From assembly GCF_003052265.1 (NCBI RefSeq), contig NZ_QANS01000001.1, positions 62,001-126,000 on the forward strand: 64,000 nucleotides of DNA. Direction: 5' to 3'. Origin of the DNA: Stenotrophobium rhamnosiphilum (GTDB lineage: Bacteria; Pseudomonadota; Gammaproteobacteria; Nevskiales; Nevskiaceae). The stretch's first letter is position 1; each line of letters opens with the position of its first letter. Under the pieces are notes generated by a model. It saw only the letters and a list, made by a program, of their open reading frames with translations, did not search any database and had not been told where the DNA came from. Position numbers and translations under genes: made by a program. Below, in pieces: positions 1 to 64,000 of this stretch.

Positions 1-425
1 CGCCGGATACCGGCAAGACGGCCCGCGCCATTCCTGAAGCTGCTGCTCCAGCGCCTGCCGCTGCCGCCGCTGCGCCAACGATTGTTGCCGCCAAACCACC
101 CAAAATCATCACCACGCCGGTACGCTCCGGTCAGCAGATTTATGCTGAAGGTGGTGATTTAATCATCATCAATACCGTGAGCCCTGGCGCGGAAGTCATC
201 GCCGACGGCTGCGTTCATGTTTACGGAACATTGCGCGGTCGCGCCATTGCTGGCGCCAAAGGCGACACCACCGCGCGCGTGTTTTGCCGTCGATTTGAAG
301 CGGATCTGGTCGCGATTTGTGGCATTTATGCGGTAGCGGAACAAATGCAGGGCGAGTTGCGTAACAAACCTGCGCAAGCGTATTTAGTGGACGGCAAGCT
401 CAAGCTTGATCGTCTCGATTGGTAA
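1..425 (+). CDS. minC: Septum site-determining protein MinC, C-terminal part (5' end outside window)
   Basis: Inhibitor of FtsZ ring assembly that works with MinD at the membrane to block division at the poles. The reading frame is open from the first base (first whole codon at base 3). It begins with an Ala/Pro-rich linker (run of APAAAAAAP), followed by the C-terminal beta-helix domain, recognisable from SGQQIYAEGGDLIII, a VSPGAEVIADG segment, HVYGTLRGRAIAG and the closing AYLVDGKL. The N-terminal FtsZ-binding domain lies left of the window. It is followed by minD and minE in the usual order, but the minC-minD gap is unusually long (about 175 bases) and holds a duplicated minD start region. 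The identification is firm; only the 5' end is missing. Confidence 0.95.
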   Translation, partial: PDTGKTARAIPEAAAPAPAAAAAAPTIVAAKPPKIITTPVRSGQQIYAEGGDLIIINTVSPGAEVIADGCVHVYGTLRGRAIAGAKGDTTARVFCRRFEADLVAICGIYAVAEQMQGELRNKPAQAYLVDGKLKLDRLDW

Positions 426-448
426 GATTTTGTAACTGATTTTTTACT

Positions 449-606
449 TGTAACCGAACAGAGGATTTCCCGTGGCCAATAAATGGCCGTGGTTACTTCC
501 GGTACAAGGGTATTGGTAGAACGATTGTTATCGAGTAAGCGGTCAGTGCGGTCTTGATCGTTTGGATTAGTCAGGTTTTGTAACCGAACAGAGGATTTCC
601 CGTGGC
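449..606 (+). repeat. Direct duplication of the minD ribosome-binding site and start
   Basis: A 28-base segment at 449-476, running from TGTAACCGAACAGAGG through the GTG start and next base pairs, recurs exactly at 579-606, where it forms the real minD translation start. The match resumes after a short divergent stretch: GTGGTTACTTCCGGTA occurs at 489-504 and 617-632. The first copy is therefore a decayed duplicate of the minD 5' end lying between minC and the intact gene. Confidence 0.85.
472..519 (+). other. Fifteen-codon ORF at the duplicated minD start (remnant or leader peptide)
   Basis: Starting at the duplicated GTG, the frame reads MANKWPWLLPVQGYW and then TAG. It has the same Shine-Dalgarno context as minD (GAGG upstream of GTG). 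It diverges from MinD after the second residue through small insertions and deletions. It is most simply a remnant of a tandem duplication, but because it kept the full ribosome-binding site it may still be translated and affect minD expression. No function is claimed. Confidence 0.4.
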
Positions 607-1411
607 AAAAATCGTTGTGGTTACTTCCGGTAAGGGTGGTGTGGGTAAAACCACCACCAGCGCATCGTTCGCAACTGGCCTCGCTCAGCGCGGCAAGAAA
701 ACAGTCGTTATCGACTTCGACGTGGGTCTGCGTAACCTCGACCTGATCATGGGTTGCGAACGCCGCGTGGTGTTCGACTTCGTTAACGTGATTCATGGCG
801 AAGCGACGCTGCGCCAGGCGCTGATCAAGGACAAAGCCAACGAGAATTTATTTATTCTCGCCGCCAGCCAGACGCGCGACAAAGACGCGCTGACGGAAGA
901 AGGCGTGGGCCGCGTGATTGATGAACTCGCTAAAGAGTTCGACTACATCATCTGCGATTCACCCGCCGGTATTGAACGCGGCGCGCATCTGGCGATGTAC
1001 TTCGCCGATGAAGCGCTCGTTGTGACCAACCCGGAAGTTTCTTCGGTGCGCGACTCTGATCGCGTACTCGGCTTGCTCTCCAGCAAGACGCGCAAAAGCG
1101 AGAAGGGCGAAGGTCGCGTGAAAGAACATTTGGTGCTGACGCGCTACAACCCTGCGCGTGTGCTCAAAGGCGAAATGCTTTCAGTGGATGACGTGCGCGA
1201 TATTCTCGCGATCCCATTGCTTGGCGTGATTCCAGAATCGGCAACGGTACTGACCTCCAGCAACGCGGGTACGCCTGTGATTGCGAACAAGGAAAGCGAT
1301 GCGGGTTCAGCGTATGACGATATCGTTGCTCGTTTCCTCGGCGAAGAGCGCGAACAGCGCTTCATTCACGCTGAAAAGAAAGGCCTGCTAGGCCGACTGT
1401 TCGGCAATTGA
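602..1411 (+). CDS. minD: Septum site-determining protein MinD, membrane ATPase
   Basis: ParA/MinD-type ATPase that cycles on the inner membrane, recruits MinC and is released by MinE. The 269 residues match the family length. The deviant Walker A motif GKGGVGKTT is at residues 10-18, followed by VIDFDVGLRNLDLIMG (around 36-51) and DSPAGIE (around 118). The C-terminal amphipathic membrane-targeting helix KKGLLGRLFGN is present. The start is GTG at 602, preceded by GAGGATTTCCC. The gene is followed after 11 bases by minE, so the two are co-transcribed. Confidence 0.97.
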   Translation: MAKIVVVTSGKGGVGKTTTSASFATGLAQRGKKTVVIDFDVGLRNLDLIMGCERRVVFDFVNVIHGEATLRQALIKDKANENLFILAASQTRDKDALTEEGVGRVIDELAKEFDYIICDSPAGIERGAHLAMYFADEALVVTNPEVSSVRDSDRVLGLLSSKTRKSEKGEGRVKEHLVLTRYNPARVLKGEMLSVDDVRDILAIPLLGVIPESATVLTSSNAGTPVIANKESDAGSAYDDIVARFLGEEREQRFIHAEKKGLLGRLFGN

Positions 1412-1422
1412 AGGAGTCTCCC

Positions 1423-1683
1423 ATGGATTGGCTAAAATTTTTCCGCGGTGAGCCCAAGAACACGGCGAATCTGGCGAGAGATCGCCTGAAAGTTGTGGTC
1501 GCACATCAGCGCGAAGGTCGTATGGGGACTGGCCCCACTTATTTGCCGCGTCTGCGCGAGGAAATCCTCGACGTGGTGCGCAAGTACGTGCAAGTGCCGG
1601 ACAGCGCCGTGAGAATCGACGTGCAACGTGAAGATGGTCTCGAGGTGCTCGAGATGAACATCGCGTTGCCGGAGCACAACTAA
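1423..1683 (+). CDS. minE: Cell division topological specificity factor MinE
   Basis: Stimulates MinD ATPase and drives pole-to-pole oscillation of MinCD. The 86-residue product has the N-terminal MDWLKFFRGEPKNTANLARDRL membrane/MinD-contact region, the RLKVVVAHQR contact helix and the C-terminal dimerisation half (LREEILDVVRKYVQV). ATG 1423 is chosen because AAGGAG at 1411-1416 sits 6 bases upstream; an in-frame TTG at 1408 overlapping the minD stop is less likely. A strong terminator follows. Confidence 0.96.
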   Translation: MDWLKFFRGEPKNTANLARDRLKVVVAHQREGRMGTGPTYLPRLREEILDVVRKYVQVPDSAVRIDVQREDGLEVLEMNIALPEHN

Positions 1684-1698
1684 GATTCAGCTGAATAA

Positions 1699-1729
1699 GA
1701 AACGGCCAGCATTGCTGGCCGTTTCTTTA
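1699..1729 (+). terminator. Rho-independent terminator of the min operon
   Basis: A 12-base-pair stem, GAAACGGCCAGC paired with GCTGGCCGTTTC around a 3-base loop, is followed by TTTAT. It lies 15 bases after the minE stop codon and before the next gene. Confidence 0.85.
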
Positions 1730-1743
1730 TGTGAGGATTGAAC

Positions 1744-2100
1744 ATGAATAGCGAACAAGCCAAAGCATTAACTGAGAGTTGGGTTGCTGCATGGAATGCA
1801 CACGATCTTCCGCGCATCCTCTCGCATTACAGCGATGACTTTGAAATGACTTCGCCTTACATCGTGCAAATCACCGGTGACGCGAGTGGCACGCTGCGCG
1901 GCAAGGCCGCAGTCGGTGCTTATTGGCAGAAGGCACTGGAGAAATTTCCAGATCTGCAATTTGAGTCGCAACATGTTCTGTATTCACCGGGCAGCGTCAC
2001 GCTGATTTACCGCAGCAATCGCAGCGGTTTGGCGGCAGAAGTTTTCTTTGTAAATGACGACGACAAAATCTTTAAGGCCGTCGCGCACTACTTAGCTTGA
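1744..2100 (+). CDS. Nuclear transport factor 2-like (SnoaL-type) protein
   Basis: A 118-residue single-domain protein with the pattern of SnoaL/NTF2-like small cone-fold proteins: an N-terminal helix with AWNAHDLPRILSHYSDDFEM, a central strand region (GKAAVGAYWQKALEKFPDLQFE) and C-terminal strands ending EVFFVNDDDKIFKAVAHY. Members of this fold range from isomerases to proteins with no known activity, so no reaction is assigned. ATG 1744 is chosen because GAGG lies 7 bases upstream. It sits alone between the min terminator and a convergent EAL gene. Confidence 0.75.
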   Translation: MNSEQAKALTESWVAAWNAHDLPRILSHYSDDFEMTSPYIVQITGDASGTLRGKAAVGAYWQKALEKFPDLQFESQHVLYSPGSVTLIYRSNRSGLAAEVFFVNDDDKIFKAVAHYLA

Positions 2101-2111
2101 TCGCTGAGTAA

Positions 2112-3272
2112 TCAGCGCGCCGCGAAGTAGGCGTCGATTGGGCTGGGGCGTGCGATCAGATAGCCCTGACCATAGTGGCAACCCAATGCAGCGAGTCGAT
2201 CAAACATAGGCTGGGTTTCGATGCCTTCGGCAACGATCTCCAATCCCAGTGCTTGCGAGAGTTGGATGATCGTGATGATGATCTTTTCGCTGCGTTTATC
2301 TTCAAGAATGCGACGAACAAAACTCTGATCAATCTTGAGCGTGTCGATATCGAATTCGTGCAGATAGCTGAGCGATGAATAGCCGGTGCCAAAGTCATCC
2401 AATGCAATGCGCACACCGAGTTTTTTGCAGCCAGCAATCCAGCGTTTTGCGGCGGAGGTGTCACTAAGAATGCTTTCAGTGATTTCTAACTGAAGTCGTT
2501 CGGGATTGAGTTTGGTTTCACGCAGAATACTGGCGAGCTCTGGAATGAATTCCGGATCGTGAAATTGACCTGCGGAAACATTGACGCTGATGAAGCCGCT
2601 TTTTCCAGCCATCTTGGCGTGATTCTGTTCGCGATCAAAACGCAGTGCGGCGTGACAGGCTTCGCGCAGTACCCAGCGACCGAGCGGCACGATCAAGCCG
2701 CTTCTTTCTGCCAGTGGAATAAAGAAGTCAGGGCGCACCAAACCGGTGATCGGATGCATCCAGCGCACAAGGCTTTCAAAGCCAATGATCTGGTGACTGC
2801 GCATGTCCACAATCGGCTGAACATACAGCTGCATTTGGCCGGAGTTGATTCCGGCTTTGAGTTCGCCTTCCAGACGCGCCACTTCAACGGCCGCCGCGGT
2901 ATTAATCGGAATCGGCGTTGCTGCTCTGAGTGACTCGAGTTTGGCGCGCAGGCGTTTGACCGACACTTCGAGCAACAGACGCAGTAAGGGATCAGCAACT
3001 GCGAGTTTGGATGCCAGATCAGCGCGACTAATAATGGTGAGGCGGCTGTCGGCGGTGGCAATCGCAGAAGCGGAGCGCGGCTCGTCATCAACAAGCCCCA
3101 TATCGCCGACCAGTTCGCCTGCGCCAAGGACTGCGACGCAGCGCATGATGCCTTCGATGCGCATGGTGACTTCGATTTCGCCGGATTCAATCACGTAGGC
3201 GCAGTCGGCCTCGTCGCCCTCTGCGAACAACAGTTCTCCAGCTTTAACGGTACGTGATTGCAACTCCGCCAA
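2112..3272 (-). CDS. Cyclic nucleotide-binding domain plus EAL domain c-di-GMP phosphodiesterase
   Basis: Probable hydrolase of cyclic di-GMP whose activity is coupled to a cNMP-type sensor. Residues about 1-115 form a cNMP-binding (CAP_ED) domain (GELLFAEGDEADCAYVIESG, then GELVGDMGLVDDEPRSASA). Residues about 130-380 form an EAL domain. The catalytic set appears intact: ESLVRW (EAL signature), NVS, ITES, LDDFGTGYSSL, KIDQSF, AEGIET and GQGY. No GGDEF domain is present. The best start is TTG 3272 with AGGTGA just upstream on the minus strand. The same frame stays open for about 33 more codons to a TAA without any ATG and reads like protein (NAEALERLELIRTAW), so the true N-terminus is uncertain. 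Confidence 0.85.
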   Translation of the reverse strand: MAELQSRTVKAGELLFAEGDEADCAYVIESGEIEVTMRIEGIMRCVAVLGAGELVGDMGLVDDEPRSASAIATADSRLTIISRADLASKLAVADPLLRLLLEVSVKRLRAKLESLRAATPIPINTAAAVEVARLEGELKAGINSGQMQLYVQPIVDMRSHQIIGFESLVRWMHPITGLVRPDFFIPLAERSGLIVPLGRWVLREACHAALRFDREQNHAKMAGKSGFISVNVSAGQFHDPEFIPELASILRETKLNPERLQLEITESILSDTSAAKRWIAGCKKLGVRIALDDFGTGYSSLSYLHEFDIDTLKIDQSFVRRILEDKRSEKIIITIIQLSQALGLEIVAEGIETQPMFDRLAALGCHYGQGYLIARPSPIDAYFAAR

Positions 3273-3414
3273 AAGTTCACCTGTCCAAGCTGTGCGGATT
3301 AATTCAAGGCGTTCAAGCGCTTCCGCATTGCGCCCGCCAACTAAAAAATGCTTGGAGATTGGGCGTTAACCTTCGCATCCATGCGAACTACAAGTCTTAT
3401 TCAACAGCCCAACG

Positions 3415-5097
3415 CTATATGTTTCTTAATTCTTTGCGCAGGATTTTGCCGACCGGTGTTTTAGGCAAGGCGGCAATGAACTCAAAATGTTTCGGTACTT
3501 TATACCCTGTGAGCTGTTGTTTGCAGTGTTCGCGCAAACTTTCAACGCTGAGTGCGGGATCTTTCTTGACTACAAAAACTTTTACCGCTTCGCCCGTCTT
3601 GTCATCGGGGATGCCGATGCATGCGCATTCCAACACGCCGGGATGCATCGCGACCACGCCTTCAATTTCGTTGGGATAAACGTTGAAGCCGGAGACCAGG
3701 ATCATGTCTTTCTTGCGATCGACAATTTTCAGGTAGCCATTCTCATCCATAACGGCGACGTCGCCGGTTTTGAGATAACCATCGACCGTAAATACCTTGG
3801 CGTTCTCTTCTGGCTTCTGCCAGTAGCCGACCATCACCTGCGGACCTTTCACGCACAGTTCGCCCGGTTCGCCGAGTGCGACGACATTGTTGTCGTCATC
3901 ACGCAGGCTGACATCGGTAGAGGGCAAGGGCACGCCGATGGTGCCGTTCCAACCTGGTTTGTTGAGCGGGCTAAAGCTGACGCCGGGCGAAGTTTCGGTG
4001 AGGCCATAACCTTCAGTGAGACCCGTGCCGGTGCGCTTCTGCCATTGTTCTGCGACGGCTTGCTGCACGGCGGTGCCGCCACCAATCACCATCTTCAATG
4101 CGCTGAAATCAATCTCGTCAAAACCTGGCGTGTGCATCAGGCCGTTGAACAAGGTGTTGACGCCAGTGAATGCGGTGAAGCGATGACGTTTGAGTTCTGC
4201 GACAAAGCCCGGCATGTCGCGCGGATTGGGAATCAGCACGCTCTTGCCGCCGATGGCGAGGAAGATCAGGCAATTCACTGACAGCGCAAAGATGTGATAC
4301 AGCGGCAGCGCGGTGATCACGCACTCTTTGCCCGGATCATTCAGCACATTCATCCACGCTTTCATTTGCGAGATGTTGGCGGCGATATTGCCGTGCAAAA
4401 GCTGCGCGCCTTTGGACAAGCCGGTGGTGCCGCCGGTGTATTGCAGGAATGCGGTGTCCTGATGCGTGAGTTCTACGCGGTGATAGAGCTGCGCCTTGCC
4501 GCGTGCGAGCGCAGCCCGCAAAGGCACGGTGCCTTGGATGTTCCACTTCGGCACCAGCTTCTTGCGGTACTTCACCACTGCGTTGACCAGCAGGTTTTTG
4601 GGGAAGGGATGCATGTCGCCGAGCTGCGTGGTGATCACGGTCTCGATCGGTGTTTTCTTCAGTACTTGCTGCAGTGTGCTACAGAAGTTTTCAACGATAA
4701 CGATAGCGCGTGAGCCACTGTCGACCAGTTGATGCTCCAACTCGCGTGGCGTGTAGAGCGGATTAACGTTGACCACCACAAGACCGGCGCGCAGGATGCC
4801 GAAAATTGCGACGGGATACTGCAAGAGGTTGGGCATCATCACCGCAACGCGGTCGCCCTTGTTCAGGCCGAGGACGTTTTGCAGGTAAGAAGCAAAGTCT
4901 TGGCTGTTGCGGTCGAGATCATCGTAGGTGAACTCAACGCCCATGCATTCATAGGCCACCAGATTGCGATAGTTCTCAATGCTTTTTTCGAGCAGATCGG
5001 CAATCGAGGAAAACTCATGGATGTCGATCTCAGCAGGTACGCCCGGCGGATATTCTTTAAGCCAAATTTTGTCCGCAGACGTCAACTGCTTCGCCAT
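3415..5097 (-). CDS. fadD: Long-chain-fatty-acid--CoA ligase
   Basis: Activates free fatty acids to acyl-CoA with ATP, the entry step of beta-oxidation. The 560-residue length fits FadD. Visible motifs are the AMP-binding loop YTGGTTGLSKGA, the GYGLTETSPG motif, the fatty acyl-CoA synthetase signature DRKKDMILVSGFNVYPNEIE, and the C-terminal PKTPVGKILRKELRN with the conserved catalytic lysine. The start has GGGGAG a few bases upstream. It is a single gene followed by the EAL gene in the same direction after 142 bases. Two palindromes lie in its upstream region. It fits with the thiolase, AlkB and phasin genes elsewhere in the window. Confidence 0.95.
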   Translation of the reverse strand: MAKQLTSADKIWLKEYPPGVPAEIDIHEFSSIADLLEKSIENYRNLVAYECMGVEFTYDDLDRNSQDFASYLQNVLGLNKGDRVAVMMPNLLQYPVAIFGILRAGLVVVNVNPLYTPRELEHQLVDSGSRAIVIVENFCSTLQQVLKKTPIETVITTQLGDMHPFPKNLLVNAVVKYRKKLVPKWNIQGTVPLRAALARGKAQLYHRVELTHQDTAFLQYTGGTTGLSKGAQLLHGNIAANISQMKAWMNVLNDPGKECVITALPLYHIFALSVNCLIFLAIGGKSVLIPNPRDMPGFVAELKRHRFTAFTGVNTLFNGLMHTPGFDEIDFSALKMVIGGGTAVQQAVAEQWQKRTGTGLTEGYGLTETSPGVSFSPLNKPGWNGTIGVPLPSTDVSLRDDDNNVVALGEPGELCVKGPQVMVGYWQKPEENAKVFTVDGYLKTGDVAVMDENGYLKIVDRKKDMILVSGFNVYPNEIEGVVAMHPGVLECACIGIPDDKTGEAVKVFVVKKDPALSVESLREHCKQQLTGYKVPKHFEFIAALPKTPVGKILRKELRNI

Positions 5098-5172
5098 ACC
5101 GCTCCCCTCTCTGTACGTATAGATCTAATGTCTGCCGGCAGCGAGGCCAGCGTGGGCGGATGATAGGTGAAT

Positions 5173-5289
5173 TCCAACGTTGGAGGAATCGCTATGGGCT
5201 GGTTTTACGCAGCCCATCTTGTCGTGCTTGCCTACGAAGAGTGTTTTATTTTAGTTAATATTAATTTCATAACTAAAAATAATAAAACA
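5173..5289. promoter_or_regulatory. Two palindromes upstream of fadD (candidate operators)
   Basis: The interval between yihY and fadD holds a perfect 12-base palindrome, TCCAACGTTGGA (5173-5184), about 75 bases before the fadD start. It also holds an AT-rich inverted repeat: TGTTTTATT plus TTAGTTA (5242-5257) against TAACTAA and AATAAAACA (5270-5289), with a 4-base bulge in the right arm. The first has the size of a dimeric repressor site. The second may be an operator, UP-like element or weak terminator of yihY. No known regulator motif was recognised. Confidence 0.35.
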
Positions 5290-5320
5290 GATAGTCGCTA
5301 AGACAAACTAGACCTCGTCA

Positions 5321-6640
5321 TCAGGCGTCGCGATCTGGATGCAGGATAAAAGCGCGAAGGCTTAAATCTTGATGCGCTTTTTCAAAGCGCGATTCGGCTT
5401 CGTCCAACAACTGCGTCACCGCGACAGCATGTGCCTCGGTGTTATGCGGAATCGATGAATTGCCTGCGCGCGCCAAGCGCCACAGACGCGTGAGGCGAAT
5501 CGTATCGAGGTCCATGCCCGGGTGCAGTTGCGTGCGCTTGCGTCCTGATTCGATCAGCAAACCTTGGCGCAATAAAGTTTCTACGGTTTGCGCGACATGT
5601 TCGGGTGGCGCATTCAGTGCGCGTGCAAGTTCTTCTTGCGTGTAGCCGGCTTCGCCATTGATAAAGCGGCGGCCGCTCAGCGCCATGATCATCAACGTCA
5701 GGTACTCAGCGCCACGGCCCGAGAGTGCCGGTGCTACGCGATCTGGCGATAGCTGCGATGGATGCTGCAGGTAATACGAGAGCTGACAGCCGAGCAACAG
5801 AATCAACCAGCCGACATGCAGCCAGAGCAGCAGGAAGATGAAAATCGCGAAGCCAGAATAGATGGCGTTGTAGTTGGTCGCGCCCGTTACAAAGGAGGCG
5901 AACAACACGCTGCTGGTTTGCCAAGCAATACCTGCAAACAAGCCACCGCCCAACGCTGCACGCCAACGCACGCGAGTGTTGGGAATGAAGCTGTACAAGA
6001 AACTGAATGCGGCGACGATCAGCAGGTACGGCAGGAGTTGGGTGAGGCTGTAGAACAACAAGCCGAAAGGTTCGATTGAGATAATCTTTTCGACGATGGA
6101 ATTGCTGCTGATGGTGGCGGTGAGGCCTAGCGCTGAAAACACCAACACAGGCCCAATCATCAGCACGGAAAGATAGTCACTGATGCGTTGTGACACCGGC
6201 CGTGGCCGCGAGATGCGCCATATGTAGTTGAAGCTGGATTCCACTTTCTGAATCAGCGAGACCGCCGAATACAGCAACAAGCTGATGCCGAGTGAGCCGA
6301 GTACGCCGACTTTCATCTTGTCGACAAAGCCCATGATGTTGGCAACGATCTCGTCAGCCTGACCGCCGAGTGGTCGTAGAAACTCATATAACAGCGGTTC
6401 CAGCGTGTTGTGCGCGCCAAAAGCTTTGAGCACCGAGAACGCCAAAGCCAATATCGGCACCAGCGACAATAAGCTGGTGTAGACCAAGCTCATCGCGCGC
6501 ATTGAGATCTGGCCTTCGAGCAGATCACGGGCTAAAGCGAAGATATGGCGGCCAATGTTGACCAAGTAGCGCTCGGTGCGAGTGATCGCACTGGTCTGTT
6601 GCCAGAGACGCTGGCGTAGGCGTTCAAGGAAGTTGTTCAT
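5321..6640 (-). CDS. YihY/BrkB-family inner membrane protein
   Basis: A 439-residue polytopic membrane protein of the YihY/virulence factor BrkB family, once called ribonuclease BN by error. About six hydrophobic segments are visible, including MSLVYTSLLSLVPILALAFS, the LGSLGISLLLYSAVSLI region, FGLLFYSLTQLLPYLLIVAA and IFIFLLLWLHVGWLILLLG. The family core NYIWRI and TNYNAIYSGFA segments are present. Residues about 310-400 look like a winged-helix cytoplasmic tail (GYTQEELARALNAPPEHVAQTVETLLRQ), as in longer family members. The molecular function of the family is not settled. Confidence 0.85.
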   Translation of the reverse strand: MNNFLERLRQRLWQQTSAITRTERYLVNIGRHIFALARDLLEGQISMRAMSLVYTSLLSLVPILALAFSVLKAFGAHNTLEPLLYEFLRPLGGQADEIVANIMGFVDKMKVGVLGSLGISLLLYSAVSLIQKVESSFNYIWRISRPRPVSQRISDYLSVLMIGPVLVFSALGLTATISSNSIVEKIISIEPFGLLFYSLTQLLPYLLIVAAFSFLYSFIPNTRVRWRAALGGGLFAGIAWQTSSVLFASFVTGATNYNAIYSGFAIFIFLLLWLHVGWLILLLGCQLSYYLQHPSQLSPDRVAPALSGRGAEYLTLMIMALSGRRFINGEAGYTQEELARALNAPPEHVAQTVETLLRQGLLIESGRKRTQLHPGMDLDTIRLTRLWRLARAGNSSIPHNTEAHAVAVTQLLDEAESRFEKAHQDLSLRAFILHPDRDA

Positions 6641-6872
6641 GAGCGCACCATACTATTGACGTGGCGATGGGGAAACCCTGTTTCCAGACATTTTTCTGCG
6701 CAAGTCGTCGAAAGCGTTTGCCTTTGGAGCCGACCAACGTAGGGAAAAATGCCGTGAACGGAAACTTTAGTCCGTCTATCTCGCATTAAAGACCGCCGGT
6801 AGGTTATCGCCTAAATCCTGCAAAAGTGGTGAGAGGATTCTTTCGCCCCACCTACACATGCAGGATGCAACC

Positions 6873-7379
6873 ATGAAAAAGATTCACACCATTTTGATCG
6901 GCGCCGCAGTCTCAATGCTGGCTATCCCCGCTATGGCAGCTACGGTGACAAACACCTTCCAAGCCAAGATCGTGATCCAGAACACTTGCGCGGTTAATCT
7001 CACGGCTCCAACGGATTTGGACTTCGGCACCCAGGGCGTACTCAGCGCCAACGTCGATACGACTTCGACAATCTCATTCACCTGCACCAGTGGTGCGGCT
7101 TACAACATTGGTCTGAACGCTGGCGCCAATGCTTCATCGGCTGGTGATGTCACCACGCGTCGTATGAAGCACGGCACCGCAGACTATGTTGCTTATCAGA
7201 TGTACACCGCGACTGGCCGCACTGGCGCACAGTGGGGCGACACCGTGGGTACGGACACTCAGGCCGGCACCGGCACGGGTACTGCACAGACCACGACGGT
7301 TTATGGCCGCGTACCGCCACAAGCCACTCCCCCAGCTGGCAACTATGTTGATACTGTTACGGTCACCGTTACTTACTAA
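6873..7379 (+). CDS. Spore coat U-domain pilin (major subunit of an archaic chaperone-usher pilus)
   Basis: A 168-residue secreted subunit with a Sec signal peptide (MKKIHTILIGAAVSMLAIPAMA). It has the SCPU domain pattern: TCAVNL near the start, DFGTQG, a second cysteine in SFTCTSG likely forming the domain disulphide, RRMKHG, YQMYTATGRT and the C-terminal donor strand-like TVTVTVTY. Related CsuA/B subunits polymerise by donor-strand exchange. ATG 6873 is preferred over 6858 because AGGAT lies upstream and the signal peptide then starts at MKK. It is first in an operon with chaperone, usher and tip genes. Confidence 0.88.
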   Translation: MKKIHTILIGAAVSMLAIPAMAATVTNTFQAKIVIQNTCAVNLTAPTDLDFGTQGVLSANVDTTSTISFTCTSGAAYNIGLNAGANASSAGDVTTRRMKHGTADYVAYQMYTATGRTGAQWGDTVGTDTQAGTGTGTAQTTTVYGRVPPQATPPAGNYVDTVTVTVTY

Positions 7380-7395
7380 GGCATAGCGGCAAGCC

Positions 7396-8157
7396 ATGAT
7401 TGATCAGGTTGCAAGGATGCGGCGCACGTGGATAGCAGGTCTGACCGTTATGGCAGGCCTGCTGTTTACCGGCTCGGCTTTCGCAGGCGGTCTTACAGTC
7501 TCTCCAATCATGGTGGAGCTCTCGGCCAAAGAATCGGCGCAAGGGCTCTGGCTGAGCAACAACGGTAGCGAGCCGATGCGTGCACAACTCCGGGCTTACG
7601 CTTGGAGTCAGGGTGAAGGCAGCGATGCGCTTCAGCCCACGCAAGAGTTGGTGCTGAGCCCGCCGATGCTGACGCTGGGTCCCGGTCAGCAGCAGTTGGT
7701 ACGTGTTATTCGCACCGGTGCCAATGCATCGAGTGAGAAGAGTTATCGCATTTTGATTGACGAATTACCGGACCCGAGCAAGCCACAGAAAAATGGTCTG
7801 AATTTCGTCATGCAGTTTTCTGTGCCGGTGTTTGCATTGGCACTTGATCAGCCGAAGGGCGCGGTGGTCGCAGCGCCTTTGGATTGGCAGATCATCAAAG
7901 AAGGCGACAAGTTTGTGCTGACAGCAATTAACGCTGGAACGCAACGTGTGCAAGTCGCAGATTTCGAGTTGTTAGACGCGCAAGGTAAAATCTTGCAGCA
8001 GCAGCCGGGCTTATTCGGTTATGTACTCGCAGGCGCAACGCGTCGCTGGTCGCTTTCTCTCACCGCAGCAAATGCTGCTGCGGCCACCGCCATCCAGGGA
8101 CGGATCAATGGTGAACCTGTCCGTCAAAATCTGCGCGTGGAGACTGGCACTCGCTAG
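7396..8157 (+). CDS. Periplasmic pilus assembly chaperone (archaic, CsuC-like)
   Basis: A 253-residue periplasmic chaperone that would hold SCPU subunits until delivery to the usher. A signal peptide ending SAFAGG is followed by the PapD-like Ig domain: LTVSPIMVELSAKESAQGLWLSNNG, the LSPPMLTLGPGQQQLVRVIR strand with its conserved arginines, and YRILIDELP. The second domain ends EPVRQNLRVET. The overall pattern matches PF00345-type chaperones of the archaic (sigma) clade. Its 3' end overlaps the usher start by 50 bases, implying coupled translation. Confidence 0.9.
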   Translation: MIDQVARMRRTWIAGLTVMAGLLFTGSAFAGGLTVSPIMVELSAKESAQGLWLSNNGSEPMRAQLRAYAWSQGEGSDALQPTQELVLSPPMLTLGPGQQQLVRVIRTGANASSEKSYRILIDELPDPSKPQKNGLNFVMQFSVPVFALALDQPKGAVVAAPLDWQIIKEGDKFVLTAINAGTQRVQVADFELLDAQGKILQQQPGLFGYVLAGATRRWSLSLTAANAAAATAIQGRINGEPVRQNLRVETGTR

Positions 8158-10483
8158 TGTATTGCTGGCGCCCGCCGCGTTGACGGCTGCGCCATTGCAA
8201 CTCACCGCGTCGGCGGACGCCGGCGAAGACATCATTTTGCCGCGCGGTCCCGGCATCGCCGGTGATGTGGTTGATCTCTATCTTGAAGTGATCCTCAACG
8301 ATGTCAGCACGCGTCGCGTGATGCACTTCATACGCAAGCCCGATGGGCACTTCTACGCTTGGACACAAAACCTGCAGGATGCGGGCATCGATACCGATGG
8401 CCTGCCTTTGTCGCAGTACGTCAATTTGACGCAAGTGCCGGGTTTAACTTTTGCCTACGACGAATTAGCGCAGCGTATGCAGGTTCAAGTGGCGGCTGAG
8501 CGTTTGAACGTAGCCACGCAAACGCTCAATGCGGATACGCCCGAGACCTATAGCGTTAGTGCCAGTTCGGGTGCGCTACTCAATTACGATCTCTACGGCA
8601 CTGCGACGGCGGGTGGGAGTCGGTCACTCGGCGTGAACACTGAGTTGCGCGCTTTTAGTGGGCGCGGCGTGTTGAGCAGCACGGCTTACTCCAACTATCA
8701 GTCGACGGGCGAAAGCATTGGCTACCGTCGCTTGGACACCACATGGAGCCGTTCATTTCAGGATGATCTGCTGACGCTTAATGTCGGCGACGTTGTCAGC
8801 GGCAGTCTGAGTTGGTCACGCGCGACGCGACTCGGTGGCATTCAGCTGCGACGCAATTTTGGTTTGCAGCCGCAGATCATTACGTTTCCGCTGCCTGCAT
8901 TTTTTGGCCAAGCGGCGCTGCCCTCTTCAGTCGAGTTATATATGAATGGCGTGCGCCAATACAGCGGACAAATTGCGCCGGGCCCGTATCAGATTTCCGG
9001 CATGCCCAACATCAATGGTGCAGGGCAGGGGCAAGTGGTGGTGACGGATGCTTTGGGTCGTCGCAGCGCGATTGATTTTTCTTTCTACAACTCCAGCCAA
9101 TTATTGCGTGCGGGCTTGAGTGATTGGTCGGCAGAAATCGGCGCCGTGCGCCGCGCTTACGGCCTTGATTCATTCCGCTATAACAACAAGCCCGCGGCCG
9201 TTGGTAGTTATCGCCAAGGCATCACGGATTGGCTGACGCTGGAGACGCATGGTGAAGCGTCCGACGGTCTTTATCTCGGTGGCGTCGGCAGCGTTGTGCA
9301 AATCCAGCAGCTGGGTTTGATCAGTGCGTCTTATGCGCGCAGTGAAGGTGACGACGTTGGCCAGCAGGCGGGGCTGACTTATAGCTGGCTCTATCGCAGC
9401 TTTAATTTTGAGATCGGTTCGACACGTACGTTTGGCAATTATCAGGACGTGGCGAGTCTCGATAGTCGTGCACCGCCTCGGCGCAATGACCGCGTTTTAG
9501 CCGGATTAGCGCTGGGCACGATGGGCAATGCATCCATCAACTACACGCGTCTGGAAACAATTGAAGACGGACGTTTCCGTTTTGCGGGAATCAGTTACAG
9601 CGTCAGCATTGGGCGCAATATGAATGTGTATGCCAACGCGTCGCGTAGCTTTGATAGTGAGAGTGATACGAGTTTGTTTGCAGGCCTCTCATGGAGCTTT
9701 GGCAATGCAACATCGGCCAATGCATCTTGGCAGCATGAGGGCAAGCAGAATGTCTTCGGCGCGGGTGTTTCACATGCGGTGTCGCAAGATGGCGGTGTGG
9801 GTTGGAACTTACGCACGCAACGTGGGCAAGACATCAGCAACTATCAGGCAGAAGCCAGCTATCGCGCGGATTGGGGTCAGAGCACCGGCGGTGCTTATTA
9901 CATCAATGGCGAAAAGAATTTTTATGCGGGCTTGTCCGGCAGTTTGGTGGCGATGGATCAATCCATTTTTGTCACGCGTCGAATTGACGATGCGTTTGCC
10001 TTGGTCACTACCAATGGCGTTGCGAACATCCCGGTGCAATTGGAAAACCGCGCGATTGGGCGCACCGATGCTAACGGACATTATTTACTGACCGGATTGA
10101 ACGCTTGGCAGCCGAATCGCATTTCAATTGATGCCTTGGATCTGCCCGCGCAGATGCAAATGACTTCGGTGAAAAATGCAACGGTGCCCGCCGATCGCAC
10201 GGGTGTAATTGTGGATTTTGGTATTCACGAAGTGCACGGCGCAGTGGTGACGCTGAAGGACACGCAAGGGGACTTCTTGCCATTGGGAACCCGCGTGTTC
10301 CTCAATCTCAGCAAGATTGAGACAGCAATGGTTGGCTACGATGGGCAGGTCTATTTTGAGAACCTGCAGTCCAGCAATCACATCAAGGCCGTGAGGCCGG
10401 ACGGTACAAGCTGTACTGTGCAATTGCTCTATCCCAAGAACGCGACCGGTGTGCCGGCGATTGGGCCTTTGCTATGTCGTTAG
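8108..10483 (+). CDS. Outer membrane usher (archaic, CsuD/FimD-like)
   Basis: A 791-residue outer membrane pore that exports and assembles the pilus subunits. A signal sequence (LALASVLLAPAALTAAP) leads to a short periplasmic N-domain (YLEVILNDVSTRRVM) and then a large beta-barrel with usher motifs (ELRAFSGRGVLSSTAYSNYQ, NVGDVVSGSLSW, SVELYMNGVRQYSGQIAPGPYQI, GQGQVVVTDALGR). It ends in C-terminal plug/CTD strands and a terminal LLCR. ATG 8108 is preferred because the upstream in-frame region lies deep inside the chaperone gene and a signal peptide follows this ATG. Confidence 0.92.
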   Translation: MVNLSVKICAWRLALASVLLAPAALTAAPLQLTASADAGEDIILPRGPGIAGDVVDLYLEVILNDVSTRRVMHFIRKPDGHFYAWTQNLQDAGIDTDGLPLSQYVNLTQVPGLTFAYDELAQRMQVQVAAERLNVATQTLNADTPETYSVSASSGALLNYDLYGTATAGGSRSLGVNTELRAFSGRGVLSSTAYSNYQSTGESIGYRRLDTTWSRSFQDDLLTLNVGDVVSGSLSWSRATRLGGIQLRRNFGLQPQIITFPLPAFFGQAALPSSVELYMNGVRQYSGQIAPGPYQISGMPNINGAGQGQVVVTDALGRRSAIDFSFYNSSQLLRAGLSDWSAEIGAVRRAYGLDSFRYNNKPAAVGSYRQGITDWLTLETHGEASDGLYLGGVGSVVQIQQLGLISASYARSEGDDVGQQAGLTYSWLYRSFNFEIGSTRTFGNYQDVASLDSRAPPRRNDRVLAGLALGTMGNASINYTRLETIEDGRFRFAGISYSVSIGRNMNVYANASRSFDSESDTSLFAGLSWSFGNATSANASWQHEGKQNVFGAGVSHAVSQDGGVGWNLRTQRGQDISNYQAEASYRADWGQSTGGAYYINGEKNFYAGLSGSLVAMDQSIFVTRRIDDAFALVTTNGVANIPVQLENRAIGRTDANGHYLLTGLNAWQPNRISIDALDLPAQMQMTSVKNATVPADRTGVIVDFGIHEVHGAVVTLKDTQGDFLPLGTRVFLNLSKIETAMVGYDGQVYFENLQSSNHIKAVRPDGTSCTVQLLYPKNATGVPAIGPLLCR

Positions 10484-10491
10484 GAGCGCAC

Positions 10492-11511
10492 ATGACGCGG
10501 AAAACACTGTTGATGATTCTGGCGCTGCTGCCACTGCTGTTGTTTGTGCCGCAGCGCGCACACGCAGCAACAACTTGCTCTGCCACGATGACGAATATGA
10601 GTTTTGGCGATGTTGTGCCATCCGGCGCTGCGGTTAACGTCACCGCAACGATCACTTGGACCTGCACGTACACCGGCCTGCTGAGCAGTCTTTACGGTGA
10701 TTACATTCAGATGTGTTTCAGCGCGGGCAGTGGCAGCGCCAGCGCGAGTCTTAATCCACGCAAAATGATTGAGGCAGGTAGTAGCGAACTCATGTCTTAC
10801 GAGATGTATCGCGATGCTGGGCGAACCAGTATCTGGGGCACGGCATCGGCGGCGCAAATATCAGGCACTTCCAATTTCACGATTCTAGGAAGTGGCACCG
10901 CCAAGATTGGCACCACGACAGTTTATGGACGTGTACCCACCGGCCAGACCAGTCTCGGCGTCGGCAGTTATGCGAGCGGATTTGGTGGCACTTATAACTA
11001 CGCTTATAACGAGGCCTTGTTGGGGCTCGGCACTTTTCCCAACTCAACTTGTGGTTCGAGTGGCGGCGCAACGACGGGATCTGGCACCGGAAGCCTTTCG
11101 TTCTCGGTGCTCGCCAATGTGGCTTCGTCTTGCACGGCAGTCAGTGGCACTGCTTTGGATTTTGGGACCAAGGGCCTGATCACCAGCAATGCCGATCAAA
11201 CTTCTACGCTCAGTCTCACCTGCACCAAACGCTCTCCTTATAACGTCGGGCTCAATGCAGGAAGCAATCCGAGCACTGCTGGCGATGTGAATACCCGGCG
11301 GATGACCGACGGCAGCGCGAATTACATCGGCTATCAGATGTACAGCGATACCGGCCGCAGCGTGGTTTGGGGTAATACGGTCAGCAGCAGTACCGTCAAT
11401 GGCACTGCAGTTGGCGGCACCCAGACTTTTACGGTTTATGGACGTGTTCCACCGCAATCGCCGCGCGCTGGAACCTATAACGACACCGTCACGGTGACCG
11501 TTACTTATTGA
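10492..11511 (+). CDS. Two-domain SCPU tip subunit (CsuE-like adhesin)
   Basis: A 339-residue protein with a signal peptide (LLMILALLPLLLFVPQRAHA) and two tandem spore-coat-U domains, about residues 26-185 and 195-339. Each has the paired cysteines and a VYGRVP signature. The second domain is close to the major pilin of this operon (TSTLSLTCTKRSPYNVGLNAG and the final TVTVTVTY). The first domain is divergent, as expected of an adhesive tip domain. CsuE of Acinetobacter has the same two-domain length and last-gene position. ATG 10492 is chosen for TAGGAG 6 bases upstream. Confidence 0.85.
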   Translation: MTRKTLLMILALLPLLLFVPQRAHAATTCSATMTNMSFGDVVPSGAAVNVTATITWTCTYTGLLSSLYGDYIQMCFSAGSGSASASLNPRKMIEAGSSELMSYEMYRDAGRTSIWGTASAAQISGTSNFTILGSGTAKIGTTTVYGRVPTGQTSLGVGSYASGFGGTYNYAYNEALLGLGTFPNSTCGSSGGATTGSGTGSLSFSVLANVASSCTAVSGTALDFGTKGLITSNADQTSTLSLTCTKRSPYNVGLNAGSNPSTAGDVNTRRMTDGSANYIGYQMYSDTGRSVVWGNTVSSSTVNGTAVGGTQTFTVYGRVPPQSPRAGTYNDTVTVTVTY

Positions 11512-11591
11512 GTCAACCCGTCGTCCTGCTGTCTCCTGAGCCGCACTCGGGCTTGGCTATATTGACATTCAGATAAGTTATGGGTCTCGGC

Positions 11592-11620
11592 TTGACAGCC
11601 TTCGTTTCCATCAATATGAT
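11592..11620 (+). promoter_or_regulatory. Sigma70 promoter of the phasin gene
   Basis: A consensus TTGACA (11592-11597) is separated by exactly 17 bases from TATGAT (11615-11620), one mismatch from the -10 consensus. The predicted transcription start, near 11627, is about 70 bases before the phasin ATG. Confidence 0.8.
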
Positions 11621-11621
11621 G

Positions 11622-11647
11622 CACTGCAACAAATGCTGCATTGCAGC
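11622..11647. promoter_or_regulatory. PhaR-like operator over the phasin transcription start
   Basis: The palindrome CTGC-ATT-GCAG (11636-11646), inside TGCTGCATTGCAGCA, is preceded by a further ACTGCAACA half-site. It sits just downstream of the -10 box. CTGC-N3-GCAG is the TGC-rich type of site reported for the polyhydroxyalkanoate regulator PhaR, which represses phasin genes until granules titrate it away. The position suits repression by blocking initiation. No phaR gene is in this window. Confidence 0.55.
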
Positions 11648-11695
11648 AAGTTTAGTGAAAGTCTGTCTTTTTTCAATTACTTAATGGAGTGCATC

Positions 11696-12154
11696 ATGAG
11701 CGTAGAAACGATTGTTAGCGATGTGAAGGGCAAAGTTGAACCAATTATCGCCAAGGGCCAGGAAGTGGTTCAGACGGGTTTTGAAACCCTGAAGAGCGCG
11801 AACAGCATCGTCGTAGAAGGCGTGCAGACCCTCGTGAAGTCGAACGTTGAAGCCGGCAAAGACCTCTTTGCTGCTGCCCAGACCAGCTTCGAGAAGGCCA
11901 AGGCTGACGGCATCAAAACCGTTGCTGCTAACCCAGTTGCATACCTGCCAGAAGGCAAAGAGCGCGTTATCTCTGCTTACAACGACAGCGTTTCGCTCGT
12001 CACCAAGACCAGCGACGAGCTGGTGAAGACCTTCAAGTCAGGCTTCGACAACATCAACGCCGTCATCGCTGGCGAGCCAGTAGTTGCCAAAGCGAAGGCC
12101 ACGGTTAAGAAAGTTGCTGCTAAGGCCAAGAAAACGGTTAAAGCTGCTGCTTAA
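11696..12154 (+). CDS. Phasin family protein
   Basis: A 152-residue granule-associated protein of the phasin type, which coats polyhydroxyalkanoate granules. It is alpha-helical with amphipathic repeats (VVQTGFETLKSANSIVVEGVQTLVKSNVEAGKDLFAAAQTSFEKAKADG). It has a Lys/Ala-rich tail (AKAKATVKKVAAKAKKTVKAAA) resembling the histone-like AAKP tails of some phasins that also bind DNA. Start ATG 11696 has GGAG 6 bases upstream; an ATG at 11633 lies inside the operator. The strong promoter, own terminator and rich codon use suggest high expression. Confidence 0.85.
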   Translation: MSVETIVSDVKGKVEPIIAKGQEVVQTGFETLKSANSIVVEGVQTLVKSNVEAGKDLFAAAQTSFEKAKADGIKTVAANPVAYLPEGKERVISAYNDSVSLVTKTSDELVKTFKSGFDNINAVIAGEPVVAKAKATVKKVAAKAKKTVKAAA

Positions 12155-12187
12155 TAGTCCCCCGCACAGCGTGCAAGCGCTGGCACT

Positions 12188-12220
12188 AAAAGGCCGGGGA
12201 TAAAACCCCGGCCTTTTTTT
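12188..12220 (+). terminator. Rho-independent terminator of the phasin gene
   Basis: Stem AAAGGCCGGGG with CCCCGGCCTTT around a short ATAAAA loop, then a run of seven or more T. It is 33 bases after the phasin stop. Confidence 0.92.
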
Positions 12221-12489
12221 TATTATGAACAGGATGTTCTGTACCTCCGCGGTCGCATGGATGCGAAAGAGCGGAGGCCTCACCTCACGAGCTGGCTTCT
12301 CAAAAAGGCTGCGAAGAGAGAGGCCTCTCCCCAAGCAAAGCCACCTCTAAGTGGACTGCGAAGGAGCGGCCCCAAAAAAGATTTAGCGACACCCCGTTGC
12401 AAACACAAAAGCAGCACACACGTTTGGCTATCACCTGTTCATCAGGTCCTTTTTAGATAGCGCCGTTGTTGTAAATGGAAGAGGTGGAT
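12221..12489. other. Non-coding interval between phasin and the next gene
   Basis: No convincing gene is seen. A 67-codon frame at 12257-12460 has no family resemblance and poor coding character. The interval holds two GAGGCCTC-like palindromes (around 12276 and 12330) that could pair with each other, and a GAACAGGATGTTC short palindrome near 12228. It may carry the promoter of the following small gene. Confidence 0.3.
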
Positions 12490-12804
12490 ATGAACCACAC
12501 AAAAGCAGTACCTGCTCTACGCGAGCTCAATAATCGCGTAGGTCATTATCTGGATCGTGCCCTTAGTGGCATCGCTCTGGTTGCAGTGCACGAAGCCGGA
12601 ACGCTCCGTGGTCACTGGACTGATGTAGATGTTCGATTCAGAGTCGCACGTCGCGCTCGCGATGCAGGCGAACTGATTCGTGACCAAATTGATTTGTTGC
12701 CAGAATCACGCAACCGCATGGCACGCGATCAACGCGTACGTCGGGAACTCTGGCGCGGTGTTGTTAAAGATTTTTCAGCTCAGGTTGCTGAAACCGAAAC
12801 CTGA
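12490..12804 (+). CDS. Hypothetical protein, 104 residues
   Basis: A small soluble, helical protein rich in Arg and Asp/Glu (RELNNRVGHYLDRALSGIALVAV, then DVDVRFRVARRARDAGELIRDQIDLLPESRNRMARDQRVRRELWRGVV). No family is recognised. ATG 12490 is preferred over 12475 because AAGAGG lies about 5 bases upstream. It sits between the phasin gene and a convergent DUF6489-type gene and is separated from the latter by a bidirectional terminator. A link to storage granules is only a guess from position. Confidence 0.6.
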   Translation: MNHTKAVPALRELNNRVGHYLDRALSGIALVAVHEAGTLRGHWTDVDVRFRVARRARDAGELIRDQIDLLPESRNRMARDQRVRRELWRGVVKDFSAQVAETET

Positions 12805-12870
12805 GGGCGAGGGCAGGATGCCTGAATGTTCCAAGCACAGGATGTGTGCGGAGCAGTGAATGGACGCACA

Positions 12871-12905
12871 AAAAACCCGCCGTGGATTCATCCACGGCGG
12901 GTTTT
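12871..12905. terminator. Bidirectional terminator between convergent genes
   Basis: A 15-base-pair perfect stem (AAAACCCGCCGTGGA with TCCACGGCGGGTTTT) around TTCA, followed by CCTTTTT on the plus strand and T-rich on the minus strand. It serves both flanking genes. Confidence 0.9.
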
Positions 12906-12932
12906 CCTTTTTACGGACAAGATATCTGAGGC

Positions 12933-13199
12933 TTAGCTTTTTTTAGCTCGGCGACGCACACGAGTCTTTTCCGGCGCAGCCTCTTCAGCCGAAGAATCCT
13001 TGACCGTCACTTTCGAGACGATGTTCTTCAGCAAATCAAAGTTGCCTTTGACGAAGCTGCCAGCATCAAACTCACTGGCCTGGCCAACTTTGTCGCGCAG
13101 AAAAGTGATGATCTCATCTTGAATGCCTGACACATCCGGCAGGCCAAGGAAGCGGCGCAGTTCTTCGGGCTTGACGTCGATTTCGATTTTGATCTGCAT
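12933..13199 (-). CDS. DUF6489-type small protein
   Basis: An 88-residue protein beginning MQIKIEIDVKPEELRRFLGL. This start and the following PDVSGIQDEIITFLRDKV helix resemble the small conserved family annotated as DUF6489. It has a phasin-like middle (SFVKGNFDLLKNIVSKV) and a basic tail (TRVRRRAKKS). ATG 13199 is preferred since GAGAGGA lies about 6 bases upstream; a TTG at 13217 is less likely. The function is unknown. The basic tail and the adjacent phasin make a granule or nucleoid role conceivable, but this is inference. Confidence 0.7.
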   Translation of the reverse strand: MQIKIEIDVKPEELRRFLGLPDVSGIQDEIITFLRDKVGQASEFDAGSFVKGNFDLLKNIVSKVTVKDSSAEEAAPEKTRVRRRAKKS

Positions 13200-13316
13200 G
13201 TCAGGTCCTCTCGGCAATTATTGAATGGTGCATTGCGTTTATCTGCGCAGCGCTTGAGATGAGAATAGCAGCTTCGCCGCAGATTTCGACTGGCCTTTAT
13301 CTATCAGTGCGATGGC

Positions 13317-14036
13317 TTAGTGGCAGCGCAGTGGGCGCTTGTACGGATCTGTTTTGAGTTGCTGCATACGGGCTTTGATCAGCGATGCGCGTGGCGCGTC
13401 GGGATAGCGCTTGAGGAAAGTACGCTGATCACTCAATACACTGTTGAGATCATCGCAGGCGCATACGCCTTCAACTTCAGTTTCTTCAAGATCACGAATG
13501 GTCTGCTGCACCAGCTCGGTGTATGCCTTGGGATACTTGCGCGCATAGCCTAACCAATTCTCGTAAAGCTCGGGAATGATGCCTTCGCCGAAGCGCACGC
13601 AAGGTGTGGGTTGTGCGAGCGGTTTGAGATAAATCGGGAACAGCTTTTCGCCCCACAGTTCGCGGTAGAGTTTGAAGAAAGCAATGTCCTCAGGGCGGCC
13701 GTGTGCCTCAGCAATCGGCAGCAACACGCGGCCATCAATCTGTGCGTAAACCTCTTCGCCACGATTGAGCTGAATGCCACGCAGCTTGGTTTGCAGTGCT
13801 TTGTATTCGGCGTCAGAGAACGAGTCCATAACGACAACCGCGTCGCTAACAATCTTCATCAGCGCAGTGCCAGCGTCATCAGCGGCGGTAAACAGCGGCT
13901 CCATTGAAACCGGGCTGATGGATTTCTCAACGCGATCCAGTTCATTGATATACGCCGTGACCGGTTCAGGCAATGTCTGCGCCTGTGCGAGTCCGGTGAC
14001 GATGAGTAGGCTTAAGGTGAGAATTTTTTTCAGCAT
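13317..14036 (-). CDS. Secreted protein of unknown function
   Basis: A 239-residue protein with a clear signal peptide (MLKKILTLSLLIVTGLAQA, cleavage before QT). The mature part is helical with a central EEVYAQIDGRVLLPIAEAHGRPEDIAFFKLYRELWG and two closely spaced cysteines in GVCACDD near the C-terminus plus a final RCH. No family was recognised. The start at 14036 is chosen so that the signal peptide is intact; frames starting further upstream only add a polar leader. It stands alone, divergent from the MipA/OmpV gene. Confidence 0.7.
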   Translation of the reverse strand: MLKKILTLSLLIVTGLAQAQTLPEPVTAYINELDRVEKSISPVSMEPLFTAADDAGTALMKIVSDAVVVMDSFSDAEYKALQTKLRGIQLNRGEEVYAQIDGRVLLPIAEAHGRPEDIAFFKLYRELWGEKLFPIYLKPLAQPTPCVRFGEGIIPELYENWLGYARKYPKAYTELVQQTIRDLEETEVEGVCACDDLNSVLSDQRTFLKRYPDAPRASLIKARMQQLKTDPYKRPLRCH

Positions 14037-14202
14037 GATTTGTTCTTTGGAAAGTTTATGAGGCGATGAAAGCAAGCAGAGCGGGGAGTATCTGTACGCG
14101 ATTGGGCAGCGCTGAGCAAGCCAGTGGCAAGCACCCTGTCGTACGGGCTACTCTTTGCCAAATGCGTCTCACTGACTGTATTCCTACTGAGCAAGTTCAC
14201 AC

Positions 14203-15069
14203 ATGAAATCGTTTTGTTGCTCGCTGGCTATTGCTAGCACGGTGTTGCTGCAGCCCGCGTACGCCGATGATGTTTTCACATCTGCGCCTGATGATTTAAA
14301 GCCTGCACTTGCAGCCAAGCCCAAATGGGAAATCGGCGTTGCTGCCCTCGGTGCTTATGTTTTTGATTATCCGGGCAGCGATCAAAATCATCGCAACACG
14401 GTGGTGCTGCCGTTCGGCATTTATCGCAGTAACCTGCTCAGTGCCGATCAAGATGGTGTGCGTAGCAAGTTGGCGAAAACGAATCGTTGGGAATTGAACG
14501 TGGGGGCGAGTGCAGGGTTCTCCACCAAATCCGACAGGAATGCTGATCGCAAAGGGATGCCGGATCTTGATTTCATCCTGGAGCTTGGCCCGTCACTCGA
14601 ATACAAATTGGGCATCTGGGATCGCAGCACGCTGACGGCTGTTGGTCAGGTGCGTACTGCTTTTGCGGCGCGTAGCGATATTAAATATATCGGCATCACC
14701 GCTGAGCCGCAGTTGACCTATGACCGACGAGCTTTTCTGCATCCGCGTATGCAACTTCGCATCGATCTTGCGTCCAAATTTGGCTTCGACGGATTCAACG
14801 ACTACTACTATGACGTTATTCCTAAATACGCCACGCCGACACGACCGGCTTATTCTTCCAAAAACGGTTACCTATACAGCTCGCTAGGTACACGCCTGTT
14901 CGTTGCGGCGACGCCTCGCCTGTCCGTGTTTGTGGCGAATCAGCTGCTTTTGGGCAAGGGTTCTGCCAACGCCGACAGCCCGCTCTTCAAGAACAGTTTC
15001 AACTATGCCTTTGGTGCAGGCTTTGCCTACTCGCTGTTTGTGAGCAAGGATCAGGCGTATCGCGATTAA
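14203..15069 (+). CDS. MipA/OmpV family outer membrane protein
   Basis: A 288-residue outer membrane barrel protein with a signal peptide ([15 protein letters not shown]). It contains the MipA/OmpV pattern: [72 protein letters not shown] and a final alternating strand ([13 protein letters not shown]). The family includes scaffolding proteins for murein enzymes and porin-like proteins; the specific role here is not known. It is convergent with purC, and the two stop codons overlap in TTAA (15066-15069). Confidence 0.88.
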
Positions 15070-15950
15070 GTCGTGAGCAGGCGCTGCGCTTTGGCGTAGT
15101 TAGCCGCAGTCTTTTCTACGACCTCATCCGGCAACCAAGGGCCAGGCGCTTTCTTGTCCCAGTCCAGTGTTTCCAAATAATCGCGAACGATTTGTTTGTC
15201 GAAGCTAGGTGGGCTGATGCCAGGACGATACGTGTCGGCAGGCCAGAAACGTGAAGAGTCAGGCGTCAGTACTTCGTCAATCAAATGCAGCGTGCCATCT
15301 TTATCGAGACCAAATTCAAACTTGGTGTCAGCAATGATGATGCCGCGCTCGCGCGCATATTCGGATGCTTCTTTATAAATGCGCAGCGTGATGTCGCGCA
15401 GCTGTGCGGCGAGTTCTTTGCCGACTTTGTTTTCAACTTCAGTAAAGCTGATGTTTTCGTCGTGCTGGCCAACGGGTGCTTTGTCAGCAGGCGTAAAGAT
15501 CGGTTCGGGCAATTTGTCGGCGATCTGCAAACCGGCTGGCAGCGGAATGCCGCAGACAGCGCCAGTCTTCTGATAATCCTTCCAGCCACTGCCAATCAAA
15601 TAGCCGCGTGCGACGCATTCCACTGGGATTGCTTTGAGGCGCTTGACGACAACCGCACGGCCTTCGCACTGAGCCAGTTCTTCGCGCGTGAGGTAATCAG
15701 CGAGGCGCACGTTGGAAGAGTGGTTTGGGATCAGTGAAGAGAATTTTTTCATCCAGAAATCCGTCACTGCATTCAGCACCGCGCCTTTGCCGGGAATCGG
15801 CCGCGGCATGATGACGTCGAAGGCGGAGATACGGTCGCTGGTGACAATCAGCATGTGGTCGTCGCCGAGCGCGTAGATGTCACGCACTTTGCCGCGGTGA
15901 ATGCGGGGGAGGCTGCTGATGGTCGATTCGAGAAGTGCTGATGAGGTCAT
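15066..15950 (-). CDS. purC: Phosphoribosylaminoimidazole-succinocarboxamide synthase
   Basis: SAICAR synthase of purine biosynthesis, joining aspartate to CAIR with ATP. The 294-residue length and sequence belong to the longer, yeast-like class. Motifs are [29 protein letters not shown] at the N-terminus, [18 protein letters not shown]-type strand, and [15 protein letters not shown]. The start ATG 15950 has no strong Shine-Dalgarno. It is monocistronic and ends head-on against the MipA/OmpV gene with no terminator space. Confidence 0.95.
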
Positions 15951-16078
15951 GTGCTGGGGCCCGAAAGCGGCGGCCGCTAGAAATGGGCCGCCAATTTATG
16001 CGAGGGGAGGGTGCGGGTCAAAGCATTTAAAGCAGAAAATTGGCCAAGCAATCGCACTTTGCCCGCCGCCCGGGGATA

Positions 16079-16801
16079 ATGACGGCCAATCCTGACCTTG
16101 TTTCGATCGCCAAAACCATGTCCAAGAGCCCACTCGCTCCCTTGATTGCGCCCAGTATTTTGTCCGCCGACCTCGCTCGTCTTGGCGAAGACGTCGAGCG
16201 CGTATTGGCCGCGGGCGCCGATATCGTTCACTTCGATGTGATGGACAACCATTACGTGCCGAATCTGACGTTTGGACCGGCCGTGGCTGCCGCGTTGCGC
16301 AAATACGGCATCACCGCGCCGCTGGATGTGCATTTGATGGTGGAGCCGGTCGATGCGCTGGCGCAGGAATTCGCCAAGGCTGGCGCGACCTACATTACGT
16401 TCCATCCAGAAGCCACGCGCCACGTTGATCGTAGCCTTCAGGCGATCCGCGATGCGGGCTGCAAGCCGGGCTTGGTCTTCAATCCCGCAACGCCGCTGGA
16501 CATCCTCAACTACGTGCTCGACAAGGTCGACATGATTCTGTTGATGTCGGTGAACCCTGGCTTCGGTGGTCAGAGCTTCTTGCCTTCGGCCTTGAGCAAA
16601 CTGGCTGATGCACGCGCGATCATTGATAGCAGTGGCCGTGATATCCGCCTCGAAATCGACGGCGGCGTGAAGATCGATAACATCGCTGAAATCGCCGCTG
16701 CGGGCGCCGATACTTTCGTCGCCGGTTCGGCCATTTTTAACTCCAAAGATTACGCCGCAACAATCCGCGCTATGCGCGAAGCGATTGCTGGGGCAAAATA
16801 G
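16079..16801 (+). CDS. rpe: Ribulose-phosphate 3-epimerase
   Basis: Interconverts ribulose 5-phosphate and xylulose 5-phosphate in the pentose phosphate pathway. A TIM-barrel protein with [34 protein letters not shown] (metal and catalytic Asp), [19 protein letters not shown] and EIDGGVK. From ATG 16079 it is 240 residues, with GGGGATA just before the start. ATG 16118 would give 227 residues, closer to the usual 225, but lacks a ribosome-binding site. It precedes trpE as in Pseudomonas, although gph is absent here. Confidence 0.93.
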
Positions 16802-16808
16802 GCGCCTG

Positions 16809-16871
16809 ATGACCGCTCTAACTGCCATTGTTCGTTTGCCGCTATCGCCTTCTTGGCGATGGCAACTGTGA
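16809..16871 (+). CDS. Candidate trp leader peptide with two Trp codons
   Basis: A 20-codon frame, MTALTAIVRLPLSPSWRWQL, lies in the rpe-trpE interval. It has an AGG at 16800-16802, 6 bases before the ATG. Its Trp codons are at positions 16 and 18 (16854-16856 and 16860-16862), close to the stop, as in known Trp attenuation leader peptides. The second Trp codon lies in the 3' arm of a strong hairpin (16841-16863), and the first begins at the loop boundary. Confidence 0.65.
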   Translation: MTALTAIVRLPLSPSWRWQL

Positions 16872-16953
16872 TTATTTGTTTAACTATTAAATCAATTCGT
16901 TAAATAATCACACATCGGAATGACTAACGCATAAGAGCGGCAGATTCCGGTGT
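16841..16953 (+). promoter_or_regulatory. Overlapping hairpins before trpE (attenuator-like)
   Basis: Three structures compete. The first is GCTATCGCC with GGCGATGGC (16841-16863). The second is CGATG and TGTGATTATTT (16857-16877) with AAATAATCACA and CATCG (16902-16917). The third is ACACATCGGAAT with ATTCCGGTGT (16910-16921 and 16944-16953). The second excludes the first and third, as in attenuation. The third has no T-run but ends 4 bases before the trpE Shine-Dalgarno (AGG at 16958-16960), so control might act on translation rather than on termination. trpE control by attenuation is known in Pseudomonas putida. Confidence 0.55.
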
Positions 16954-16972
16954 AGCTAGGAAAACGTCTCAA

Positions 16973-18418
16973 ATGTCATCGTCACAATACAACCGCGTCG
17001 CGATTACCCGCGAACTGTCGGGCGACCTCGATACACCCGTCGGCGCCTATCTCAAACTCGGCAACCGCCCCTATTCCTTCCTGCTCGAATCGATGCAAGG
17101 CGGCGAACAGTGGGGCCGTTACTCCTTCATCGGTTTGCCTTGTCGCGAAGTGCTGCGCGTTCATGGCCAGCAGGTCAGCGTCAGTCGCGACGGCAAGATC
17201 GTTGAAGAACTGAATTCCCAAGAGCCCATCGAATTCGTACGCGAATACGCGAAGCGTCTGCGCGTGCGTCCGGAACCTTCACTGCCGCGTTTTGCTGGCG
17301 GTCTTGTCGGCTACTTCGGTTACGACTGTGTGCGTTACTTCGAGCCTAAGCTCGCCAAGACGCAGAAGCAGGATCCACTCGGTACGCCAGACATCCTGCT
17401 GATGGTTGCAGATGAACTCGTCGTGTTCGACAGCCTGCGCGCAACGCTGACGCTGGTCGTGCACGCTGATCCGGCCGATGCAGCAGACCTCAAGCGCGCG
17501 AATGCGCGGCTCGATGAAATCGAAGCGCAGCTTGCTCAGCCAGCAACGCAGACTCGTTCACCACTCCCACGTGATAGTCACGCGCCGGATTTTGTTTCCG
17601 AGTTCACGCAAGAGAAATTCTGCGCAGCGGTTGAACGCATCCAGCAGTACATCGCAGCAGGCGACGTGATGCAGGTTGTGCCGTCGCAGCGTTTGACGGC
17701 ACCGTTCACTGCAGAGCCAGCCGCACTGTATCGCGCGATTCGTCGACTCAATCCTTCGCCGTACCTCTACTGCATGCATCTGGGCGATCACCATGTCGTC
17801 GGTTCATCGCCAGAAATTCTGGTGCGTGTGCAGGATGGTGAGATCACTGTGCGTCCGATTGCAGGTACGCGTAAGCGCGGCGCCACGAAGGAAGAAGATC
17901 TTGCGTTAGAGCAGGAGCTGCTCGCAGATCCGAAAGAAATCGCCGAGCACCTGATGCTGATCGATCTGGGCCGTAACGATGCCGGCCGCGTTTCACGCAC
18001 CGGCACCGTCAAGCTCACCGAGAAGATGGCGATTGAGCGTTACTCGCATGTGATGCACATCGTTTCCAACGTCACCGGAAAATTGAATCCAGAGATTGAT
18101 GCGCTCGATGCACTCGCGGCCGCATTCCCCGCTGGCACCTTGTCTGGCGCACCGAAAATTCGTGCGATGGAAATCATCGACGAGTTGGAGCCGGTCAAGC
18201 GCGGCATCTATGGTGGTGCTGTTGGCTATCTCGGCTGGGACGGCAATATGGACATGGCGATTGCGATTCGCACCGCTGTGATCAAGGACAGCAAAATTTA
18301 TGTGCAAGCCGGCGCAGGCATCGTCGCCGACTCCGTGCCTGATTCCGAGTGGGAAGAAACCATGAACAAGGCGCGCGCGATGATGAAAGCTGCTGCGCAA
18401 GCGGGAACGTCGTCATGA
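16973..18418 (+). CDS. trpE: Anthranilate synthase component I
   Basis: Converts chorismate to anthranilate using ammonia from TrpG; the first tryptophan-specific step. The 481 residues show the N-terminal SFLLESM element of the tryptophan feedback site and the chorismate-binding C-terminal domain: [60 protein letters not shown] and [16 protein letters not shown]. The ATG has AGGAAAA upstream. Its stop overlaps the next start in ATGA, so an alpha/beta hydrolase is translationally linked between trpE and trpG. Confidence 0.97.
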
Positions 18419-19269
18419 GCGAGACTTTGAAAGTCACTGCTGCGGATGGTCACGCTTTTGATCTCACGATCTTCTCTGCATCTGCAAACGCACCGCTGCT
18501 TTTGATCGGCCCTGCGATGGGCACGCCTGCGCGCATCTATACGCCGCTGGCGGAAGCTTTCGCTGCGGCAGGCGTGAATGCTGCGGTGATTGAACTGCGC
18601 GGTATTGGTTCGAGCAGTCTGCGTGCAGGTAAAAGCGTGGATTACGGTTATCGCGATCTGATTGAAAAAGATTGGACTGCTGCCTTGTCTGCATTGCGTT
18701 CGCGTTTCGCTACTTCGCCGATCTATTTGTTCGGCCATAGTCTTGGTGGGCAAGTGTCGGTGATGCACGCGGCAACTCAACCAGCCGATGTTGCTGGCGC
18801 GGTGATTGTCGCCAGCGGCAGCGTGTATTTCCGGAGTTGGAAAGGCGCGAAGGCACTCGGCATTCTCGCGTTCACGCAATTCGCTGGCGTGCTGAGCGGT
18901 GCGCTGGGTTATTTCCCAGGCAAGCGAGTCGGCTTCGGCGGCACTGAAGCAAAAACACTGATGCAAGACTGGGCGCGTTTTGGCCGCACGGGTCGGCTGG
19001 ATCTGGCCGGCGTTGGCGCGGACTATGAAGCGGCTTTAGGCACGTTGCAGAAACCGGTGCTGGGATTGAGCTTTGATCACGACACGCTGGCGCCACATCG
19101 CTCGCAGAAAAATCTGCTCAACAAACTCACGCAAGCACGTGTGACGCATCTTGCCTTAGGCGAGAAAGACAGCGGCGCGCGCTTGAATCATTACAACTGG
19201 ATCAAGCAGAACAAGGACGTGGTTGCGCGAATTGTTCAGTGGATCAAAACAGAAGGAGTCGCGTCATGA
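18415..19269 (+). CDS. Alpha/beta hydrolase inserted in the trp operon
   Basis: A 284-residue serine hydrolase-fold protein. The nucleophile elbow FGHSLGGQ places Ser at residue 109. An oxyanion-side [16 protein letters not shown], a LRGIGSSS turn, an acid candidate in [10 protein letters not shown] and a C-terminal His in [10 protein letters not shown] complete the likely triad. It resembles esterases of the serine aminopeptidase S33 / YheT-like group; the substrate is unknown. It overlaps trpE and trpG by 4 bases each (ATGA at both ends), so it is part of the operon rather than a chance neighbour. Confidence 0.85.
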
Positions 19270-19850
19270 TTGTCATGATCGACAACTATGACTCATTCAC
19301 CTACAACCTCGTGCAGTACTTCGGCGAGTTGGGTGCAGAAGTTCAGGTGCATCGCAACGACAAGATTACGGTGGATGAAGTGGCCGCACTGCGCCCTTCG
19401 CACATCATCTTGTCGCCAGGACCTTGCACGCCAAATGAAGCGGGCATTTGCTTGGCGCTGATTGATCAGCTCAAGGGCAAGTTTCCGATCCTCGGTGTCT
19501 GCCTCGGGCATCAATCGATTGGCCAAGCGTTTGGTGGCACGGTCAAGCGTGCGCGCGAAGTCATGCACGGTAAGGTTTCGCCGATTCATCACAGCGATAT
19601 TGGCGTGTTCAAAGGTCTGCCGAGTCCGTACACCGCAACGCGCTATCACTCGCTGATTGTCGAGAAGAGCGATCTGCCGGAATGTCTGGAGGTGACTGCG
19701 TGGACGCAACACGCCGATGGCTCGCGCGACGAGATCATGGGCATGCGCCATAAGACATTGCCGATTGAAGGTGTGCAGTTTCACCCGGAATCGATTCTGA
19801 CCGAGCACGGTCATGCGCTGCTGCGTAATTTTCTGGAGCAGAACAAATGA
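19266..19850 (+). CDS. trpG: Anthranilate synthase component II (glutamine amidotransferase)
   Basis: Supplies ammonia from glutamine to TrpE. This class I amidotransferase of 194 residues has [19 protein letters not shown] at the start, [11 protein letters not shown], the nucleophile loop [15 protein letters not shown] and the catalytic His-Glu in [15 protein letters not shown] 19266 overlaps the hydrolase stop and has GGAG about 8 bases upstream. trpD follows with a 4-base overlap. Confidence 0.96.
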
Positions 19851-20872
19851 CGCCACAGGAAGCCTTGCAGCGGACCATTGAGCATCGTGAGATTTTTCAC
19901 GATGAGATGATGGATCTGATTCGCCAGATCATGCGAGGCGAAGTTTCGCCCGTGATGACGGCGGCGATTCTCACCGGCCTGCGCGTTAAGAAAGAAACAG
20001 TTGGCGAAATTGCGGCTGCTGCGCAAGTGATGCGCGAATTGTCGCGTCCGGTGCAGGTTGCTGACAGCCAGCACTTTGTCGACATCGTCGGCACGGGTGG
20101 CGACGGCAGCCACAGCTTCAATATTTCGACCTGTTCAATGTTTGTTGCTGCAGCAGCAGGCGCGCGCGTGGCCAAGCATGGCAATCGCGGCGTCTCATCA
20201 AAGTCTGGCAGCGCCGATGTGCTTGAAGCACTTGGCGTTGTGATTGATCTTGCGCCAGAGCGCGTGGCGGAGTGCATTGCAGAAACCGGCATCGGTTTCA
20301 TGTTTGCACCGAACCATCATCCAGCGATGAAAGCGGTTGCGCCTGTTCGTAAAGAGATGGGTGTGCGCACCATCTTCAATATTCTCGGTCCGCTGACGAA
20401 TCCAGCTGGTGCGCCGAACATTTTGATGGGTGTGTTTCATGCTGATCTCGTCGGTATTCAAGTTCGTGTTCTCGAACGCCTCGGCACCAAGCGCGCGATG
20501 GTCGTCTGGGGCAAAGACGGCATGGACGAAATCACATTAGGCGCAGCGACGATGGTCGGTGAGCTACGCGATGGCGTCGTACGCGAGTACGAAGTTCAGC
20601 CAGAAGATTTTGGTTTGCCGATGTCCTCCAGCCGCAATCTAGTAGTGGCGGATGCCAATGAATCACGCGCCAAGATTCTCGAAGTGCTGGACAACACGCC
20701 CGGCGTTGCGCGTGACATTGTCATTCTCAACAGCGGCGCTGCGCTTTACACAGCAGGCCTGGCCAATTCGATTGGTGACGGCGTGACCAAAGCACGCGAA
20801 TCCCTCGCGAGCGGCGCGGCACGCGCTCGTCTCGATCAATTCATTAAAACTACTCAGCGACTGAAAGCATGA
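19847..20872 (+). CDS. trpD: Anthranilate phosphoribosyltransferase
   Basis: Transfers phosphoribose from PRPP to anthranilate. The 341-residue product has the PRPP-binding [14 protein letters not shown] motif, [45 protein letters not shown] and the metal-binding KDGMDEITL (a DE pair). The start overlaps trpG, and the end overlaps trpC, each in ATGA. The tight packing indicates one transcript from trpE or from an internal promoter. Confidence 0.97.
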
Positions 20873-21666
20873 GCGACATTCTCGACAAAATTCTGGCGGT
20901 TAAGAAAGACGAAATTGGCGCGCTGAAAAAACAGTATTCGAAGACTGCGCTGCAAGATCTGATTTCTGAGCAAAGCGCACCGCGTGGTTTTGCAGCGTCA
21001 TTGAACGCCAAGGTAAAAGCTGGCGGTGCAGGCGTGATTGCTGAAATCAAAAAAGCATCGCCAAGCAAGGGTCTGATCCGTGCAGATTTTGATCCGGCGT
21101 GGATCGCGAATGAATACGCAGAGGGAGGCGCTGCTTGTTTGTCCGTTCTCACCGATGTGCAGTTCTTCCAAGGCCATAACGATTATCTGAAAGCCGCACG
21201 CTCAGCTTGCACGCTGCCGGTGATTCGCAAAGATTTCTTGATCGACGCACTGCAGATCATGGAAGCGCGCGCCATCGGTGGCGACTGCGTGCTGCTGATT
21301 GCTGCCGCATTAGGCAAACAACAACTCAACGAACTCCACGCCTGTGCGCGTGAGTTGAAGTTAGATGTGCTGGTTGAAATTCACGACCGCGCTGAACTCG
21401 ATCAAGTGCTCGACGCCGGTCTTGGCAACGAATATCTGCTCGGCATCAACAACCGCAATCTGCGTACCTTCGCAACGAGTCTGGAAACGACACTGGATTT
21501 ATTGCCGCTGCTGCCGAAAGGCTGCGAAGTGGTTACCGAAAGTGGCATCGCCAAGCCAGATGACGTTGCGCGCATGCGTGACTCGGACGTGCATCGTTTC
21601 CTGATTGGCGAATCACTGATGCGCCAGCCAAGTCCGGGCAAAGCGCTGAAGGATTTGATCGCGTAA
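20869..21666 (+). CDS. trpC: Indole-3-glycerol phosphate synthase
   Basis: Ring closure of CdRP to indole-3-glycerol phosphate. A monofunctional 265-residue TIM barrel, not fused to TrpF. Motifs are [34 protein letters not shown] (catalytic Lys), [45 protein letters not shown] and [15 protein letters not shown]. It is the last gene of the operon. A GTAG-type palindrome between it and the convergent vfr gene takes the place of a terminator. Confidence 0.97.
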
Positions 21667-21670
21667 ATCC

Positions 21671-21738
21671 GTAGCCCGGGTGAAACCCGGGAGGCGTCAT
21701 CAAGAAAATGGCGGTGACCCGGGTTTCTCCCGGGCTAC
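21671..21738. repeat. GTAG-footed intergenic palindrome 1 (REP-like)
   Basis: The left arm GTAGCCCGGGTGAAACCCGG and its mirror, ending CCCGGGCTAC, enclose about 26 bases. Each arm can itself fold. It lies between convergent trpC and vfr. It is nearly the same sequence as the element at 36445-36512. The GTAG foot is the mark of REP elements moved by RAYT (TnpA-REP) proteins. Confidence 0.8.
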
Positions 21739-21739
21739 G

Positions 21740-22369
21740 CTAAGCCGCCACGCCTTTGATCTTGTTGATATGGATGCTTCGGCCTTTGCTGGTGAGCACG
21801 CCATCTTCTTCCAGCTTCTTTAAAACGCGGCCCGCCATTTCGCGCGAGCAGCCAACATTGCGTGCTAATTCCTGACGACTGATGCGGACCGTTGTGCCGC
21901 GTAGGCTTTGCACGGCTTCTGGTCGTTGGCACAGTTCCAGCAGGGTGCGCGCAATACGGCCTGAGACGTCGAGGAAGGCGAGATCGCCCAAGCGGCGGCT
22001 GGTATCGCGCAAGCGCGCTGCGAGTTGGCCCGCGACCTCGAACATGATTTCCGGATGCTTCTGGTTAAACAGACGGAAATTTTGATATCCAATTTCAGCG
22101 ACTAGCGTTGGACTCCGCGTGCGAACAATGGCGGTGCGTGCTTGTTGTTCCGGAAACAAGCAGAGCTCACCAAAGAATGAGCCTGCTCCAAGATAGGCTA
22201 GTACGATTTCGTGGCCCTGCTCATCCTCAAGCTGGATGCTGACAGAGCCTTCAAGAATCAGGTACAGCGTCTGCGGAACATCTCCCGTGTGAATGAGTGT
22301 GTGCTTTGCTGGGTAACTACGTTTGTGCGCCTGAGTGATAAAGGCTTGCACGACTGGCTTGTCAAGCAT
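21740..22369 (-). CDS. vfr: Vfr/CRP-family transcriptional regulator
   Basis: A cyclic AMP receptor-type regulator of 209 residues. The N-terminal cNMP domain has SIQLEDEQGHEIVLAYLGAGSFFGELCLF (phosphate-binding FGEL), followed by a dimer helix and DLAFLDVSGRIARTLLELC. The C-terminal helix-turn-helix is ISRQELARNVGCSREMAGRVLKKLEEDGVL. It is divergent from osmC and downstream of trpC, the exact setting of vfr in Pseudomonas aeruginosa. ATG 22369 is preferred over a start at 22423 because it matches Vfr length. After the phosphate-binding cassette the usual Arg-Ser is replaced by R-T-A, so cAMP affinity may differ. Confidence 0.88.
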   Translation of the reverse strand: MLDKPVVQAFITQAHKRSYPAKHTLIHTGDVPQTLYLILEGSVSIQLEDEQGHEIVLAYLGAGSFFGELCLFPEQQARTAIVRTRSPTLVAEIGYQNFRLFNQKHPEIMFEVAGQLAARLRDTSRRLGDLAFLDVSGRIARTLLELCQRPEAVQSLRGTTVRISRQELARNVGCSREMAGRVLKKLEEDGVLTSKGRSIHINKIKGVAA

Positions 22370-22454
22370 TCCGAAACTTCTCCCTCGCCTGATGTAGGCG
22401 CTTGTTTTTTTCGAAAATACCACAATACTTGTTCTTCACTCTGTGGAGAAAATC

Positions 22455-22877
22455 GTGCAAGCCCGGATCAAGTGGTCAGAAAACGCAGCCTTTATCGGTG
22501 AAACCGGCAGTGGCCATGCCATCGTGATTGATGGCCCTCAGGAAATCGGCGGCCGCAACCTCGGCCCGCGTCCGATGGAGCTGTTGTTGCTGGGCGTTGG
22601 TGCCTGCTCTTCAGTGGACGTGATGATGATTCTTAAGAAGTCTCGTCAGAACGTTACGGACTGCTATTGCGAACTGACCTCCAAGCGCGCCGACACTGAC
22701 CCGAAAGTATTTACCGATATCCACCTGCACTTTGTGGTGACCGGCAAAGAGTTGGGCGAGAACCACGTGAAGCGTGCGGTGGAACTGTCGGCAGAAAAGT
22801 ACTGCTCGGCCTCGATCATGCTGGCCAAGGGTGGCTGCAATATCACCCATGATTACGAAGTCCGCGAAACGGCTTAA
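22455..22877 (+). CDS. OsmC family protein
   Basis: A 140-residue OsmC/Ohr-fold protein, the likely peroxide reductase neighbour of vfr. It has the two family cysteines, in GACSSVDVMMILKK and EKYCSASIML, plus RPMELLLLGVGACSS and HLHFVVTGKELGENHVKRAVELS. The GTG start at 22455 is preceded by GGAG at 6 bases; an in-frame GTG at 22443 lacks this. The same gene order occurs in Pseudomonas (vfr-osmC-speD). A terminator follows. Confidence 0.9.
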   Translation: MQARIKWSENAAFIGETGSGHAIVIDGPQEIGGRNLGPRPMELLLLGVGACSSVDVMMILKKSRQNVTDCYCELTSKRADTDPKVFTDIHLHFVVTGKELGENHVKRAVELSAEKYCSASIMLAKGGCNITHDYEVRETA

Positions 22878-22937
22878 AAGGCTGACTCGAAAGCTTCATA
22901 CACCGGCGGGCGATTTATTGGATAATAGACAGCAGTG

Positions 22938-22965
22938 GGCGCGCTGATAGGCGCGCCTTTTTATT
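22938..22965 (+). terminator. Terminator after osmC
   Basis: A 7-base-pair GC stem (GGCGCGC with GCGCGCC) is followed by TTTTTATT. It lies 60 bases after osmC and just before speD. Confidence 0.75.
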
Positions 22966-22987
22966 CTGTATCTGAGGGGTTCCTGCA

Positions 22988-23785
22988 TTGGCCAAGCCCA
23001 AGCCCAAACCAACTAATAATCCGAAACTCAAGCTGCTGGGGTTCAACAACCTCACTAAGTCCTTGAGTTTCAACATTTATGACATCTGCTATGCCCGCAG
23101 CAAAGAGCATCAGCAGGAGTACCTCGAGTACATCGACGAGGCGTATAACGCTGAGCGTTTGACCGCGATCCTGACGGAAGTGGCCAACATCATTGGCGCC
23201 AACATCCTCAATATTGCGCGCCAGGATTACGATCCACAGGGCGCGTCGGTGACGATGCTGATCTCGGAAGGTCACCACGATGGCCTGACGACGCCGAAAA
23301 ATTCGGTCGTCAGCCATTTGGACAAGAGCCACATCACGGTTCATACCTATCCAGAAACGCATCCGGATAACGGCATCTCGACCTTCCGTGCAGACATTGA
23401 CGTCTCCACCTGCGGCAAGATTTCGCCGTTGAAGGCGCTGAACTATCTGATCAAGTCCTTCGAGAGCGACATCGTCGTGCTCGACTACCGCGTGCGCGGC
23501 TTTACCCGCAACGTGCGTGGCATGAAGCACTTCATCGACCACAACGTGGATTCGATCCAGAGCTTCATCTCGGCCGACATCAAAAATCGTTACCAGATGA
23601 TCGACGTCAACGTTTATCAGGAATTCATCTTCCACACGAAGATGCGCCTGAAGGAACTGGACCTCGATACCTATCTGTTCGGTGAAGGTGCGTCAGAACT
23701 GCCACCACGCGAAGCCCGCAAAATCCGTGAGAACGTGAACCACGAAATCATGGAAATTTATTACGGTAATAACATTCAGCGTTAA
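22988..23785 (+). CDS. speD: S-adenosylmethionine decarboxylase proenzyme
   Basis: Makes decarboxylated AdoMet, the aminopropyl donor for spermidine. It is the class 1A enzyme type of E. coli and Pseudomonas (265 residues). The self-cleavage site is in [12 protein letters not shown], with Ser114 becoming the pyruvoyl group. [22 protein letters not shown] and [11 protein letters not shown] are family segments. The start is TTG at 22988 with GAGGGG about 9 bases upstream, since no ATG is available near the N-terminus. The first residues are Lys/Pro-rich. Confidence 0.94.
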
Positions 23786-23800
23786 CCTGCTGGATGTAAC

Positions 23801-23828
23801 AAAAAACCCACCGTCAGGTGGGTTTTTT
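23801..23828. terminator. Bidirectional terminator between speD and tetR
   Basis: A perfect 12-base-pair stem (AAAAAACCCACC with GGTGGGTTTTTT) around GTCA, with a T-run on either strand. It separates convergent genes. Confidence 0.92.
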
Positions 23829-23840
23829 GTTTGCAGAGCT

Positions 23841-24413
23841 TTAGGCGGATTCGGTGACTGAATCCTTCACCGCACGCAGAAAATCCGCTGACAGCTCAGG
23901 CTCATCGACCGCACGCGCCAATATCAAAGCGCCGATCAGACTGGAGTAAGTTGCCAACGCCTTATCGCGACGTTCTTTAGCGGTTTTGCCGGGCACCATC
24001 AGTGACAACATTTCGATCTGCTGCTTGAGTCCTTCTGTAACGGCTCTGCGCACGGCGGGGCCTTGGCGTGTCGAATCCACCGCCAGCGCAGCAATCACGC
24101 AGCCGTTCTCCGGACTGTCGCGGTGTTGCGTCGTCAGATAGCCATTGGTGAAATCAACGAGTGGCTTTTCACTCTTGCGAGCGAGCGGTGCGCCCCAAGC
24201 GCGCAATTTTTCCTCGAAGGCATAGGTGCAGGCCTGCGCCATTAAGTCCTCTTTGGATTTGAAGTGGCCGTAAAAGCCACCGTGCGTCAGCCCAACCTGT
24301 TTCATCAGATCGGATACGCCGATGCCTTCAAAGCCGCGCTCCCGGAAAAGCGCCGCCGCTGCCGACAGGATCTTCTCCCGGTTCTCCGCGGCCTGTTCTC
24401 TGCTGACTTTCAT
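23841..24413 (-). CDS. TetR family transcriptional repressor
   Basis: A 190-residue TetR regulator. The N-terminal DNA-binding domain is AAENREKILSAAAALFRERGFEGIGVSDLMKQVGLTHGGFYGHFKSKEDLM. The ligand domain begins with a CVIAALAVDSTRQGP segment, like the AcrR/YbjK-type group that often responds to hydrophobic compounds. The start has GAGGAG a few bases upstream. It is divergent from an SDR gene, with a twin palindromic operator in between, so it likely controls itself and the lipid operon. Confidence 0.88.
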   Translation of the reverse strand: MKVSREQAAENREKILSAAAALFRERGFEGIGVSDLMKQVGLTHGGFYGHFKSKEDLMAQACTYAFEEKLRAWGAPLARKSEKPLVDFTNGYLTTQHRDSPENGCVIAALAVDSTRQGPAVRRAVTEGLKQQIEMLSLMVPGKTAKERRDKALATYSSLIGALILARAVDEPELSADFLRAVKDSVTESA

Positions 24414-24438
24414 ATTTCAGTCTCCTCACTTCCAATGC

Positions 24439-24490
24439 TTGACATTATACATGATGGTCGTCATATAATTAATCATGATGACCATCATGT
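24439..24490. promoter_or_regulatory. Twin TetR operator and promoter of the SDR operon
   Basis: Two 16-base elements, ACATGATGGTCGTCAT (24449-24464) and ATGATGACCATCATGT (24475-24490), are inverted copies with one mismatch, and each is itself close to palindromic. They overlap a TTGACA (24439-24444) and a TATAAT-like box (around 24464-24469). This is the layout of a repressor site shared by divergent genes. Confidence 0.7.
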
Positions 24491-24519
24491 AAATAGGCAT
24501 GAATCACTGGAGAGCGGAA

Positions 24520-25317
24520 ATGACACAAGCACAGAACAAAGGTTTTGCCCTGATCACCGGCGCCTCAACAGGTATTGGCGCGACATACGCCGATCGCCTC
24601 GCCAAGCGCGGCTACGGGCTGATTCTGGTCGCCCGCGACCTGCAACGTCTTGAGCAGCTGGCAGGCAAACTGCGTCAACAGAGCGGCGTTCCGGTTGAAG
24701 TGATTCAAGCCGATTTGACCGTCGCGGCCGATCTGGCACGCGTTGAACAACAGCTGCGCGAGAACAGCCAGATCACGATGCTCGTAAATAATGCCGGTGT
24801 CGCCATGAGTGGCGAACTGATTGATGCCGATCCGGCGGTGCTGGAGAAAATGATCCAGCTCAACATCACCGCGCCATCACGTTTGGCGCTCGCCGCGCTG
24901 GCGGGTTTTGTCGCGCGCAAAGCAGGCAGCCTGATCAATATCAGTTCGGTATTGGCGCTGGCCCCAGAAATGTTTAACGGTGCGTATAGCGGCACTAAAG
25001 CGTACGTGCTCAACCTCACGCTCAAATTGCAGCAAGAGTTGGCAGGCAAGGGCGTTCAAGTGCAGGCCGTTTTGCCGGGCGCGACGCGCACTGAAATTTG
25101 GGAACGCTCAGGCACCGGCATTCACAATCTGCCGCAGGAAATTCTGATGGACGTGGATGAAATGGTGGACGCAGCATTGTCTGGCTACGACCAAGGTGAG
25201 GTCGTCACGATTCCGTCATTGCCGAACATCGAAGATTGGAATAACGCTACAGCAGCGCGTCTCAAGCTCGGCCCGAATCTTTCGCGCAATCAGGCTGCTG
25301 CTCGTTACAAGAATTAA
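24520..25317 (+). CDS. Short-chain dehydrogenase/reductase
   Basis: A 265-residue NAD(P)-dependent oxidoreductase of the classical SDR type. It shows the cofactor loop TGASTGIGA at residues 13-21, LVNNAGVAMSG, the catalytic Ser in NISS and the Tyr/Lys in GAYSGTKAY, then VLPGATRTEIW. The substrate is unknown; the operon suggests a lipid-derived alcohol or ketone. ATG 24520 is chosen because GGAG lies 8 bases upstream. It is first in an operon with a thiolase and a thioesterase. Confidence 0.9.
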   Translation: MTQAQNKGFALITGASTGIGATYADRLAKRGYGLILVARDLQRLEQLAGKLRQQSGVPVEVIQADLTVAADLARVEQQLRENSQITMLVNNAGVAMSGELIDADPAVLEKMIQLNITAPSRLALAALAGFVARKAGSLINISSVLALAPEMFNGAYSGTKAYVLNLTLKLQQELAGKGVQVQAVLPGATRTEIWERSGTGIHNLPQEILMDVDEMVDAALSGYDQGEVVTIPSLPNIEDWNNATAARLKLGPNLSRNQAAARYKN

Positions 25318-25347
25318 TTGTTGGCTATCACTAGCTAGGAGTGTGTC

Positions 25348-26649
25348 ATGAAAACTTCAAAGAGAATCGCAATTTTAGGTGGTCAGCGCATACCGTTTGC
25401 GCGTCAGAACACCCAGTACGCCGAGGCCAGCAATATTGAAATGTTGACCGCAGCGCTGCGTGGCGTGGTTGATAAATTTGGTCTCAAAGGCCAACGCATC
25501 GGTGAGGTCGCGGCAGGCGCGGTGCTCAAGCATTCGCGTGATGCCAACATCAGCCGCGAAGCCACGCTCGACAGCGGGCTTTCTGCGCAGACACCGGCGT
25601 ACGACGTGCAACAGGCTTGTGCGACTTCGCTAGAAACAGCGATTGCCGTTGGTAACAAGATTGCAGCGGGACAGATTGAAGTCGGCATCGCAGGCGGCGT
25701 TGATTCTTCTTCTGATGCCCCAGTGTCGCTGCAAGATTCTCTGCGCAAATTGATTCTGAAGATCAATCGCGCCAAGACCAATGGTGAAAAGTTTTCGCTA
25801 ATCACGCAATTGCGTCCTTCCATGTTCAAGCCTTCAGTGCCGAACGTGAACGAGCGTCGCACGGGCATGAGCATGGGCGAACACACTGAATTGATGGTGA
25901 AGCAGTGGGGCATCACGCGTGAGGCGCAGGATGAACTGGCGCTGGCTAGTCATCTCAACGCTGCGCGTGCATACAAGGAAGGTTTCTACAGCGATCTCTT
26001 GGTGCCATTTAAGGGCTTGGATCGCGATAACAATCTGCGTGCCGACACCACGGCCGAGAAGCTCGCCAAGCTCAAGCCTGCATTCGACAAGACTTCAGGC
26101 AAGGGCACGTTGACCGCAGGTAACTCGACACCGCTGACCGATGGCGCTGCTGCGTTGTTGTTGTCGTCTGAAGAATGGGCGGCTGCGAATGGCCACAAGC
26201 CACAAGCATTCCTGGTGGATGCAGAAACAGCCGCAGTGGACTTCTTTGGGCCTGATGCAGAAGGTTTGTTGATGGCACCTGCCTACGCCGTGCCACGCTT
26301 GCTCGCACGCAATGGTTTAACGCTGCAGGATTTCGACTACTACGAAATTCATGAAGCGTTTGCCGGACAAGTGCTGTGCACGCTCGCAGCCTGGGAAAGC
26401 GACGAGTTCAGTCGCAACAAGCTCGGTTTGAATGCGGCGCTTGGCAAGATTGATCGCAGCAAGCTCAACGTCAATGGTGGATCTCTGGGCGTGGGCCATC
26501 CATTTGCTGCAACCGGTGCACGCGTATTGGCAGGTGCAGCCAAGCAGTTGGCGGCGCATCGCGCCAAGACAGGTAAATCTGGACGCACGTTAGTTTCCTT
26601 GTGTGCCGCAGGTGGCTTAGGCGCAGTCGCAATTCTGGAAGGTGCGTAA
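25348..26649 (+). CDS. Acetyl-CoA C-acyltransferase (thiolase, FadI-like)
   Basis: A 433-residue thiolase that cleaves 3-ketoacyl-CoA or condenses acetyl-CoA. The nucleophile Cys91 is in VQQACATSLETA. The second half has HEAF, NVNGGSLGVGHPFAATGARV (with the conserved His) and the C-terminal active cysteine in LCAAGGLGAVA. The length and the RIPFARQNTQY start resemble FadI-type trifunctional-complex thiolases. It has a TAGGAG ribosome-binding site. The following gene starts inside its stop codon (TAATG). Confidence 0.92.
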   Translation: MKTSKRIAILGGQRIPFARQNTQYAEASNIEMLTAALRGVVDKFGLKGQRIGEVAAGAVLKHSRDANISREATLDSGLSAQTPAYDVQQACATSLETAIAVGNKIAAGQIEVGIAGGVDSSSDAPVSLQDSLRKLILKINRAKTNGEKFSLITQLRPSMFKPSVPNVNERRTGMSMGEHTELMVKQWGITREAQDELALASHLNAARAYKEGFYSDLLVPFKGLDRDNNLRADTTAEKLAKLKPAFDKTSGKGTLTAGNSTPLTDGAAALLLSSEEWAAANGHKPQAFLVDAETAAVDFFGPDAEGLLMAPAYAVPRLLARNGLTLQDFDYYEIHEAFAGQVLCTLAAWESDEFSRNKLGLNAALGKIDRSKLNVNGGSLGVGHPFAATGARVLAGAAKQLAAHRAKTGKSGRTLVSLCAAGGLGAVAILEGA

Positions 26650-27101
26650 TGGCTGGGCTCGCTGATGAAGTGGCGCCCGGCTTGGATGGTCTTGCGCAGC
26701 TGCGCGCGTTGATGGCGTCCGGCCGCAAGCCGGGCATTCTCAGCGCACTCGACTTCGATTTCGTCGAAGTCGAAGCGGGCCTTGCAGTCTTTGCTGGTGT
26801 GCCGAGCGAGCGTGCTTACAACCCAATCGGTAGCGTGCACGGTGGTTACGCCGCGACGCTGCTTGATTCCGCTTGTGGCTGTGCAGTGCATTCGCGCTTG
26901 AGTCCAACGCAGGGCTACACAACGCTGGAGTTGAAGGTCGCATACCACAAGGCGATCAGCAAAGATTCCGGCGTGTTGCGCGCTGAGGGTAAGGTGTTGT
27001 CGATCGGTCGTCGCGCTGCATTTGCGGAGGCGCGTCTGTGCGATGCGCAAGGAAGGCTCTACGCGTCAGCGACTTCGACGCTGTTGGTTTTCGAGCGCTG
27101 A
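26649..27101 (+). CDS. PaaI-family hotdog thioesterase
   Basis: A 150-residue hotdog-fold acyl-CoA thioesterase. The family signature GSVHGGYAATLLDSACGCAV holds the HGG motif and the Asp on the long helix, followed by YTTLELKVAYHKAISKDSGVLRAEGKVLSIGRRAAFAEARL. Its ATG overlaps the last base of the thiolase stop, so the two are co-translated. It may release free acids from CoA esters made or used by the operon. Confidence 0.88.
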   Translation: MAGLADEVAPGLDGLAQLRALMASGRKPGILSALDFDFVEVEAGLAVFAGVPSERAYNPIGSVHGGYAATLLDSACGCAVHSRLSPTQGYTTLELKVAYHKAISKDSGVLRAEGKVLSIGRRAAFAEARLCDAQGRLYASATSTLLVFER

Positions 27102-27130
27102 AAGATTGTTGCTTGAGTTGTTGCAAACAG

Positions 27131-27157
27131 AAGCCCCACAAATTGCGGGGCTTTTTG
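27131..27157. terminator. Terminator between the lipid operon and msrB
   Basis: Stem AAGCCCC with GGGGCTT around a 9-base loop, with a TTTTTG run on the plus side and AAAAAG mirrored. It separates convergent genes. Confidence 0.85.
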
Positions 27158-27196
27158 TTTCAGGATTCAGCAGGTCATTTCGTTGATACGTGATGA

Positions 27197-27703
27197 CTAG
27201 CTTCGGAGTGCGGGCAGGTCTTGATCCTTAGGTACGAACAACAGCGCCACGCCGTTATTGCAGTAGCGCTTGCCGGTCGGCTGAGGGCCATCGTCGAACA
27301 CGTGGCCTTGGTGACCGCCACAGCGTGAGCAGTGATATTCGGTGCGTGGCAATACAAGTTTGAAATCAACTTTTGTTGCTACGCCATCCGGCAGGGCTGC
27401 ATAAAAACTTGGCCAGCCGGTGCCACTTTCGTATTTGGTGCTGGTATCAAACAGCGGCAGATAGCAGGCCGCGCAGATAAATTTCCCGGCGCGTTTTTCT
27501 TTCAACAGCGGGCTGCTATTTGGATACTCCGTGCCTTCTTCAAACAGCACGTCGTATTGCGCAGGCTGTAAAAGTTTTTGCCACTCGGCTTTGCTCTTGC
27601 TGAGTTTGGCGCTCACTTGCGCGGCGATGGCAGACAGTGGTTTTGCAAAAGCAGCGATGCCAATTGCGGCAAGGCCATGGCGCATCAGTTCACGTCTTTT
27701 CAT
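27197..27703 (-). CDS. msrB: Peptide-methionine (R)-S-oxide reductase, exported
   Basis: Repairs methionine-R-sulphoxide in proteins. The 168-residue product has an export leader with twin arginines (MKRRELMRHGLAAIGIAAFA), suggesting Tat or Sec export and a periplasmic role. The MsrB domain follows: GTEYPNSSPL, zinc ligands in CAAC and CSRCGG, GTGWPSF, TEYHCSRCGGHQGHVFDDGP and the catalytic cysteine in KRYCNNGVALLF. AGGA lies 7 bases before the ATG. It is convergent with the lipid operon. Confidence 0.93.
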   Translation of the reverse strand: MKRRELMRHGLAAIGIAAFAKPLSAIAAQVSAKLSKSKAEWQKLLQPAQYDVLFEEGTEYPNSSPLLKEKRAGKFICAACYLPLFDTSTKYESGTGWPSFYAALPDGVATKVDFKLVLPRTEYHCSRCGGHQGHVFDDGPQPTGKRYCNNGVALLFVPKDQDLPALRS

Positions 27704-27818
27704 CTTGCTGTCCTCATCTGGAGGGCTTTCGCCGATGAGGGAATACTAGACCTATCGCTGGGTGTGCACTGCGGCTGATCGTTCGCCGCTTATGCCCGTT
27801 CGTACTTTATAAAGCGAT

Positions 27819-27874
27819 GTAGGGTGCGTTGTGCGCACGCGTACTCATTACCGCGTGCGCACAGCGCACCCTAC
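27819..27874. repeat. GTAG-footed intergenic palindrome 2 (REP-like)
   Basis: GTAGGGTGCGTTGTGCGCAC and its mirror, ending GCGCACCCTAC, enclose GCGTACTCATTACC. It lies between coq7 and msrB, both on the minus strand. The arms differ from the other elements but the GTAG/CTAC feet are the same. Confidence 0.75.
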
Positions 27875-27883
27875 GGATCCAGC

Positions 27884-28522
27884 TTAGAAGCGATAAGCAG
27901 CGCGCTTCATGACCTTGGCGGCGCGCTTCATCAGCTCGCGAATAGGCAAGGGCAGTTGGCGACCGCCCGCTTCTTCAGCTTCATGACCGTGACGGGTTTC
28001 GTCAGCCTGCATGGTACTGATGATGCTGCGGCTCTTTTCGTCTTGCTCGGGCAGATTTTGCAGATGCTCGCCCAAGTGTTCAGAAACTTGTTTCTCGGTT
28101 TCAGCAACAAAACCCAAGCTCCACTTGTCGCCAGCCAAACCTGCAGCAGCGCCAATCGCAAACGAGCCTGCGTACCAAAGTGGTTTGAGTTTGCTCGGGC
28201 CTTCGCCGAGTTCACCCAAACGTTCTTCGCACCAACGCAGATGATCTTGTTCTTCCGCAGCAGCTTTCAGCAGATGCTCACGCACCTGTGGGTTACGCGC
28301 AGTGAGTGCCTGGCCGTGATACAGCGCCTGCGCTGCAACTTCACCCGCGTGATTCACGCGCATCAAACCTGCGGCATGACGACGTTCGCGATCCTGCAGC
28401 TCCGGTTCTTCGGTGTGCTGCGAAGGATTTTTGCGACCGATGTCGTTGCGCGGCGCAAGAATCGACAGGCCCTGTTGCAGGCGCATCAACAAATGATCGG
28501 CGGGGGTGTAGTTGCGTTCCAT
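27884..28522 (-). CDS. coq7: 3-demethoxyubiquinol 3-hydroxylase
   Basis: Di-iron monooxygenase of the last hydroxylation in ubiquinone synthesis. The 212 residues are of ferritin-like type. Iron ligands are visible as RVNHAGEVAAQALYHGQ, EEQDHLRW (ExxH), a further Glu in FVAETEKQVSEHL and DETRHG (ExxH). ATG 28522 (MERNYTPADHLL) is chosen for family length; the frame upstream enters the AraC gene. In Pseudomonas coq7 directly follows speD, whereas here the TetR-lipid-msrB block lies in between. Confidence 0.93.
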   Translation of the reverse strand: MERNYTPADHLLMRLQQGLSILAPRNDIGRKNPSQHTEEPELQDRERRHAAGLMRVNHAGEVAAQALYHGQALTARNPQVREHLLKAAAEEQDHLRWCEERLGELGEGPSKLKPLWYAGSFAIGAAAGLAGDKWSLGFVAETEKQVSEHLGEHLQNLPEQDEKSRSIISTMQADETRHGHEAEEAGGRQLPLPIRELMKRAAKVMKRAAYRF

Positions 28523-28532
28523 GGGGCCTATT

Positions 28533-29453
28533 TTAAGTCTTTCGGAAGCCGGACGGAGATTGTCCGTGGGCGCGCTTAAAAGCCTGACTAAACGCGGTTT
28601 CTGAGGCGTAACCGACCTGTGCAGCAATTTGTGCCATCGTCAGTCGCGTCTGCGTCAGTTTCCACGCGGCCAGACGCATGCGGTGTTCGGTGAGATACGA
28701 CAGCGGCGGCTGACCCATCACCTGCGCAAAACGCTCGGCAAACGCGGAGCGCGACAGATGCGCGATCTCGGCCAGTTCCGGCACCGTCCAATTGCGCTCT
28801 GGCGCTTGATGCATGGCGGCGAGGGCGGCGGATAAGGAGCTATCACGCAAGGCCAGCAGCCAGTTGCCAACGCCTTCCGGCAGTGAGGCGACGTGATCGC
28901 GCAAAGCTTCCACCAACAAAATGTCAGCGATGCGATTAATGATGACTTGTTGGCCGGGCTGCGTGGTTGCCGTTTCCTGCGCAATGAACTGCAAGCCAAT
29001 GCGCAGCCAGAGCGGGGGCGTCCCGGTGATGCTGCGCAGATGCATGACATCCGGCAGCGCTGCAATCAACGGCCGCGCCAGATCAATATCGAAACGGAAA
29101 TGACCGCTGAGCAATCCGGTCGTGGTGCCGTCGGCACCAAGGCGCACCGGCTCGACCTGCAAGCCGCTGAGTTCTGGCATCAAGTCGTGCGGTGTTACGC
29201 GCGTGGCGGGATCGTCTTGTACGCGATGCTCAACGCCACTGGGCAGCGTCACGATATCGCCCGCCTGCAATTTCAGCGGCTCAGCATTCGCACGCAGCAG
29301 CCAAGCTTCGCCACGGGTAACGATATGAAAGCTGGTGAGCCCTGGCGTATGCAGTCGCATCGCCCACGGCGCCGACATCTGCGACTCGCGGAAAACCGCG
29401 CCGTGTAGACGGATGTCGTTCAGGATCAGACTCAGCGTATCTATGTGTTCCAT
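28533..29453 (-). CDS. AraC family transcriptional regulator
   Basis: A 306-residue regulator with an N-terminal cupin-type sensor of the AraC_binding/cupin_6 sort (FHIVTRGEAWLLRANAEPLKLQAGDIVTLPSGVEHRV). It has a C-terminal double helix-turn-helix (WTVPELAEIAHLSRSAFAERFAQVMGQPPLSYLTEHRM, then LTMAQIAAQVGYASETAFSQAFKRAHGQSPSGFRKT). Divergent from alkB with about 190 bases between them. Regulation of alkB is a reasonable guess but not shown. Confidence 0.9.
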   Translation of the reverse strand: MEHIDTLSLILNDIRLHGAVFRESQMSAPWAMRLHTPGLTSFHIVTRGEAWLLRANAEPLKLQAGDIVTLPSGVEHRVQDDPATRVTPHDLMPELSGLQVEPVRLGADGTTTGLLSGHFRFDIDLARPLIAALPDVMHLRSITGTPPLWLRIGLQFIAQETATTQPGQQVIINRIADILLVEALRDHVASLPEGVGNWLLALRDSSLSAALAAMHQAPERNWTVPELAEIAHLSRSAFAERFAQVMGQPPLSYLTEHRMRLAAWKLTQTRLTMAQIAAQVGYASETAFSQAFKRAHGQSPSGFRKT

Positions 29454-29552
29454 CGGGTCAGTCGGCCGCTGAGCGGCGTTTTAATAGATTTTTCCGGCGT
29501 TTGGCGCAGGCGGCGGCGTTTGACTGTGGTTTGCCGGAGTGCAGCGTATTCC

Positions 29553-29598
29553 GCCATTGTGCAATGGCATTGACTATACCACCGCGCCGGGCATATAC
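29553..29598 (+). promoter_or_regulatory. Promoter and operator-like palindrome of alkB
   Basis: TTGACT (29570-29575) and ATATAC (29593-29598) are 17 bases apart. A 7-base inverted repeat, GCCATTG-TG-CAATGGC (29553-29568), abuts the -35 box on the upstream side, a usual activator position. Confidence 0.5.
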
Positions 29599-29646
29599 CG
29601 TCGTGGCAGCCCGAGACCATAGTCGGGCGACAAGGTGGAGAGAGAC

Positions 29647-31068
29647 ATGAGCACAGTCATGAACCAAGCCGGGACACCAGCTAAAGAACACTGGGTCGAC
29701 GGTAAATTCTATCTTTGGTTGCTGAGTCCTTTGATTCCAGTTTTGGTGCTCGCCGCCATTGGTCTCTTCCAATGGACGGGCTGGACGGTTTGGGCTTGGG
29801 GCGGCCCGCTGCTCGTATACGGCTTGATCCCTTTGCTCGATTGGTTGATTGGCGAAGACAAAAATAATCCGCCTGAATCTGCAGTGGCAGAGTTGGAAAA
29901 CAACCTCTACTACCGCGCCATCGTTTACGCCTATATCCCTACGCAATTCCTCGCCACCATCTGGGGCGCATGGCTGGTGGTGAACAATCACGTGTCGGGT
30001 TTTGAACTGGTCGGCTTGATCTTCACGGTGGGTACTGCAAACGGTATTGCCATCAATACGGCGCATGAACTAGGACACAAGAAAGAGTCGCTTGATCGTT
30101 GGCTCGCCAAGATCACTTTGGCACCAGTGGCCTATGGCCATTTCTATGTTGAGCACACGCGTGGCCATCACAAGAATGTCGCGACGCCAGATGATCCGGC
30201 TAGCTCCAAGATGGGCGAATCCTTCTGGGCATTTCTGCCGCGCACAATGATCGGCGCTGTGAAATCCGCTTGGGGCATCGAGAAAGAACGGCTCGCGCGC
30301 ACTGGCAAGAGCGTGTGGAGTTTGGATAACGACAACCTCCAATCATGGGCAATGACCTGGGTGTTCTTCGGCGCCATCGTGCTGTGGCTGGGTTGGGCGG
30401 CGCTGCCGTTCCTGTTGCTGCAAGCGTTCTACGGCGCATCGTTGCTAGAAGTCATCAACTACATCGAGCATTACGGCCTACTCCGTAAGAAGGGCGCTGA
30501 TGGTCGTTACGAGCGTTGCCAACCAAAACATTCTTGGAACAGCAATCACATCGTTACCAATCTTTTTCTGTATCAGCTGCAGCGTCATTCGGATCACCAC
30601 GCGAATCCAACGCGTCGCTTCCAGGCACTGCGCCACTTTGATGAAAGCCCACAGCTGCCATCGGGTTATGCGTCGATGCTGATTCCGGCTTACATCCCAT
30701 TCCTGTGGTTCCGCCAGATGGATCCGTTGGTGGCCAAGCATTTCAAAGGCGATTTGAGCCAAGCCAACATCTATCCGCCGAAGCGCGCAGAACTGCTCGC
30801 ACGCTGGAACAACCAAGTGCCTAGTGATGGCAATCCGGCGCTGTTCCCCGGTGGTCACGCGGCGATCAAACCTGCAACGGCTGCGGATGCTGCGCGTTAT
30901 CAATGCACGGATTGCGGTTACATCTACGACGAAGCGCAGGGCTGTCCGCGTGAAGGTTTTGCCGCAGGCACGCGTTGGTCGCAGATTCCAGATGCATGGC
31001 CTTGTCCGGATTGTGCGGTGAGAGAGAAGGTGGATTTTGTTGCGGTCACTGGAACCAGAACGCAGTGA
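29647..31068 (+). CDS. alkB: Alkane 1-monooxygenase (AlkB) fused to a C-terminal rubredoxin
   Basis: Integral membrane di-iron hydroxylase that oxidises n-alkanes to 1-alcohols. The 473 residues contain several membrane segments and the eight-histidine set: HELGHK (140-145), EHTRGHH (169-175), NYIEHYG and LQRHSDHHA. Residues about 415-473 form a rubredoxin domain with two CxxC pairs (CTDCGY and CPDCAV) for one iron, giving a built-in electron carrier. Fusions of this type are known in some bacteria. The start is ATG 29647 with GGAGAGAG upstream. A separate rubredoxin gene overlaps its stop. Confidence 0.95.
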
Positions 31069-31238
31069 AATTGCGTAAATGGCAGTGCGCCGGATGTGGC
31101 TACGTTTATGACGAAGCAGTTGGCTGGCCGGCGGATGGAATTGCTGCGGGCACTCGCTGGGAAGATATTCCCGAGGATTGGACCTGTCCGGATTGCGGGG
31201 CTTCCAAGGGGGATTTTCAGATGGAGCTTATGGTCTAA
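31065..31238 (+). CDS. Rubredoxin
   Basis: A 57-residue stand-alone rubredoxin with the iron ligands in [13 protein letters not shown] and [11 protein letters not shown] and the usual [11 protein letters not shown]. It would carry electrons from rubredoxin reductase to AlkB, in parallel with the fused domain. The start is GTG 31065, overlapping the alkB TGA in GTGA, so it is translationally coupled. It is closer to electron-transfer (AlkG2-type) rubredoxins in having no insertion between the CxxC motifs. Confidence 0.93.
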
Positions 31239-31265
31239 AGGTTGAGCCATGCTGGATTGATTGAA

Positions 31266-31296
31266 AGAAACGCGCCGCAAGGCGCGTTTCTTTTTT
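31266..31296 (+). terminator. Terminator of the alkB-rubredoxin operon
   Basis: Stem GAAACGCGCC with GGCGCGTTTC around GCAA, followed by six T. It lies 28 bases after the rubredoxin stop. Confidence 0.9.
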
Positions 31297-31366
31297 GTCT
31301 GTCATTCCCGCGTAGGCGGCAATCCAGTTTTGCTTTTGCTTTTTTAACTACTGCCTGTTCTTCTTT

Positions 31367-32050
31367 GAGATGGCGTTTTTCGCGCTGAGGCGCGAGTTAC
31401 TTTTCTTTGCTTGTGCAAAGAAAAGCTAACCAAAAGAAAGCACACCCTGCGTCTACGCCCGCACGATGAAGCTGTGCGGGCACCCTGCGCTTCTCGTCTT
31501 GACCGGGGTGCGTGACAGGCCATCCATGGCCAGACACGCACGCTCGGCTCCTGCCTCGCCCGCGTCGTTGCGCGGCAATAACCGGACAAGACTGTGATGC
31601 TCGGCGCTGCCGAAGGGGCCCGACATCAAAAGCAAAGCGACTCTTGCTGTGAATGTTGCGGGGATCTCCTCAAAGGCTTAAGCGGTTCTTGAGAACAGTA
31701 AAAGTGTTAGCAGCACTTTTGATCACATCAATCACTTCATCACGGCACATTCGCTCGCTAGCTAATGAGATGTACAAGTGGCTTTGCTTTGCCGGGTTCC
31801 CTTCGACAACGCCGAGCATCACAGCACTGATCGGTTATTGCCGACGCTTCGCGTCGGGCGAGGCAGGAGCCGAGCGTGCATGCCTGGCCATGGATGGCCT
31901 GTCATGCACCCCGATCAGTGCGAGAAGCGCAGGGAACCGGAACGCTTTTTGTTCCGGCGTAGTCGCAGGGTGCCGTTTCTTTTGGTTACTTTTCTTTGGG
32001 CACGCAAAGAAAAGTCACTCGCGCCACAGCGCGAAAGACGCCACCTCAAA
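31367..32050. repeat. Long imperfect inverted repeat, no gene (two copies of a dispersed element)
   Basis: This gene-free stretch before holA holds two related copies of about 270 bases in opposite directions, 31367-31640 and 31768-32050, around about 125 bases of unique DNA. Shared landmarks are a TTTTCTTTGC / GCAAAGAAAA hairpin followed by CCAAAAGAAA, CACCCTGCG, GACAGGCCATCCATGGCCAG, GCTCGGCTCCTGCCTCGCCC and GCAATAACCG. A shorter relative of the hairpin recurs at 41743-41773. Open frames here (for example 31653-32069) lack family resemblance and are judged spurious. Confidence 0.8.
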
Positions 32051-32131
32051 TAGCAACAGACAGCGCTAACTGAACATGACCACCATCGCCCCAACCGGTA
32101 GAATGGCCTTTCAATAACCAGTTTTATCCCC

Positions 32132-33157
32132 GTGCGCCTCAGCTCCAGCCAACTCTCCTCGCATCTCACCAGAGGCCTAGCCCCCATCTACATCGTGGCT
32201 GGCGAAGAACCTTTGCTGATTCAAGAATCGCTCGACGCAATCCGTGCCAAAGCTCGCAAGGATGGTTACAGCGAGCGCGAGACGCTGGATGTCGATAAGA
32301 GTTTCAACTGGCAGCGGGTGGTCGATTCCTGCGCCAGCATGTCGCTGTTCGCGACGCGTCGCATTGTTGAGATCAATTTGCCCTCCGGTGCGCCGGGCGT
32401 TGAAGGCAGCAAGGTGTTGCAGCAGTTGGCGAGCAAGCCGCCGCAAGATGTTTTGCTGATCCTGATTTGTGGCGCGATTGAATGGCGTAGCCGTTCCGGC
32501 GCTTGGTACATGGCGTTTGAAACCAATGGCGCGGCGCTTTATTTCGAGCCGATGCAGGCAGGTGAGTTCAAGCCTTGGCTGGAATCGCGGATGAAATTGG
32601 CGGGTGTAGACCTGGAGCCAGAAGCACTCTCGCTGCTCGCTGAGCGCACCGAAGGAAATCTGCTCGCCGCTTCGCAGGACATCTACAAGCTAAATCTGCT
32701 CTATCCGAACAGCCGCATCACCGTTGATGAGCTCGAAAACGCGGTGGCCGACAGCGCCCGTTATGAGGCCTTCGACTTTATTGCGCTTATGCAACAGGGC
32801 GACGCCCCCGGCGCCGTCCGCAGCCTGAATCGCCTCCGCGAAGAGGGTTTTGAGGTGATGGAAATCCTCGGCGCGCTGCTCTGGAGCCTGCGCACTTGGG
32901 CCAAAGCGCAGGCCGCTTATGCGCAATCTGGCGATGCGGGCAGTGCCTGCCAGCAGGCTGGCGTGCCCCGAAAAAACCAGGCCCAGCTGTCTAAGGCGCT
33001 GATTCGCACCCGTTTACCGCAGGTTTACGGCTGGCTCAGGCGCTGCGCCACCATCGATTCGGCGGCTAAATCGACCGGCGGAAAGGAACAGGCATGGGAG
33101 GAATTGTTAATATTGACGCTCGCGGCCAGTGGCGCCGCCTCTCGTAGAGTCCCATGA
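32132..33157 (+). CDS. holA: DNA polymerase III subunit delta
   Basis: Clamp-loader subunit that opens the beta ring. The 341 residues match Hol[44 protein letters not shown], a Walker-like region without ATPase residues, [22 protein letters not shown] and the C-terminal helical domain ([16 protein letters not shown]). The start is GTG 32132. The usual upstream partners leuS and lptE are not adjacent; instead a long repeat region precedes it. It overlaps proA by 4 bases. Confidence 0.93.
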
Positions 33158-34449
33158 GTACCGCAACTAAAGCTGTAAAGAGCAAAGGCGACGATCAAGC
33201 GATCGCTAATTACATGCAGGACAAGGGCAAAAAAGCCCGGGTTGCCGCACGTGAAATGGCCAAGGCTGATTCCGGCACCAAGAACGCCTGTTTGTTCGCG
33301 CTCGCCGAAATCCTGATCAACGAAACCCGCAGCTTGCTGCAGGCCAACGCTGAAGACATGCGAAGTGGTCGTGCTGCCAAGCTCGACGCTGCGCTGCTGG
33401 ATCGTCTTGAGCTGAACGAAGACCGCATCGCTGCAATGGCAGACGGTGTGAAGCAGGTCGCCAATCTGGCTGACCCCGTCGGCGAAATCACCGACATGAA
33501 GATGCGCCCATCCGGCATTCAAGTCGGCAAGATGCGCGTGCCACTCGGCGTCGTCGGCATCATTTACGAATCTCGTCCTAACGTCACTGCTGATGCAGCG
33601 GCGCTGTGCCTCAAGTCTGGCAACGCTGCGATTCTTCGCGGCGGCTCTGAGGCGATGAACTCCAATCAAGCGATTGCGCGTTGCATTGAACGCGCACTCG
33701 GCGCTGCTGGCTTGCCAGAAGACGCCGTGCAAGTGCTCGACATCACCGACCGTCGCACCGTTGGCGAAATGGTCGCGATGCCAGAATTTATCGACGTCAT
33801 CATTCCGCGCGGCGGCAAGGGTCTGGTCGAGGCCGTGAGCAAAAATGCTCGCGTGCCGGTGATCAAACATCTCGATGGCATTTGCCACGTTTACATCGAC
33901 GCAGCGGCTGATATTGAAAAAGCAATTGCAGTGGCGGTGAACGCCAAGACGCAGCGCTACGGCACCTGCAACACGATGGAGACGCTGCTGGTCGACAAAC
34001 TGATTGCAGAAAAAGTATTGCCACGTCTGCAAGACATTTACGTAGAGGCTGGCGTTGAACTGCGCGGCTGTGACCGCACGCGCAAGATTCTCAAAGACAT
34101 TCGTCCTGCGACGGAAGAAGACTGGCGCACGGAATATCTCGCGCCGATTTTGTCGATCAAGATTGTCGATAACGTTGATCAAGCGATTGATCACGTCAAC
34201 ACGTACAGCTCGGCACACACCGACGCCATCATCACTGAAAACTTAAGCCGCGCGCGTCAGTTCATTCGCGAAGTGGATTCGAGCTCGGTGATGGTTAATG
34301 CCTCAACGCGTTTTGCTGATGGTTATGAGTATGGTCTTGGCGCCGAAATCGGCATCAGCACTGACAAGTTCCACGCACGCGGACCAGTCGGTCTTGAAGG
34401 TTTAACCTCGCAGAAGTGGATTGTGTTTGGCGATGGCAATGTTCGCTAA
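33154..34449 (+). CDS. proA: Glutamate-5-semialdehyde dehydrogenase (gamma-glutamyl phosphate reductase)
   Basis: Second step of proline synthesis, reducing glutamyl phosphate with NADPH. The 431 residues have [59 protein letters not shown] and the catalytic cysteine in [13 protein letters not shown], then [26 protein letters not shown]. The start overlaps holA in ATGA. nadD follows after 9 bases. Confidence 0.96.
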
Positions 34450-34458
34450 TCGTCACGC

Positions 34459-35121
34459 ATGAAAGCGATTGGCATTTTCGGCGGCGCGTTTGCTCCTTTC
34501 CATAACGGGCATCTGCGCGTCGCGATCGAATGCCGTGAGCGTCTCGATCTATCTGTCATGCATCTGATTCCTACGGCCAATCCACCACACCGCACGGTCG
34601 CACGCGTTAGCGCGCAGCGTCGTCTGGAATGGCTGCGTTTGGCGCTGCGTAAAGAGAAAGGCTTTGTCGCCGATGATCGCGAGATTTTGCGTCAAGGCAC
34701 ATCGTTTACTTTCGATACGCTGACGGAGCTGCGTGCGCAGTATCCAAAAGCATCGCTAGTGCTGATCATGGGTGCCGATGCGTTCGCGCATCTACACACT
34801 TGGCACCGTTGGAAAGAACTATTGAATCTGGCGCATCTGGTCGTGATCGCCCGCAAGGGCGCCAAACTTGATGCGTCTGCCGAGTGCGCCAGCACGCTGG
34901 AAGGCCTGCGCACCACCGATCCGGACGCGCTGCACAACGCGCCTGCGGGCCTGTGGATGCAGCTGGATCTACCGCTGCTGGACATTTCCTCAACCCGTAT
35001 TCGCCGTCTACTGAAGAAAAAACAGTCCGTGCGCGGTCTGTTGCCGGATGCGATACTCAACCATATAACTGCCGCAGATATCGCGGTGCTGACCCAGGAC
35101 GAAGATGCCACGACTCACTAA
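34459..35121 (+). CDS. nadD: Nicotinate-nucleotide adenylyltransferase
   Basis: Adenylates nicotinate mononucleotide in NAD synthesis. The 220-residue product has the nucleotidyl transferase motif GIFGGAFAPFHNGHLRVA (HxGH), IPTANPPHR, RLALRKEKGFVADDREI, LVLIMGADAFAHLHTWHRW and ISSTRIRRLLKKKQSVRGLLPDAI. It overlaps rsfS by 17 bases. The order proA-nadD-rsfS-rlmH is typical of Pseudomonas. Confidence 0.95.
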   Translation: MKAIGIFGGAFAPFHNGHLRVAIECRERLDLSVMHLIPTANPPHRTVARVSAQRRLEWLRLALRKEKGFVADDREILRQGTSFTFDTLTELRAQYPKASLVLIMGADAFAHLHTWHRWKELLNLAHLVVIARKGAKLDASAECASTLEGLRTTDPDALHNAPAGLWMQLDLPLLDISSTRIRRLLKKKQSVRGLLPDAILNHITAADIAVLTQDEDATTH

Positions 35122-35959
35122 AACCACTGCCAAGCCCGTCAAGGCCAAGCCCTCGACTCTCTTGCAGGTTGCTGTCGCCGCGCTCGAAGACATGAAGGCG
35201 ATCGACATCAAAGTCATCGACGTGATGAAGCTCACTACCATCACCGACCACATGATTGTTTGCACGGGCACGTCGAATCGCCACGTGAAGTCACTGGCTG
35301 ACAACGTAATTCAAATGGCCAAAGATTTTGGCAACCGCCCGATTGGTATCGAAGGCATTGAGCAAGGCGAGTGGGTACTCGTTGACCTCGGCGGCGTGGT
35401 GGTTCACGTCATGCAGGTTCAAGCTCGTGCGTTCTACCAGCTCGAAAGACTGTGGGATGTTGCGCCACCAGAACCGCAAGAAGCGCCGAAGGCTGTTCGT
35501 GGCAAAGCGCCACTGGCTCGTGCAGGTCTGCGCGCCAAGAAGATGGGCAAGCTCGCCAGCAAGGGCAGCGCAGGCAAGGCAGCTTTGAAGCCAGCCAAGC
35601 GCGTGAAGCCTAAGAGCGACGACAAGCCAGTTTCGCGTTCAGCAGCACGTTTGGCTGACAAGCCGAAGAAGACCGGTATTGCTGCAGGCCGTAAGTTTGT
35701 TTCGAAGAACGCACCGGCTTCCGCTGCGAAGAAGACGGTATCGAAATCGAAGCCAGCTGCTAAACCTGCTTTCAAATCGAGCGCCAAGCCTGCGTCCAAG
35801 CCAAGCGCAAGCAAAGCCGGATTCAAACCAAGCGCCAAGCCAGCAGCAACCAAGGCTGGTTTCAAGTCAGGTGCTAAGCCCGCGTTTAAAGCATCTTCCA
35901 AGCCGGCTGCAAAGCCAGCTGCGAAGAAGTCGAACATCAAGAAAAGAACGCGTCTGTAA
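35105..35959 (+). CDS. rsfS: Ribosome silencing factor RsfS with a long basic C-terminal tail
   Basis: The RsfS domain, about residues 15-118 (LLQVAVAALEDMKAIDIKVIDV, TDHMIVCTGTSNRHVKSLADNV, GNRPIGIEG, EWVLVDLGGVVVHVM, RAFYQLERLWD), binds ribosomal protein uL14 and blocks subunit joining in stationary phase. Typical members are 105-120 residues. Here the protein has 284: the extra 160 or so residues are Lys/Ala/Ser/Pro-rich, with repeats around FKPSAKPA, SKPA and KPAAK. The tail resembles histone H1-like tails and is likely disordered and nucleic-acid binding. No frameshift or second start is seen, so it appears to be one protein. Confidence 0.9.
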   Translation: MPRLTKTTAKPVKAKPSTLLQVAVAALEDMKAIDIKVIDVMKLTTITDHMIVCTGTSNRHVKSLADNVIQMAKDFGNRPIGIEGIEQGEWVLVDLGGVVVHVMQVQARAFYQLERLWDVAPPEPQEAPKAVRGKAPLARAGLRAKKMGKLASKGSAGKAALKPAKRVKPKSDDKPVSRSAARLADKPKKTGIAAGRKFVSKNAPASAAKKTVSKSKPAAKPAFKSSAKPASKPSASKAGFKPSAKPAATKAGFKSGAKPAFKASSKPAAKPAAKKSNIKKRTRL

Positions 35960-35970
35960 TTTTCTTGTAG

Positions 35971-36441
35971 ATGCGTATCCACCTGATTGCCGTCGGCAAC
36001 CGCATGCCGGCATGGGTGGAAACGTCTTACGCTGACTACGCCGGGCGCATGCCGCGTGAATGCTCATTGCATCTCATCGAAATTGCGCCCGGACAGCGCG
36101 GCAAAAACGCCGACATTGCTCGCGTTAAACAAGCCGAAGGCGAAAAAATCCTCAAAGCCATTCCACGTGATTCGTATGTAATCGCGCTGGACGAACATGG
36201 CGACGCGCTCACCAGCACCGGCTGGGGCGATGCGATGAAATCCTGGATGCAAATGGGCCGCGATGTTTGCCTACTCGTCGGCGGCCCCGACGGTCACGCG
36301 CCAGAAGTTTTAGCGCGCGCTGATCGTAAATGGGCGCTCTCAAAACTTACGTTGCCGCATGGGATGGTGCGTGTGCTTGTAGCGGAGCAGTTATTCCGTG
36401 CACACAGTTTGTTGATCAATCACCCTTATCACCGCGCGTGA
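35971..36441 (+). CDS. rlmH: 23S rRNA (pseudouridine-1915-N3)-methyltransferase
   Basis: SPOUT-class methyltransferase acting on helix 69 of 23S rRNA. The 156 residues match the family length of about 155: MRIHLIAVGNRMPAWVE at the start, an EGEKILKAIP segment, YVIALDEHGD, the knot LLVGGPDGHAPEVL, and ALSKLTLPHGMVRVLVAEQLFRAHSLLINHPYHR. The following mrdA-rodA genes of the Pseudomonas cluster are missing; a REP-like element and terminator come next. Confidence 0.96.
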   Translation: MRIHLIAVGNRMPAWVETSYADYAGRMPRECSLHLIEIAPGQRGKNADIARVKQAEGEKILKAIPRDSYVIALDEHGDALTSTGWGDAMKSWMQMGRDVCLLVGGPDGHAPEVLARADRKWALSKLTLPHGMVRVLVAEQLFRAHSLLINHPYHRA

Positions 36442-36444
36442 TTT

Positions 36445-36512
36445 GTAGCCCGGGTGCAACCCGGGTCTTGCACCATTTCATCATCGCGCTTCCCGGGTTT
36501 CACCCGGGCTAC
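36445..36512. repeat. GTAG-footed intergenic palindrome 3 (REP-like)
   Basis: GTAGCCCGGGTGCAACCCGG and its mirror, ending CACCCGGGCTAC, flank about 27 bases. It belongs to the same subtype as the element at 21671. It begins 4 bases after the rlmH stop. Confidence 0.82.
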
Positions 36513-36525
36513 ATCGCTGAAATAA

Positions 36526-36560
36526 AAAAAGCCGGCTCTGATGATCAGAGCCGGCTTTTT
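36526..36560. terminator. Bidirectional terminator between rlmH and the lipoprotein gene
   Basis: A perfect 17-base-pair stem, AAAAAGCCGGCTCTGAT and its complement, around one G, with T- and A-runs at the ends. It serves convergent genes. Confidence 0.92.
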
Positions 36561-36573
36561 CTATGAACGTTGC

Positions 36574-38856
36574 TTAGCGATTAACCGTCGCTTCCCACGC
36601 GCGCAGATAAACTTCTGCTGAGTTGAACAGATGGGTGATGGCCTCGCGTGCTTGCTTCTGTGGATCTTGTTTCTTCAGATTCAGTTCTGGATGTGCATCA
36701 ACATATTCGTTGTGCTTCTTCGCTTCGCTGATCGCGCCCAAGCGCACTTCTTCTACCCAATCTGCATCCATGCCGTAGTGCGCACGACCTTCGGTGTTCA
36801 GATCGTAAACATGTTCGCCGCTGACTTGGCGATCAAAGGTGACTGGTTTGATGTGGCTGAACTGCGAGCCCCAACCTGGACCTTTGAACAAGGTGAACGG
36901 GTATTGCACAGGGGTTTCTGAACCACTCGGGCCAGGCTGTGAAGCCAGACCGTTGGTATCAGAGCCGATGCCCACGCCGAACAGATGCTTGCTGCTCTTA
37001 AGCGGCAACAATTTCTGAATAAAGTCGTAGAACTGCGCGCCGGTACCGCCACCGCCGCCCGGGTAAACGATGCCGCCCAGGTCAAGAATGCGTTTGGCTT
37101 GATCGTTGCTGATGCCGCCATGGCCGCCGTGCGTTGAGACCAGTGGGTAAACCGGAGTCTGTTCTTCTGCAAGCTTGATCAGATCTTCTTTGATCGAGAG
37201 TTCAAGGTGATCGACTTCCATGATGATTTTGTTATCCATCATTTTCTTGAACGCATATTTGCCCAGATCCGTCAGGCCACGTGCGTTGCACTGGCGCGTG
37301 GTTGGGTAGATCGGCAGAGGAATGGTTTTGCCTGCGAGCAGTGCTTCAACCAATGGATTGGCTGGAGCTGTGACGCCCGTTGGATCTGACGTCGTCATCA
37401 CCGCGCCAGGCGTGTAGAGGTAGGTGCTGTAACCGCCTGCTTCATCCGTTGGGCAGCTGTACGTGCCCCAGAATTTGCCGGTGTCGACGAAGTTGCCGAC
37501 GTTCAACACCAAGCCATCAAAGATGCCGTTGCCGCCGAGTGCGTTGTCGAACTCGTGCAATGGGAACATCTGGCGTACGCCGAGGTTGTAGAGACGATCG
37601 AACTGCGTGTCGATATCTGCCGTGGTGCAACCGTTGATGTCAGGAACCGTGACGCCGCCGACCTGCGCAACCTGTTTAACCGTGCAGTTGAACAGATGCG
37701 AAATCTCGATGCCGGTGACGACAGCGAGTTTGCCTTCGTTGATCACCTTGCGTGCGTCCACTGGATTGTCGACGAGGCGCAGCCAGCCTTTACCCGGGCC
37801 GCCTTCCTGCGCGTCGATGTAGTCCTGCAGGTCACGCATGTACTGCACCTGCGTGACGGCGCTGTCCATTTCGTTGCAGTTCTTGCCGGGCTGGAGCTGG
37901 GCGACGGCTTCGAGATTACATAGCGTTTCGTTCTCAACGAGGTTGTTGAGCATGATGCGCAAACCGCCGCGCCATGCGCGTTCAATCCACTTGTAATACG
38001 TGCTTTCGTGCGTCAGCGAGTGTGGTGCAGGCCAGCTGTTAAACGTTGGCCAGCCTACGGTGTCATGCGTTGCCAGCGGATCGGTAGCGTAGAGATTGCC
38101 GAGCAGATCGAGATGGCCATCGGGACCGTGAGTGGCTGCGCAATTCTTCAGCGCTTCAGTGACGCCAAAGCGATGGAACGGTCTGCCGTAATGCGCGCCG
38201 CCGAGGAAGGTGGTGGCGCTGATGTGTTGATGTACGTCGGCAAAACCGATCACAGGTTTATCAACGCCGGTGCCTTTGTAGTTAGGGCCGCTGGCGTTGA
38301 GCTCTGCTTCAGGGAATGGTGTGCAGTCTTTAGCTGCGGTGAAACCGAACTTGGCAGCATCAGCTGCGCTGGCGGCATCCGCGAGAATCAATTTGCCGGT
38401 CGCAACATCTACAGCCAAAGCCTTGTTGGCTGAGGCCGAGAACACGGTGTAGTTCTTGTTGGCATCGGTATCAATCGTCCAATCCGCAGCATCGCTCGCT
38501 GCGCCTGCGCTGCCGACAGTGCCGCCATTGGCAGCCAGAAAGGTTTTGTCTTTTGCGTAGAACAGATATTTACCGAGCGCCGTTGGCTTCATGTAAAACG
38601 GTTCGGCGTCATCCACTTTCGCTGCCGTGACAGCGTAAGTGCCGCCGCTGGCTTTAGCGGCAAAAGCATTCTTGGGGACAGACTTCAACGCGTAGCAACC
38701 GTTGGCCAAGTCATAGCGCGTTTCTGGCGCAACGCCGGCAGGTAACACGCCGTTGCCGCCATTGTTCTCGCTGCCAGTGGGTGAGCTTGAACGGCCGCAC
38801 GCCGACAACAACAAGGCTGCACTCACAGCGGTCAGCACAAATACAGATTGACGCAT
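36574..38856 (-). CDS. Large lipoprotein with a membrane dipeptidase (peptidase M19)-like domain
   Basis: A 760-residue exported lipoprotein: signal peptide with lipobox LLLSACG, then a Gly/Asn-rich linker. Residues about 45-195 look like a separate beta-rich domain (CYALKSVPKNAFAAKASGG, YLFYAKDKTFLAANGG). Residues about 205-740 carry metal-type motifs in the order expected for an amidohydrolase-fold M19 protein: FADVHQH (HxH), IMEVDHLE, STHGGHGG and GIGSDTNGL, with LVDNPVDARKVINEGKLAVVTGIEISHLF between them. The substrate is unknown. AAGGAG precedes the ATG. It is a single gene with its own promoter region. Confidence 0.7.
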   Translation of the reverse strand: MRQSVFVLTAVSAALLLSACGRSSSPTGSENNGGNGVLPAGVAPETRYDLANGCYALKSVPKNAFAAKASGGTYAVTAAKVDDAEPFYMKPTALGKYLFYAKDKTFLAANGGTVGSAGAASDAADWTIDTDANKNYTVFSASANKALAVDVATGKLILADAASAADAAKFGFTAAKDCTPFPEAELNASGPNYKGTGVDKPVIGFADVHQHISATTFLGGAHYGRPFHRFGVTEALKNCAATHGPDGHLDLLGNLYATDPLATHDTVGWPTFNSWPAPHSLTHESTYYKWIERAWRGGLRIMLNNLVENETLCNLEAVAQLQPGKNCNEMDSAVTQVQYMRDLQDYIDAQEGGPGKGWLRLVDNPVDARKVINEGKLAVVTGIEISHLFNCTVKQVAQVGGVTVPDINGCTTADIDTQFDRLYNLGVRQMFPLHEFDNALGGNGIFDGLVLNVGNFVDTGKFWGTYSCPTDEAGGYSTYLYTPGAVMTTSDPTGVTAPANPLVEALLAGKTIPLPIYPTTRQCNARGLTDLGKYAFKKMMDNKIIMEVDHLELSIKEDLIKLAEEQTPVYPLVSTHGGHGGISNDQAKRILDLGGIVYPGGGGGTGAQFYDFIQKLLPLKSSKHLFGVGIGSDTNGLASQPGPSGSETPVQYPFTLFKGPGWGSQFSHIKPVTFDRQVSGEHVYDLNTEGRAHYGMDADWVEEVRLGAISEAKKHNEYVDAHPELNLKKQDPQKQAREAITHLFNSAEVYLRAWEATVNR

Positions 38857-39010
38857 GATTTAACTCCTTAGGTATGTAGCCCTGTATTCAGGGTCTTGTA
38901 GTCATTTTTGTGGTCACGACTATACGGCGGCGGACCTATGAGCAGATATGGTAAAAACGGCTTGTCCCGCGATCAGCCTGATCGCCACTTTTTCGAGTTA
39001 ATGAATTCGT

Positions 39011-39442
39011 ATGAATAAGAAAGCCCTGTTATTTCTGGCTCTGGCGCTTGTAGTACTTGTCGGCCTGTCTCAGGTCATGCGCCCAGCGTCGGCGCCTACG
39101 CAGAATTCGGCGTTAGTGGTGCAAAGTGGGCCGATGACCGTAGCACCCGCGCCCGCAGTGCCAGAGCTGCCCAAGCCAAAGTTGTTCGAGATCGTCGTGA
39201 GTAAAGGCCAGCGTGTTTCCGGGCCTGCGTCGATTCAAGTGCAAGAAGGCGACGATGTGGAGTTGCTGATTACCTCCGACCACGCCGACGACCTGCATAT
39301 GCACGGCTACGACCTGCATCTGAAACTGCAAGCCGGTGTGCCTGCGAAGCTGGCGTTCAAAGCGGAGCACAGCGGTCGTTTCGACTACGAATTGCATCAC
39401 GCGCACTTGGAACTCGGCACGCTAGAAGTGATGCCTAAATAA
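39011..39442 (+). CDS. Cupredoxin-like membrane-anchored protein
   Basis: A 143-residue protein with an N-terminal hydrophobic anchor or uncleaved signal (ALLFLALALVVLVGLSQV) and a Pro/Ala linker. It has a cupredoxin-type beta-sandwich (FEIVVSKGQRVSGPASIQVQEGDDVELLITSDHADDLHMHGYDLHLKL). Histidines cluster in DDLHMHGYDLHL and ELHHAHLELG, but there is no cysteine, so a classic type 1 copper site is absent. Periplasmic metal binding is possible but not shown. It is followed by maf after 11 bases. Confidence 0.7.
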   Translation: MNKKALLFLALALVVLVGLSQVMRPASAPTQNSALVVQSGPMTVAPAPAVPELPKPKLFEIVVSKGQRVSGPASIQVQEGDDVELLITSDHADDLHMHGYDLHLKLQAGVPAKLAFKAEHSGRFDYELHHAHLELGTLEVMPK

Positions 39443-39453
39443 GTCGAACGCAC

Positions 39454-40032
39454 ATGCCCGATATCCAATTTCATCTCGCTTCTGCATCGCCGCGCCGACA
39501 AGAACTGTTGCAGCAACTGGGTCTGCACTTTGATGTGCGCTCAGCAGATATTGTTGAGCAGCCGATGTCATCAGAAACTGCTGCCGATTACGCGCGGCGT
39601 ATGGCGCTGGAAAAAGCGCTGGCGACGCAGGCCAGAATCGGCTCGTCCTTGCCGGTTTTAGGCGCAGACACGGATGTGGTGCTGGACGGCCACATTCTCG
39701 GCAAACCGCGAGATCGCGCTGATGCGCTGGCGATGCTGGCTGCGCTGTCGAATCGTGAGCACGAGGTCTATTCCGCTGTCGCCATGGTGCAGGGCTCACG
39801 CGCAGAGGTAATGCTGTCCGTGACTCATGTCTCTTTTGGCGTGATCACGCCGGAAGCTGCGGCGCTTTATTGGGACAGTGGCGAGCCAGCGGATAAAGCT
39901 GGCGCTTACGGAATTCAGGGTCTTGGTGCCCAGTTCGTTAAAGGCATCAACGGCAGCTATAGTGGCGTTGTCGGCTTACCGCTATTTGAGACGACAGAAC
40001 TCTTGCTGCGCTTTGGCATCCACACTCTGTAA
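39454..40032 (+). CDS. maf: Maf family nucleoside triphosphate pyrophosphatase
   Basis: Hydrolyses non-canonical or pyrimidine nucleotides (dTTP/UTP type in the YhdE subgroup). The 192 residues show LASASPRRQELLQQLGL, ADTDVVLDGHILGKPRDRADAL, VYSAVAMV and GAYGIQGLGAQFVKGINGSYSGVVGLPL. It precedes rng, the standard gamma-proteobacterial order maf-rng-yhdP. The spacing to rng is 20 bases. Confidence 0.94.
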   Translation: MPDIQFHLASASPRRQELLQQLGLHFDVRSADIVEQPMSSETAADYARRMALEKALATQARIGSSLPVLGADTDVVLDGHILGKPRDRADALAMLAALSNREHEVYSAVAMVQGSRAEVMLSVTHVSFGVITPEAAALYWDSGEPADKAGAYGIQGLGAQFVKGINGSYSGVVGLPLFETTELLLRFGIHTL

Positions 40033-40052
40033 AACGAAAAATAAGAAGAACC

Positions 40053-41516
40053 ATGAGCACCGAAATTTTGGTCAACATTGGCACGCAAGAAACCCGTGTC
40101 GCGCTGGTTGAAGGCGGTTCCACGCAAGAAGTTCATTTGCAGCGTGCATCGCGTCATGGATTGACCGGAAACATTTACAAAGGCGTGGTGCAGCGCGTGC
40201 TGCCCGGCATGCAGGCCGCGTTTGTCGAGATCGGCTTGGATCGCACCGCGTTTCTGCACGTCGCCGATATGGTTTGTGCAAACAATGGCGACCCCAACAA
40301 GCCAACGCCGCAGATCACGCAGCTATTGCACGATGGTCAGTCGGTGTTGGTGCAGATCGTTAAAGATCCGATGGGCACCAAAGGTGCACGCCTCACCAGC
40401 TTGTTGTCAGTGCCTTCACGCTATCTGGTGTTGTTGCCGTTTGAGCCGCATGTCGGTGTATCGGCGCGCATTGAAGATGAAGTGGAGCGCGATCGCCTCA
40501 AAGCCATTCTTGATGAGACGCAGCGTGTCGAGGCGCCAGGCTTTGGCGTCATCGCGCGCACCGCAGCTGAAGGCGCAGACGCTGAGGCTTTAGCTAACGA
40601 TCTACGTTTCTTAATGCGCTTGTGGGGCTCGATCAGCGAGCAAGCCAAGGTCGCACCAGCAGCAACGATGGTGCACGGCGACCTGCCGCTGTCGATGCGA
40701 ATTCTGCGTGATTTGATGGGCACCGACGTTGAGCGCGTGCGCATTGATAACATGGATGAATTCCGCAATCTGCAGCAGTTTGCGCAGGTGTTTGTGCCGA
40801 ATGCTGCATCCAAGGTTGAGCTGTACGAAGGCTCCGCACCCATCTTTGATTTGTACGGCGTCGAAGACGATATCGCACGTGCGCTTGATCGTCGTGTTGA
40901 ACTGAAATCCGGCGGCCATTTGGTGATTGATCAGACCGAGGCGATGACCACGGTTGATGTGAACACCGGCGCTTACATCGGCCACCGCAATCTCGAAGAG
41001 ACGGTGCTCAAAACTAATCTCGAAGCTGCGCAGGCGATTGCGCGTCAACTGCGCCTACGCAATCTCGGCGGCATCATCATCATCGACTTCATCGATATGA
41101 AAGGTGCTGACCATCGCGCGCAAGTGATGCGTGCATTGGAGCGTGCGCTAGCAGCCGATCACGCACGCACACAGGTTTATCCGTTTACTGAACTGGGTTT
41201 GGTACAACTCACCCGCAAACGCACGCGCGAATCTTTGGGCCACATTCTTTGCGAACCCTGCGCCGCCTGTAACGGCCGCGGCACAGTCAAAACCGTCGAA
41301 ACCGTCTGCCACGAAATCGCCCGCGATATCCAACGCGCCGCACGCCAGTTCGAAGCCAAAGGCTTTTTGGTGCTCGCCGCTCCACATGTCATCACGCGAT
41401 TTATGGAAGAGCAGTCGCTGGGTCTGGGCGAGCTTGAAGCGCAGTTGCATCGACCGATCCGTCTGCAAGCCGAATCGTCATACGGGCAAGACAGCTTCGA
41501 CGTGGTGCCACTGTAG
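40053..41516 (+). CDS. rng: Ribonuclease G
   Basis: Endoribonuclease for 16S rRNA 5' maturation and mRNA decay. The 487 residues have an N-terminal S1 domain (GNIYKGVVQRVLPGMQAAFVEIGLDRTAFLHVADM). The catalytic DNase I-like part has Asp residues in TTVDVNTGAYIG and IIIDFIDMK, and the Zn-link CxxC is in EPCAACNGRG. AAGAAG precedes the ATG. The stop TAG (41514-41516) is part of the GTAG foot of an adjoining REP-like palindrome. Confidence 0.96.
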   Translation: MSTEILVNIGTQETRVALVEGGSTQEVHLQRASRHGLTGNIYKGVVQRVLPGMQAAFVEIGLDRTAFLHVADMVCANNGDPNKPTPQITQLLHDGQSVLVQIVKDPMGTKGARLTSLLSVPSRYLVLLPFEPHVGVSARIEDEVERDRLKAILDETQRVEAPGFGVIARTAAEGADAEALANDLRFLMRLWGSISEQAKVAPAATMVHGDLPLSMRILRDLMGTDVERVRIDNMDEFRNLQQFAQVFVPNAASKVELYEGSAPIFDLYGVEDDIARALDRRVELKSGGHLVIDQTEAMTTVDVNTGAYIGHRNLEETVLKTNLEAAQAIARQLRLRNLGGIIIIDFIDMKGADHRAQVMRALERALAADHARTQVYPFTELGLVQLTRKRTRESLGHILCEPCAACNGRGTVKTVETVCHEIARDIQRAARQFEAKGFLVLAAPHVITRFMEEQSLGLGELEAQLHRPIRLQAESSYGQDSFDVVPL

Positions 41517-41592
41517 GGTGGGTGGAGCGCAGCGAAACCCACCATCTCTCCCATGCGACACGGTGGGTTTCGCTGCGCTCTACCCACCCTAC
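41513..41592. repeat. GTAG-footed intergenic palindrome 4, overlapping the rng stop
   Basis: Left arm GTAGGGTGGG... and right arm ...CCCACCCTAC, each with GCGCAGCGAAACCCACC or its mirror, surround ATCTCTCCCATGCGACAC. Its first bases provide the stop codon of rng. It is the same subtype as 55909-55990, and a half copy lies at 41956-41986. Confidence 0.85.
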
Positions 41593-42176
41593 GATCAGCC
41601 CACTTGTAGCGAATGTGCCGCGCGCATTCATCGTTCGCATAAACGCTGAAGCGGTTACCGGTTTCTCGCATCGAGAAATTAGTTAGCGAACGTATAGGGC
41701 CTCTTCTCAAGCACCGCAGAAGTGGGCTTGTGATGTTTCTTTGGTTACTTTCTTTGCGCCAAAGAAAGTAACCCGCACCACAGTGCGGAACACGCCATCT
41801 CAATCAGCGCAGGCAGTAGCCCGCGAAGCGCGTGAAAAGCTTGCCCCTCACCCTCGGCAACTGCTCCTGCGTTGCTCTACCTCGGGCATCCATGCCCTCG
41901 TCGATCCCTCTCCCCATAAAAAGCATGGGGAGAGGGAAGTAACGCGTTTAAAGCTGGTGGGTTTCGCTGCGCTCTACCCACCCTACAAACTGATGCAAAT
42001 GTTTTATTAAATTACTCATAAAAAGCAAAAGTAAATAAAAACAAACATTCACAAAAATTAACCTTCACAGGTCTAATTTTTTGCAAGATTTTCACTAGCT
42101 TGCGCCGCTCGCTAGGGCGACAATAGCGGCCCTTAGTTTTTTGATTAGATCTCGTGATGCGCCTGAGCGGAGTGCA
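41593..42176. other. Repeat-rich gene-free stretch between rng and yhdP
   Basis: No gene is supported. From left to right it holds a perfect 14-base-pair hairpin GGTTACTTTCTTTG-CGC-CAAAGAAAGTAACC (41743-41773), related to the repeat before holA. Next is a 12-base-pair hairpin CCCTCTCCCCAT with ATGGGGAGAGGG (41906-41936). A half copy of the GTAGGGTGGG element with an intact CTAC foot follows (41956-41986). After that comes an AT-rich stretch (about 41995-42090) likely to carry the yhdP promoter. Frames such as 41741-42010 run through repeats and are judged spurious. Confidence 0.7.
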
Positions 42177-45100
42177 ATGGAGCGTGTAAGGCGCCGCTGG
42201 TGGACGTGGACCGTTTCCGTTGTCGCCGTTCTGGTGATTCTTGCGGCGACCGTCAGCGCGCTTTTCCAAGCGGCAGTATTAGCGCTGCCCAGCTATCGTG
42301 AAGATCTTTCTACTTGGGTCACCAAAGTTGCAGGTCGTCCGGTAGATATCGGCGGCATCAGTCTCGTCTGGCATGGCATCTATCCGCGCATCGATCTCTC
42401 TGACATCACGCTCTACAGCGACGATGGTCAAGACGAAGAAGTGCTTTCCGCGCAACGTCTCTCACTCGGTTTCAATTTCCTGCATATCGCGGGCGGTGAT
42501 TTCATGCCGACGCGTATTGAGCTGTCGGGTTTGGAATTGGGCGTCAACATCGATGAAGACGGCGAGGTCAGCATCGTTGGCCTTGAACAAAATCCTAATC
42601 AGAAAACCAACTACGAAAAATTGTTGCGCGAGGTGTCGCGCTTTAAGCGCGTACGTCTGAGCAATTGCAAGATTGAACTGAGCGCACCGCAACTACCAGA
42701 AGACGACATCAGCCTAACGCTGGCTAGCGCCGAGGTATCGCATACCAGCAGCGGCCTTGAGGGCGAAGCCGAGTTGTTGCTGCCAGCGGCATACGGAAAA
42801 TCAATTGATTTTGAGGGCGAAGTCGAAGGCCCGATCACCAAGCCTGCGACGTGGCGTGGTGATTTCAAGATCAACGCACGTGAGTTGCAGCCGCAGCCTT
42901 GGCTGCGCGCGCTATTGCTGCCGGGCACGCGTGTCGCTGTTGAAGATGGCAACGTCGATATTCGCGGCAAGTTGTTGGGTGGCCGTGTCACTGCGCTAGT
43001 TGCTCATGCAGAAACAGATGCGCTGGCAATCAGCCGCGCGGGTCAGACAGTCACGGCGAAGTCGCTCGACTTCCTCACGAACATTAGCGCGGACACAGAT
43101 GGCTGGCAGTTAGACATCAAGAAGTTTTTGATGGATGGCGAAGATCAACTGCGCGGCGATTTCCATTACGCCGCACAGCCAGAGACGGAAGGGTATGAGA
43201 TCAAGGCCGACGCTGATTTTCTGCGCCTGACGCAGATCATGCCGTGGCTGGCTTACTTCAGGGACGCGCCACATGCGCTGTCGATGGCCTCACGCGCCAG
43301 TGGCGACATCAATCGTTTGGTTCTGCGTTTGCAGAAAGGCGAAGAAGAATCACGTTACTCGGTATTGGCAACGCTCAAAGATGTTGCGCTCAAACCCGGG
43401 GATGGCGCAGTCGGCTTCAATGGGCTCTCGGGCGAATTGTCCGCAGATGAAAACAGCGGTCGTTTCAAACTGGATGGTCATGCCGTGCGTGTCGATTTGC
43501 CACACGCGCTGCGCAGCTCGGTGCCGTTTGATCGTCTGAGCGGTGAAGCGCGTTGGAATCGTCGTGCTGAAGGTTGGCAATTTGATTTGCCCGCGTTGGC
43601 TTGGAGAGTGCAGAGCATCGTCGGCACGAGTCAGGTGAATGTGTTGTTGCCTTCAGCAGAAGGCGCTTCGCCAGAATTGAATCTCAGCGCCAATTTCTCC
43701 GTGGGCGACGTCAATCAAGCCAAGCCGTTCATGCCCTTGGTGTGGCATGACAATCTGCACGATTGGCTGAATCGCGCGATCGTCAGTGCTCGCGTGCCGC
43801 GGGCGCAGTTGGAGTTTCATGGCGCGGTGGCAGATTTTCCGTTTACCAAACGCGGCACCGGTTCTTGGAAACTGGATATCGATGTCGTAAATGCCAAGCT
43901 CGCTTATTTGCCGGACTGGCCGTCGGTTGATCAAATCAAAGCGAAGCTGAATTTTGTTGGCAACGGTCTCGACATTCAGGCTGACAGTGCCAGCGTGATG
44001 GGCAATAGCATCGAAAAAGCCAGCGCAAGCATTGCCGATTTCCACGATGGCATATTGCTGATCGATGTTGCGGGCAGCGGCGAGACTTCACGCTTCTACG
44101 ATTTCTTGCAGGCCTCACCGCTCAAGAAAACATTGGCCGGTTTGGTCAACAACACCAGCGCAAAAGGTCCGTCGCAGGTGGCGGTGCATCTGAACGTTCC
44201 TTTGCATGACGGCAACAAGACTGAAGTTGCGGGTGCGGTTGTGCTGAATGATGTCGAGCTGCGCTACAAGGGTTTGCAAGAACCGATTCGTAACATCATC
44301 GGCAGCCTCAACTTCAACAACACCGGCGTGACTGCTGACAAACTCGCCGCAAAGTTTGAAGACGTCGATCTGGTCGCGCGTATTCTGCCGCGCATCAACA
44401 CCTATGGCGTAGTTGCGGCTGACTTCTCCTATGCGCTGAAACAAGATGGCAGCGGCGTCAGTTCGTTTGTGCCAGAGATTGTTCGCAAGACCATGACGGG
44501 CAGTTCGCGCTGGAGTCTTGAGTTGCCGCTGGGCAAGGATGAAACCGCATTGCATCTGCTGAGTGATCTCCAGGGCGTGGCGGTTTCGATGCCGCAGCCA
44601 CTGGGCAAGACCGCAGAAGAAACCGCGCCGCTGCGCGTTGTCATCGGTGGTGCTAGTAGCAACGCCAGCAGCACGCATGTTCGCGTTGATTATCGCGATC
44701 GTTTGAATACGGATATCGCGCTGGCTTCTGCTGAAGATGGTACGCAACGTGTGCGCGGCATCAATCTGTTCTTCGGTCGTGGAATAGCGCCGTTGGTGGA
44801 TGGCACCGGCATGAATATCAATGGCGATGTCGATTCGATTGATCTGGCTGCATGGGGTGCTGTGTTGGGCACTGCACGCGGCAGCGGCATGACACTCAAT
44901 CGTGCAGAGCTGCACGCGGATCGTGTTACGTATCTGGGCCAAGTCGTGCGTGATGTGCGCGGCGTGATGATCCCTAATGCAGACGGCTGGTCGACCAAGC
45001 TGAGTGGTGCTGGTGCAGAAGGCGATTTGATTTGGCGTGATGCTGCGAATGGCGCACTGAGCGCACAGCTCAAACATCTCGCAGTGGATTTCCAAAGCGC

Positions 45101-45962
45101 TGCATTGCCTCCGAGCAACGGCGCAGCCAATGCGGTGGTCGACAAGAACGAAACTGTTTTTGATCCCAACCAGTTCCCTGTTCTCGATATGGTTTGCGAT
45201 CAGTTGACGATGAGCGGATTCGATCTCGGCAAGCTCGCACTGGTCACGCAGCGCGTGCCCGGCGGTCAGAAGATTGAGCGACTCAATCTGAGCGGCGGAA
45301 AAACCACGCTCACCGCAGATGGCTGGTGGAAGCGCGAAAAGAGTTTGTCGAGCGCTGCACTCAAGTTTGATCTGAGCAGCGAAGATTCCGCTGGCACGCT
45401 GAAGGCGCTGGGTTTTGCGCCTAACCTTGATGCGAAGCAAAGCAAGTTCAACAGCGATCTGAATTGGAACTTGGAACCAAGCGGCATCTCATGGGCACAA
45501 GCGCGCGGCAAAGTTGCGATTGATGTCAAAGAGGGATCACTGCGCGCGATTGAGCCAGGTGCGGGTCGCGTGCTGGGTTTGCTTAATCTCTACGCCTTGC
45601 CACGCCGCTTTACGCTGGACTTCCGCGATGTGGTGAGTTCGGGCTTGGGCTTTGACACCATCAAGGGTAATTACGATTTGGCCAATGGCACGGCCACGAC
45701 TAACGATCTCGATATCAAGGGCGCATCGATTGATATGGAAGTGCGCGGCAAGATTGGTCTTGCGGCTCGCGACTTCGATCAAAAAGTGACGGTGCATCCG
45801 CGTGTCTCGACCGGTGTCGCGATTGGCGCCACCATTGTTGGTGGACCGGCCGCGGGCGCGCTGGTGCTGCTCGCACAGCAGGTGCTGGGCAAGCCGCTCG
45901 ATAAGCTGACCCAATTCTCCTACCGCTTAACCGGACCTTGGGACAATCCCAAAGTAGAATGA
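42177..45962 (+). CDS. yhdP: YhdP family AsmA-like envelope protein
   Basis: A 1261-residue protein of the YhdP/TIGR02099 family, which bridges inner and outer membrane and helps move phospholipids. An N-terminal membrane anchor (TWTVSVVAVLVILAATVSALFQA) is followed by DLSTWVTKVAGRPVDIGGISLVWHGIYPRIDLSDITLYS, a long series of beta-strand repeats, and the AsmA-like C-terminus (GSLRAIEPGAGRVLGLLNLYALPRRFTLDFRDVVSSGLGFD, then PAAGALVLLAQQVLGKPLDKLTQFSYRLTGPWDNP). ATG 42177 has GGAG 4 bases upstream. It lies between rng and a nitrilase-tldD pair, the usual context. Confidence 0.95.
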   Translation: MERVRRRWWTWTVSVVAVLVILAATVSALFQAAVLALPSYREDLSTWVTKVAGRPVDIGGISLVWHGIYPRIDLSDITLYSDDGQDEEVLSAQRLSLGFNFLHIAGGDFMPTRIELSGLELGVNIDEDGEVSIVGLEQNPNQKTNYEKLLREVSRFKRVRLSNCKIELSAPQLPEDDISLTLASAEVSHTSSGLEGEAELLLPAAYGKSIDFEGEVEGPITKPATWRGDFKINARELQPQPWLRALLLPGTRVAVEDGNVDIRGKLLGGRVTALVAHAETDALAISRAGQTVTAKSLDFLTNISADTDGWQLDIKKFLMDGEDQLRGDFHYAAQPETEGYEIKADADFLRLTQIMPWLAYFRDAPHALSMASRASGDINRLVLRLQKGEEESRYSVLATLKDVALKPGDGAVGFNGLSGELSADENSGRFKLDGHAVRVDLPHALRSSVPFDRLSGEARWNRRAEGWQFDLPALAWRVQSIVGTSQVNVLLPSAEGASPELNLSANFSVGDVNQAKPFMPLVWHDNLHDWLNRAIVSARVPRAQLEFHGAVADFPFTKRGTGSWKLDIDVVNAKLAYLPDWPSVDQIKAKLNFVGNGLDIQADSASVMGNSIEKASASIADFHDGILLIDVAGSGETSRFYDFLQASPLKKTLAGLVNNTSAKGPSQVAVHLNVPLHDGNKTEVAGAVVLNDVELRYKGLQEPIRNIIGSLNFNNTGVTADKLAAKFEDVDLVARILPRINTYGVVAADFSYALKQDGSGVSSFVPEIVRKTMTGSSRWSLELPLGKDETALHLLSDLQGVAVSMPQPLGKTAEETAPLRVVIGGASSNASSTHVRVDYRDRLNTDIALASAEDGTQRVRGINLFFGRGIAPLVDGTGMNINGDVDSIDLAAWGAVLGTARGSGMTLNRAELHADRVTYLGQVVRDVRGVMIPNADGWSTKLSGAGAEGDLIWRDAANGALSAQLKHLAVDFQSAALPPSNGAANAVVDKNETVFDPNQFPVLDMVCDQLTMSGFDLGKLALVTQRVPGGQKIERLNLSGGKTTLTADGWWKREKSLSSAALKFDLSSEDSAGTLKALGFAPNLDAKQSKFNSDLNWNLEPSGISWAQARGKVAIDVKEGSLRAIEPGAGRVLGLLNLYALPRRFTLDFRDVVSSGLGFDTIKGNYDLANGTATTNDLDIKGASIDMEVRGKIGLAARDFDQKVTVHPRVSTGVAIGATIVGGPAAGALVLLAQQVLGKPLDKLTQFSYRLTGPWDNPKVE

Positions 45963-45966
45963 GTTT

Positions 45967-46791
45967 ATGACTACTACCGTCGCCGCCATCCAGATGAACT
46001 CGGTCGCTGACGTCGCCGCTAATCTTGCCGCGGCGAAACGTCTGCTGACAGAAGCTGCGGCTGGCGGTGCAAAGCTCGCGGTGTTGCCAGAAAACTTCGC
46101 CTTCATGGGCGCGCATGAAGCGGCCAAGCTTGTTCATGCCGAGCCACTGGGTAGTGGTCCGATTCAATCGTTTCTTGCAGACACCGCCAAAGCCTTATCG
46201 ATGTGGATAGTCGGCGGCACCATTCCGCTCGCAGTGCCTGATGATGCGCGCAAGGTTTACGCCGCCAGTTTGGTCTTCAACGATCAAGGCCAGCGCGTTG
46301 CGCATTACGACAAGATTCATTTGTTTGATGTGGATGTGCTGCGCGACGGCAAAACCGAGAGCTATCGCGAGTCCAACAGCATTGCATTTGGCAGCGTCAG
46401 CCCCACTTTCACTGAGACACCGGCTGGTGTGTTGGGTTTGAGCGTTTGCTATGACCTGCGCTTTCCAGAGCTGTATCGCTCACTGAGCAGCCAAGGTGCG
46501 CAGCTGTTGTGCGTGCCTTCAGCATTCACCGAGAAAACGGGCGAAGCGCATTGGGAAATTCTGTTGCGTGCACGCGCAGTAGAAAATCTTTGTGCAGTCA
46601 TCGCACCCAATCAAACCGGCACTCACGCTGGTGGTCGCCGCACCTGGGGTCACTCGATGATCATCAGCCCGTGGGGCGAGATTCTCGCGCAGCGCGCAGA
46701 AGGTGAGGGCGTTGTACTTGCCACGCTAGATGCTGAGGCGCAAACCAAAGTTCGTTCCTCTTTTCCTAGCTTGAATCACCGCAGACTCTAA
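45967..46791 (+). CDS. Carbon-nitrogen hydrolase (Nit-type, deaminated glutathione amidase-like)
   Basis: A 274-residue nitrilase-superfamily amidase with the Glu-Lys-Cys triad in [19 protein letters not shown] and [38 protein letters not shown] is the family's structural segment. Members next to tldD are often Nit1-like enzymes that repair deaminated glutathione, which is the best guess here. The ATG is 5 bases after the yhdP stop, and the stop overlaps tldD by one base (TAATG). Confidence 0.9.
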
Positions 46792-48233
46792 TGACTGAAG
46801 CCTTAGCCCTTGCTCGCAAAACCTTGCTCGATCCTGCTGAGCTGGATGATTGCAGCTTGCAGCGCGTGCTCTCTGGTTTGATGAAGCCGGGCATTGATGC
46901 AGCAGATCTGTATTTCCAACACTCGCTCAGCGAGAGCTGGTCGCTGGAAGACGGCATTGTTAAATCCGGCAGCCATCACGTTGAGCAAGGCGTGGGCGTA
47001 CGTGCAATCTCGGGTGAGAAGCAGGGCTTGGCTTACTCCGACGAAATTCGTTTGAACGCATTGACCGACGCGGCTGGTGCCGCTGGCGCCATCGTGCGCC
47101 AAGGTCAGGAAGGTCAGATTCAAGCGTGGAAAGGACAGGGCGCCATTGCCTTGTATCCATCGCTGAACCCGCTACAGAGTTTCACCACGGATCAGAAGTT
47201 GGATCTACTCAAGCGCGCTGATACTGCTGCACGCGCGGCGGATCCTCGCGTGATTCAGGTGATGGCTTCGCTCACGGCGAATCATGAAGTGATCCTGATC
47301 GCTGCGACCGACGGCACGCTCGCAGGCGATGTACGCCCGCTGGTGCGTATGGATGTCAGCGTCATCGTCGAACAGAACGGTCGTCGCGAACAGGCGCACG
47401 CAGGTGGCGGTGGTCGCGGTGCACTCGCAGATTTCTTTGGCTCTGGTCAGCCAGAACGTTATGCGCGCGAAGCCGTGCGCATGGCACTGGTGGCGTTGGA
47501 AGCAGTGCCTGCACCCGCAGGCGCAATGACCGTCGTGCTCGGTTCCGGCTGGCCCGGCGTGTTGCTGCACGAAGCGATTGGTCACGGCCTTGAAGGCGAT
47601 TTCAATCGCAAAGGCACGTCTGCATTCACCGGCCGCGTTGGTCAAAAGGTGGCTTCAGAACTCTGCACGATTGTTGACGACGGCACGCTTGTGAATCGTC
47701 GCGGTTCGCTGACGGTGGATGACGAAGGCACGCCGACGCAATGCACCACGCTGATCGAGAACGGCATCCTGCGCGGTTACATCCAAGACAAACTCAACGC
47801 GCGCCTGATGGGCGTGGCGCCCACCGGCAACGGCCGCCGCGAGTCTTACTCGCAGCTGACCATGCCACGCATGACCAACACCTACATGCTGGCAGGCCCG
47901 CATGATCCGGCAGAGATCATCAAGTCGGTGAAGAAGGGCATCTACGCCGTGAACTTCGGCGGCGGTCAGGTCGATATCACTTCCGGCAACTTCGTGTTCT
48001 CGGCAAGCGAGGCTTATCTGATCGAAGACGGTAAAGTCACGCGTCCGGTTAAAGGCGCAACGCTGATTGGCAGCGGCCCGGAAGTGCTGAACCGCGTCAG
48101 CATGGTCGGCAACGACCTCAGCCTCGACAGCGGCGTCGGCATTTGCGGCAAAGAAGGCCAAAGCGTCCCAGTCGGCGTTGGTCAGCCGACACTTAAGATC
48201 GACGGCATCACCGTCGGTGGCACCCAGCAATGA
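46791..48233 (+). CDS. tldD: Metalloprotease TldD
   Basis: Partner of TldE/PmbA; the heterodimer is a metalloprotease for peptides such as microcin precursors and antitoxins. The 480-residue product has the modified zinc motif [15 protein letters not shown] (HExxxH), [32 protein letters not shown] and [21 protein letters not shown]. TldE is not in this window. It overlaps the next gene in ATGA. Confidence 0.95.
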
Positions 48234-48703
48234 TCCATCTCCACTTTCGCAGCGAACTCTCGGCGTCATCCGATGTGGTTTGGGCGAAAGTGTCGACGAT
48301 GGCCGGCGTCAATCACGAGCTGCACCCCTGGGTGCATATGACAGTGCCGTCGTCGTTTGGTAATCGTTCTCTGCAAGAGGCAACACCAGAGCAGCTCAAG
48401 GGCGTGTTGTTCCGCAGCGTGTTGCTGGTGCTGCACTTCATTCCTTTCGACGTGCATGCCTTGCATCTGGATCAGGTCCAGGCCGGTGAAGGTTTTGATG
48501 AAAACTCAACATCTTGGATGCAGAAGAGCTGGATTCATCGCCGCCGTGTTGTTTCTGCCGGCGAAGGCTGTGTCGTCACTGACGAATTAATTATTGAGCC
48601 GCGTATCGCTTTCATGGCCCCGGTAACGCGGGCTGTTGTTAGCTTTCTGTTCCGGCATCGCCATCGGCGTTTAGTCCAAACCTTTGGGCAGCGAACTCCC
48701 TGA
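48230..48703 (+). CDS. Hypothetical protein, SRPBCC-like
   Basis: A 157-residue soluble protein. The order of features ([39 protein letters not shown] at the start, a central strand region with [27 protein letters not shown], and a long C-terminal helix, [23 protein letters not shown]) suggests a START/SRPBCC-type ligand-binding fold. That is inference from pattern only. It overlaps the tldD stop by 4 bases, so it is co-translated with TldD. Confidence 0.7.
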
Positions 48704-48753
48704 TCGAACAGGGTGGGGCTTGCTGAAATCTGCGCGACTCGTAAACTGTTGGT

Positions 48754-49326
48754 ATGAGCAGACGTCCTCTCGGAAAACTACGCATCATCGGCGGCGAGCA
48801 TCGCAGCCGTCTCGTTGAGTTCGACGCCGAGAGTGGCGTACGACCAACGCCTGATCGCGTGCGTCAAACTGTGTTCGATTGGCTCTCTCCGATCATCGAT
48901 GGTTCGCGCTGCCTTGATCTCTTCGCGGGTAGTGGCGCACTCGGCTTAGAGGCGATCTCACGCGGCGCTGCGCACACCAGCTTTGTTGAAATTGGTATGC
49001 GTCAGAACACTTTGATTAAAAGTGCGCTGCTGATGCTCAAAGTGCCGCATCAACGTTTTGATGTCGCGATGCTGGATGCGGTGTCTTACATCTCGCAAAC
49101 CTGGCATCGCTATAACGTGGTCTTTCTAGACCCACCGTTTGCCAGCGGCCTGCTCGAAAGCGCGCTGGAAGACCTGCCGAAAGTACTAGCACCGTTCAAT
49201 CGCATCTACATTGAATGGCCCGAGGGCAAACAACCGTCTTTGCCTACGGGTTTTAGCTGGCTCAAGGAAAAGAAGGCCGGCAAGGTATGCTACGGCCTAG
49301 CGACATATTCTCTGGAGAAATCATGA
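48754..49326 (+). CDS. rsmD: 16S rRNA (guanine-966-N2)-methyltransferase
   Basis: Methylates G966 of the small subunit rRNA. The 190 residues have KLRIIGGEHRSR, RPTPDRVRQTVFDWL, the SAM-binding CLDLFAGSGALGLEAISRGA and the catalytic motif VFLDPPFASG. The stop overlaps coaD in ATGA, the standard rsmD-coaD pairing. Confidence 0.95.
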   Translation: MSRRPLGKLRIIGGEHRSRLVEFDAESGVRPTPDRVRQTVFDWLSPIIDGSRCLDLFAGSGALGLEAISRGAAHTSFVEIGMRQNTLIKSALLMLKVPHQRFDVAMLDAVSYISQTWHRYNVVFLDPPFASGLLESALEDLPKVLAPFNRIYIEWPEGKQPSLPTGFSWLKEKKAGKVCYGLATYSLEKS

Positions 49327-49820
49327 GCGTTGTAGCGGCATATAGCGGCACGTTTGACCCGATTACGCTCGGTCATTACGACATCATCTGCCGCGCCTCC
49401 AAGATGTTCCCCAAGTTGATCGTGGCCGTGGGCCTCAATGTCACCAAGAATCCGCGCTTCAATATTGATGAGCGCGTTGAACTCATCAAGCAATGTGTCA
49501 AAGATTTGCCCAACGTCAAAGTCATGAGCTTTGATGGCTTGGTCGTAAACTTCGCCAAAGAAAATGGCGTCACCGTGTTGGTGCGCGGTGTGCGCACCGT
49601 TGGTGATGTGGATTACGAAAAGCAGATGGCGATCATGAATCGCGATCTGTATCCATCGCTCGATACCATCATGTTGGCACCGTCGCCGCAGTACGAACAT
49701 CTTTCATCCTCACTCGTGCGCGAACTGACGAGCCTCGGCGCTCCAGTGAAAAAACTGGTGCCTAAAGAAGTGATCCCAATGCTGCTGGAACGTTTTGGCC
49801 GCAAGGACAAAGGTAAGTAA
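49323..49820 (+). CDS. coaD: Pantetheine-phosphate adenylyltransferase
   Basis: Makes dephospho-CoA from 4'-phosphopantetheine and ATP. The 165 residues show AAYSGTFDPITLGHYDII (TxGH), VGLNVTKNPRF, VLVRGVRTVGDVDYEKQMAIMNRDL and the SSSLVREL motif. ATG 49323 is used because it overlaps the rsmD stop and matches the family length; the longer frame from 49287 adds codons from within rsmD. Confidence 0.96.
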   Translation: MSVVAAYSGTFDPITLGHYDIICRASKMFPKLIVAVGLNVTKNPRFNIDERVELIKQCVKDLPNVKVMSFDGLVVNFAKENGVTVLVRGVRTVGDVDYEKQMAIMNRDLYPSLDTIMLAPSPQYEHLSSSLVRELTSLGAPVKKLVPKEVIPMLLERFGRKDKGK

Positions 49821-51778
<1,958 letters not shown>

Positions 51779-51805
51779 CGCGAACACAAACCAAGAGGCA
51801 CAACG

Positions 51806-52423
51806 ATGTCCCAAGCACTGGAATGGCTCCGCTTAGGCGGGCCTGCGATGTTGATTCTGTTGGGCCTCTCGATCGCTTCTGTGACGCTGATTCTGGTCAA
51901 GGCTTGGGAATTCTGGGAACTGAAAATCGGCCAGCGCGATTTCGTCGCAGGCGTGCTGAGCGCTTGGCATGGTGGCCGCGCTGATGAAGCAATCGCGTTG
52001 TTAAGCGCGCAGGTCACGCCATTAGCGAAAGTGATGGCAGCTGCTATCAAAGGCCGCAACAACACCGCACTCCCTGAAGCCGAAGTGCGTGAACAAATCA
52101 CGCAGCTTGCTTCTGAACAATTGGAATCCGCGCGACGTTTGCTGCGCCCGCTGGAAGTCATCGCCAACCTCGCGCCGCTGCTCGGTTTGCTTGGCACTGT
52201 GCTCGGCATGATCCAAGTATTCCAGCGTCTGCAAACCGCAGGTGATCGCGTCAATCCATCGATCTTGTCCGGTGGCTTGTGGGAAGCGCTGCTCACTACT
52301 GCTGCGGGTCTCACCGTCGCAATCATCGCGCTCGCAGGTTTCCATGTACTGGATCGCGCTGTCGAGCGCCTGCATCACGATATGGAAGGTGCGCTCACGC
52401 GCATCTTTACGCGGCCGCTGTAA
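51806..52423 (+). CDS. exbB: MotA/TolQ/ExbB proton channel family protein
   Basis: A 205-residue inner membrane protein with three membrane segments: GPAMLILLGLSIASVTLILVK, PLEVIANLAPLLGLLGTVLGMI and LWEALLTTAAGLTVAIIALAGF. It has the family's GTVLGMI turn and conserved Thr pair. It would form the proton-driven motor with the two ExbD proteins that follow and power TonB. GAGG lies about 8 bases upstream. Confidence 0.93.
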   Translation: MSQALEWLRLGGPAMLILLGLSIASVTLILVKAWEFWELKIGQRDFVAGVLSAWHGGRADEAIALLSAQVTPLAKVMAAAIKGRNNTALPEAEVREQITQLASEQLESARRLLRPLEVIANLAPLLGLLGTVLGMIQVFQRLQTAGDRVNPSILSGGLWEALLTTAAGLTVAIIALAGFHVLDRAVERLHHDMEGALTRIFTRPL

Positions 52424-52432
52424 GTCAGCGCA

Positions 52433-52825
52433 ATGCGCATCGCACGCCCCGCGCGGCGTAAGAACTCCACGATTGTTATCACCTCGCTTGTCGATGTGAT
52501 GTTCGTGTTGCTGTTCTTCTTCATGCTGGCGTCGAGCTATCTCGACTGGGGCGCGCTGGATGTGAACATCGGCAGTGGCGAATCCAAAACGACCATGCCA
52601 GTGCCGGGTCATGTGCATCAGCTGCAACTGCTGCCGGGTGCGCAGCTCAAGCTGGATGGAAAGCCCATCGCGTTGACGCAACTCACATCAAACCTGGAAC
52701 CCGATTCACGTGTCGTTGTACAGCCGCAGCCTGGCGTGCCACTACAAGACATGATCAGTGTGATCGATCATCTCAAGGCCGCTGGCGTGAGCCTCACGCT
52801 GGGCCATGCGAGCGCAGCGCCATGA
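52433..52825 (+). CDS. exbD: ExbD/TolR family protein (first copy)
   Basis: A 130-residue biopolymer transporter with one N-terminal membrane segment (ITSLVDVMFVLLFFFMLASSY) carrying the functional Asp, then a periplasmic domain. It is followed with a 4-base overlap by a second, different ExbD. Having both suggests a hetero-ExbD motor. Confidence 0.92.
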   Translation: MRIARPARRKNSTIVITSLVDVMFVLLFFFMLASSYLDWGALDVNIGSGESKTTMPVPGHVHQLQLLPGAQLKLDGKPIALTQLTSNLEPDSRVVVQPQPGVPLQDMISVIDHLKAAGVSLTLGHASAAP

Positions 52826-53229
52826 AGCTGCCTGTTCCCAAGCGCGAGAAACGCACAGACATCGACATGGTGCCGATGATCAATTTCGCGTTTCTATTGC
52901 TGATCTTCTTCATGCTCGCTGGCACGCTGGTGCCCGCGCAGAAAAATCCGATTGATCCACCGCGTTCTACATTGGCAACGCCAGCTGATCCTTCCGGCAA
53001 TGTTTTGCTTATCGCTTCCGACGGCCGCGTAGGTTTTGGTACGGAGTTGTTGCCTGAGTCCGAGTTGCCAACACGCATCGCAGAGTGGCGCAAAGAACAT
53101 CCGCAAGAGTCTCTACGCGTGAAAGCCGACGCAGCAGTCGATGCAACGCGCGTGATCAATATCCTTCAGCGCCTGCGTGCTTCCGGCATCGAACACGTCA
53201 GCCTGCTCGCCGCACGCGGCACGCCATGA
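52822..53229 (+). CDS. exbD: ExbD/TolR family protein (second copy)
   Basis: A 135-residue paralogue of the preceding protein. The membrane segment DMVPMINFAFLLLIFFMLAG has the channel Asp two residues earlier than in the first copy's pattern and a PM-IN motif. A periplasmic domain ends RVINILQRLRASGIEHVSLLA. It overlaps the upstream exbD and the downstream tonB by 4 bases. Confidence 0.92.
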   Translation: MKLPVPKREKRTDIDMVPMINFAFLLLIFFMLAGTLVPAQKNPIDPPRSTLATPADPSGNVLLIASDGRVGFGTELLPESELPTRIAEWRKEHPQESLRVKADAAVDATRVINILQRLRASGIEHVSLLAARGTP

Positions 53230-53789
53230 CCCCGGGTGTTTTGCGTCAGCGTTTCTCACTGGCGATTGCGCTGCTGGTGCATGCCATCATCGTTGTCTTG
53301 ATCATCGGCTTCACCATGATTCCCCGCAGCCCTGCGGGTAGTGGTGGTGATGGCGTTGGTTTGGAACTAGTGGCCGGTTCAGGAGACGTCAGCACTGAGC
53401 CAACGGAAACACCGCCACTGCCACCCACTGAAATCACAGCAGATGCAGCGCCATTGCCGCCCCTGCCTGAGCCTGTCGTTGCCAAGCGCATGGAAATCAA
53501 ACCGGGCGGAAAACCCGGCGGCGATATGTACTTCGCTCGCGTGCGTGCACATCTCGCAAAGTTTCGCCGAGAGTTGCCTGCTGGCATTCGCACGCGCGGC
53601 GTAGTGGAGCTGCGCTTCAAACTCTCCGCGACGGGTGCGGTGAGTGATGTGCGTGTTGCTAAGAGTTCTGGTGATGCGGCTTTGGATAGCGAAGCGTTGA
53701 ATCTGCTTGCTCGCGCATCACCGTTGCCTACTCGTGACAAAGCAACAGAATTGATTGTGCCGATTGAGTTTGAAACAGAGTTGCGTTGA
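53226..53789 (+). CDS. tonB: TonB-like energy transducer
   Basis: A 187-residue protein: N-terminal membrane anchor (FSLAIALLVHAIIVVLIIGF), a short Pro-rich periplasmic spacer (PPLPPTEITADAAPLPPLPEP) and a C-terminal TonB domain (RGVVELRFKLSATGAVSDVRVAKSSGDAALDSEALNLL). The spacer is short compared with classic TonB. The start overlaps exbD in ATGA. No TonB-dependent receptor is in the window, so the cargo is unknown. Confidence 0.9.
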   Translation: MTPGVLRQRFSLAIALLVHAIIVVLIIGFTMIPRSPAGSGGDGVGLELVAGSGDVSTEPTETPPLPPTEITADAAPLPPLPEPVVAKRMEIKPGGKPGGDMYFARVRAHLAKFRRELPAGIRTRGVVELRFKLSATGAVSDVRVAKSSGDAALDSEALNLLARASPLPTRDKATELIVPIEFETELR

Positions 53790-53841
53790 TTTCTAAGCTC
53801 GTGCTTGATTGTCGCGTTTGTATGCGAAGGCCACGATGTAT

Positions 53842-54240
53842 TTACTTGATTTGAGATCCCGTGACGTCACCGAGTGTCTCGACGCTCCACCCGTAAAAAA
53901 TGTGCTCTCCACTAAACCGGCCATCTACAAACTGGCCGACGTAAGAGTCGTATGCGTCGCAGAAACCGTTTTTTAGTAAAACTTCGAATTTTCCATTCTC
54001 TATCTTGTAGACGGGATCTCTTGTGTACTTATTGGGATCCTTTATCGGCTGTGCTTTTTTCCATTCTCCGCCGATGCACGCTTTCCCAGTCTGATTAGTG
54101 AGTTCAAATGTGAGCTCTTGAACGACGTGACCAGTTTTACTGGTTTCCACAAAAGTGACGATGTTGCCCGAACCGGGCGCTGTCATGCCTCCACTGCAGC
54201 CTTGCATGCACAGAGCTAGGCAGAGTAAATACTTTTTCAT
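53842..54240 (-). CDS. Small putative lipoprotein
   Basis: A 132-residue exported protein with a signal peptide and a lipobox-like MQGC (MKKYLLCLALCMQGCSG). The mature part is polar with Cys residues in GKACIGGEW and NGFCDAYD and resembles no family known to me. The start at 54240 is chosen so the signal peptide is complete; the longer frame overlaps the upstream gene. It lies 10 bases downstream of xth on the same strand, so it may be co-transcribed. Its sequence is more AT-rich than its neighbours, a possible sign of recent gain. Confidence 0.65.
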   Translation of the reverse strand: MKKYLLCLALCMQGCSGGMTAPGSGNIVTFVETSKTGHVVQELTFELTNQTGKACIGGEWKKAQPIKDPNKYTRDPVYKIENGKFEVLLKNGFCDAYDSYVGQFVDGRFSGEHIFYGWSVETLGDVTGSQIK

Positions 54241-54250
54241 GCGGGTCGAG

Positions 54251-55018
54251 TCAAAGCTCAAATTCAGCAACCACCGGCGCATGATCCGAAGGCCGCTCCA
54301 GTCGACGCGGCGCTAAATCCGCTGCACAGCTACGGCAAACATCGGCAAGCGGGTGCGATGCCAACACATGGTCAATACGCAGACCAAGGTTGCGACGGAA
54401 GCCAGCCATTCGATAATCCCACCAAGTGAAACTGCCCGGCGGTTGATCAAACAGCCTGAAGCTATCTTTGAGTCCGAGATCAATCAGGCCACGCAACGCT
54501 GCACGTTCAGGTTCGCTACATAGAATCTTGCCTTCCCAGATCGCAGGGTCGTGCGTGTCTTCGCCGGTGGGGGCGATGTTGAAATCGCCGACTACGACGA
54601 GCTTTGGATATTTCTTCATCTCTTCGGCGACATACGCCGTGAGTGCCGTTAGCCAGCGCAGTTTGTAAGCGTATTTGTCGGTGCCGAGATCCTGACCGTT
54701 AACGACGTAGACATTGATCATGCGCACGCCGTTGACGGTGCCAGCGATCACGCGCTTCTGTTCGTCTTCAAAGCCGGGGATGTCGCGGCTGACGTCTTCG
54801 ATGGGATGACGCGCGAGAATCGCAACGCCGTTGTAAGTCTTCTGGCCATTGGCGACGGAGTAGTAGCCCATGGCTTGCAGCTCATCAAACGGAAACTTCT
54901 CGTCGACGCACTTGAGCTCTTGCAGGCCGACGACATCCGGCTGCACGGCGGTGAGCCAGTCCAGTAGATGGGGCAGGCGGACGCGGAGACTGTTGACGTT
55001 CCAGGTGGCGATTTTCAT
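54251..55018 (-). CDS. xth: Exodeoxyribonuclease III
   Basis: AP endonuclease and 3'-5' exonuclease for base excision repair. The 255 residues have MKIATWNVNSLRVRL, GLQELKCVDEKFP (metal-binding Glu), VYVVNGQ, VVGDFNIAPTGEDTHDP, LGLRIDHVLAS and the catalytic SDHAPVVAEF. The 5' end is divergent from the FKBP gene with 145 bases between them. Confidence 0.95.
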   Translation of the reverse strand: MKIATWNVNSLRVRLPHLLDWLTAVQPDVVGLQELKCVDEKFPFDELQAMGYYSVANGQKTYNGVAILARHPIEDVSRDIPGFEDEQKRVIAGTVNGVRMINVYVVNGQDLGTDKYAYKLRWLTALTAYVAEEMKKYPKLVVVGDFNIAPTGEDTHDPAIWEGKILCSEPERAALRGLIDLGLKDSFRLFDQPPGSFTWWDYRMAGFRRNLGLRIDHVLASHPLADVCRSCAADLAPRRLERPSDHAPVVAEFEL

Positions 55019-55163
55019 AGAGCTAAGAGACCGGTGATGTTCTGGGTGCGGCGGGCAGCGTGATTGTGCGCTAGTAACGATATGTAACGGTAGGAAATAG
55101 CCAGTCCGTAAGCTGTAGGCGGAATGCTAATCTCCGGCCACGAATCCGTACAACATTATTCAC

Positions 55164-55904
55164 ATGAACAAAAAACTCCTTGCGATTACTTTATGCGCCC
55201 TCCTGCCAGTGCTGGCGCAGGCCGATGATGTGACCTCTGATGCGCCAGCCGCATCGACCAACCTGCCATCGCCAGAGCTGCAAAAGAAATTCAGCTACGC
55301 GATCGGCCGTGATTTCGGCAAAGGCCTTACGCCTATTCCAGAGGCGGTGGATATCAGCGTGCTCAAGCAGGGCATCGATGATGGCGCGGCGAGCAAGCCC
55401 AGCCCTTATACCGAAGACGAAATGCTGACGGCCAAGACCGAGATGGGTCAGTTGTTGCAGGCTCGCATGAAAGCAAAGTTTGAAGTTGAAGGCGCGGCAA
55501 ATCTCAAAGCTGCGCAAGCCTTTCTAGCGAAGAACGCCAAGCGTAAAGGCGTAAAGACCACTGCCAGCGGTTTGCAGTACGAAGTGCTTACCGCCGCTAA
55601 AGGCGCGCATCCCAATGCGCAGAGTAACGTCAAGGTTCACTACCGCGGCACGCTTGAGAACGGCACCGAGTTTGATAGCTCCTACGCGCGCGGCGTGCCG
55701 GTGGAGTTTGTGCTGGAGAACGTGATTGCAGGCTGGACCGAAGGCCTGCAACTGATGGCGCCCGGCGCCAAGTACAAATTCTTTTTATCGCCAGAACTCG
55801 CCTATGGTGATCGCGGCGTGGGCAAGCAGATTGGACCGAATGCTTTGCTGATTTTTGAGGTGGAGTTGATTTCGTTTGGTGAGGCGCCGCCAACGCAGCA
55901 ATAA
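55164..55904 (+). CDS. FKBP-type peptidyl-prolyl isomerase, exported
   Basis: A 246-residue periplasmic isomerase like Mip/FkpA/FklB. A signal peptide (LLAITLCALLPVLAQA) is followed by an N-terminal dimerisation part (FSYAIGRDFGKGLTP, the DISVLKQGIDD segment, TKTEMGQLLQARMKAKFE). A C-terminal FKBP domain follows (SNVKVHYRGTLENGTEFDSSYARGVPVEFVLENVIAGWTEGLQLMAPGAKYKFFLSPELAYG). It assists folding in the envelope. It ends close to a REP-like palindrome shared with the convergent prlC gene. Confidence 0.93.
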   Translation: MNKKLLAITLCALLPVLAQADDVTSDAPAASTNLPSPELQKKFSYAIGRDFGKGLTPIPEAVDISVLKQGIDDGAASKPSPYTEDEMLTAKTEMGQLLQARMKAKFEVEGAANLKAAQAFLAKNAKRKGVKTTASGLQYEVLTAAKGAHPNAQSNVKVHYRGTLENGTEFDSSYARGVPVEFVLENVIAGWTEGLQLMAPGAKYKFFLSPELAYGDRGVGKQIGPNALLIFEVELISFGEAPPTQQ

Positions 55905-55908
55905 ACTC

Positions 55909-55990
55909 GTAGGGTGGGTAGAGCGCAGCGAAACCCACCGTCTCTCAGATTGCGAAAACGGTGGGTTTCGCTGCGCTCTACCCACCCTAC
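55909..55990. repeat. GTAG-footed intergenic palindrome 5 (REP-like)
   Basis: GTAGGGTGGGTAGAGCGCAG and its mirror, ending TACCCACCCTAC, flank GTCTCTCAGATTGCGAAAAC. It is almost the same sequence as the element over the rng stop. It lies between convergent FKBP and prlC genes, where it could act as a terminator. Confidence 0.85.
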
Positions 55991-56000
55991 GTAACGCGGA

Positions 56001-58043
56001 TCAAGCAGCGGCCGCAAGGCCGCTGTGTCGTAACAGGGGCTCGATACTCGGCTTGCGGCCACGGAATTCGATGAACAATTCCATCGCTTCACGCGAGCCG
56101 CCCTTGGCCAGCACGGTGTCGCGGAAACGGGCGCCGGTCTCGGGTGAGAAATCAGTTTCTTCGAACGCTGCAAACGCGTCAGCCGACAACACTTCTGCCC
56201 ACTTGTAGCTGTAGTAACCCGCTGCATAACCGCCAGCGAATACGTGCGAGAAACTATTCGGCATGCGGTTCATTGCAGGCGGCACGATCACGGCGACTTC
56301 CTTGCGTACTTGCGCGAGTGTTTCAAGCGTAGCGACGCCCTTGTCGTAATCGCGGTGCATACGCAGATCGAACAACGCGAATTCAACCTGACGCAGCGTT
56401 GCCAAGCCGTTCAAGAAGCTGCGGCTTTCTTTGAGTTTGGTGATGAAATGATCGGGCAGCGGTGCGTTGGTTTCCCAATGGCGACCCAGCTCTAGCAGCG
56501 TCTCGCGGTCATAGCACCAGTTCTCCATGAACTGGCTCGGCAGTTCTACCGCATCCCACGCAACACCACGAATACCAGAGACAGCCGCTTCATCCACCTG
56601 CGTCAGCAAGTGATGCAGGCCGTGGCCAAATTCGTGGAACAGCGTGACGACTTCATCATGCGTCAGCAGCGCAGGTTTGCCGGGCAGTGGCGGCGTGAAG
56701 TTGCAGACCAGATAAGCGACAGGGCGCTGCAAGCCTTGCGGCGTCTGGCGACGTGACAGGCATTCATCCATCCACGCACCGCCACGTTTATCAGCGCGTG
56801 CGTAAGGATCAAGATAGAAACCGCCGAAGACTTTTCCGTCTTTGTCTTTCAGTGCGTAGGTGGTGACATCTTTGTGCCAGGTCGCGACATCATGCGTCTG
56901 CTCAATCTTGATGCCATACAGACGCTGTACCAGTGTGAACATGCCTTCGATCGTGCGCGCAGCAGGGAAGTACGGGCGCACTTCTTCTTCCGACATGCCG
57001 AGCACGTCTTGCTGATATTTTTCAGCGTAGTAAGGGGAATCCCAAGGTTGGTAATCGTTGAGGCCATCGAGCTTCAACGCATAAGCGCGTAGCTGTTCCA
57101 ATTCTGCTTTCGCACCTTTCTTTGCGCGGCTCGCTAGATCAAGCAGGAAGTGCTCAACCTCGTTCGGCGACTCCGCCATCTTGGTGGCGAGTGAGAGCTC
57201 TGCAAAATTATTAAAGCCGAGCAACTTGGCTTCTTCATCACGCAGCGCGAGGATCTCGCCCATCAGCGGCGTGTTGTCGTGTTGACCTGCAAGCGGGCCC
57301 TGATCGGAGGCGCGCGTGGCGTAGGCTTCGTACAGCTCGCGACGCAGTTCGCGATTCTTGGAATAGGTGATGACGGAGTCGTAGCTGGGGAAATCCAGCG
57401 TCAACAACCAGCCTTCCTGATTCTTCGCCTGTGCTTTGTCGCGCGCAGCCTGCTTGGCGGCGTCGGTCATGCCGTCGAGCAGGGATTCATCAGTGACCAG
57501 CTTGCTCCAAGCCTGCGTACTGTCCATCAAGTTTTCTTCAAACTTGCTCTGCAGCTCAGACAGGCGCAACGCAATTTTCTTGAAGTGCTCTTTCTTGTCG
57601 TCTGGCAATGCGATGCCGGAGAGTTTGAAATCGCGCAGCGCGTCGTTCACCACTTTTTTGCGTGGCGCTGAGAAAGTCTTGAACGCGTCGCTATCGGCCA
57701 GCGCTTTGTAAGCGCGATACAGCGGCTCGGACAGCGACATTTCCAAACCATATTCCGTCAGCTTGGGCAGGCAAGCGTTAAACGCTTTGCGCCAATCCGC
57801 CGTGCTATTCACGCCGAACAGATGTTGCACTGGGCCCCATGCGTGCGAGACGCGGTCGCCCATTTCTTCCAACGGCTCAATAAAGCTTTCCCAAGTTGGC
57901 GCGGCGTTGCGCTCCAGCAGGGTTTTCAGCTCCGCACGATTGCGTGCGAGCACATCGTCCAGCGCGGGCTCGGCCAGCTCGGGTGTGATGCGATCAAAAG
58001 CGGGCAGGGAGTTGGGGGTGTCGATAAGCAGCGGATTGGACAT
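56001..58043 (-). CDS. prlC: Oligopeptidase A
   Basis: Cytoplasmic zinc metallopeptidase of the M3 family that degrades signal peptides and oligopeptides. The 680 residues match. The zinc site is LFHEFGHGLHHLL (HExxH) with the third ligand in an ELPSQFMENWCYDRETL segment. Family ends include MHRDYDKGVATLETLAQVRKEV and ADAFAAFEETDFSPETGARFRDTVLAKGGSREAMELFIEFRGRKP. It is monocistronic. A symmetric element lies upstream of its start. Confidence 0.95.
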   Translation of the reverse strand: MSNPLLIDTPNSLPAFDRITPELAEPALDDVLARNRAELKTLLERNAAPTWESFIEPLEEMGDRVSHAWGPVQHLFGVNSTADWRKAFNACLPKLTEYGLEMSLSEPLYRAYKALADSDAFKTFSAPRKKVVNDALRDFKLSGIALPDDKKEHFKKIALRLSELQSKFEENLMDSTQAWSKLVTDESLLDGMTDAAKQAARDKAQAKNQEGWLLTLDFPSYDSVITYSKNRELRRELYEAYATRASDQGPLAGQHDNTPLMGEILALRDEEAKLLGFNNFAELSLATKMAESPNEVEHFLLDLASRAKKGAKAELEQLRAYALKLDGLNDYQPWDSPYYAEKYQQDVLGMSEEEVRPYFPAARTIEGMFTLVQRLYGIKIEQTHDVATWHKDVTTYALKDKDGKVFGGFYLDPYARADKRGGAWMDECLSRRQTPQGLQRPVAYLVCNFTPPLPGKPALLTHDEVVTLFHEFGHGLHHLLTQVDEAAVSGIRGVAWDAVELPSQFMENWCYDRETLLELGRHWETNAPLPDHFITKLKESRSFLNGLATLRQVEFALFDLRMHRDYDKGVATLETLAQVRKEVAVIVPPAMNRMPNSFSHVFAGGYAAGYYSYKWAEVLSADAFAAFEETDFSPETGARFRDTVLAKGGSREAMELFIEFRGRKPSIEPLLRHSGLAAAA

Positions 58044-58113
58044 AAGTGGGCGTCAGTGGCGTCGTTGGAATCGCGTGAGAATGCTTAGAGATACAAAGAA
58101 GATGCGGTGAGTA

Positions 58114-58133
58114 TTCTAGCTTTCAAGCTAGAA
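58114..58133. promoter_or_regulatory. Perfect inverted repeat upstream of prlC
   Basis: TTCTAGCTT-TC-AAGCTAGAA has 9-base arms with a 2-base centre. It lies about 70 bases before the prlC start and 135 bases before the divergent symporter gene. The size fits a dimeric repressor site, but the regulator is unknown. Confidence 0.35.
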
Positions 58134-58268
58134 GAAGATGTTTAAATAGCGGTCACTAAGAAATCATTATTAAGCAAATAAAAACAATGGCACTTGCTTG
58201 ATGATCGCCGAAAATAATCTCGCATGAGAAAATCAGCGCCTAAAAAATAAGAGCTTAACGCCTTAACG

Positions 58269-59651
58269 ATGAACCTGATTCTGGTCTGCATCCTGATCTA
58301 CATCCTCGCCAACCTCGCGTTGGCGATGGCGCTTGCACGCAAGCCGAAAACAGAATCGGACTATCTGCTCGCTGGCCGCAGCCTCGGCCCGTGGCTGGCG
58401 ACCTTCAGTGTGTTCGCGACTTGGTTTGGCGCTGAGACCTGCATCGGCGCGAGTGGCGAGGCTTACAAGCATGGCCTCTCGGGTGTCATCACAGATCCAT
58501 TTGGTTACGCGCTCGGCATTGTGCTGCTCGGTGTGTTCTTCGCCGCCACGCTGTGGAAGCGCGGCCTTGTCACGATGGCAGATTTATTCCGCAAGCGTTA
58601 CGGCATCGGTGTTGAGCGACTCGCGGCGATTGTGATGATCCCAACGTCGCTGCTGTGGGCCGCCGCGCAGATTCGCGCTTTTGGTCAGGTGTTGGCGTCC
58701 ACTTCTGAGCTCGGCATTTTTGCCGCGATCACTCTCGCCGCTGGCGTCGTCATCATGTACACCGCGATCGGCGGCATGTGGGCAGATGCGATCACTGATT
58801 TGCTGCAAGGCATCGTGCTGATCATCGGTGTCTTTGCGCTTGCCGTGGTGTTGGCGATGAAGGGTGGCTTTGCTGATCTCGCGAGTTTGCCCGCAGAGCG
58901 TTTGAGCATTCAGGGTGATCGAAGTTGGTTGCAGACCATTGAGATATTCAGTGTGCCGGTGCTGTCATCGATTGCAGCGCAGGAGTTGATCTCGCGCGTG
59001 CTTGCCATGCGCAGCCCACAACTCGCACGCAGCGCCACGATCACAGCGGGTTTGGTATATCTGATGGTGGGCCTCGTGCCGGTCGCCTTGGGCTTGGTGG
59101 CGGTGCAGCACCTCGGTACAGGCGTTGATCCAGAGCAAGTGCTATCGCGCTTTGCGAAAGAGAATCTGAGTTTGCCGTTCTACATTCTGTTTCTCGGCGC
59201 GCTGGTCTCAGCAATTCTCTCCACGCTCTCTGGCGCTTTGCTCGTCGCAGGTTCACTCGCCGCGCACAACGTGATCATGCCGCTCAAGCCCAATCTCACG
59301 GAGGCGACCAAGCTGCGCCTCAATCGCAGCGCGGTGGTTTTCTTCGGCGTGCTCTCGTATCTGATCGCACTGAGCAGCGAGAGCGTTTACAGCCTCGTGC
59401 AAGAAAGCGCCGCGTTTGGCTCGTCCGGCATTCTGGTCGCGATGATCTTCGCGCTGTGGGGCGAACGCCTCGGTGGCGCCGCCAGTGCCTACGGCGCGTT
59501 GATCGCCAGCCTCACGGTCTATGTGATCGGCAACTACTTCTATGAGTTTGAATATCCCTATCTCACCTCGTTGGCTGCTGCGCTGTTGGCATATGTGTTG
59601 CTGATTCCATTTAAACGAAATCACACAGTAGGGCGGGTTAGCGCAGCGTAA
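58269..59651 (+). CDS. Sodium:solute symporter family protein
   Basis: A 460-residue SSS-family transporter with about 12-13 hydrophobic segments. Family features are ESDYLLAGRSLGPWLATFSVFATWFGAETCIGASGEAYKHGLSG and GVVIMYTAIGGMWADAITDLLQGIVLIIG. The substrate cannot be read from sequence. The gene is divergent from prlC. Its last seven codons and stop (after NHT: VGRVSAA, stop) lie inside a REP-like palindrome, so the C-terminal tail was set by that element's insertion. Confidence 0.9.
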   Translation: MNLILVCILIYILANLALAMALARKPKTESDYLLAGRSLGPWLATFSVFATWFGAETCIGASGEAYKHGLSGVITDPFGYALGIVLLGVFFAATLWKRGLVTMADLFRKRYGIGVERLAAIVMIPTSLLWAAAQIRAFGQVLASTSELGIFAAITLAAGVVIMYTAIGGMWADAITDLLQGIVLIIGVFALAVVLAMKGGFADLASLPAERLSIQGDRSWLQTIEIFSVPVLSSIAAQELISRVLAMRSPQLARSATITAGLVYLMVGLVPVALGLVAVQHLGTGVDPEQVLSRFAKENLSLPFYILFLGALVSAILSTLSGALLVAGSLAAHNVIMPLKPNLTEATKLRLNRSAVVFFGVLSYLIALSSESVYSLVQESAAFGSSGILVAMIFALWGERLGGAASAYGALIASLTVYVIGNYFYEFEYPYLTSLAAALLAYVLLIPFKRNHTVGRVSAA

Positions 59652-59697
59652 CCCACCTTGTGCGATTGGCGGGTTACGCTGCGCTAACCCGCCCTAC
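59628..59697. repeat. GTAG-footed intergenic palindrome 6, overlapping the symporter 3' end
   Basis: GTAGGGCGGGTTAGCGCAGC and its mirror, ending AACCCGCCCTAC, flank TTGTGCGATT. The left arm codes for the last seven residues and stop of the symporter gene. It is a variant subtype with AGCGCAGCGTAACCC arms. Confidence 0.85.
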
Positions 59698-59817
59698 TGT
59701 GGTTAAGCAGTTAAACTGGTGCCAGCAGGCGAGGAACCTTGCCCCGCCGACACTGTCTGCTCTAACGCTGAAAACAATAACGGGCCGCTGTTGATGCCCA
59801 GGAAGGACTCCTAAAGT

Positions 59818-61548
59818 ATGTCGCACGAAACACAGCTGATCTCCACGCTCGCAGTAGCCCTGGCATTGGCGCTATTCGGTGGAGTGTTAGCTGTGAGGCT
59901 GAAAATGCCGCCGCTGATTGGCTATCTCGTCGCGGGCATCGTGGTCGGTCCGTTCACTCCGGGCTTCGTGGCAGACAAGGGACTCGCTGCGCAGTTGTCC
60001 GAAATCGGTGTGATCCTGCTGATGTTCGGCGTTGGCATGCATTTTTCGATCCGCGACCTCATCGAGGTGCGTCGTATCGCCATTCCCGGTGCCATCGTGC
60101 AAATTCTCGTCGCCACCGCCATCGGTGTCGGCATCGCGGACTACTGGGGCTGGTCATTCGCCGCCGGTCTCTGCTTTGGTTTGTCGCTCTCCGTTGCCAG
60201 TACCGTGGTGCTGCTGCGCGCACTAGAACAAATCGGCAAGCTCGATTCTCTCAACGGCCGCATCGCGATCGGTTGGTTGGTGGTTGAAGATCTCGCGATG
60301 GTTATCGCCTTGGTGTTGCTGCCGGTTGCCGTCGAGTTCATGGGCACGCCCGGTGTCGCATCGACGGGCACCACGATGGCGGACCTCGTCGCACCGCTTC
60401 AGCATCTAGCCATCGTCATCGGAAAAATCGGACTGTTCTTCGTGCTGATGTACGTGGTTGGTCTGCGCGTCTTTCCGTGGATCTTTGCGCAGATCGCACA
60501 TACCGGATTCCGCGAACTTCTCACACTATTCGTGATCGGCTCATCGCTGGGCATTGCTTACGGATCGGCAGAATTGTTTGGTGTGTCGTTTGCACTGGGT
60601 GCCTTCTTCGCAGGCGTCGTTATCAACGAATCAAAGCTGAGCAGCCGCGTTGCAGCCGAGTCGGTTCCGCTGCAAAACATTTTCACCGTACTGTTCTTCG
60701 TTTCAGTCGGCATGTTGTTTGATCCATCGATTCTTGTGAATCAGCCGCTGCAAGTGTTGGCGGTGCTCGGCGTCATCGTCGTCGGCAAATCCGCTGCAGC
60801 CGTGATGATCGTGCTGTTGTTTGGTTATCCACTCAAAACTGCGTTGATGGTTGCTGTGAGCTTGGCGCAGATCGGCGAGTTCTCATTCATCCTTGCTGCA
60901 CTTGGTGTGCAGTTGAAGATTCTGACGCCAGAAGCACAGAGCCTGATTCTCTCCGGCGCGCTGCTATCTATTGCGCTGAACCCAGTGCTGTTCAAACTGA
61001 TTCCGCCTATCGAACGTCTTGTCGCAAGGCATAAAAGTTTGGCGTGGCTCGGGCGCTTGGGTCAGGCACGAATCACTTTGTCAGATACAGAACAAGTCAT
61101 TCCTGAACTGCACGATCACGTCGTGTTGGTAGGCTATGGCCGAGTCGGCCGAGCACTCACCAAAATTCTCCGACAGCAAGATGTTCCCTTGATCGTCATC
61201 GACAACAATCGCGAGCATGTGGCACGTCTACGCAAGAAAAGAATTACCGCGATCAGCGGCGATGCCGCAGTAGGCGACTTCCTCACTCAAGCGCGACTCC
61301 CACAAGCCAAGTTGTTGGTGCTTGCCGTGTCAGACGGCTTCCACGCCCGCCGAATCCTCGAAGCCGCACGCAAAATTTACCCCAACGTAGACACTGTTGT
61401 CCGCACGCACAGCGAAGAAGAACAAGCGTTCTTGGAGCGTGATGGTGTGGGGATTGCACTGATGGCAGAACAAGTCATGGCCGGCGAAATGGCCAAACGC
61501 GTGTTGGGGATTTACCGACTGTCTGGATTGCTCAGCGAAGCGCGCTAA
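59818..61548 (+). CDS. ybaL: YbaL-type monovalent cation:proton antiporter (CPA2, Kef-like)
   Basis: A 576-residue antiporter: an N-terminal transport domain with about 12 segments (PPLIGYLVAGIVVGPFTPGF, SEIGVILLMFGVGMHFS, GLSLSVASTVVLLRALE) and a C-terminal TrkA-N/RCK domain. The RCK nucleotide-binding site is VVLVGYGRVGRALTKIL, followed by DNNREHVARLRKK. It fits YbaL (RosB-like) rather than KefB/C by length and the AEQVMAGEMAKRVLGIY end. The start has AAGGAC upstream. Confidence 0.9.
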   Translation: MSHETQLISTLAVALALALFGGVLAVRLKMPPLIGYLVAGIVVGPFTPGFVADKGLAAQLSEIGVILLMFGVGMHFSIRDLIEVRRIAIPGAIVQILVATAIGVGIADYWGWSFAAGLCFGLSLSVASTVVLLRALEQIGKLDSLNGRIAIGWLVVEDLAMVIALVLLPVAVEFMGTPGVASTGTTMADLVAPLQHLAIVIGKIGLFFVLMYVVGLRVFPWIFAQIAHTGFRELLTLFVIGSSLGIAYGSAELFGVSFALGAFFAGVVINESKLSSRVAAESVPLQNIFTVLFFVSVGMLFDPSILVNQPLQVLAVLGVIVVGKSAAAVMIVLLFGYPLKTALMVAVSLAQIGEFSFILAALGVQLKILTPEAQSLILSGALLSIALNPVLFKLIPPIERLVARHKSLAWLGRLGQARITLSDTEQVIPELHDHVVLVGYGRVGRALTKILRQQDVPLIVIDNNREHVARLRKKRITAISGDAAVGDFLTQARLPQAKLLVLAVSDGFHARRILEAARKIYPNVDTVVRTHSEEEQAFLERDGVGIALMAEQVMAGEMAKRVLGIYRLSGLLSEAR

Positions 61549-61559
61549 GCGCCGTGAAC

Positions 61560-61626
61560 GTAGGGCGGGAGTATCCCGCCAATCGCGCGAGCTAAATTCG
61601 CGGAAGGCGGGATACTCCCGCCCTAC
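61560..61626. repeat. GTAG-footed intergenic palindrome 7 (REP-like)
   Basis: GTAGGGCGGGAGTATCCCGC and its mirror, ending ACTCCCGCCCTAC, flank about 27 bases. It lies between ybaL and the convergent small gene at 61632, and marks the left end of the cassette-like block. Confidence 0.82.
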
Positions 61627-61631
61627 GCAGA

Positions 61632-61814
61632 CTACTTCCCGTCCTGCTTTCGTCGTTGCATCGCCGCACCCACAACGATGCCAATGACTATGCCCATCGC
61701 AACATGATTGAACGCTGCGCCAAACGCAGCGCCCAAGGCAATTCCAAGACCTACGCTGATACCGATGCGACTGCGTCCAGAGCTCGTGGATTGTTGGTCA
61801 TTTTTATGGTTCAT
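61632..61814 (-). CDS. Small glycine-zipper membrane protein (possible cassette gene)
   Basis: A 60-residue protein: polar N-terminus (MNHKNDQQSTSSGRSR), one long hydrophobic segment with small-residue spacing (IGISVGLGIALGAAFGAAFN and HVAMGIVIGIVVGAAM) and a basic end (QRRKQDGK). The Gly/Ala spacing suggests helix packing in the membrane. It starts about 50 bases after an attC-like site and has the same direction as the other cassette-like genes. It has no attC of its own; a REP-like element follows at once. The function is unknown. Confidence 0.65.
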   Translation of the reverse strand: MNHKNDQQSTSSGRSRIGISVGLGIALGAAFGAAFNHVAMGIVIGIVVGAAMQRRKQDGK

Positions 61815-61864
61815 TTTATTTTAGTTGTTGTGGTCGCGAGCGTAATTTTTGCGGATGACTGCAA

Positions 61865-61934
61865 GCATCTAACGTTTGAGTTAACCGGGCTTCGTGGCCT
61901 GCCGTTGGCGCTCCGGTTGAACGAGGTGTTAGGC
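61865..61934 (-). other. attC-like recombination site 1 (integron cassette end)
   Basis: Read on the minus strand: a GCCTAAC-type box at the left end, imperfectly paired arms around a GGCAGGCCACGAAGCC centre, then TTAACTCAAACGTTAGATGC at the right end. That last part is very close to the end of the well-known aadA-type attC. The left box overlaps the stop codon of the ASCH gene (TAA in GGCCTAACACC), as is normal for cassettes. Confidence 0.75.
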
Positions 61935-62411
61935 CGCATTTAGCCGAGGTTGATAGACGACTTTGAATTGCTCGCAAGCGAGCAACATGTCTTCGCCGAA
62001 GATCCGACCGGCTTGGACACATTCCCGCTCAAAGTATTGCTTGTGCGCTTCGCGCCAAAAGGCAAGTGATCCATCGCCTTCTCCCTCCACTGCGGCAAAC
62101 TCCGCCGTGACTTCGTTGTAAGGCACGACCTCGACCACTTGCGTTTCGATAATGCACAGCGGCTTGCCAGACCAGTCTGTGACGATGCTGAGATCGCCCG
62201 CCCTTGGGACATGTATTCCTTGGTCCTCGTACGATGCTAACGATCCCGCTGTAGCTCGCTTGATGCCGCGTAGCACCAGATTGCCCAGATCGTCGGCGAG
62301 TTGTTTGTTGTCTCCGAAGACGCACACATCGTAGTAGCGGTCCGCGTCGGTTGTCCCAGTGACAAGAAGGAACTCGTTCCAGAATGTTTGAAGATGTGGA
62401 GGGACTGGCAT
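61929..62411 (-). CDS. ASCH domain-containing protein in an integron-type cassette
   Basis: A 160-residue ASCH (PUA-like fold) protein: a QTFWNEFLLVTGTTDADRYYD start, GNLVLRGIKRATAGSLASYE, VPRAGDLSIVTDWSGKPLCIIETQVVEVVPYNEVTAEFAAVEGEGDGSLAFWREAHKQYFE. ASCH proteins are thought to bind RNA or nucleotides; some are cytidine amidohydrolases. The ATG is 13 bases after attC site 2, and its stop lies in the left box of attC site 1. This is the layout of a mobile gene cassette. Confidence 0.85.
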   Translation of the reverse strand: MPVPPHLQTFWNEFLLVTGTTDADRYYDVCVFGDNKQLADDLGNLVLRGIKRATAGSLASYEDQGIHVPRAGDLSIVTDWSGKPLCIIETQVVEVVPYNEVTAEFAAVEGEGDGSLAFWREAHKQYFERECVQAGRIFGEDMLLACEQFKVVYQPRLNAA

Positions 62412-62424
62412 GGAATGCTTTGCG

Positions 62425-62503
62425 GCCTAACGCCTAAGCTCAGGGGCGCCACAAAAAATGCCACGCATTTTTTGTGACGTCCCACTGCAGCGCCTGGTTA
62501 GGC
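62425..62503 (-). other. attC-like recombination site 2 (integron cassette end)
   Basis: A 79-base imperfect palindrome. On the minus strand it starts GCCTAACCAGGCGCTGCAGT and ends CCCCTGAGCTTAGGCGTTAG followed by GC, with a CACAAAAAATGC / GCATTTTTTGTG central hairpin. The outer boxes GCCTAAC and GTTAGGC fit the attC consensus (RYYYAAC and GTTRRRY). It lies 45 bases after the TPR gene. Confidence 0.85.
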
Positions 62504-62548
62504 GACGATCGCCGCCACTCTTAAAGCGCCTACTCATTGGTACGTGGA

Positions 62549-62995
62549 TCACTTTAGCTCGCGCCATTGCTGAAGTATTGACGCAAGATCCTGCCGGACT
62601 TGTCGCGCCGTCCATGCCGACCGAACGCCCCGGCGCCGTCGGCGCAGGTGCGCTTCGCCAAATGCGAATGCTTCCTTACAGAAGCCGCGCTTGTACAGCG
62701 TCACCCAAAACAGCAACTGGTAGGCATCTAGCTGCACACTTCGCGCTCGATGGGCGTGGCATCTACCGCGGAGCGCCACAGGACTGGCAGCAATCAGTCG
62801 CCTAAGAATTGCGTCAGCCTCCACATCCCGGCCAAGCATGTGAAGTGTGTTCGCGACGTTGTATTCGGCGACGAGGCAAGTAGGCGCTAGCTTCAACGCT
62901 CGTCGAAAGAGCGGGAGGGCTGCAACATAACGGTGGGCCTCATGTTGAATATGGCCTTCTTCGATGAGTTCTTTGTGGTTCACTCGAACTGCCAT
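62549..62995 (-). CDS. Tetratricopeptide-like protein in an integron-type cassette
   Basis: A 148-residue helical protein. The N-terminal half has two TPR-like units (HRYVAALPLFRRALKLAPTCLVAEYNVANTLHMLGRDVEADAILRRLIAASP), and the C-terminal half is Arg-rich (AFAFGEAHLRRRRRGVRSAW). The ATG at 62995 directly abuts GAGG, so a GTG 12 bases downstream may be the real start. A GTTAGGC box lies shortly upstream, and an attC site downstream. The function is unknown; TPR units usually bind proteins. Confidence 0.75.
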   Translation of the reverse strand: MAVRVNHKELIEEGHIQHEAHRYVAALPLFRRALKLAPTCLVAEYNVANTLHMLGRDVEADAILRRLIAASPVALRGRCHAHRARSVQLDAYQLLFWVTLYKRGFCKEAFAFGEAHLRRRRRGVRSAWTARQVRQDLASILQQWRELK

Positions 62996-63010
62996 CCTCG
63001 TTCTTTAGTC

Positions 63011-63065
63011 GCCTAACAACAATTAGATGGAACACGGAACGCCGTATAACTCGGCAGTCGTTCCA
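63011..63065 (-). other. Partial or degenerate attC-like site 3
   Basis: On the minus strand the sequence ends CTAATTGTTGTTAGGC (the GTTAGGC box at 63011-63017), 16 bases before the TPR gene. Just before it, TGGAAC...GTTCCA arms can pair imperfectly. No matching GCCTAAC-type left box was found, so this is a damaged attC or the end of an attI-like site. A 27-codon minus-strand frame (MTKMDIFIPHSELHGTTAEL...) ends inside it. Confidence 0.45.
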
Positions 63066-63176
63066 TGTAACTCTGAGTGAGGAATAAAAATATCCATTTT
63101 CGTCATGACTTTATTTCTATGGCGAAAAATTAACATGGAACGGGACCTGACACATATATAGCAAGCTTGCCCGGCA

Positions 63177-64000
63177 CTAAATCCATTTCTGCTTCCCACC
63201 CGCCACAGTCTCAGCCATCTGTCGCCGCAACCACGGAACCATGTGTGCGATAGGTAGTGCCATGTCACGTAGAAATCCCGCGCCAACAATGTTTGATTGA
63301 AACATCGGAGTGAGGAGGCGGCTCATGATTTGATAAAAACGGATGGAGCCACTTCTCGATGCATGAAACTGTTCCCAAACGCTTTCCCAGTTATCGTTTG
63401 TAGCTACAGATTGAGCGATTGCGGATGCATCCAAGAGCGCCATGTTTGCGCCTTGCCCAAGTTGTGGACTCATTGCGTGTGCGGCGTCGCCAATGACGCC
63501 GATGCGGCCTGTGCCCCAGCGCGACATGATTACGTCGCGATAAGTGGCGGGTAACAGTTCGGACTGACTCTTGATGTTGTTGATCAGTGGCGAGAGTTCC
63601 GGCCACAGATTCGTGACTCGATATTTCCAGCCTTGAAGATCAAAACTTTCTGTTTGCCAATGCGACATTTCTGAAACAGGCAGGCTCCAGAACATGCTCA
63701 GCATTCGGGTCTCGGCATCACCCGGCACGTAGCCAGTCGGCAGCGCTCCCAACATCACAGATGAACTATCGTAGCGTTGTTGCAGGTGAGGCTTGTTCAG
63801 CGAAGCGAGATCGTCAGTCAGTGGGCGAATCAACCACATTGCGCCCCAAGGGTATTGCCGGTCGTAGCGAACCAGTGACTGTGGACGTAATTGGCTAGCG
63901 CTTCCATTCGCTACGAGAACTGCATCGAATGCTTCGCGGTGAATTTGTCCATCGCGTACAAACATAACGATGGCTTCATGAGTGCTCTGCTCAATTGCGC
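63177..64000 (-). CDS. FAD-dependent monooxygenase, C-terminal part (5' end outside window)
   Basis: The frame stays open to the right edge, so the N-terminal FAD-binding (GxGxxG) part is missing. What is visible is the C-terminal half of a PHBH-type flavoprotein hydroxylase: DAVLVANGSASQLRP (second nucleotide-binding motif region), GRIGVIGDAAHAMSPQLGQGANMALLDA (the GD motif that contacts the FAD ribityl chain) and a helical tail. The substrate is unknown. It has the same direction as the cassette-like genes, but at this size and with no clear attC behind it, it may simply be the flanking chromosomal gene. Confidence 0.8.
   Translation of the reverse strand, partial: AIEQSTHEAIVMFVRDGQIHREAFDAVLVANGSASQLRPQSLVRYDRQYPWGAMWLIRPLTDDLASLNKPHLQQRYDSSSVMLGALPTGYVPGDAETRMLSMFWSLPVSEMSHWQTESFDLQGWKYRVTNLWPELSPLINNIKSQSELLPATYRDVIMSRWGTGRIGVIGDAAHAMSPQLGQGANMALLDASAIAQSVATNDNWESVWEQFHASRSGSIRFYQIMSRLLTPMFQSNIVGAGFLRDMALPIAHMVPWLRRQMAETVAGGKQKWI

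Follow-up and report, generated by a model that had tools for sequence, protein, structure and literature searches.

A conserved Trp-Arg-Trp leader and a candidate translational attenuator upstream of trpE in gammaproteobacteria

A short leader ORF lies between rpe and trpE

We analysed a 64,000-nucleotide stretch of the Stenotrophobium rhamnosiphilum genome, referred to below as the window. On its forward strand, a short ORF with two Trp codons separates rpe from trpE, and the following features were found:

16040 to 16801, forward strand: rpe, ribulose-phosphate 3-epimerase (NCBIfam TIGR01163, E 7e-94; ORF listed with a TTG start)
16809 to 16871, forward strand: leader ORF of 20 codons, MTALTAIVRLPLSPSWRWQL followed by a stop codon, between rpe and trpE
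16854 to 16862, forward strand: TGG-CGA-TGG core (Trp16-Arg17-Trp18), with codons conserved across loci
16958 to 16961, forward strand: putative trpE Shine-Dalgarno sequence (SD) AGGA (anti-SD duplex -4.2 kcal/mol)
16973 to 18418, forward strand: trpE, anthranilate synthase component I (NCBIfam TIGR00564, 580.8 bits against a cut-off of 517.7)

The leader ORF starts 7 nt past the rpe stop and ends 101 nt before trpE. A peptide of 20 codons with Trp at positions 16 and 18 had been proposed in the initial annotation, and both TGG codons are in place (16854-16856 and 16860-16862), in an ORF whose flanking genes were confirmed by NCBIfam. The leader ORF is real and conserved; its counterpart in a congener (locus L002) reads MTSHTAPLRHPLSPSWRWQL up to the stop codon. 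The TIGR01163 match starts at residue 35 of the rpe ORF, and the true start of rpe therefore probably lies further inside the ORF than the listed TTG.

Downstream (3') of trpE lie a hydrolase-like ORF and then trpG, trpD and trpC, the latter three identified by NCBIfam. The hydrolase-like ORF (18349-19269, between trpE and trpG) has a single NCBIfam match, which is sub-threshold. Among named records, the TrpE of the window is nearest to those of Sinimarinibacterium, Solimonas and Nevskia. No Rfam family matched the window at gathering score, and the sole match in 16700-17050 at E<=10 was far under the cut-off and on the opposite strand.

The Trp-Arg-Trp leader recurs across gammaproteobacteria

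We collected 210 trpE loci in four sets and searched them for Trp-Arg-Trp (WRW) near the stop of a short ORF upstream of trpE. The family set (Nevskiaceae) contained 53 loci from the 54 genomes with a TrpE match, out of the 58 that were searched. The order set consisted of 17 genomes from other families of the window's order, and 80 loci were taken from named contigs. The class set included 60 representatives, one per family, chosen among the matches listed (370 genomes searched, 286 matching); it was guided by the best TrpE matches and does not represent a random sample.

WRW leaders were found in 114 of the 210 loci: 40 of 53 in the family, 6 of 17 in the order, 56 of 80 among the named contigs and 12 of 60 in the class. 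The sets overlap, and among the 193 loci that are distinct around the trpE start the leader was present in 98. One order locus, L148, is additional to the order count: its core is present and the locus runs off the contig end. The proposal that the leader responds to Trp is supported by the conserved Trp codons. The initial annotation had named no described version of this design. It is not unique to the window: the leader core recurs in many lineages, including Pseudomonas, whose trpE leaders contain ARWRWR(A/V/T).

Some loci in these sets deviate from the general layout. In the family members L006, L014, L015 and L016 one or both core Trp codons are lost; what remains lies between inverted repeats of the GGGAATCGGGAAT or GGGAGACG type, which extend to the trpE start. 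Such REP-like repeats were considered as a general pairing element and rejected, since they are present in few family members only. The leader is absent from L022, L127, L129, L131 and L132, where the apparent rpe coding sequence extends to the trpE start. In Nevskiaceae outside the window's genus and Solimonas (for example L010, L017 and L020), trpE often has no recognisable SD and follows a C-rich, G-poor gap.

The codon between the Trp codons is nearly always CGA

A search pattern with the middle codon left free (TGG-NNN-TGG) matched 117 loci, of which 70 remained after near-identical leaders were removed. The middle residue is Arg in 67 of these 70 non-redundant matches, and the others are two stop-codon artefacts and one Pro. 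This sole Trp-Pro-Trp leader, MQRRLFQVLFTCAWPWQ, lies upstream of trpE in L166. The 67 Arg codons comprise 63 CGA, three CGT and one CGC; Pseudomonas loci have CGT or CGC at this place. In the trpE genes of those loci, CGA accounts for 3.6% of 1850 Arg codons, and for one of the 30 Arg codons directly before TGG. Among leader Arg codons not preceding TGG, 25 of 175 are CGA. Solimonas-type loci read CGA-TGG-CGC-TGG, and 56 of the 70 leaders end in TGA. In the window's own genome, TGGCGATGG with TGA within 12 nt occurs 59 times, compared to six times for the reversed pattern. Since the bare nonamer with TGA is common in the genome, the evidence for the leader consists of its reading frame and its place before trpE.

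Decoding of CGA through an inosine-adenosine wobble pair is slow in bacteria, and this slowness is perhaps the reason for the choice of codon. Excerpts of PMC3711424 and PMC10454642 describe CGA as being decoded by a tRNA whose wobble base is inosine.

The core could instead act through the nascent peptide, with Trp-Arg-Trp, alone or together with free Trp, stalling the ribosome, so that the residues would matter as amino acids. The almost invariant Arg, retained even where its codon is CGT or CGC, is consistent with such an arrest. The strong CGA bias, on the other hand, points to decoding and not to the side chain, and the peptide sequence preceding the core varies widely from lineage to lineage. 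We consider peptide arrest very unlikely.

Three predicted hairpins coexist and lack a terminator

The region 16800-16990 is predicted to fold more stably than all 200 of 200 dinucleotide shuffles (z -3.6). Three hairpins are predicted in it:

16841 to 16863 (16841-49:16855-63), forward strand: hairpin P1, GCTATCGCC:GGCGATGGC, covering the Trp codons; mean pair probability 1.00
16867 to 16912 (16867-78:16901-12), forward strand: hairpin P2, A+T-rich, with a 5' arm that spans the leader stop codon
16912 to 16953 (16912-21:16944-53), forward strand: hairpin P3, ACATCGGAAT:ATTCCGGTGT, with no T-run after it

The initial annotation had described three hairpins, all of which are predicted by folding. 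P2 and P3 recur with partly or wholly changed sequence in L002, the single congener compared: P2 is at the equivalent place with its inner pairs changed, and P3 is at the equivalent place with a different sequence. A hairpin at the place equivalent to P2 is also predicted in the Solimonas-type loci L007, L008 and L011. According to the earlier scheme, P2 would exclude both P1 and P3, with the third hairpin as the effector. This scheme fails because P1, P2 and P3 are predicted together: a single minimum-energy structure contains all three, with an overlap of one nucleotide between P2 and P3 and none between P1 and P2. When ribosomes are modelled in the window as blocked positions, the 5' arm of P2 is lost with a ribosome at the stop, and P1 with a ribosome at the first Trp codon.

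The last hairpin had also been noted to lack a T-run, in agreement with a terminator scan that found no terminator-like site in 16500-17100. Across the WRW loci, a scan that detects the E. coli terminator found such sites in 12 of 67, compared to 6.0 in shuffles. Because of this excess, termination may be used in certain lineages. This bears on transcriptional attenuation of the E. coli trp type, where stalling in the leader would select between an antiterminator and an intrinsic terminator. Both the conserved Trp codons near the leader stop and the excess of terminator-like sites would fit this type of control. It is contradicted by the coexistence of P1, P2 and P3, by the scan result in the window, and by the 55 of 67 loci without any site, and we consider it unlikely. 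Of the features of the E. coli trp type, the window has clustered control codons and lacks a U-run terminator, exclusive hairpins and an Rfam family, the last being a usual but not a defining mark of transcription attenuators.

Alternatively, the stalled ribosome could mask a C-rich Rho loading site downstream of the leader. Many Nevskiaceae loci have a suitable composition between the leader stop and trpE (C 0.35-0.52, G 0.17-0.30). The gap in the window, however, is not a C-rich, G-poor site (C 0.18, G 0.18), Solimonas-type loci are balanced in C and G, and Rho leaves unexplained the swap coupling described below. Attenuation by Rho is quite unlikely, and its action could combine with a translational switch through polarity.

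The leader tends to be complementary to the trpE start

We calculated duplex energies of 30-nt segments relative to dinucleotide-shuffled partners in 72 non-redundant loci. The strongest block joined leader positions of about -60 to -10 from the first Trp codon with trpE positions of about -40 to +10 from the ATG (t to -6.8), and isolated off-peak cells reached t -4.0. When the map was split, the 34 Nevskiaceae loci peaked at t -4.7, with off-peak cells to -4.1, and the other 38 loci at t -6.8. The duplex z was below -2 in 26 of the 72 loci. At 20-nt resolution (67 loci), the peak fell on leader -40 to -21 and trpE -20 to -1 (t -5.0), and segments starting 0 and +10 from the first Trp codon reached at most t -2.3.

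An earlier control map of 41 loci without WRW, which had no clear peak, was set aside. It relied on plain shuffles and on anchoring at the ATG; treated in this way, the WRW set also showed no clear peak at the ribosome-binding site (RBS) and had its strongest cell (t -6.1) in the trpE coding sequence. As that map was not like-for-like, we made controls from trpE loci without WRW at pseudo-anchors and from WRW loci with permuted anchors.

The minimum t was -6.9 in the true WRW set versus -5.1, -4.1 and -3.8 in three pseudo-anchor draws without WRW. The 67 WRW loci had a block mean of -1.80 kcal/mol, compared to -0.80 for the 87 loci lacking WRW and -0.78 when anchors were permuted; over six draws each, p was 1e-6 to 5e-5 against the controls and 2e-7 to 1e-3 in the paired comparison with permutation. 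Loci under -2 kcal/mol made up 45% of the WRW set, compared to 20% without WRW and 21% with permuted anchors. Complementarity thus has a general background, which the WRW loci approximately double. The number of arm pairs expected from whole-molecule folding was 12.8 for 66 WRW loci; controls had 6.6, WRW loci with their anchors permuted had 8.4, and E. coli had 1.1. Overall pairing of the trpE start was not higher in WRW loci (unpaired 0.401 vs 0.383 in controls).

In the 87 trpE loci without WRW, the RBS is complementary to sequence about 100 nt upstream. This complementarity may reflect a different type of leader, or may be common to start sites in general.

Arm swaps between relatives indicate co-variation

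Next to the energy maps, we compared the pairing of each leader with its own trpE start and with that of a relative, in divergent pairs within groups. The mean swap coupling was -2.9 kcal/mol, and 82% of pairs were negative (136 pairs, 11 groups). Marinobacter supplied 67 of the 136 pairs; the mean of the group means was -3.4. Coupling was negative in 10 of the 11 groups, the exception being Microbulbifer (+0.40), and half of the four Solimonas pairs were not negative. No probability is attached to this result because related species are not independent. Four control region pairs gave +0.41, -0.08, +0.96 and +0.94.

Groups without WRW gave couplings of -1.19, -0.40 and -1.16 at three pseudo-anchors, with 56-66% negative (59 pairs). 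Since trpE loci without WRW show both leader-side complementarity and this mild coupling, part of the pairing signal is general. For Methylococcaceae-like loci without WRW, two of the three pseudo-anchors yielded couplings between -3 and -4 kcal/mol.

The Marinobacter helix joins CTGAATCTGACTGC with GCAG(A)TCAGATTTCAGG, the SD included. By eye, C-G is replaced by U-A in L056 and L085, and in L067 the block is replaced on both sides. In divergent Marinobacter loci the 3' arms shift against the SD and are misplaced by MAFFT; co-variation was gauged by swaps instead. Swaps across all species, in which none of 5000 permutations came up to the observed mean for either group, were set aside: they are open to base-composition bias, and shuffles and within-group swaps were therefore used.

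The initial annotation had suggested a possible action on translation. The sequence comparisons support an action on translation and not on transcription, with no terminator in the window and with leader/trpE-start complementarity and co-variation above controls. Translational gating through pairing of the leader with the trpE start appears to be the best-supported mechanism for the class.

Blocking by a queued ribosome opens the trpE start in the folding model

In the window, two pairs of arms are predicted to connect the leader with the trpE start:

16807 to 16813, forward strand: arm A1, leader start codon, predicted to pair with 16975-16981 (TGATGAC:GTCATCG, mean P 0.70)
16975 to 16981, forward strand: arm A1', trpE start codon and first codons, predicted partner of A1
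16833 to 16837, forward strand: arm A2, in the leader, predicted to pair with 16962-16966 (CGTTT:AAACG, mean P 0.84)
16962 to 16966, forward strand: arm A2', between the trpE SD and ATG, predicted partner of A2

The A1 pairing is kept in L002 as CGATGAC:GTCATCG (mean P 0.65). The duplex between leader and trpE start in the window has z -2.1, and the swap coupling between the two congeners is -3.15.

We modelled ribosomes as blocked positions in the folding of 67 loci and computed the unpaired fraction around the trpE start. Blocking the queue position (-45 to -16) raised this fraction from 0.40 to 0.51 (t 6.8), and blocking both stall and queue raised it to 0.53 (t 7.8). A single stalled ribosome was rejected as a sufficient opener, as its effect was weak on average (0.40 to 0.44, t 3.3). 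A ribosome at the stop gave 0.41 (t 1.3) and an equal upstream block 0.41 (t 1.0). With a median of 45 nt, which is also the value in the window, the interval between the likely leader start and the first Trp codon has room for one stalled and one queued ribosome. In the window, blocking stall and queue leaves -20 to +3 at 0.55 and opens the SD from 0.30 to 0.45, and in L002 it changes little. Support for translational gating in the window itself is moderate.

Ribosomes might also enter trpE by translational coupling, coming either off the leader or off an overlapping +2 frame with an ATG inside TGGCGATGG. That frame ends at the trpE ATGA in seven Nevskiaceae rows (L004, L010, L017, L025, L031, L037, L130; a raw count) and no more than 11 nt before the ATG in a few further loci, as coupling would predict. 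In many others it ends far upstream, 69 nt before trpE in the window, and overall its end ranges from 135 nt before the trpE start to beyond the start. The +2 frame was set aside as a coupling device because its end is not fixed relative to trpE, and coupling is highly improbable.

A model for Trp-responsive control of trpE translation

We are inclined to read the leader as a ribosome-sensing, Trp-responsive attenuator that would act most likely on the initiation of trpE translation, a reading that the present comparisons make somewhat probable. When charged tRNA-Trp is plentiful, ribosomes would run through the short leader; the part of it that precedes the Trp codons would then pair with the trpE ribosome-binding site, and trpE would be poorly translated. 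When charged tRNA-Trp is scarce, a ribosome would stall at UGG-CGA-UGG and a second would queue behind it. The two together would mask the leader arm, and the trpE start would stay open. The genus of the window would have P2 and P3 in addition to this pairing. We infer the direction of the switch, the stalling, the queuing and the reason for CGA.

A more far-reaching version, which we put forward tentatively and hold to be doubtful as a whole, is that this is a recurrent form of trp control in gammaproteobacteria with a two-ribosome queue as the switch. UGG-CGA-UGG would be a purpose-built stall site, at which CGA in the P site, through its strained inosine-adenosine pair, would render the second UGG hypersensitive to charged tRNA-Trp. 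The queued ribosome would mask the leader arm that closes the trpE start, and the arms could drift as long as they co-vary, with the nonamer fixed.

If the attenuator model holds, a leader peptide would control how a biosynthetic gene is translated in many lineages of gammaproteobacteria (12 of the 60 families sampled beyond the window's order), with no need for terminator hairpins, and a ribosome queue, not a single stalled ribosome, would set the switch. The near-fixed CGA between the Trp codons would offer a sharp and cheap test of synonymous wobble decoding as a regulatory device. With no Rfam match in the window, such leaders would be easily missed where no terminator lies downstream.

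Comparison with known leader systems

Attenuation of trpE in Pseudomonas is already known: that of trpE and trpGDC in Pseudomonas putida is the subject of Olekhnovich and Gussin (2001), as titled in the reference list of PMC8297930. The likeness to the leaders described here lies in the shared gene trpE, in the ARWRWR(A/V/T) of Pseudomonas trpE leaders and in the similar WRWRA leader before trpG in L109. The E. coli trpL leader is likewise short, and an Arg codon follows its clustered Trp codons. It differs in its U-run terminator, for which the window has no equivalent, and in its 1.1 expected leader/trpE-start pairs versus a mean of 12.8 in WRW loci.

The nearest design that we found in the literature, as far as excerpts of the source go, is the actinobacterial LEU element upstream of leuA, which has control codons in a leader ORF and a base stem that includes the SD of the structural gene (PMC1262725). 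There, the run of Leu codons itself pairs with the SD, whereas here the pairing peak lies upstream of the Trp codons. In erm-type translational attenuation, as summarised in part of PMC10219788, stalling in the leader exposes the SD of the main gene; the signal there is an antibiotic, whereas for the trpE leader charged tRNA-Trp would be the signal and a queued ribosome the mask. Mycobacterial polycysteine uORFs, according to a passage of PMC9031893, control downstream translation through amino-acid-dependent elongation of the leader, and differ from the trpE leader in amino acid, in being leaderless and in phylum. No description of the CGA signature or of leader/trpE-start pairing was found in titles and abstract starts of the open-licence literature, a scope outside which the 2001 P. 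putida paper falls. The term WRW had zero occurrences in the literature on trpE leader attenuation, among the matches listed.

An ORF scan, which is not a census as its filter drops the window's own leader, revealed a second WRWRA leader resembling the trpE leader in two Pseudomonas loci, L096 (near 6264) and L109 (near 6167). The leader arm of this second WRW leader showed no pairing with the trpG start (z +0.94), which counts against the model. In L109, the second leader lies 181 nt before the trpG start.
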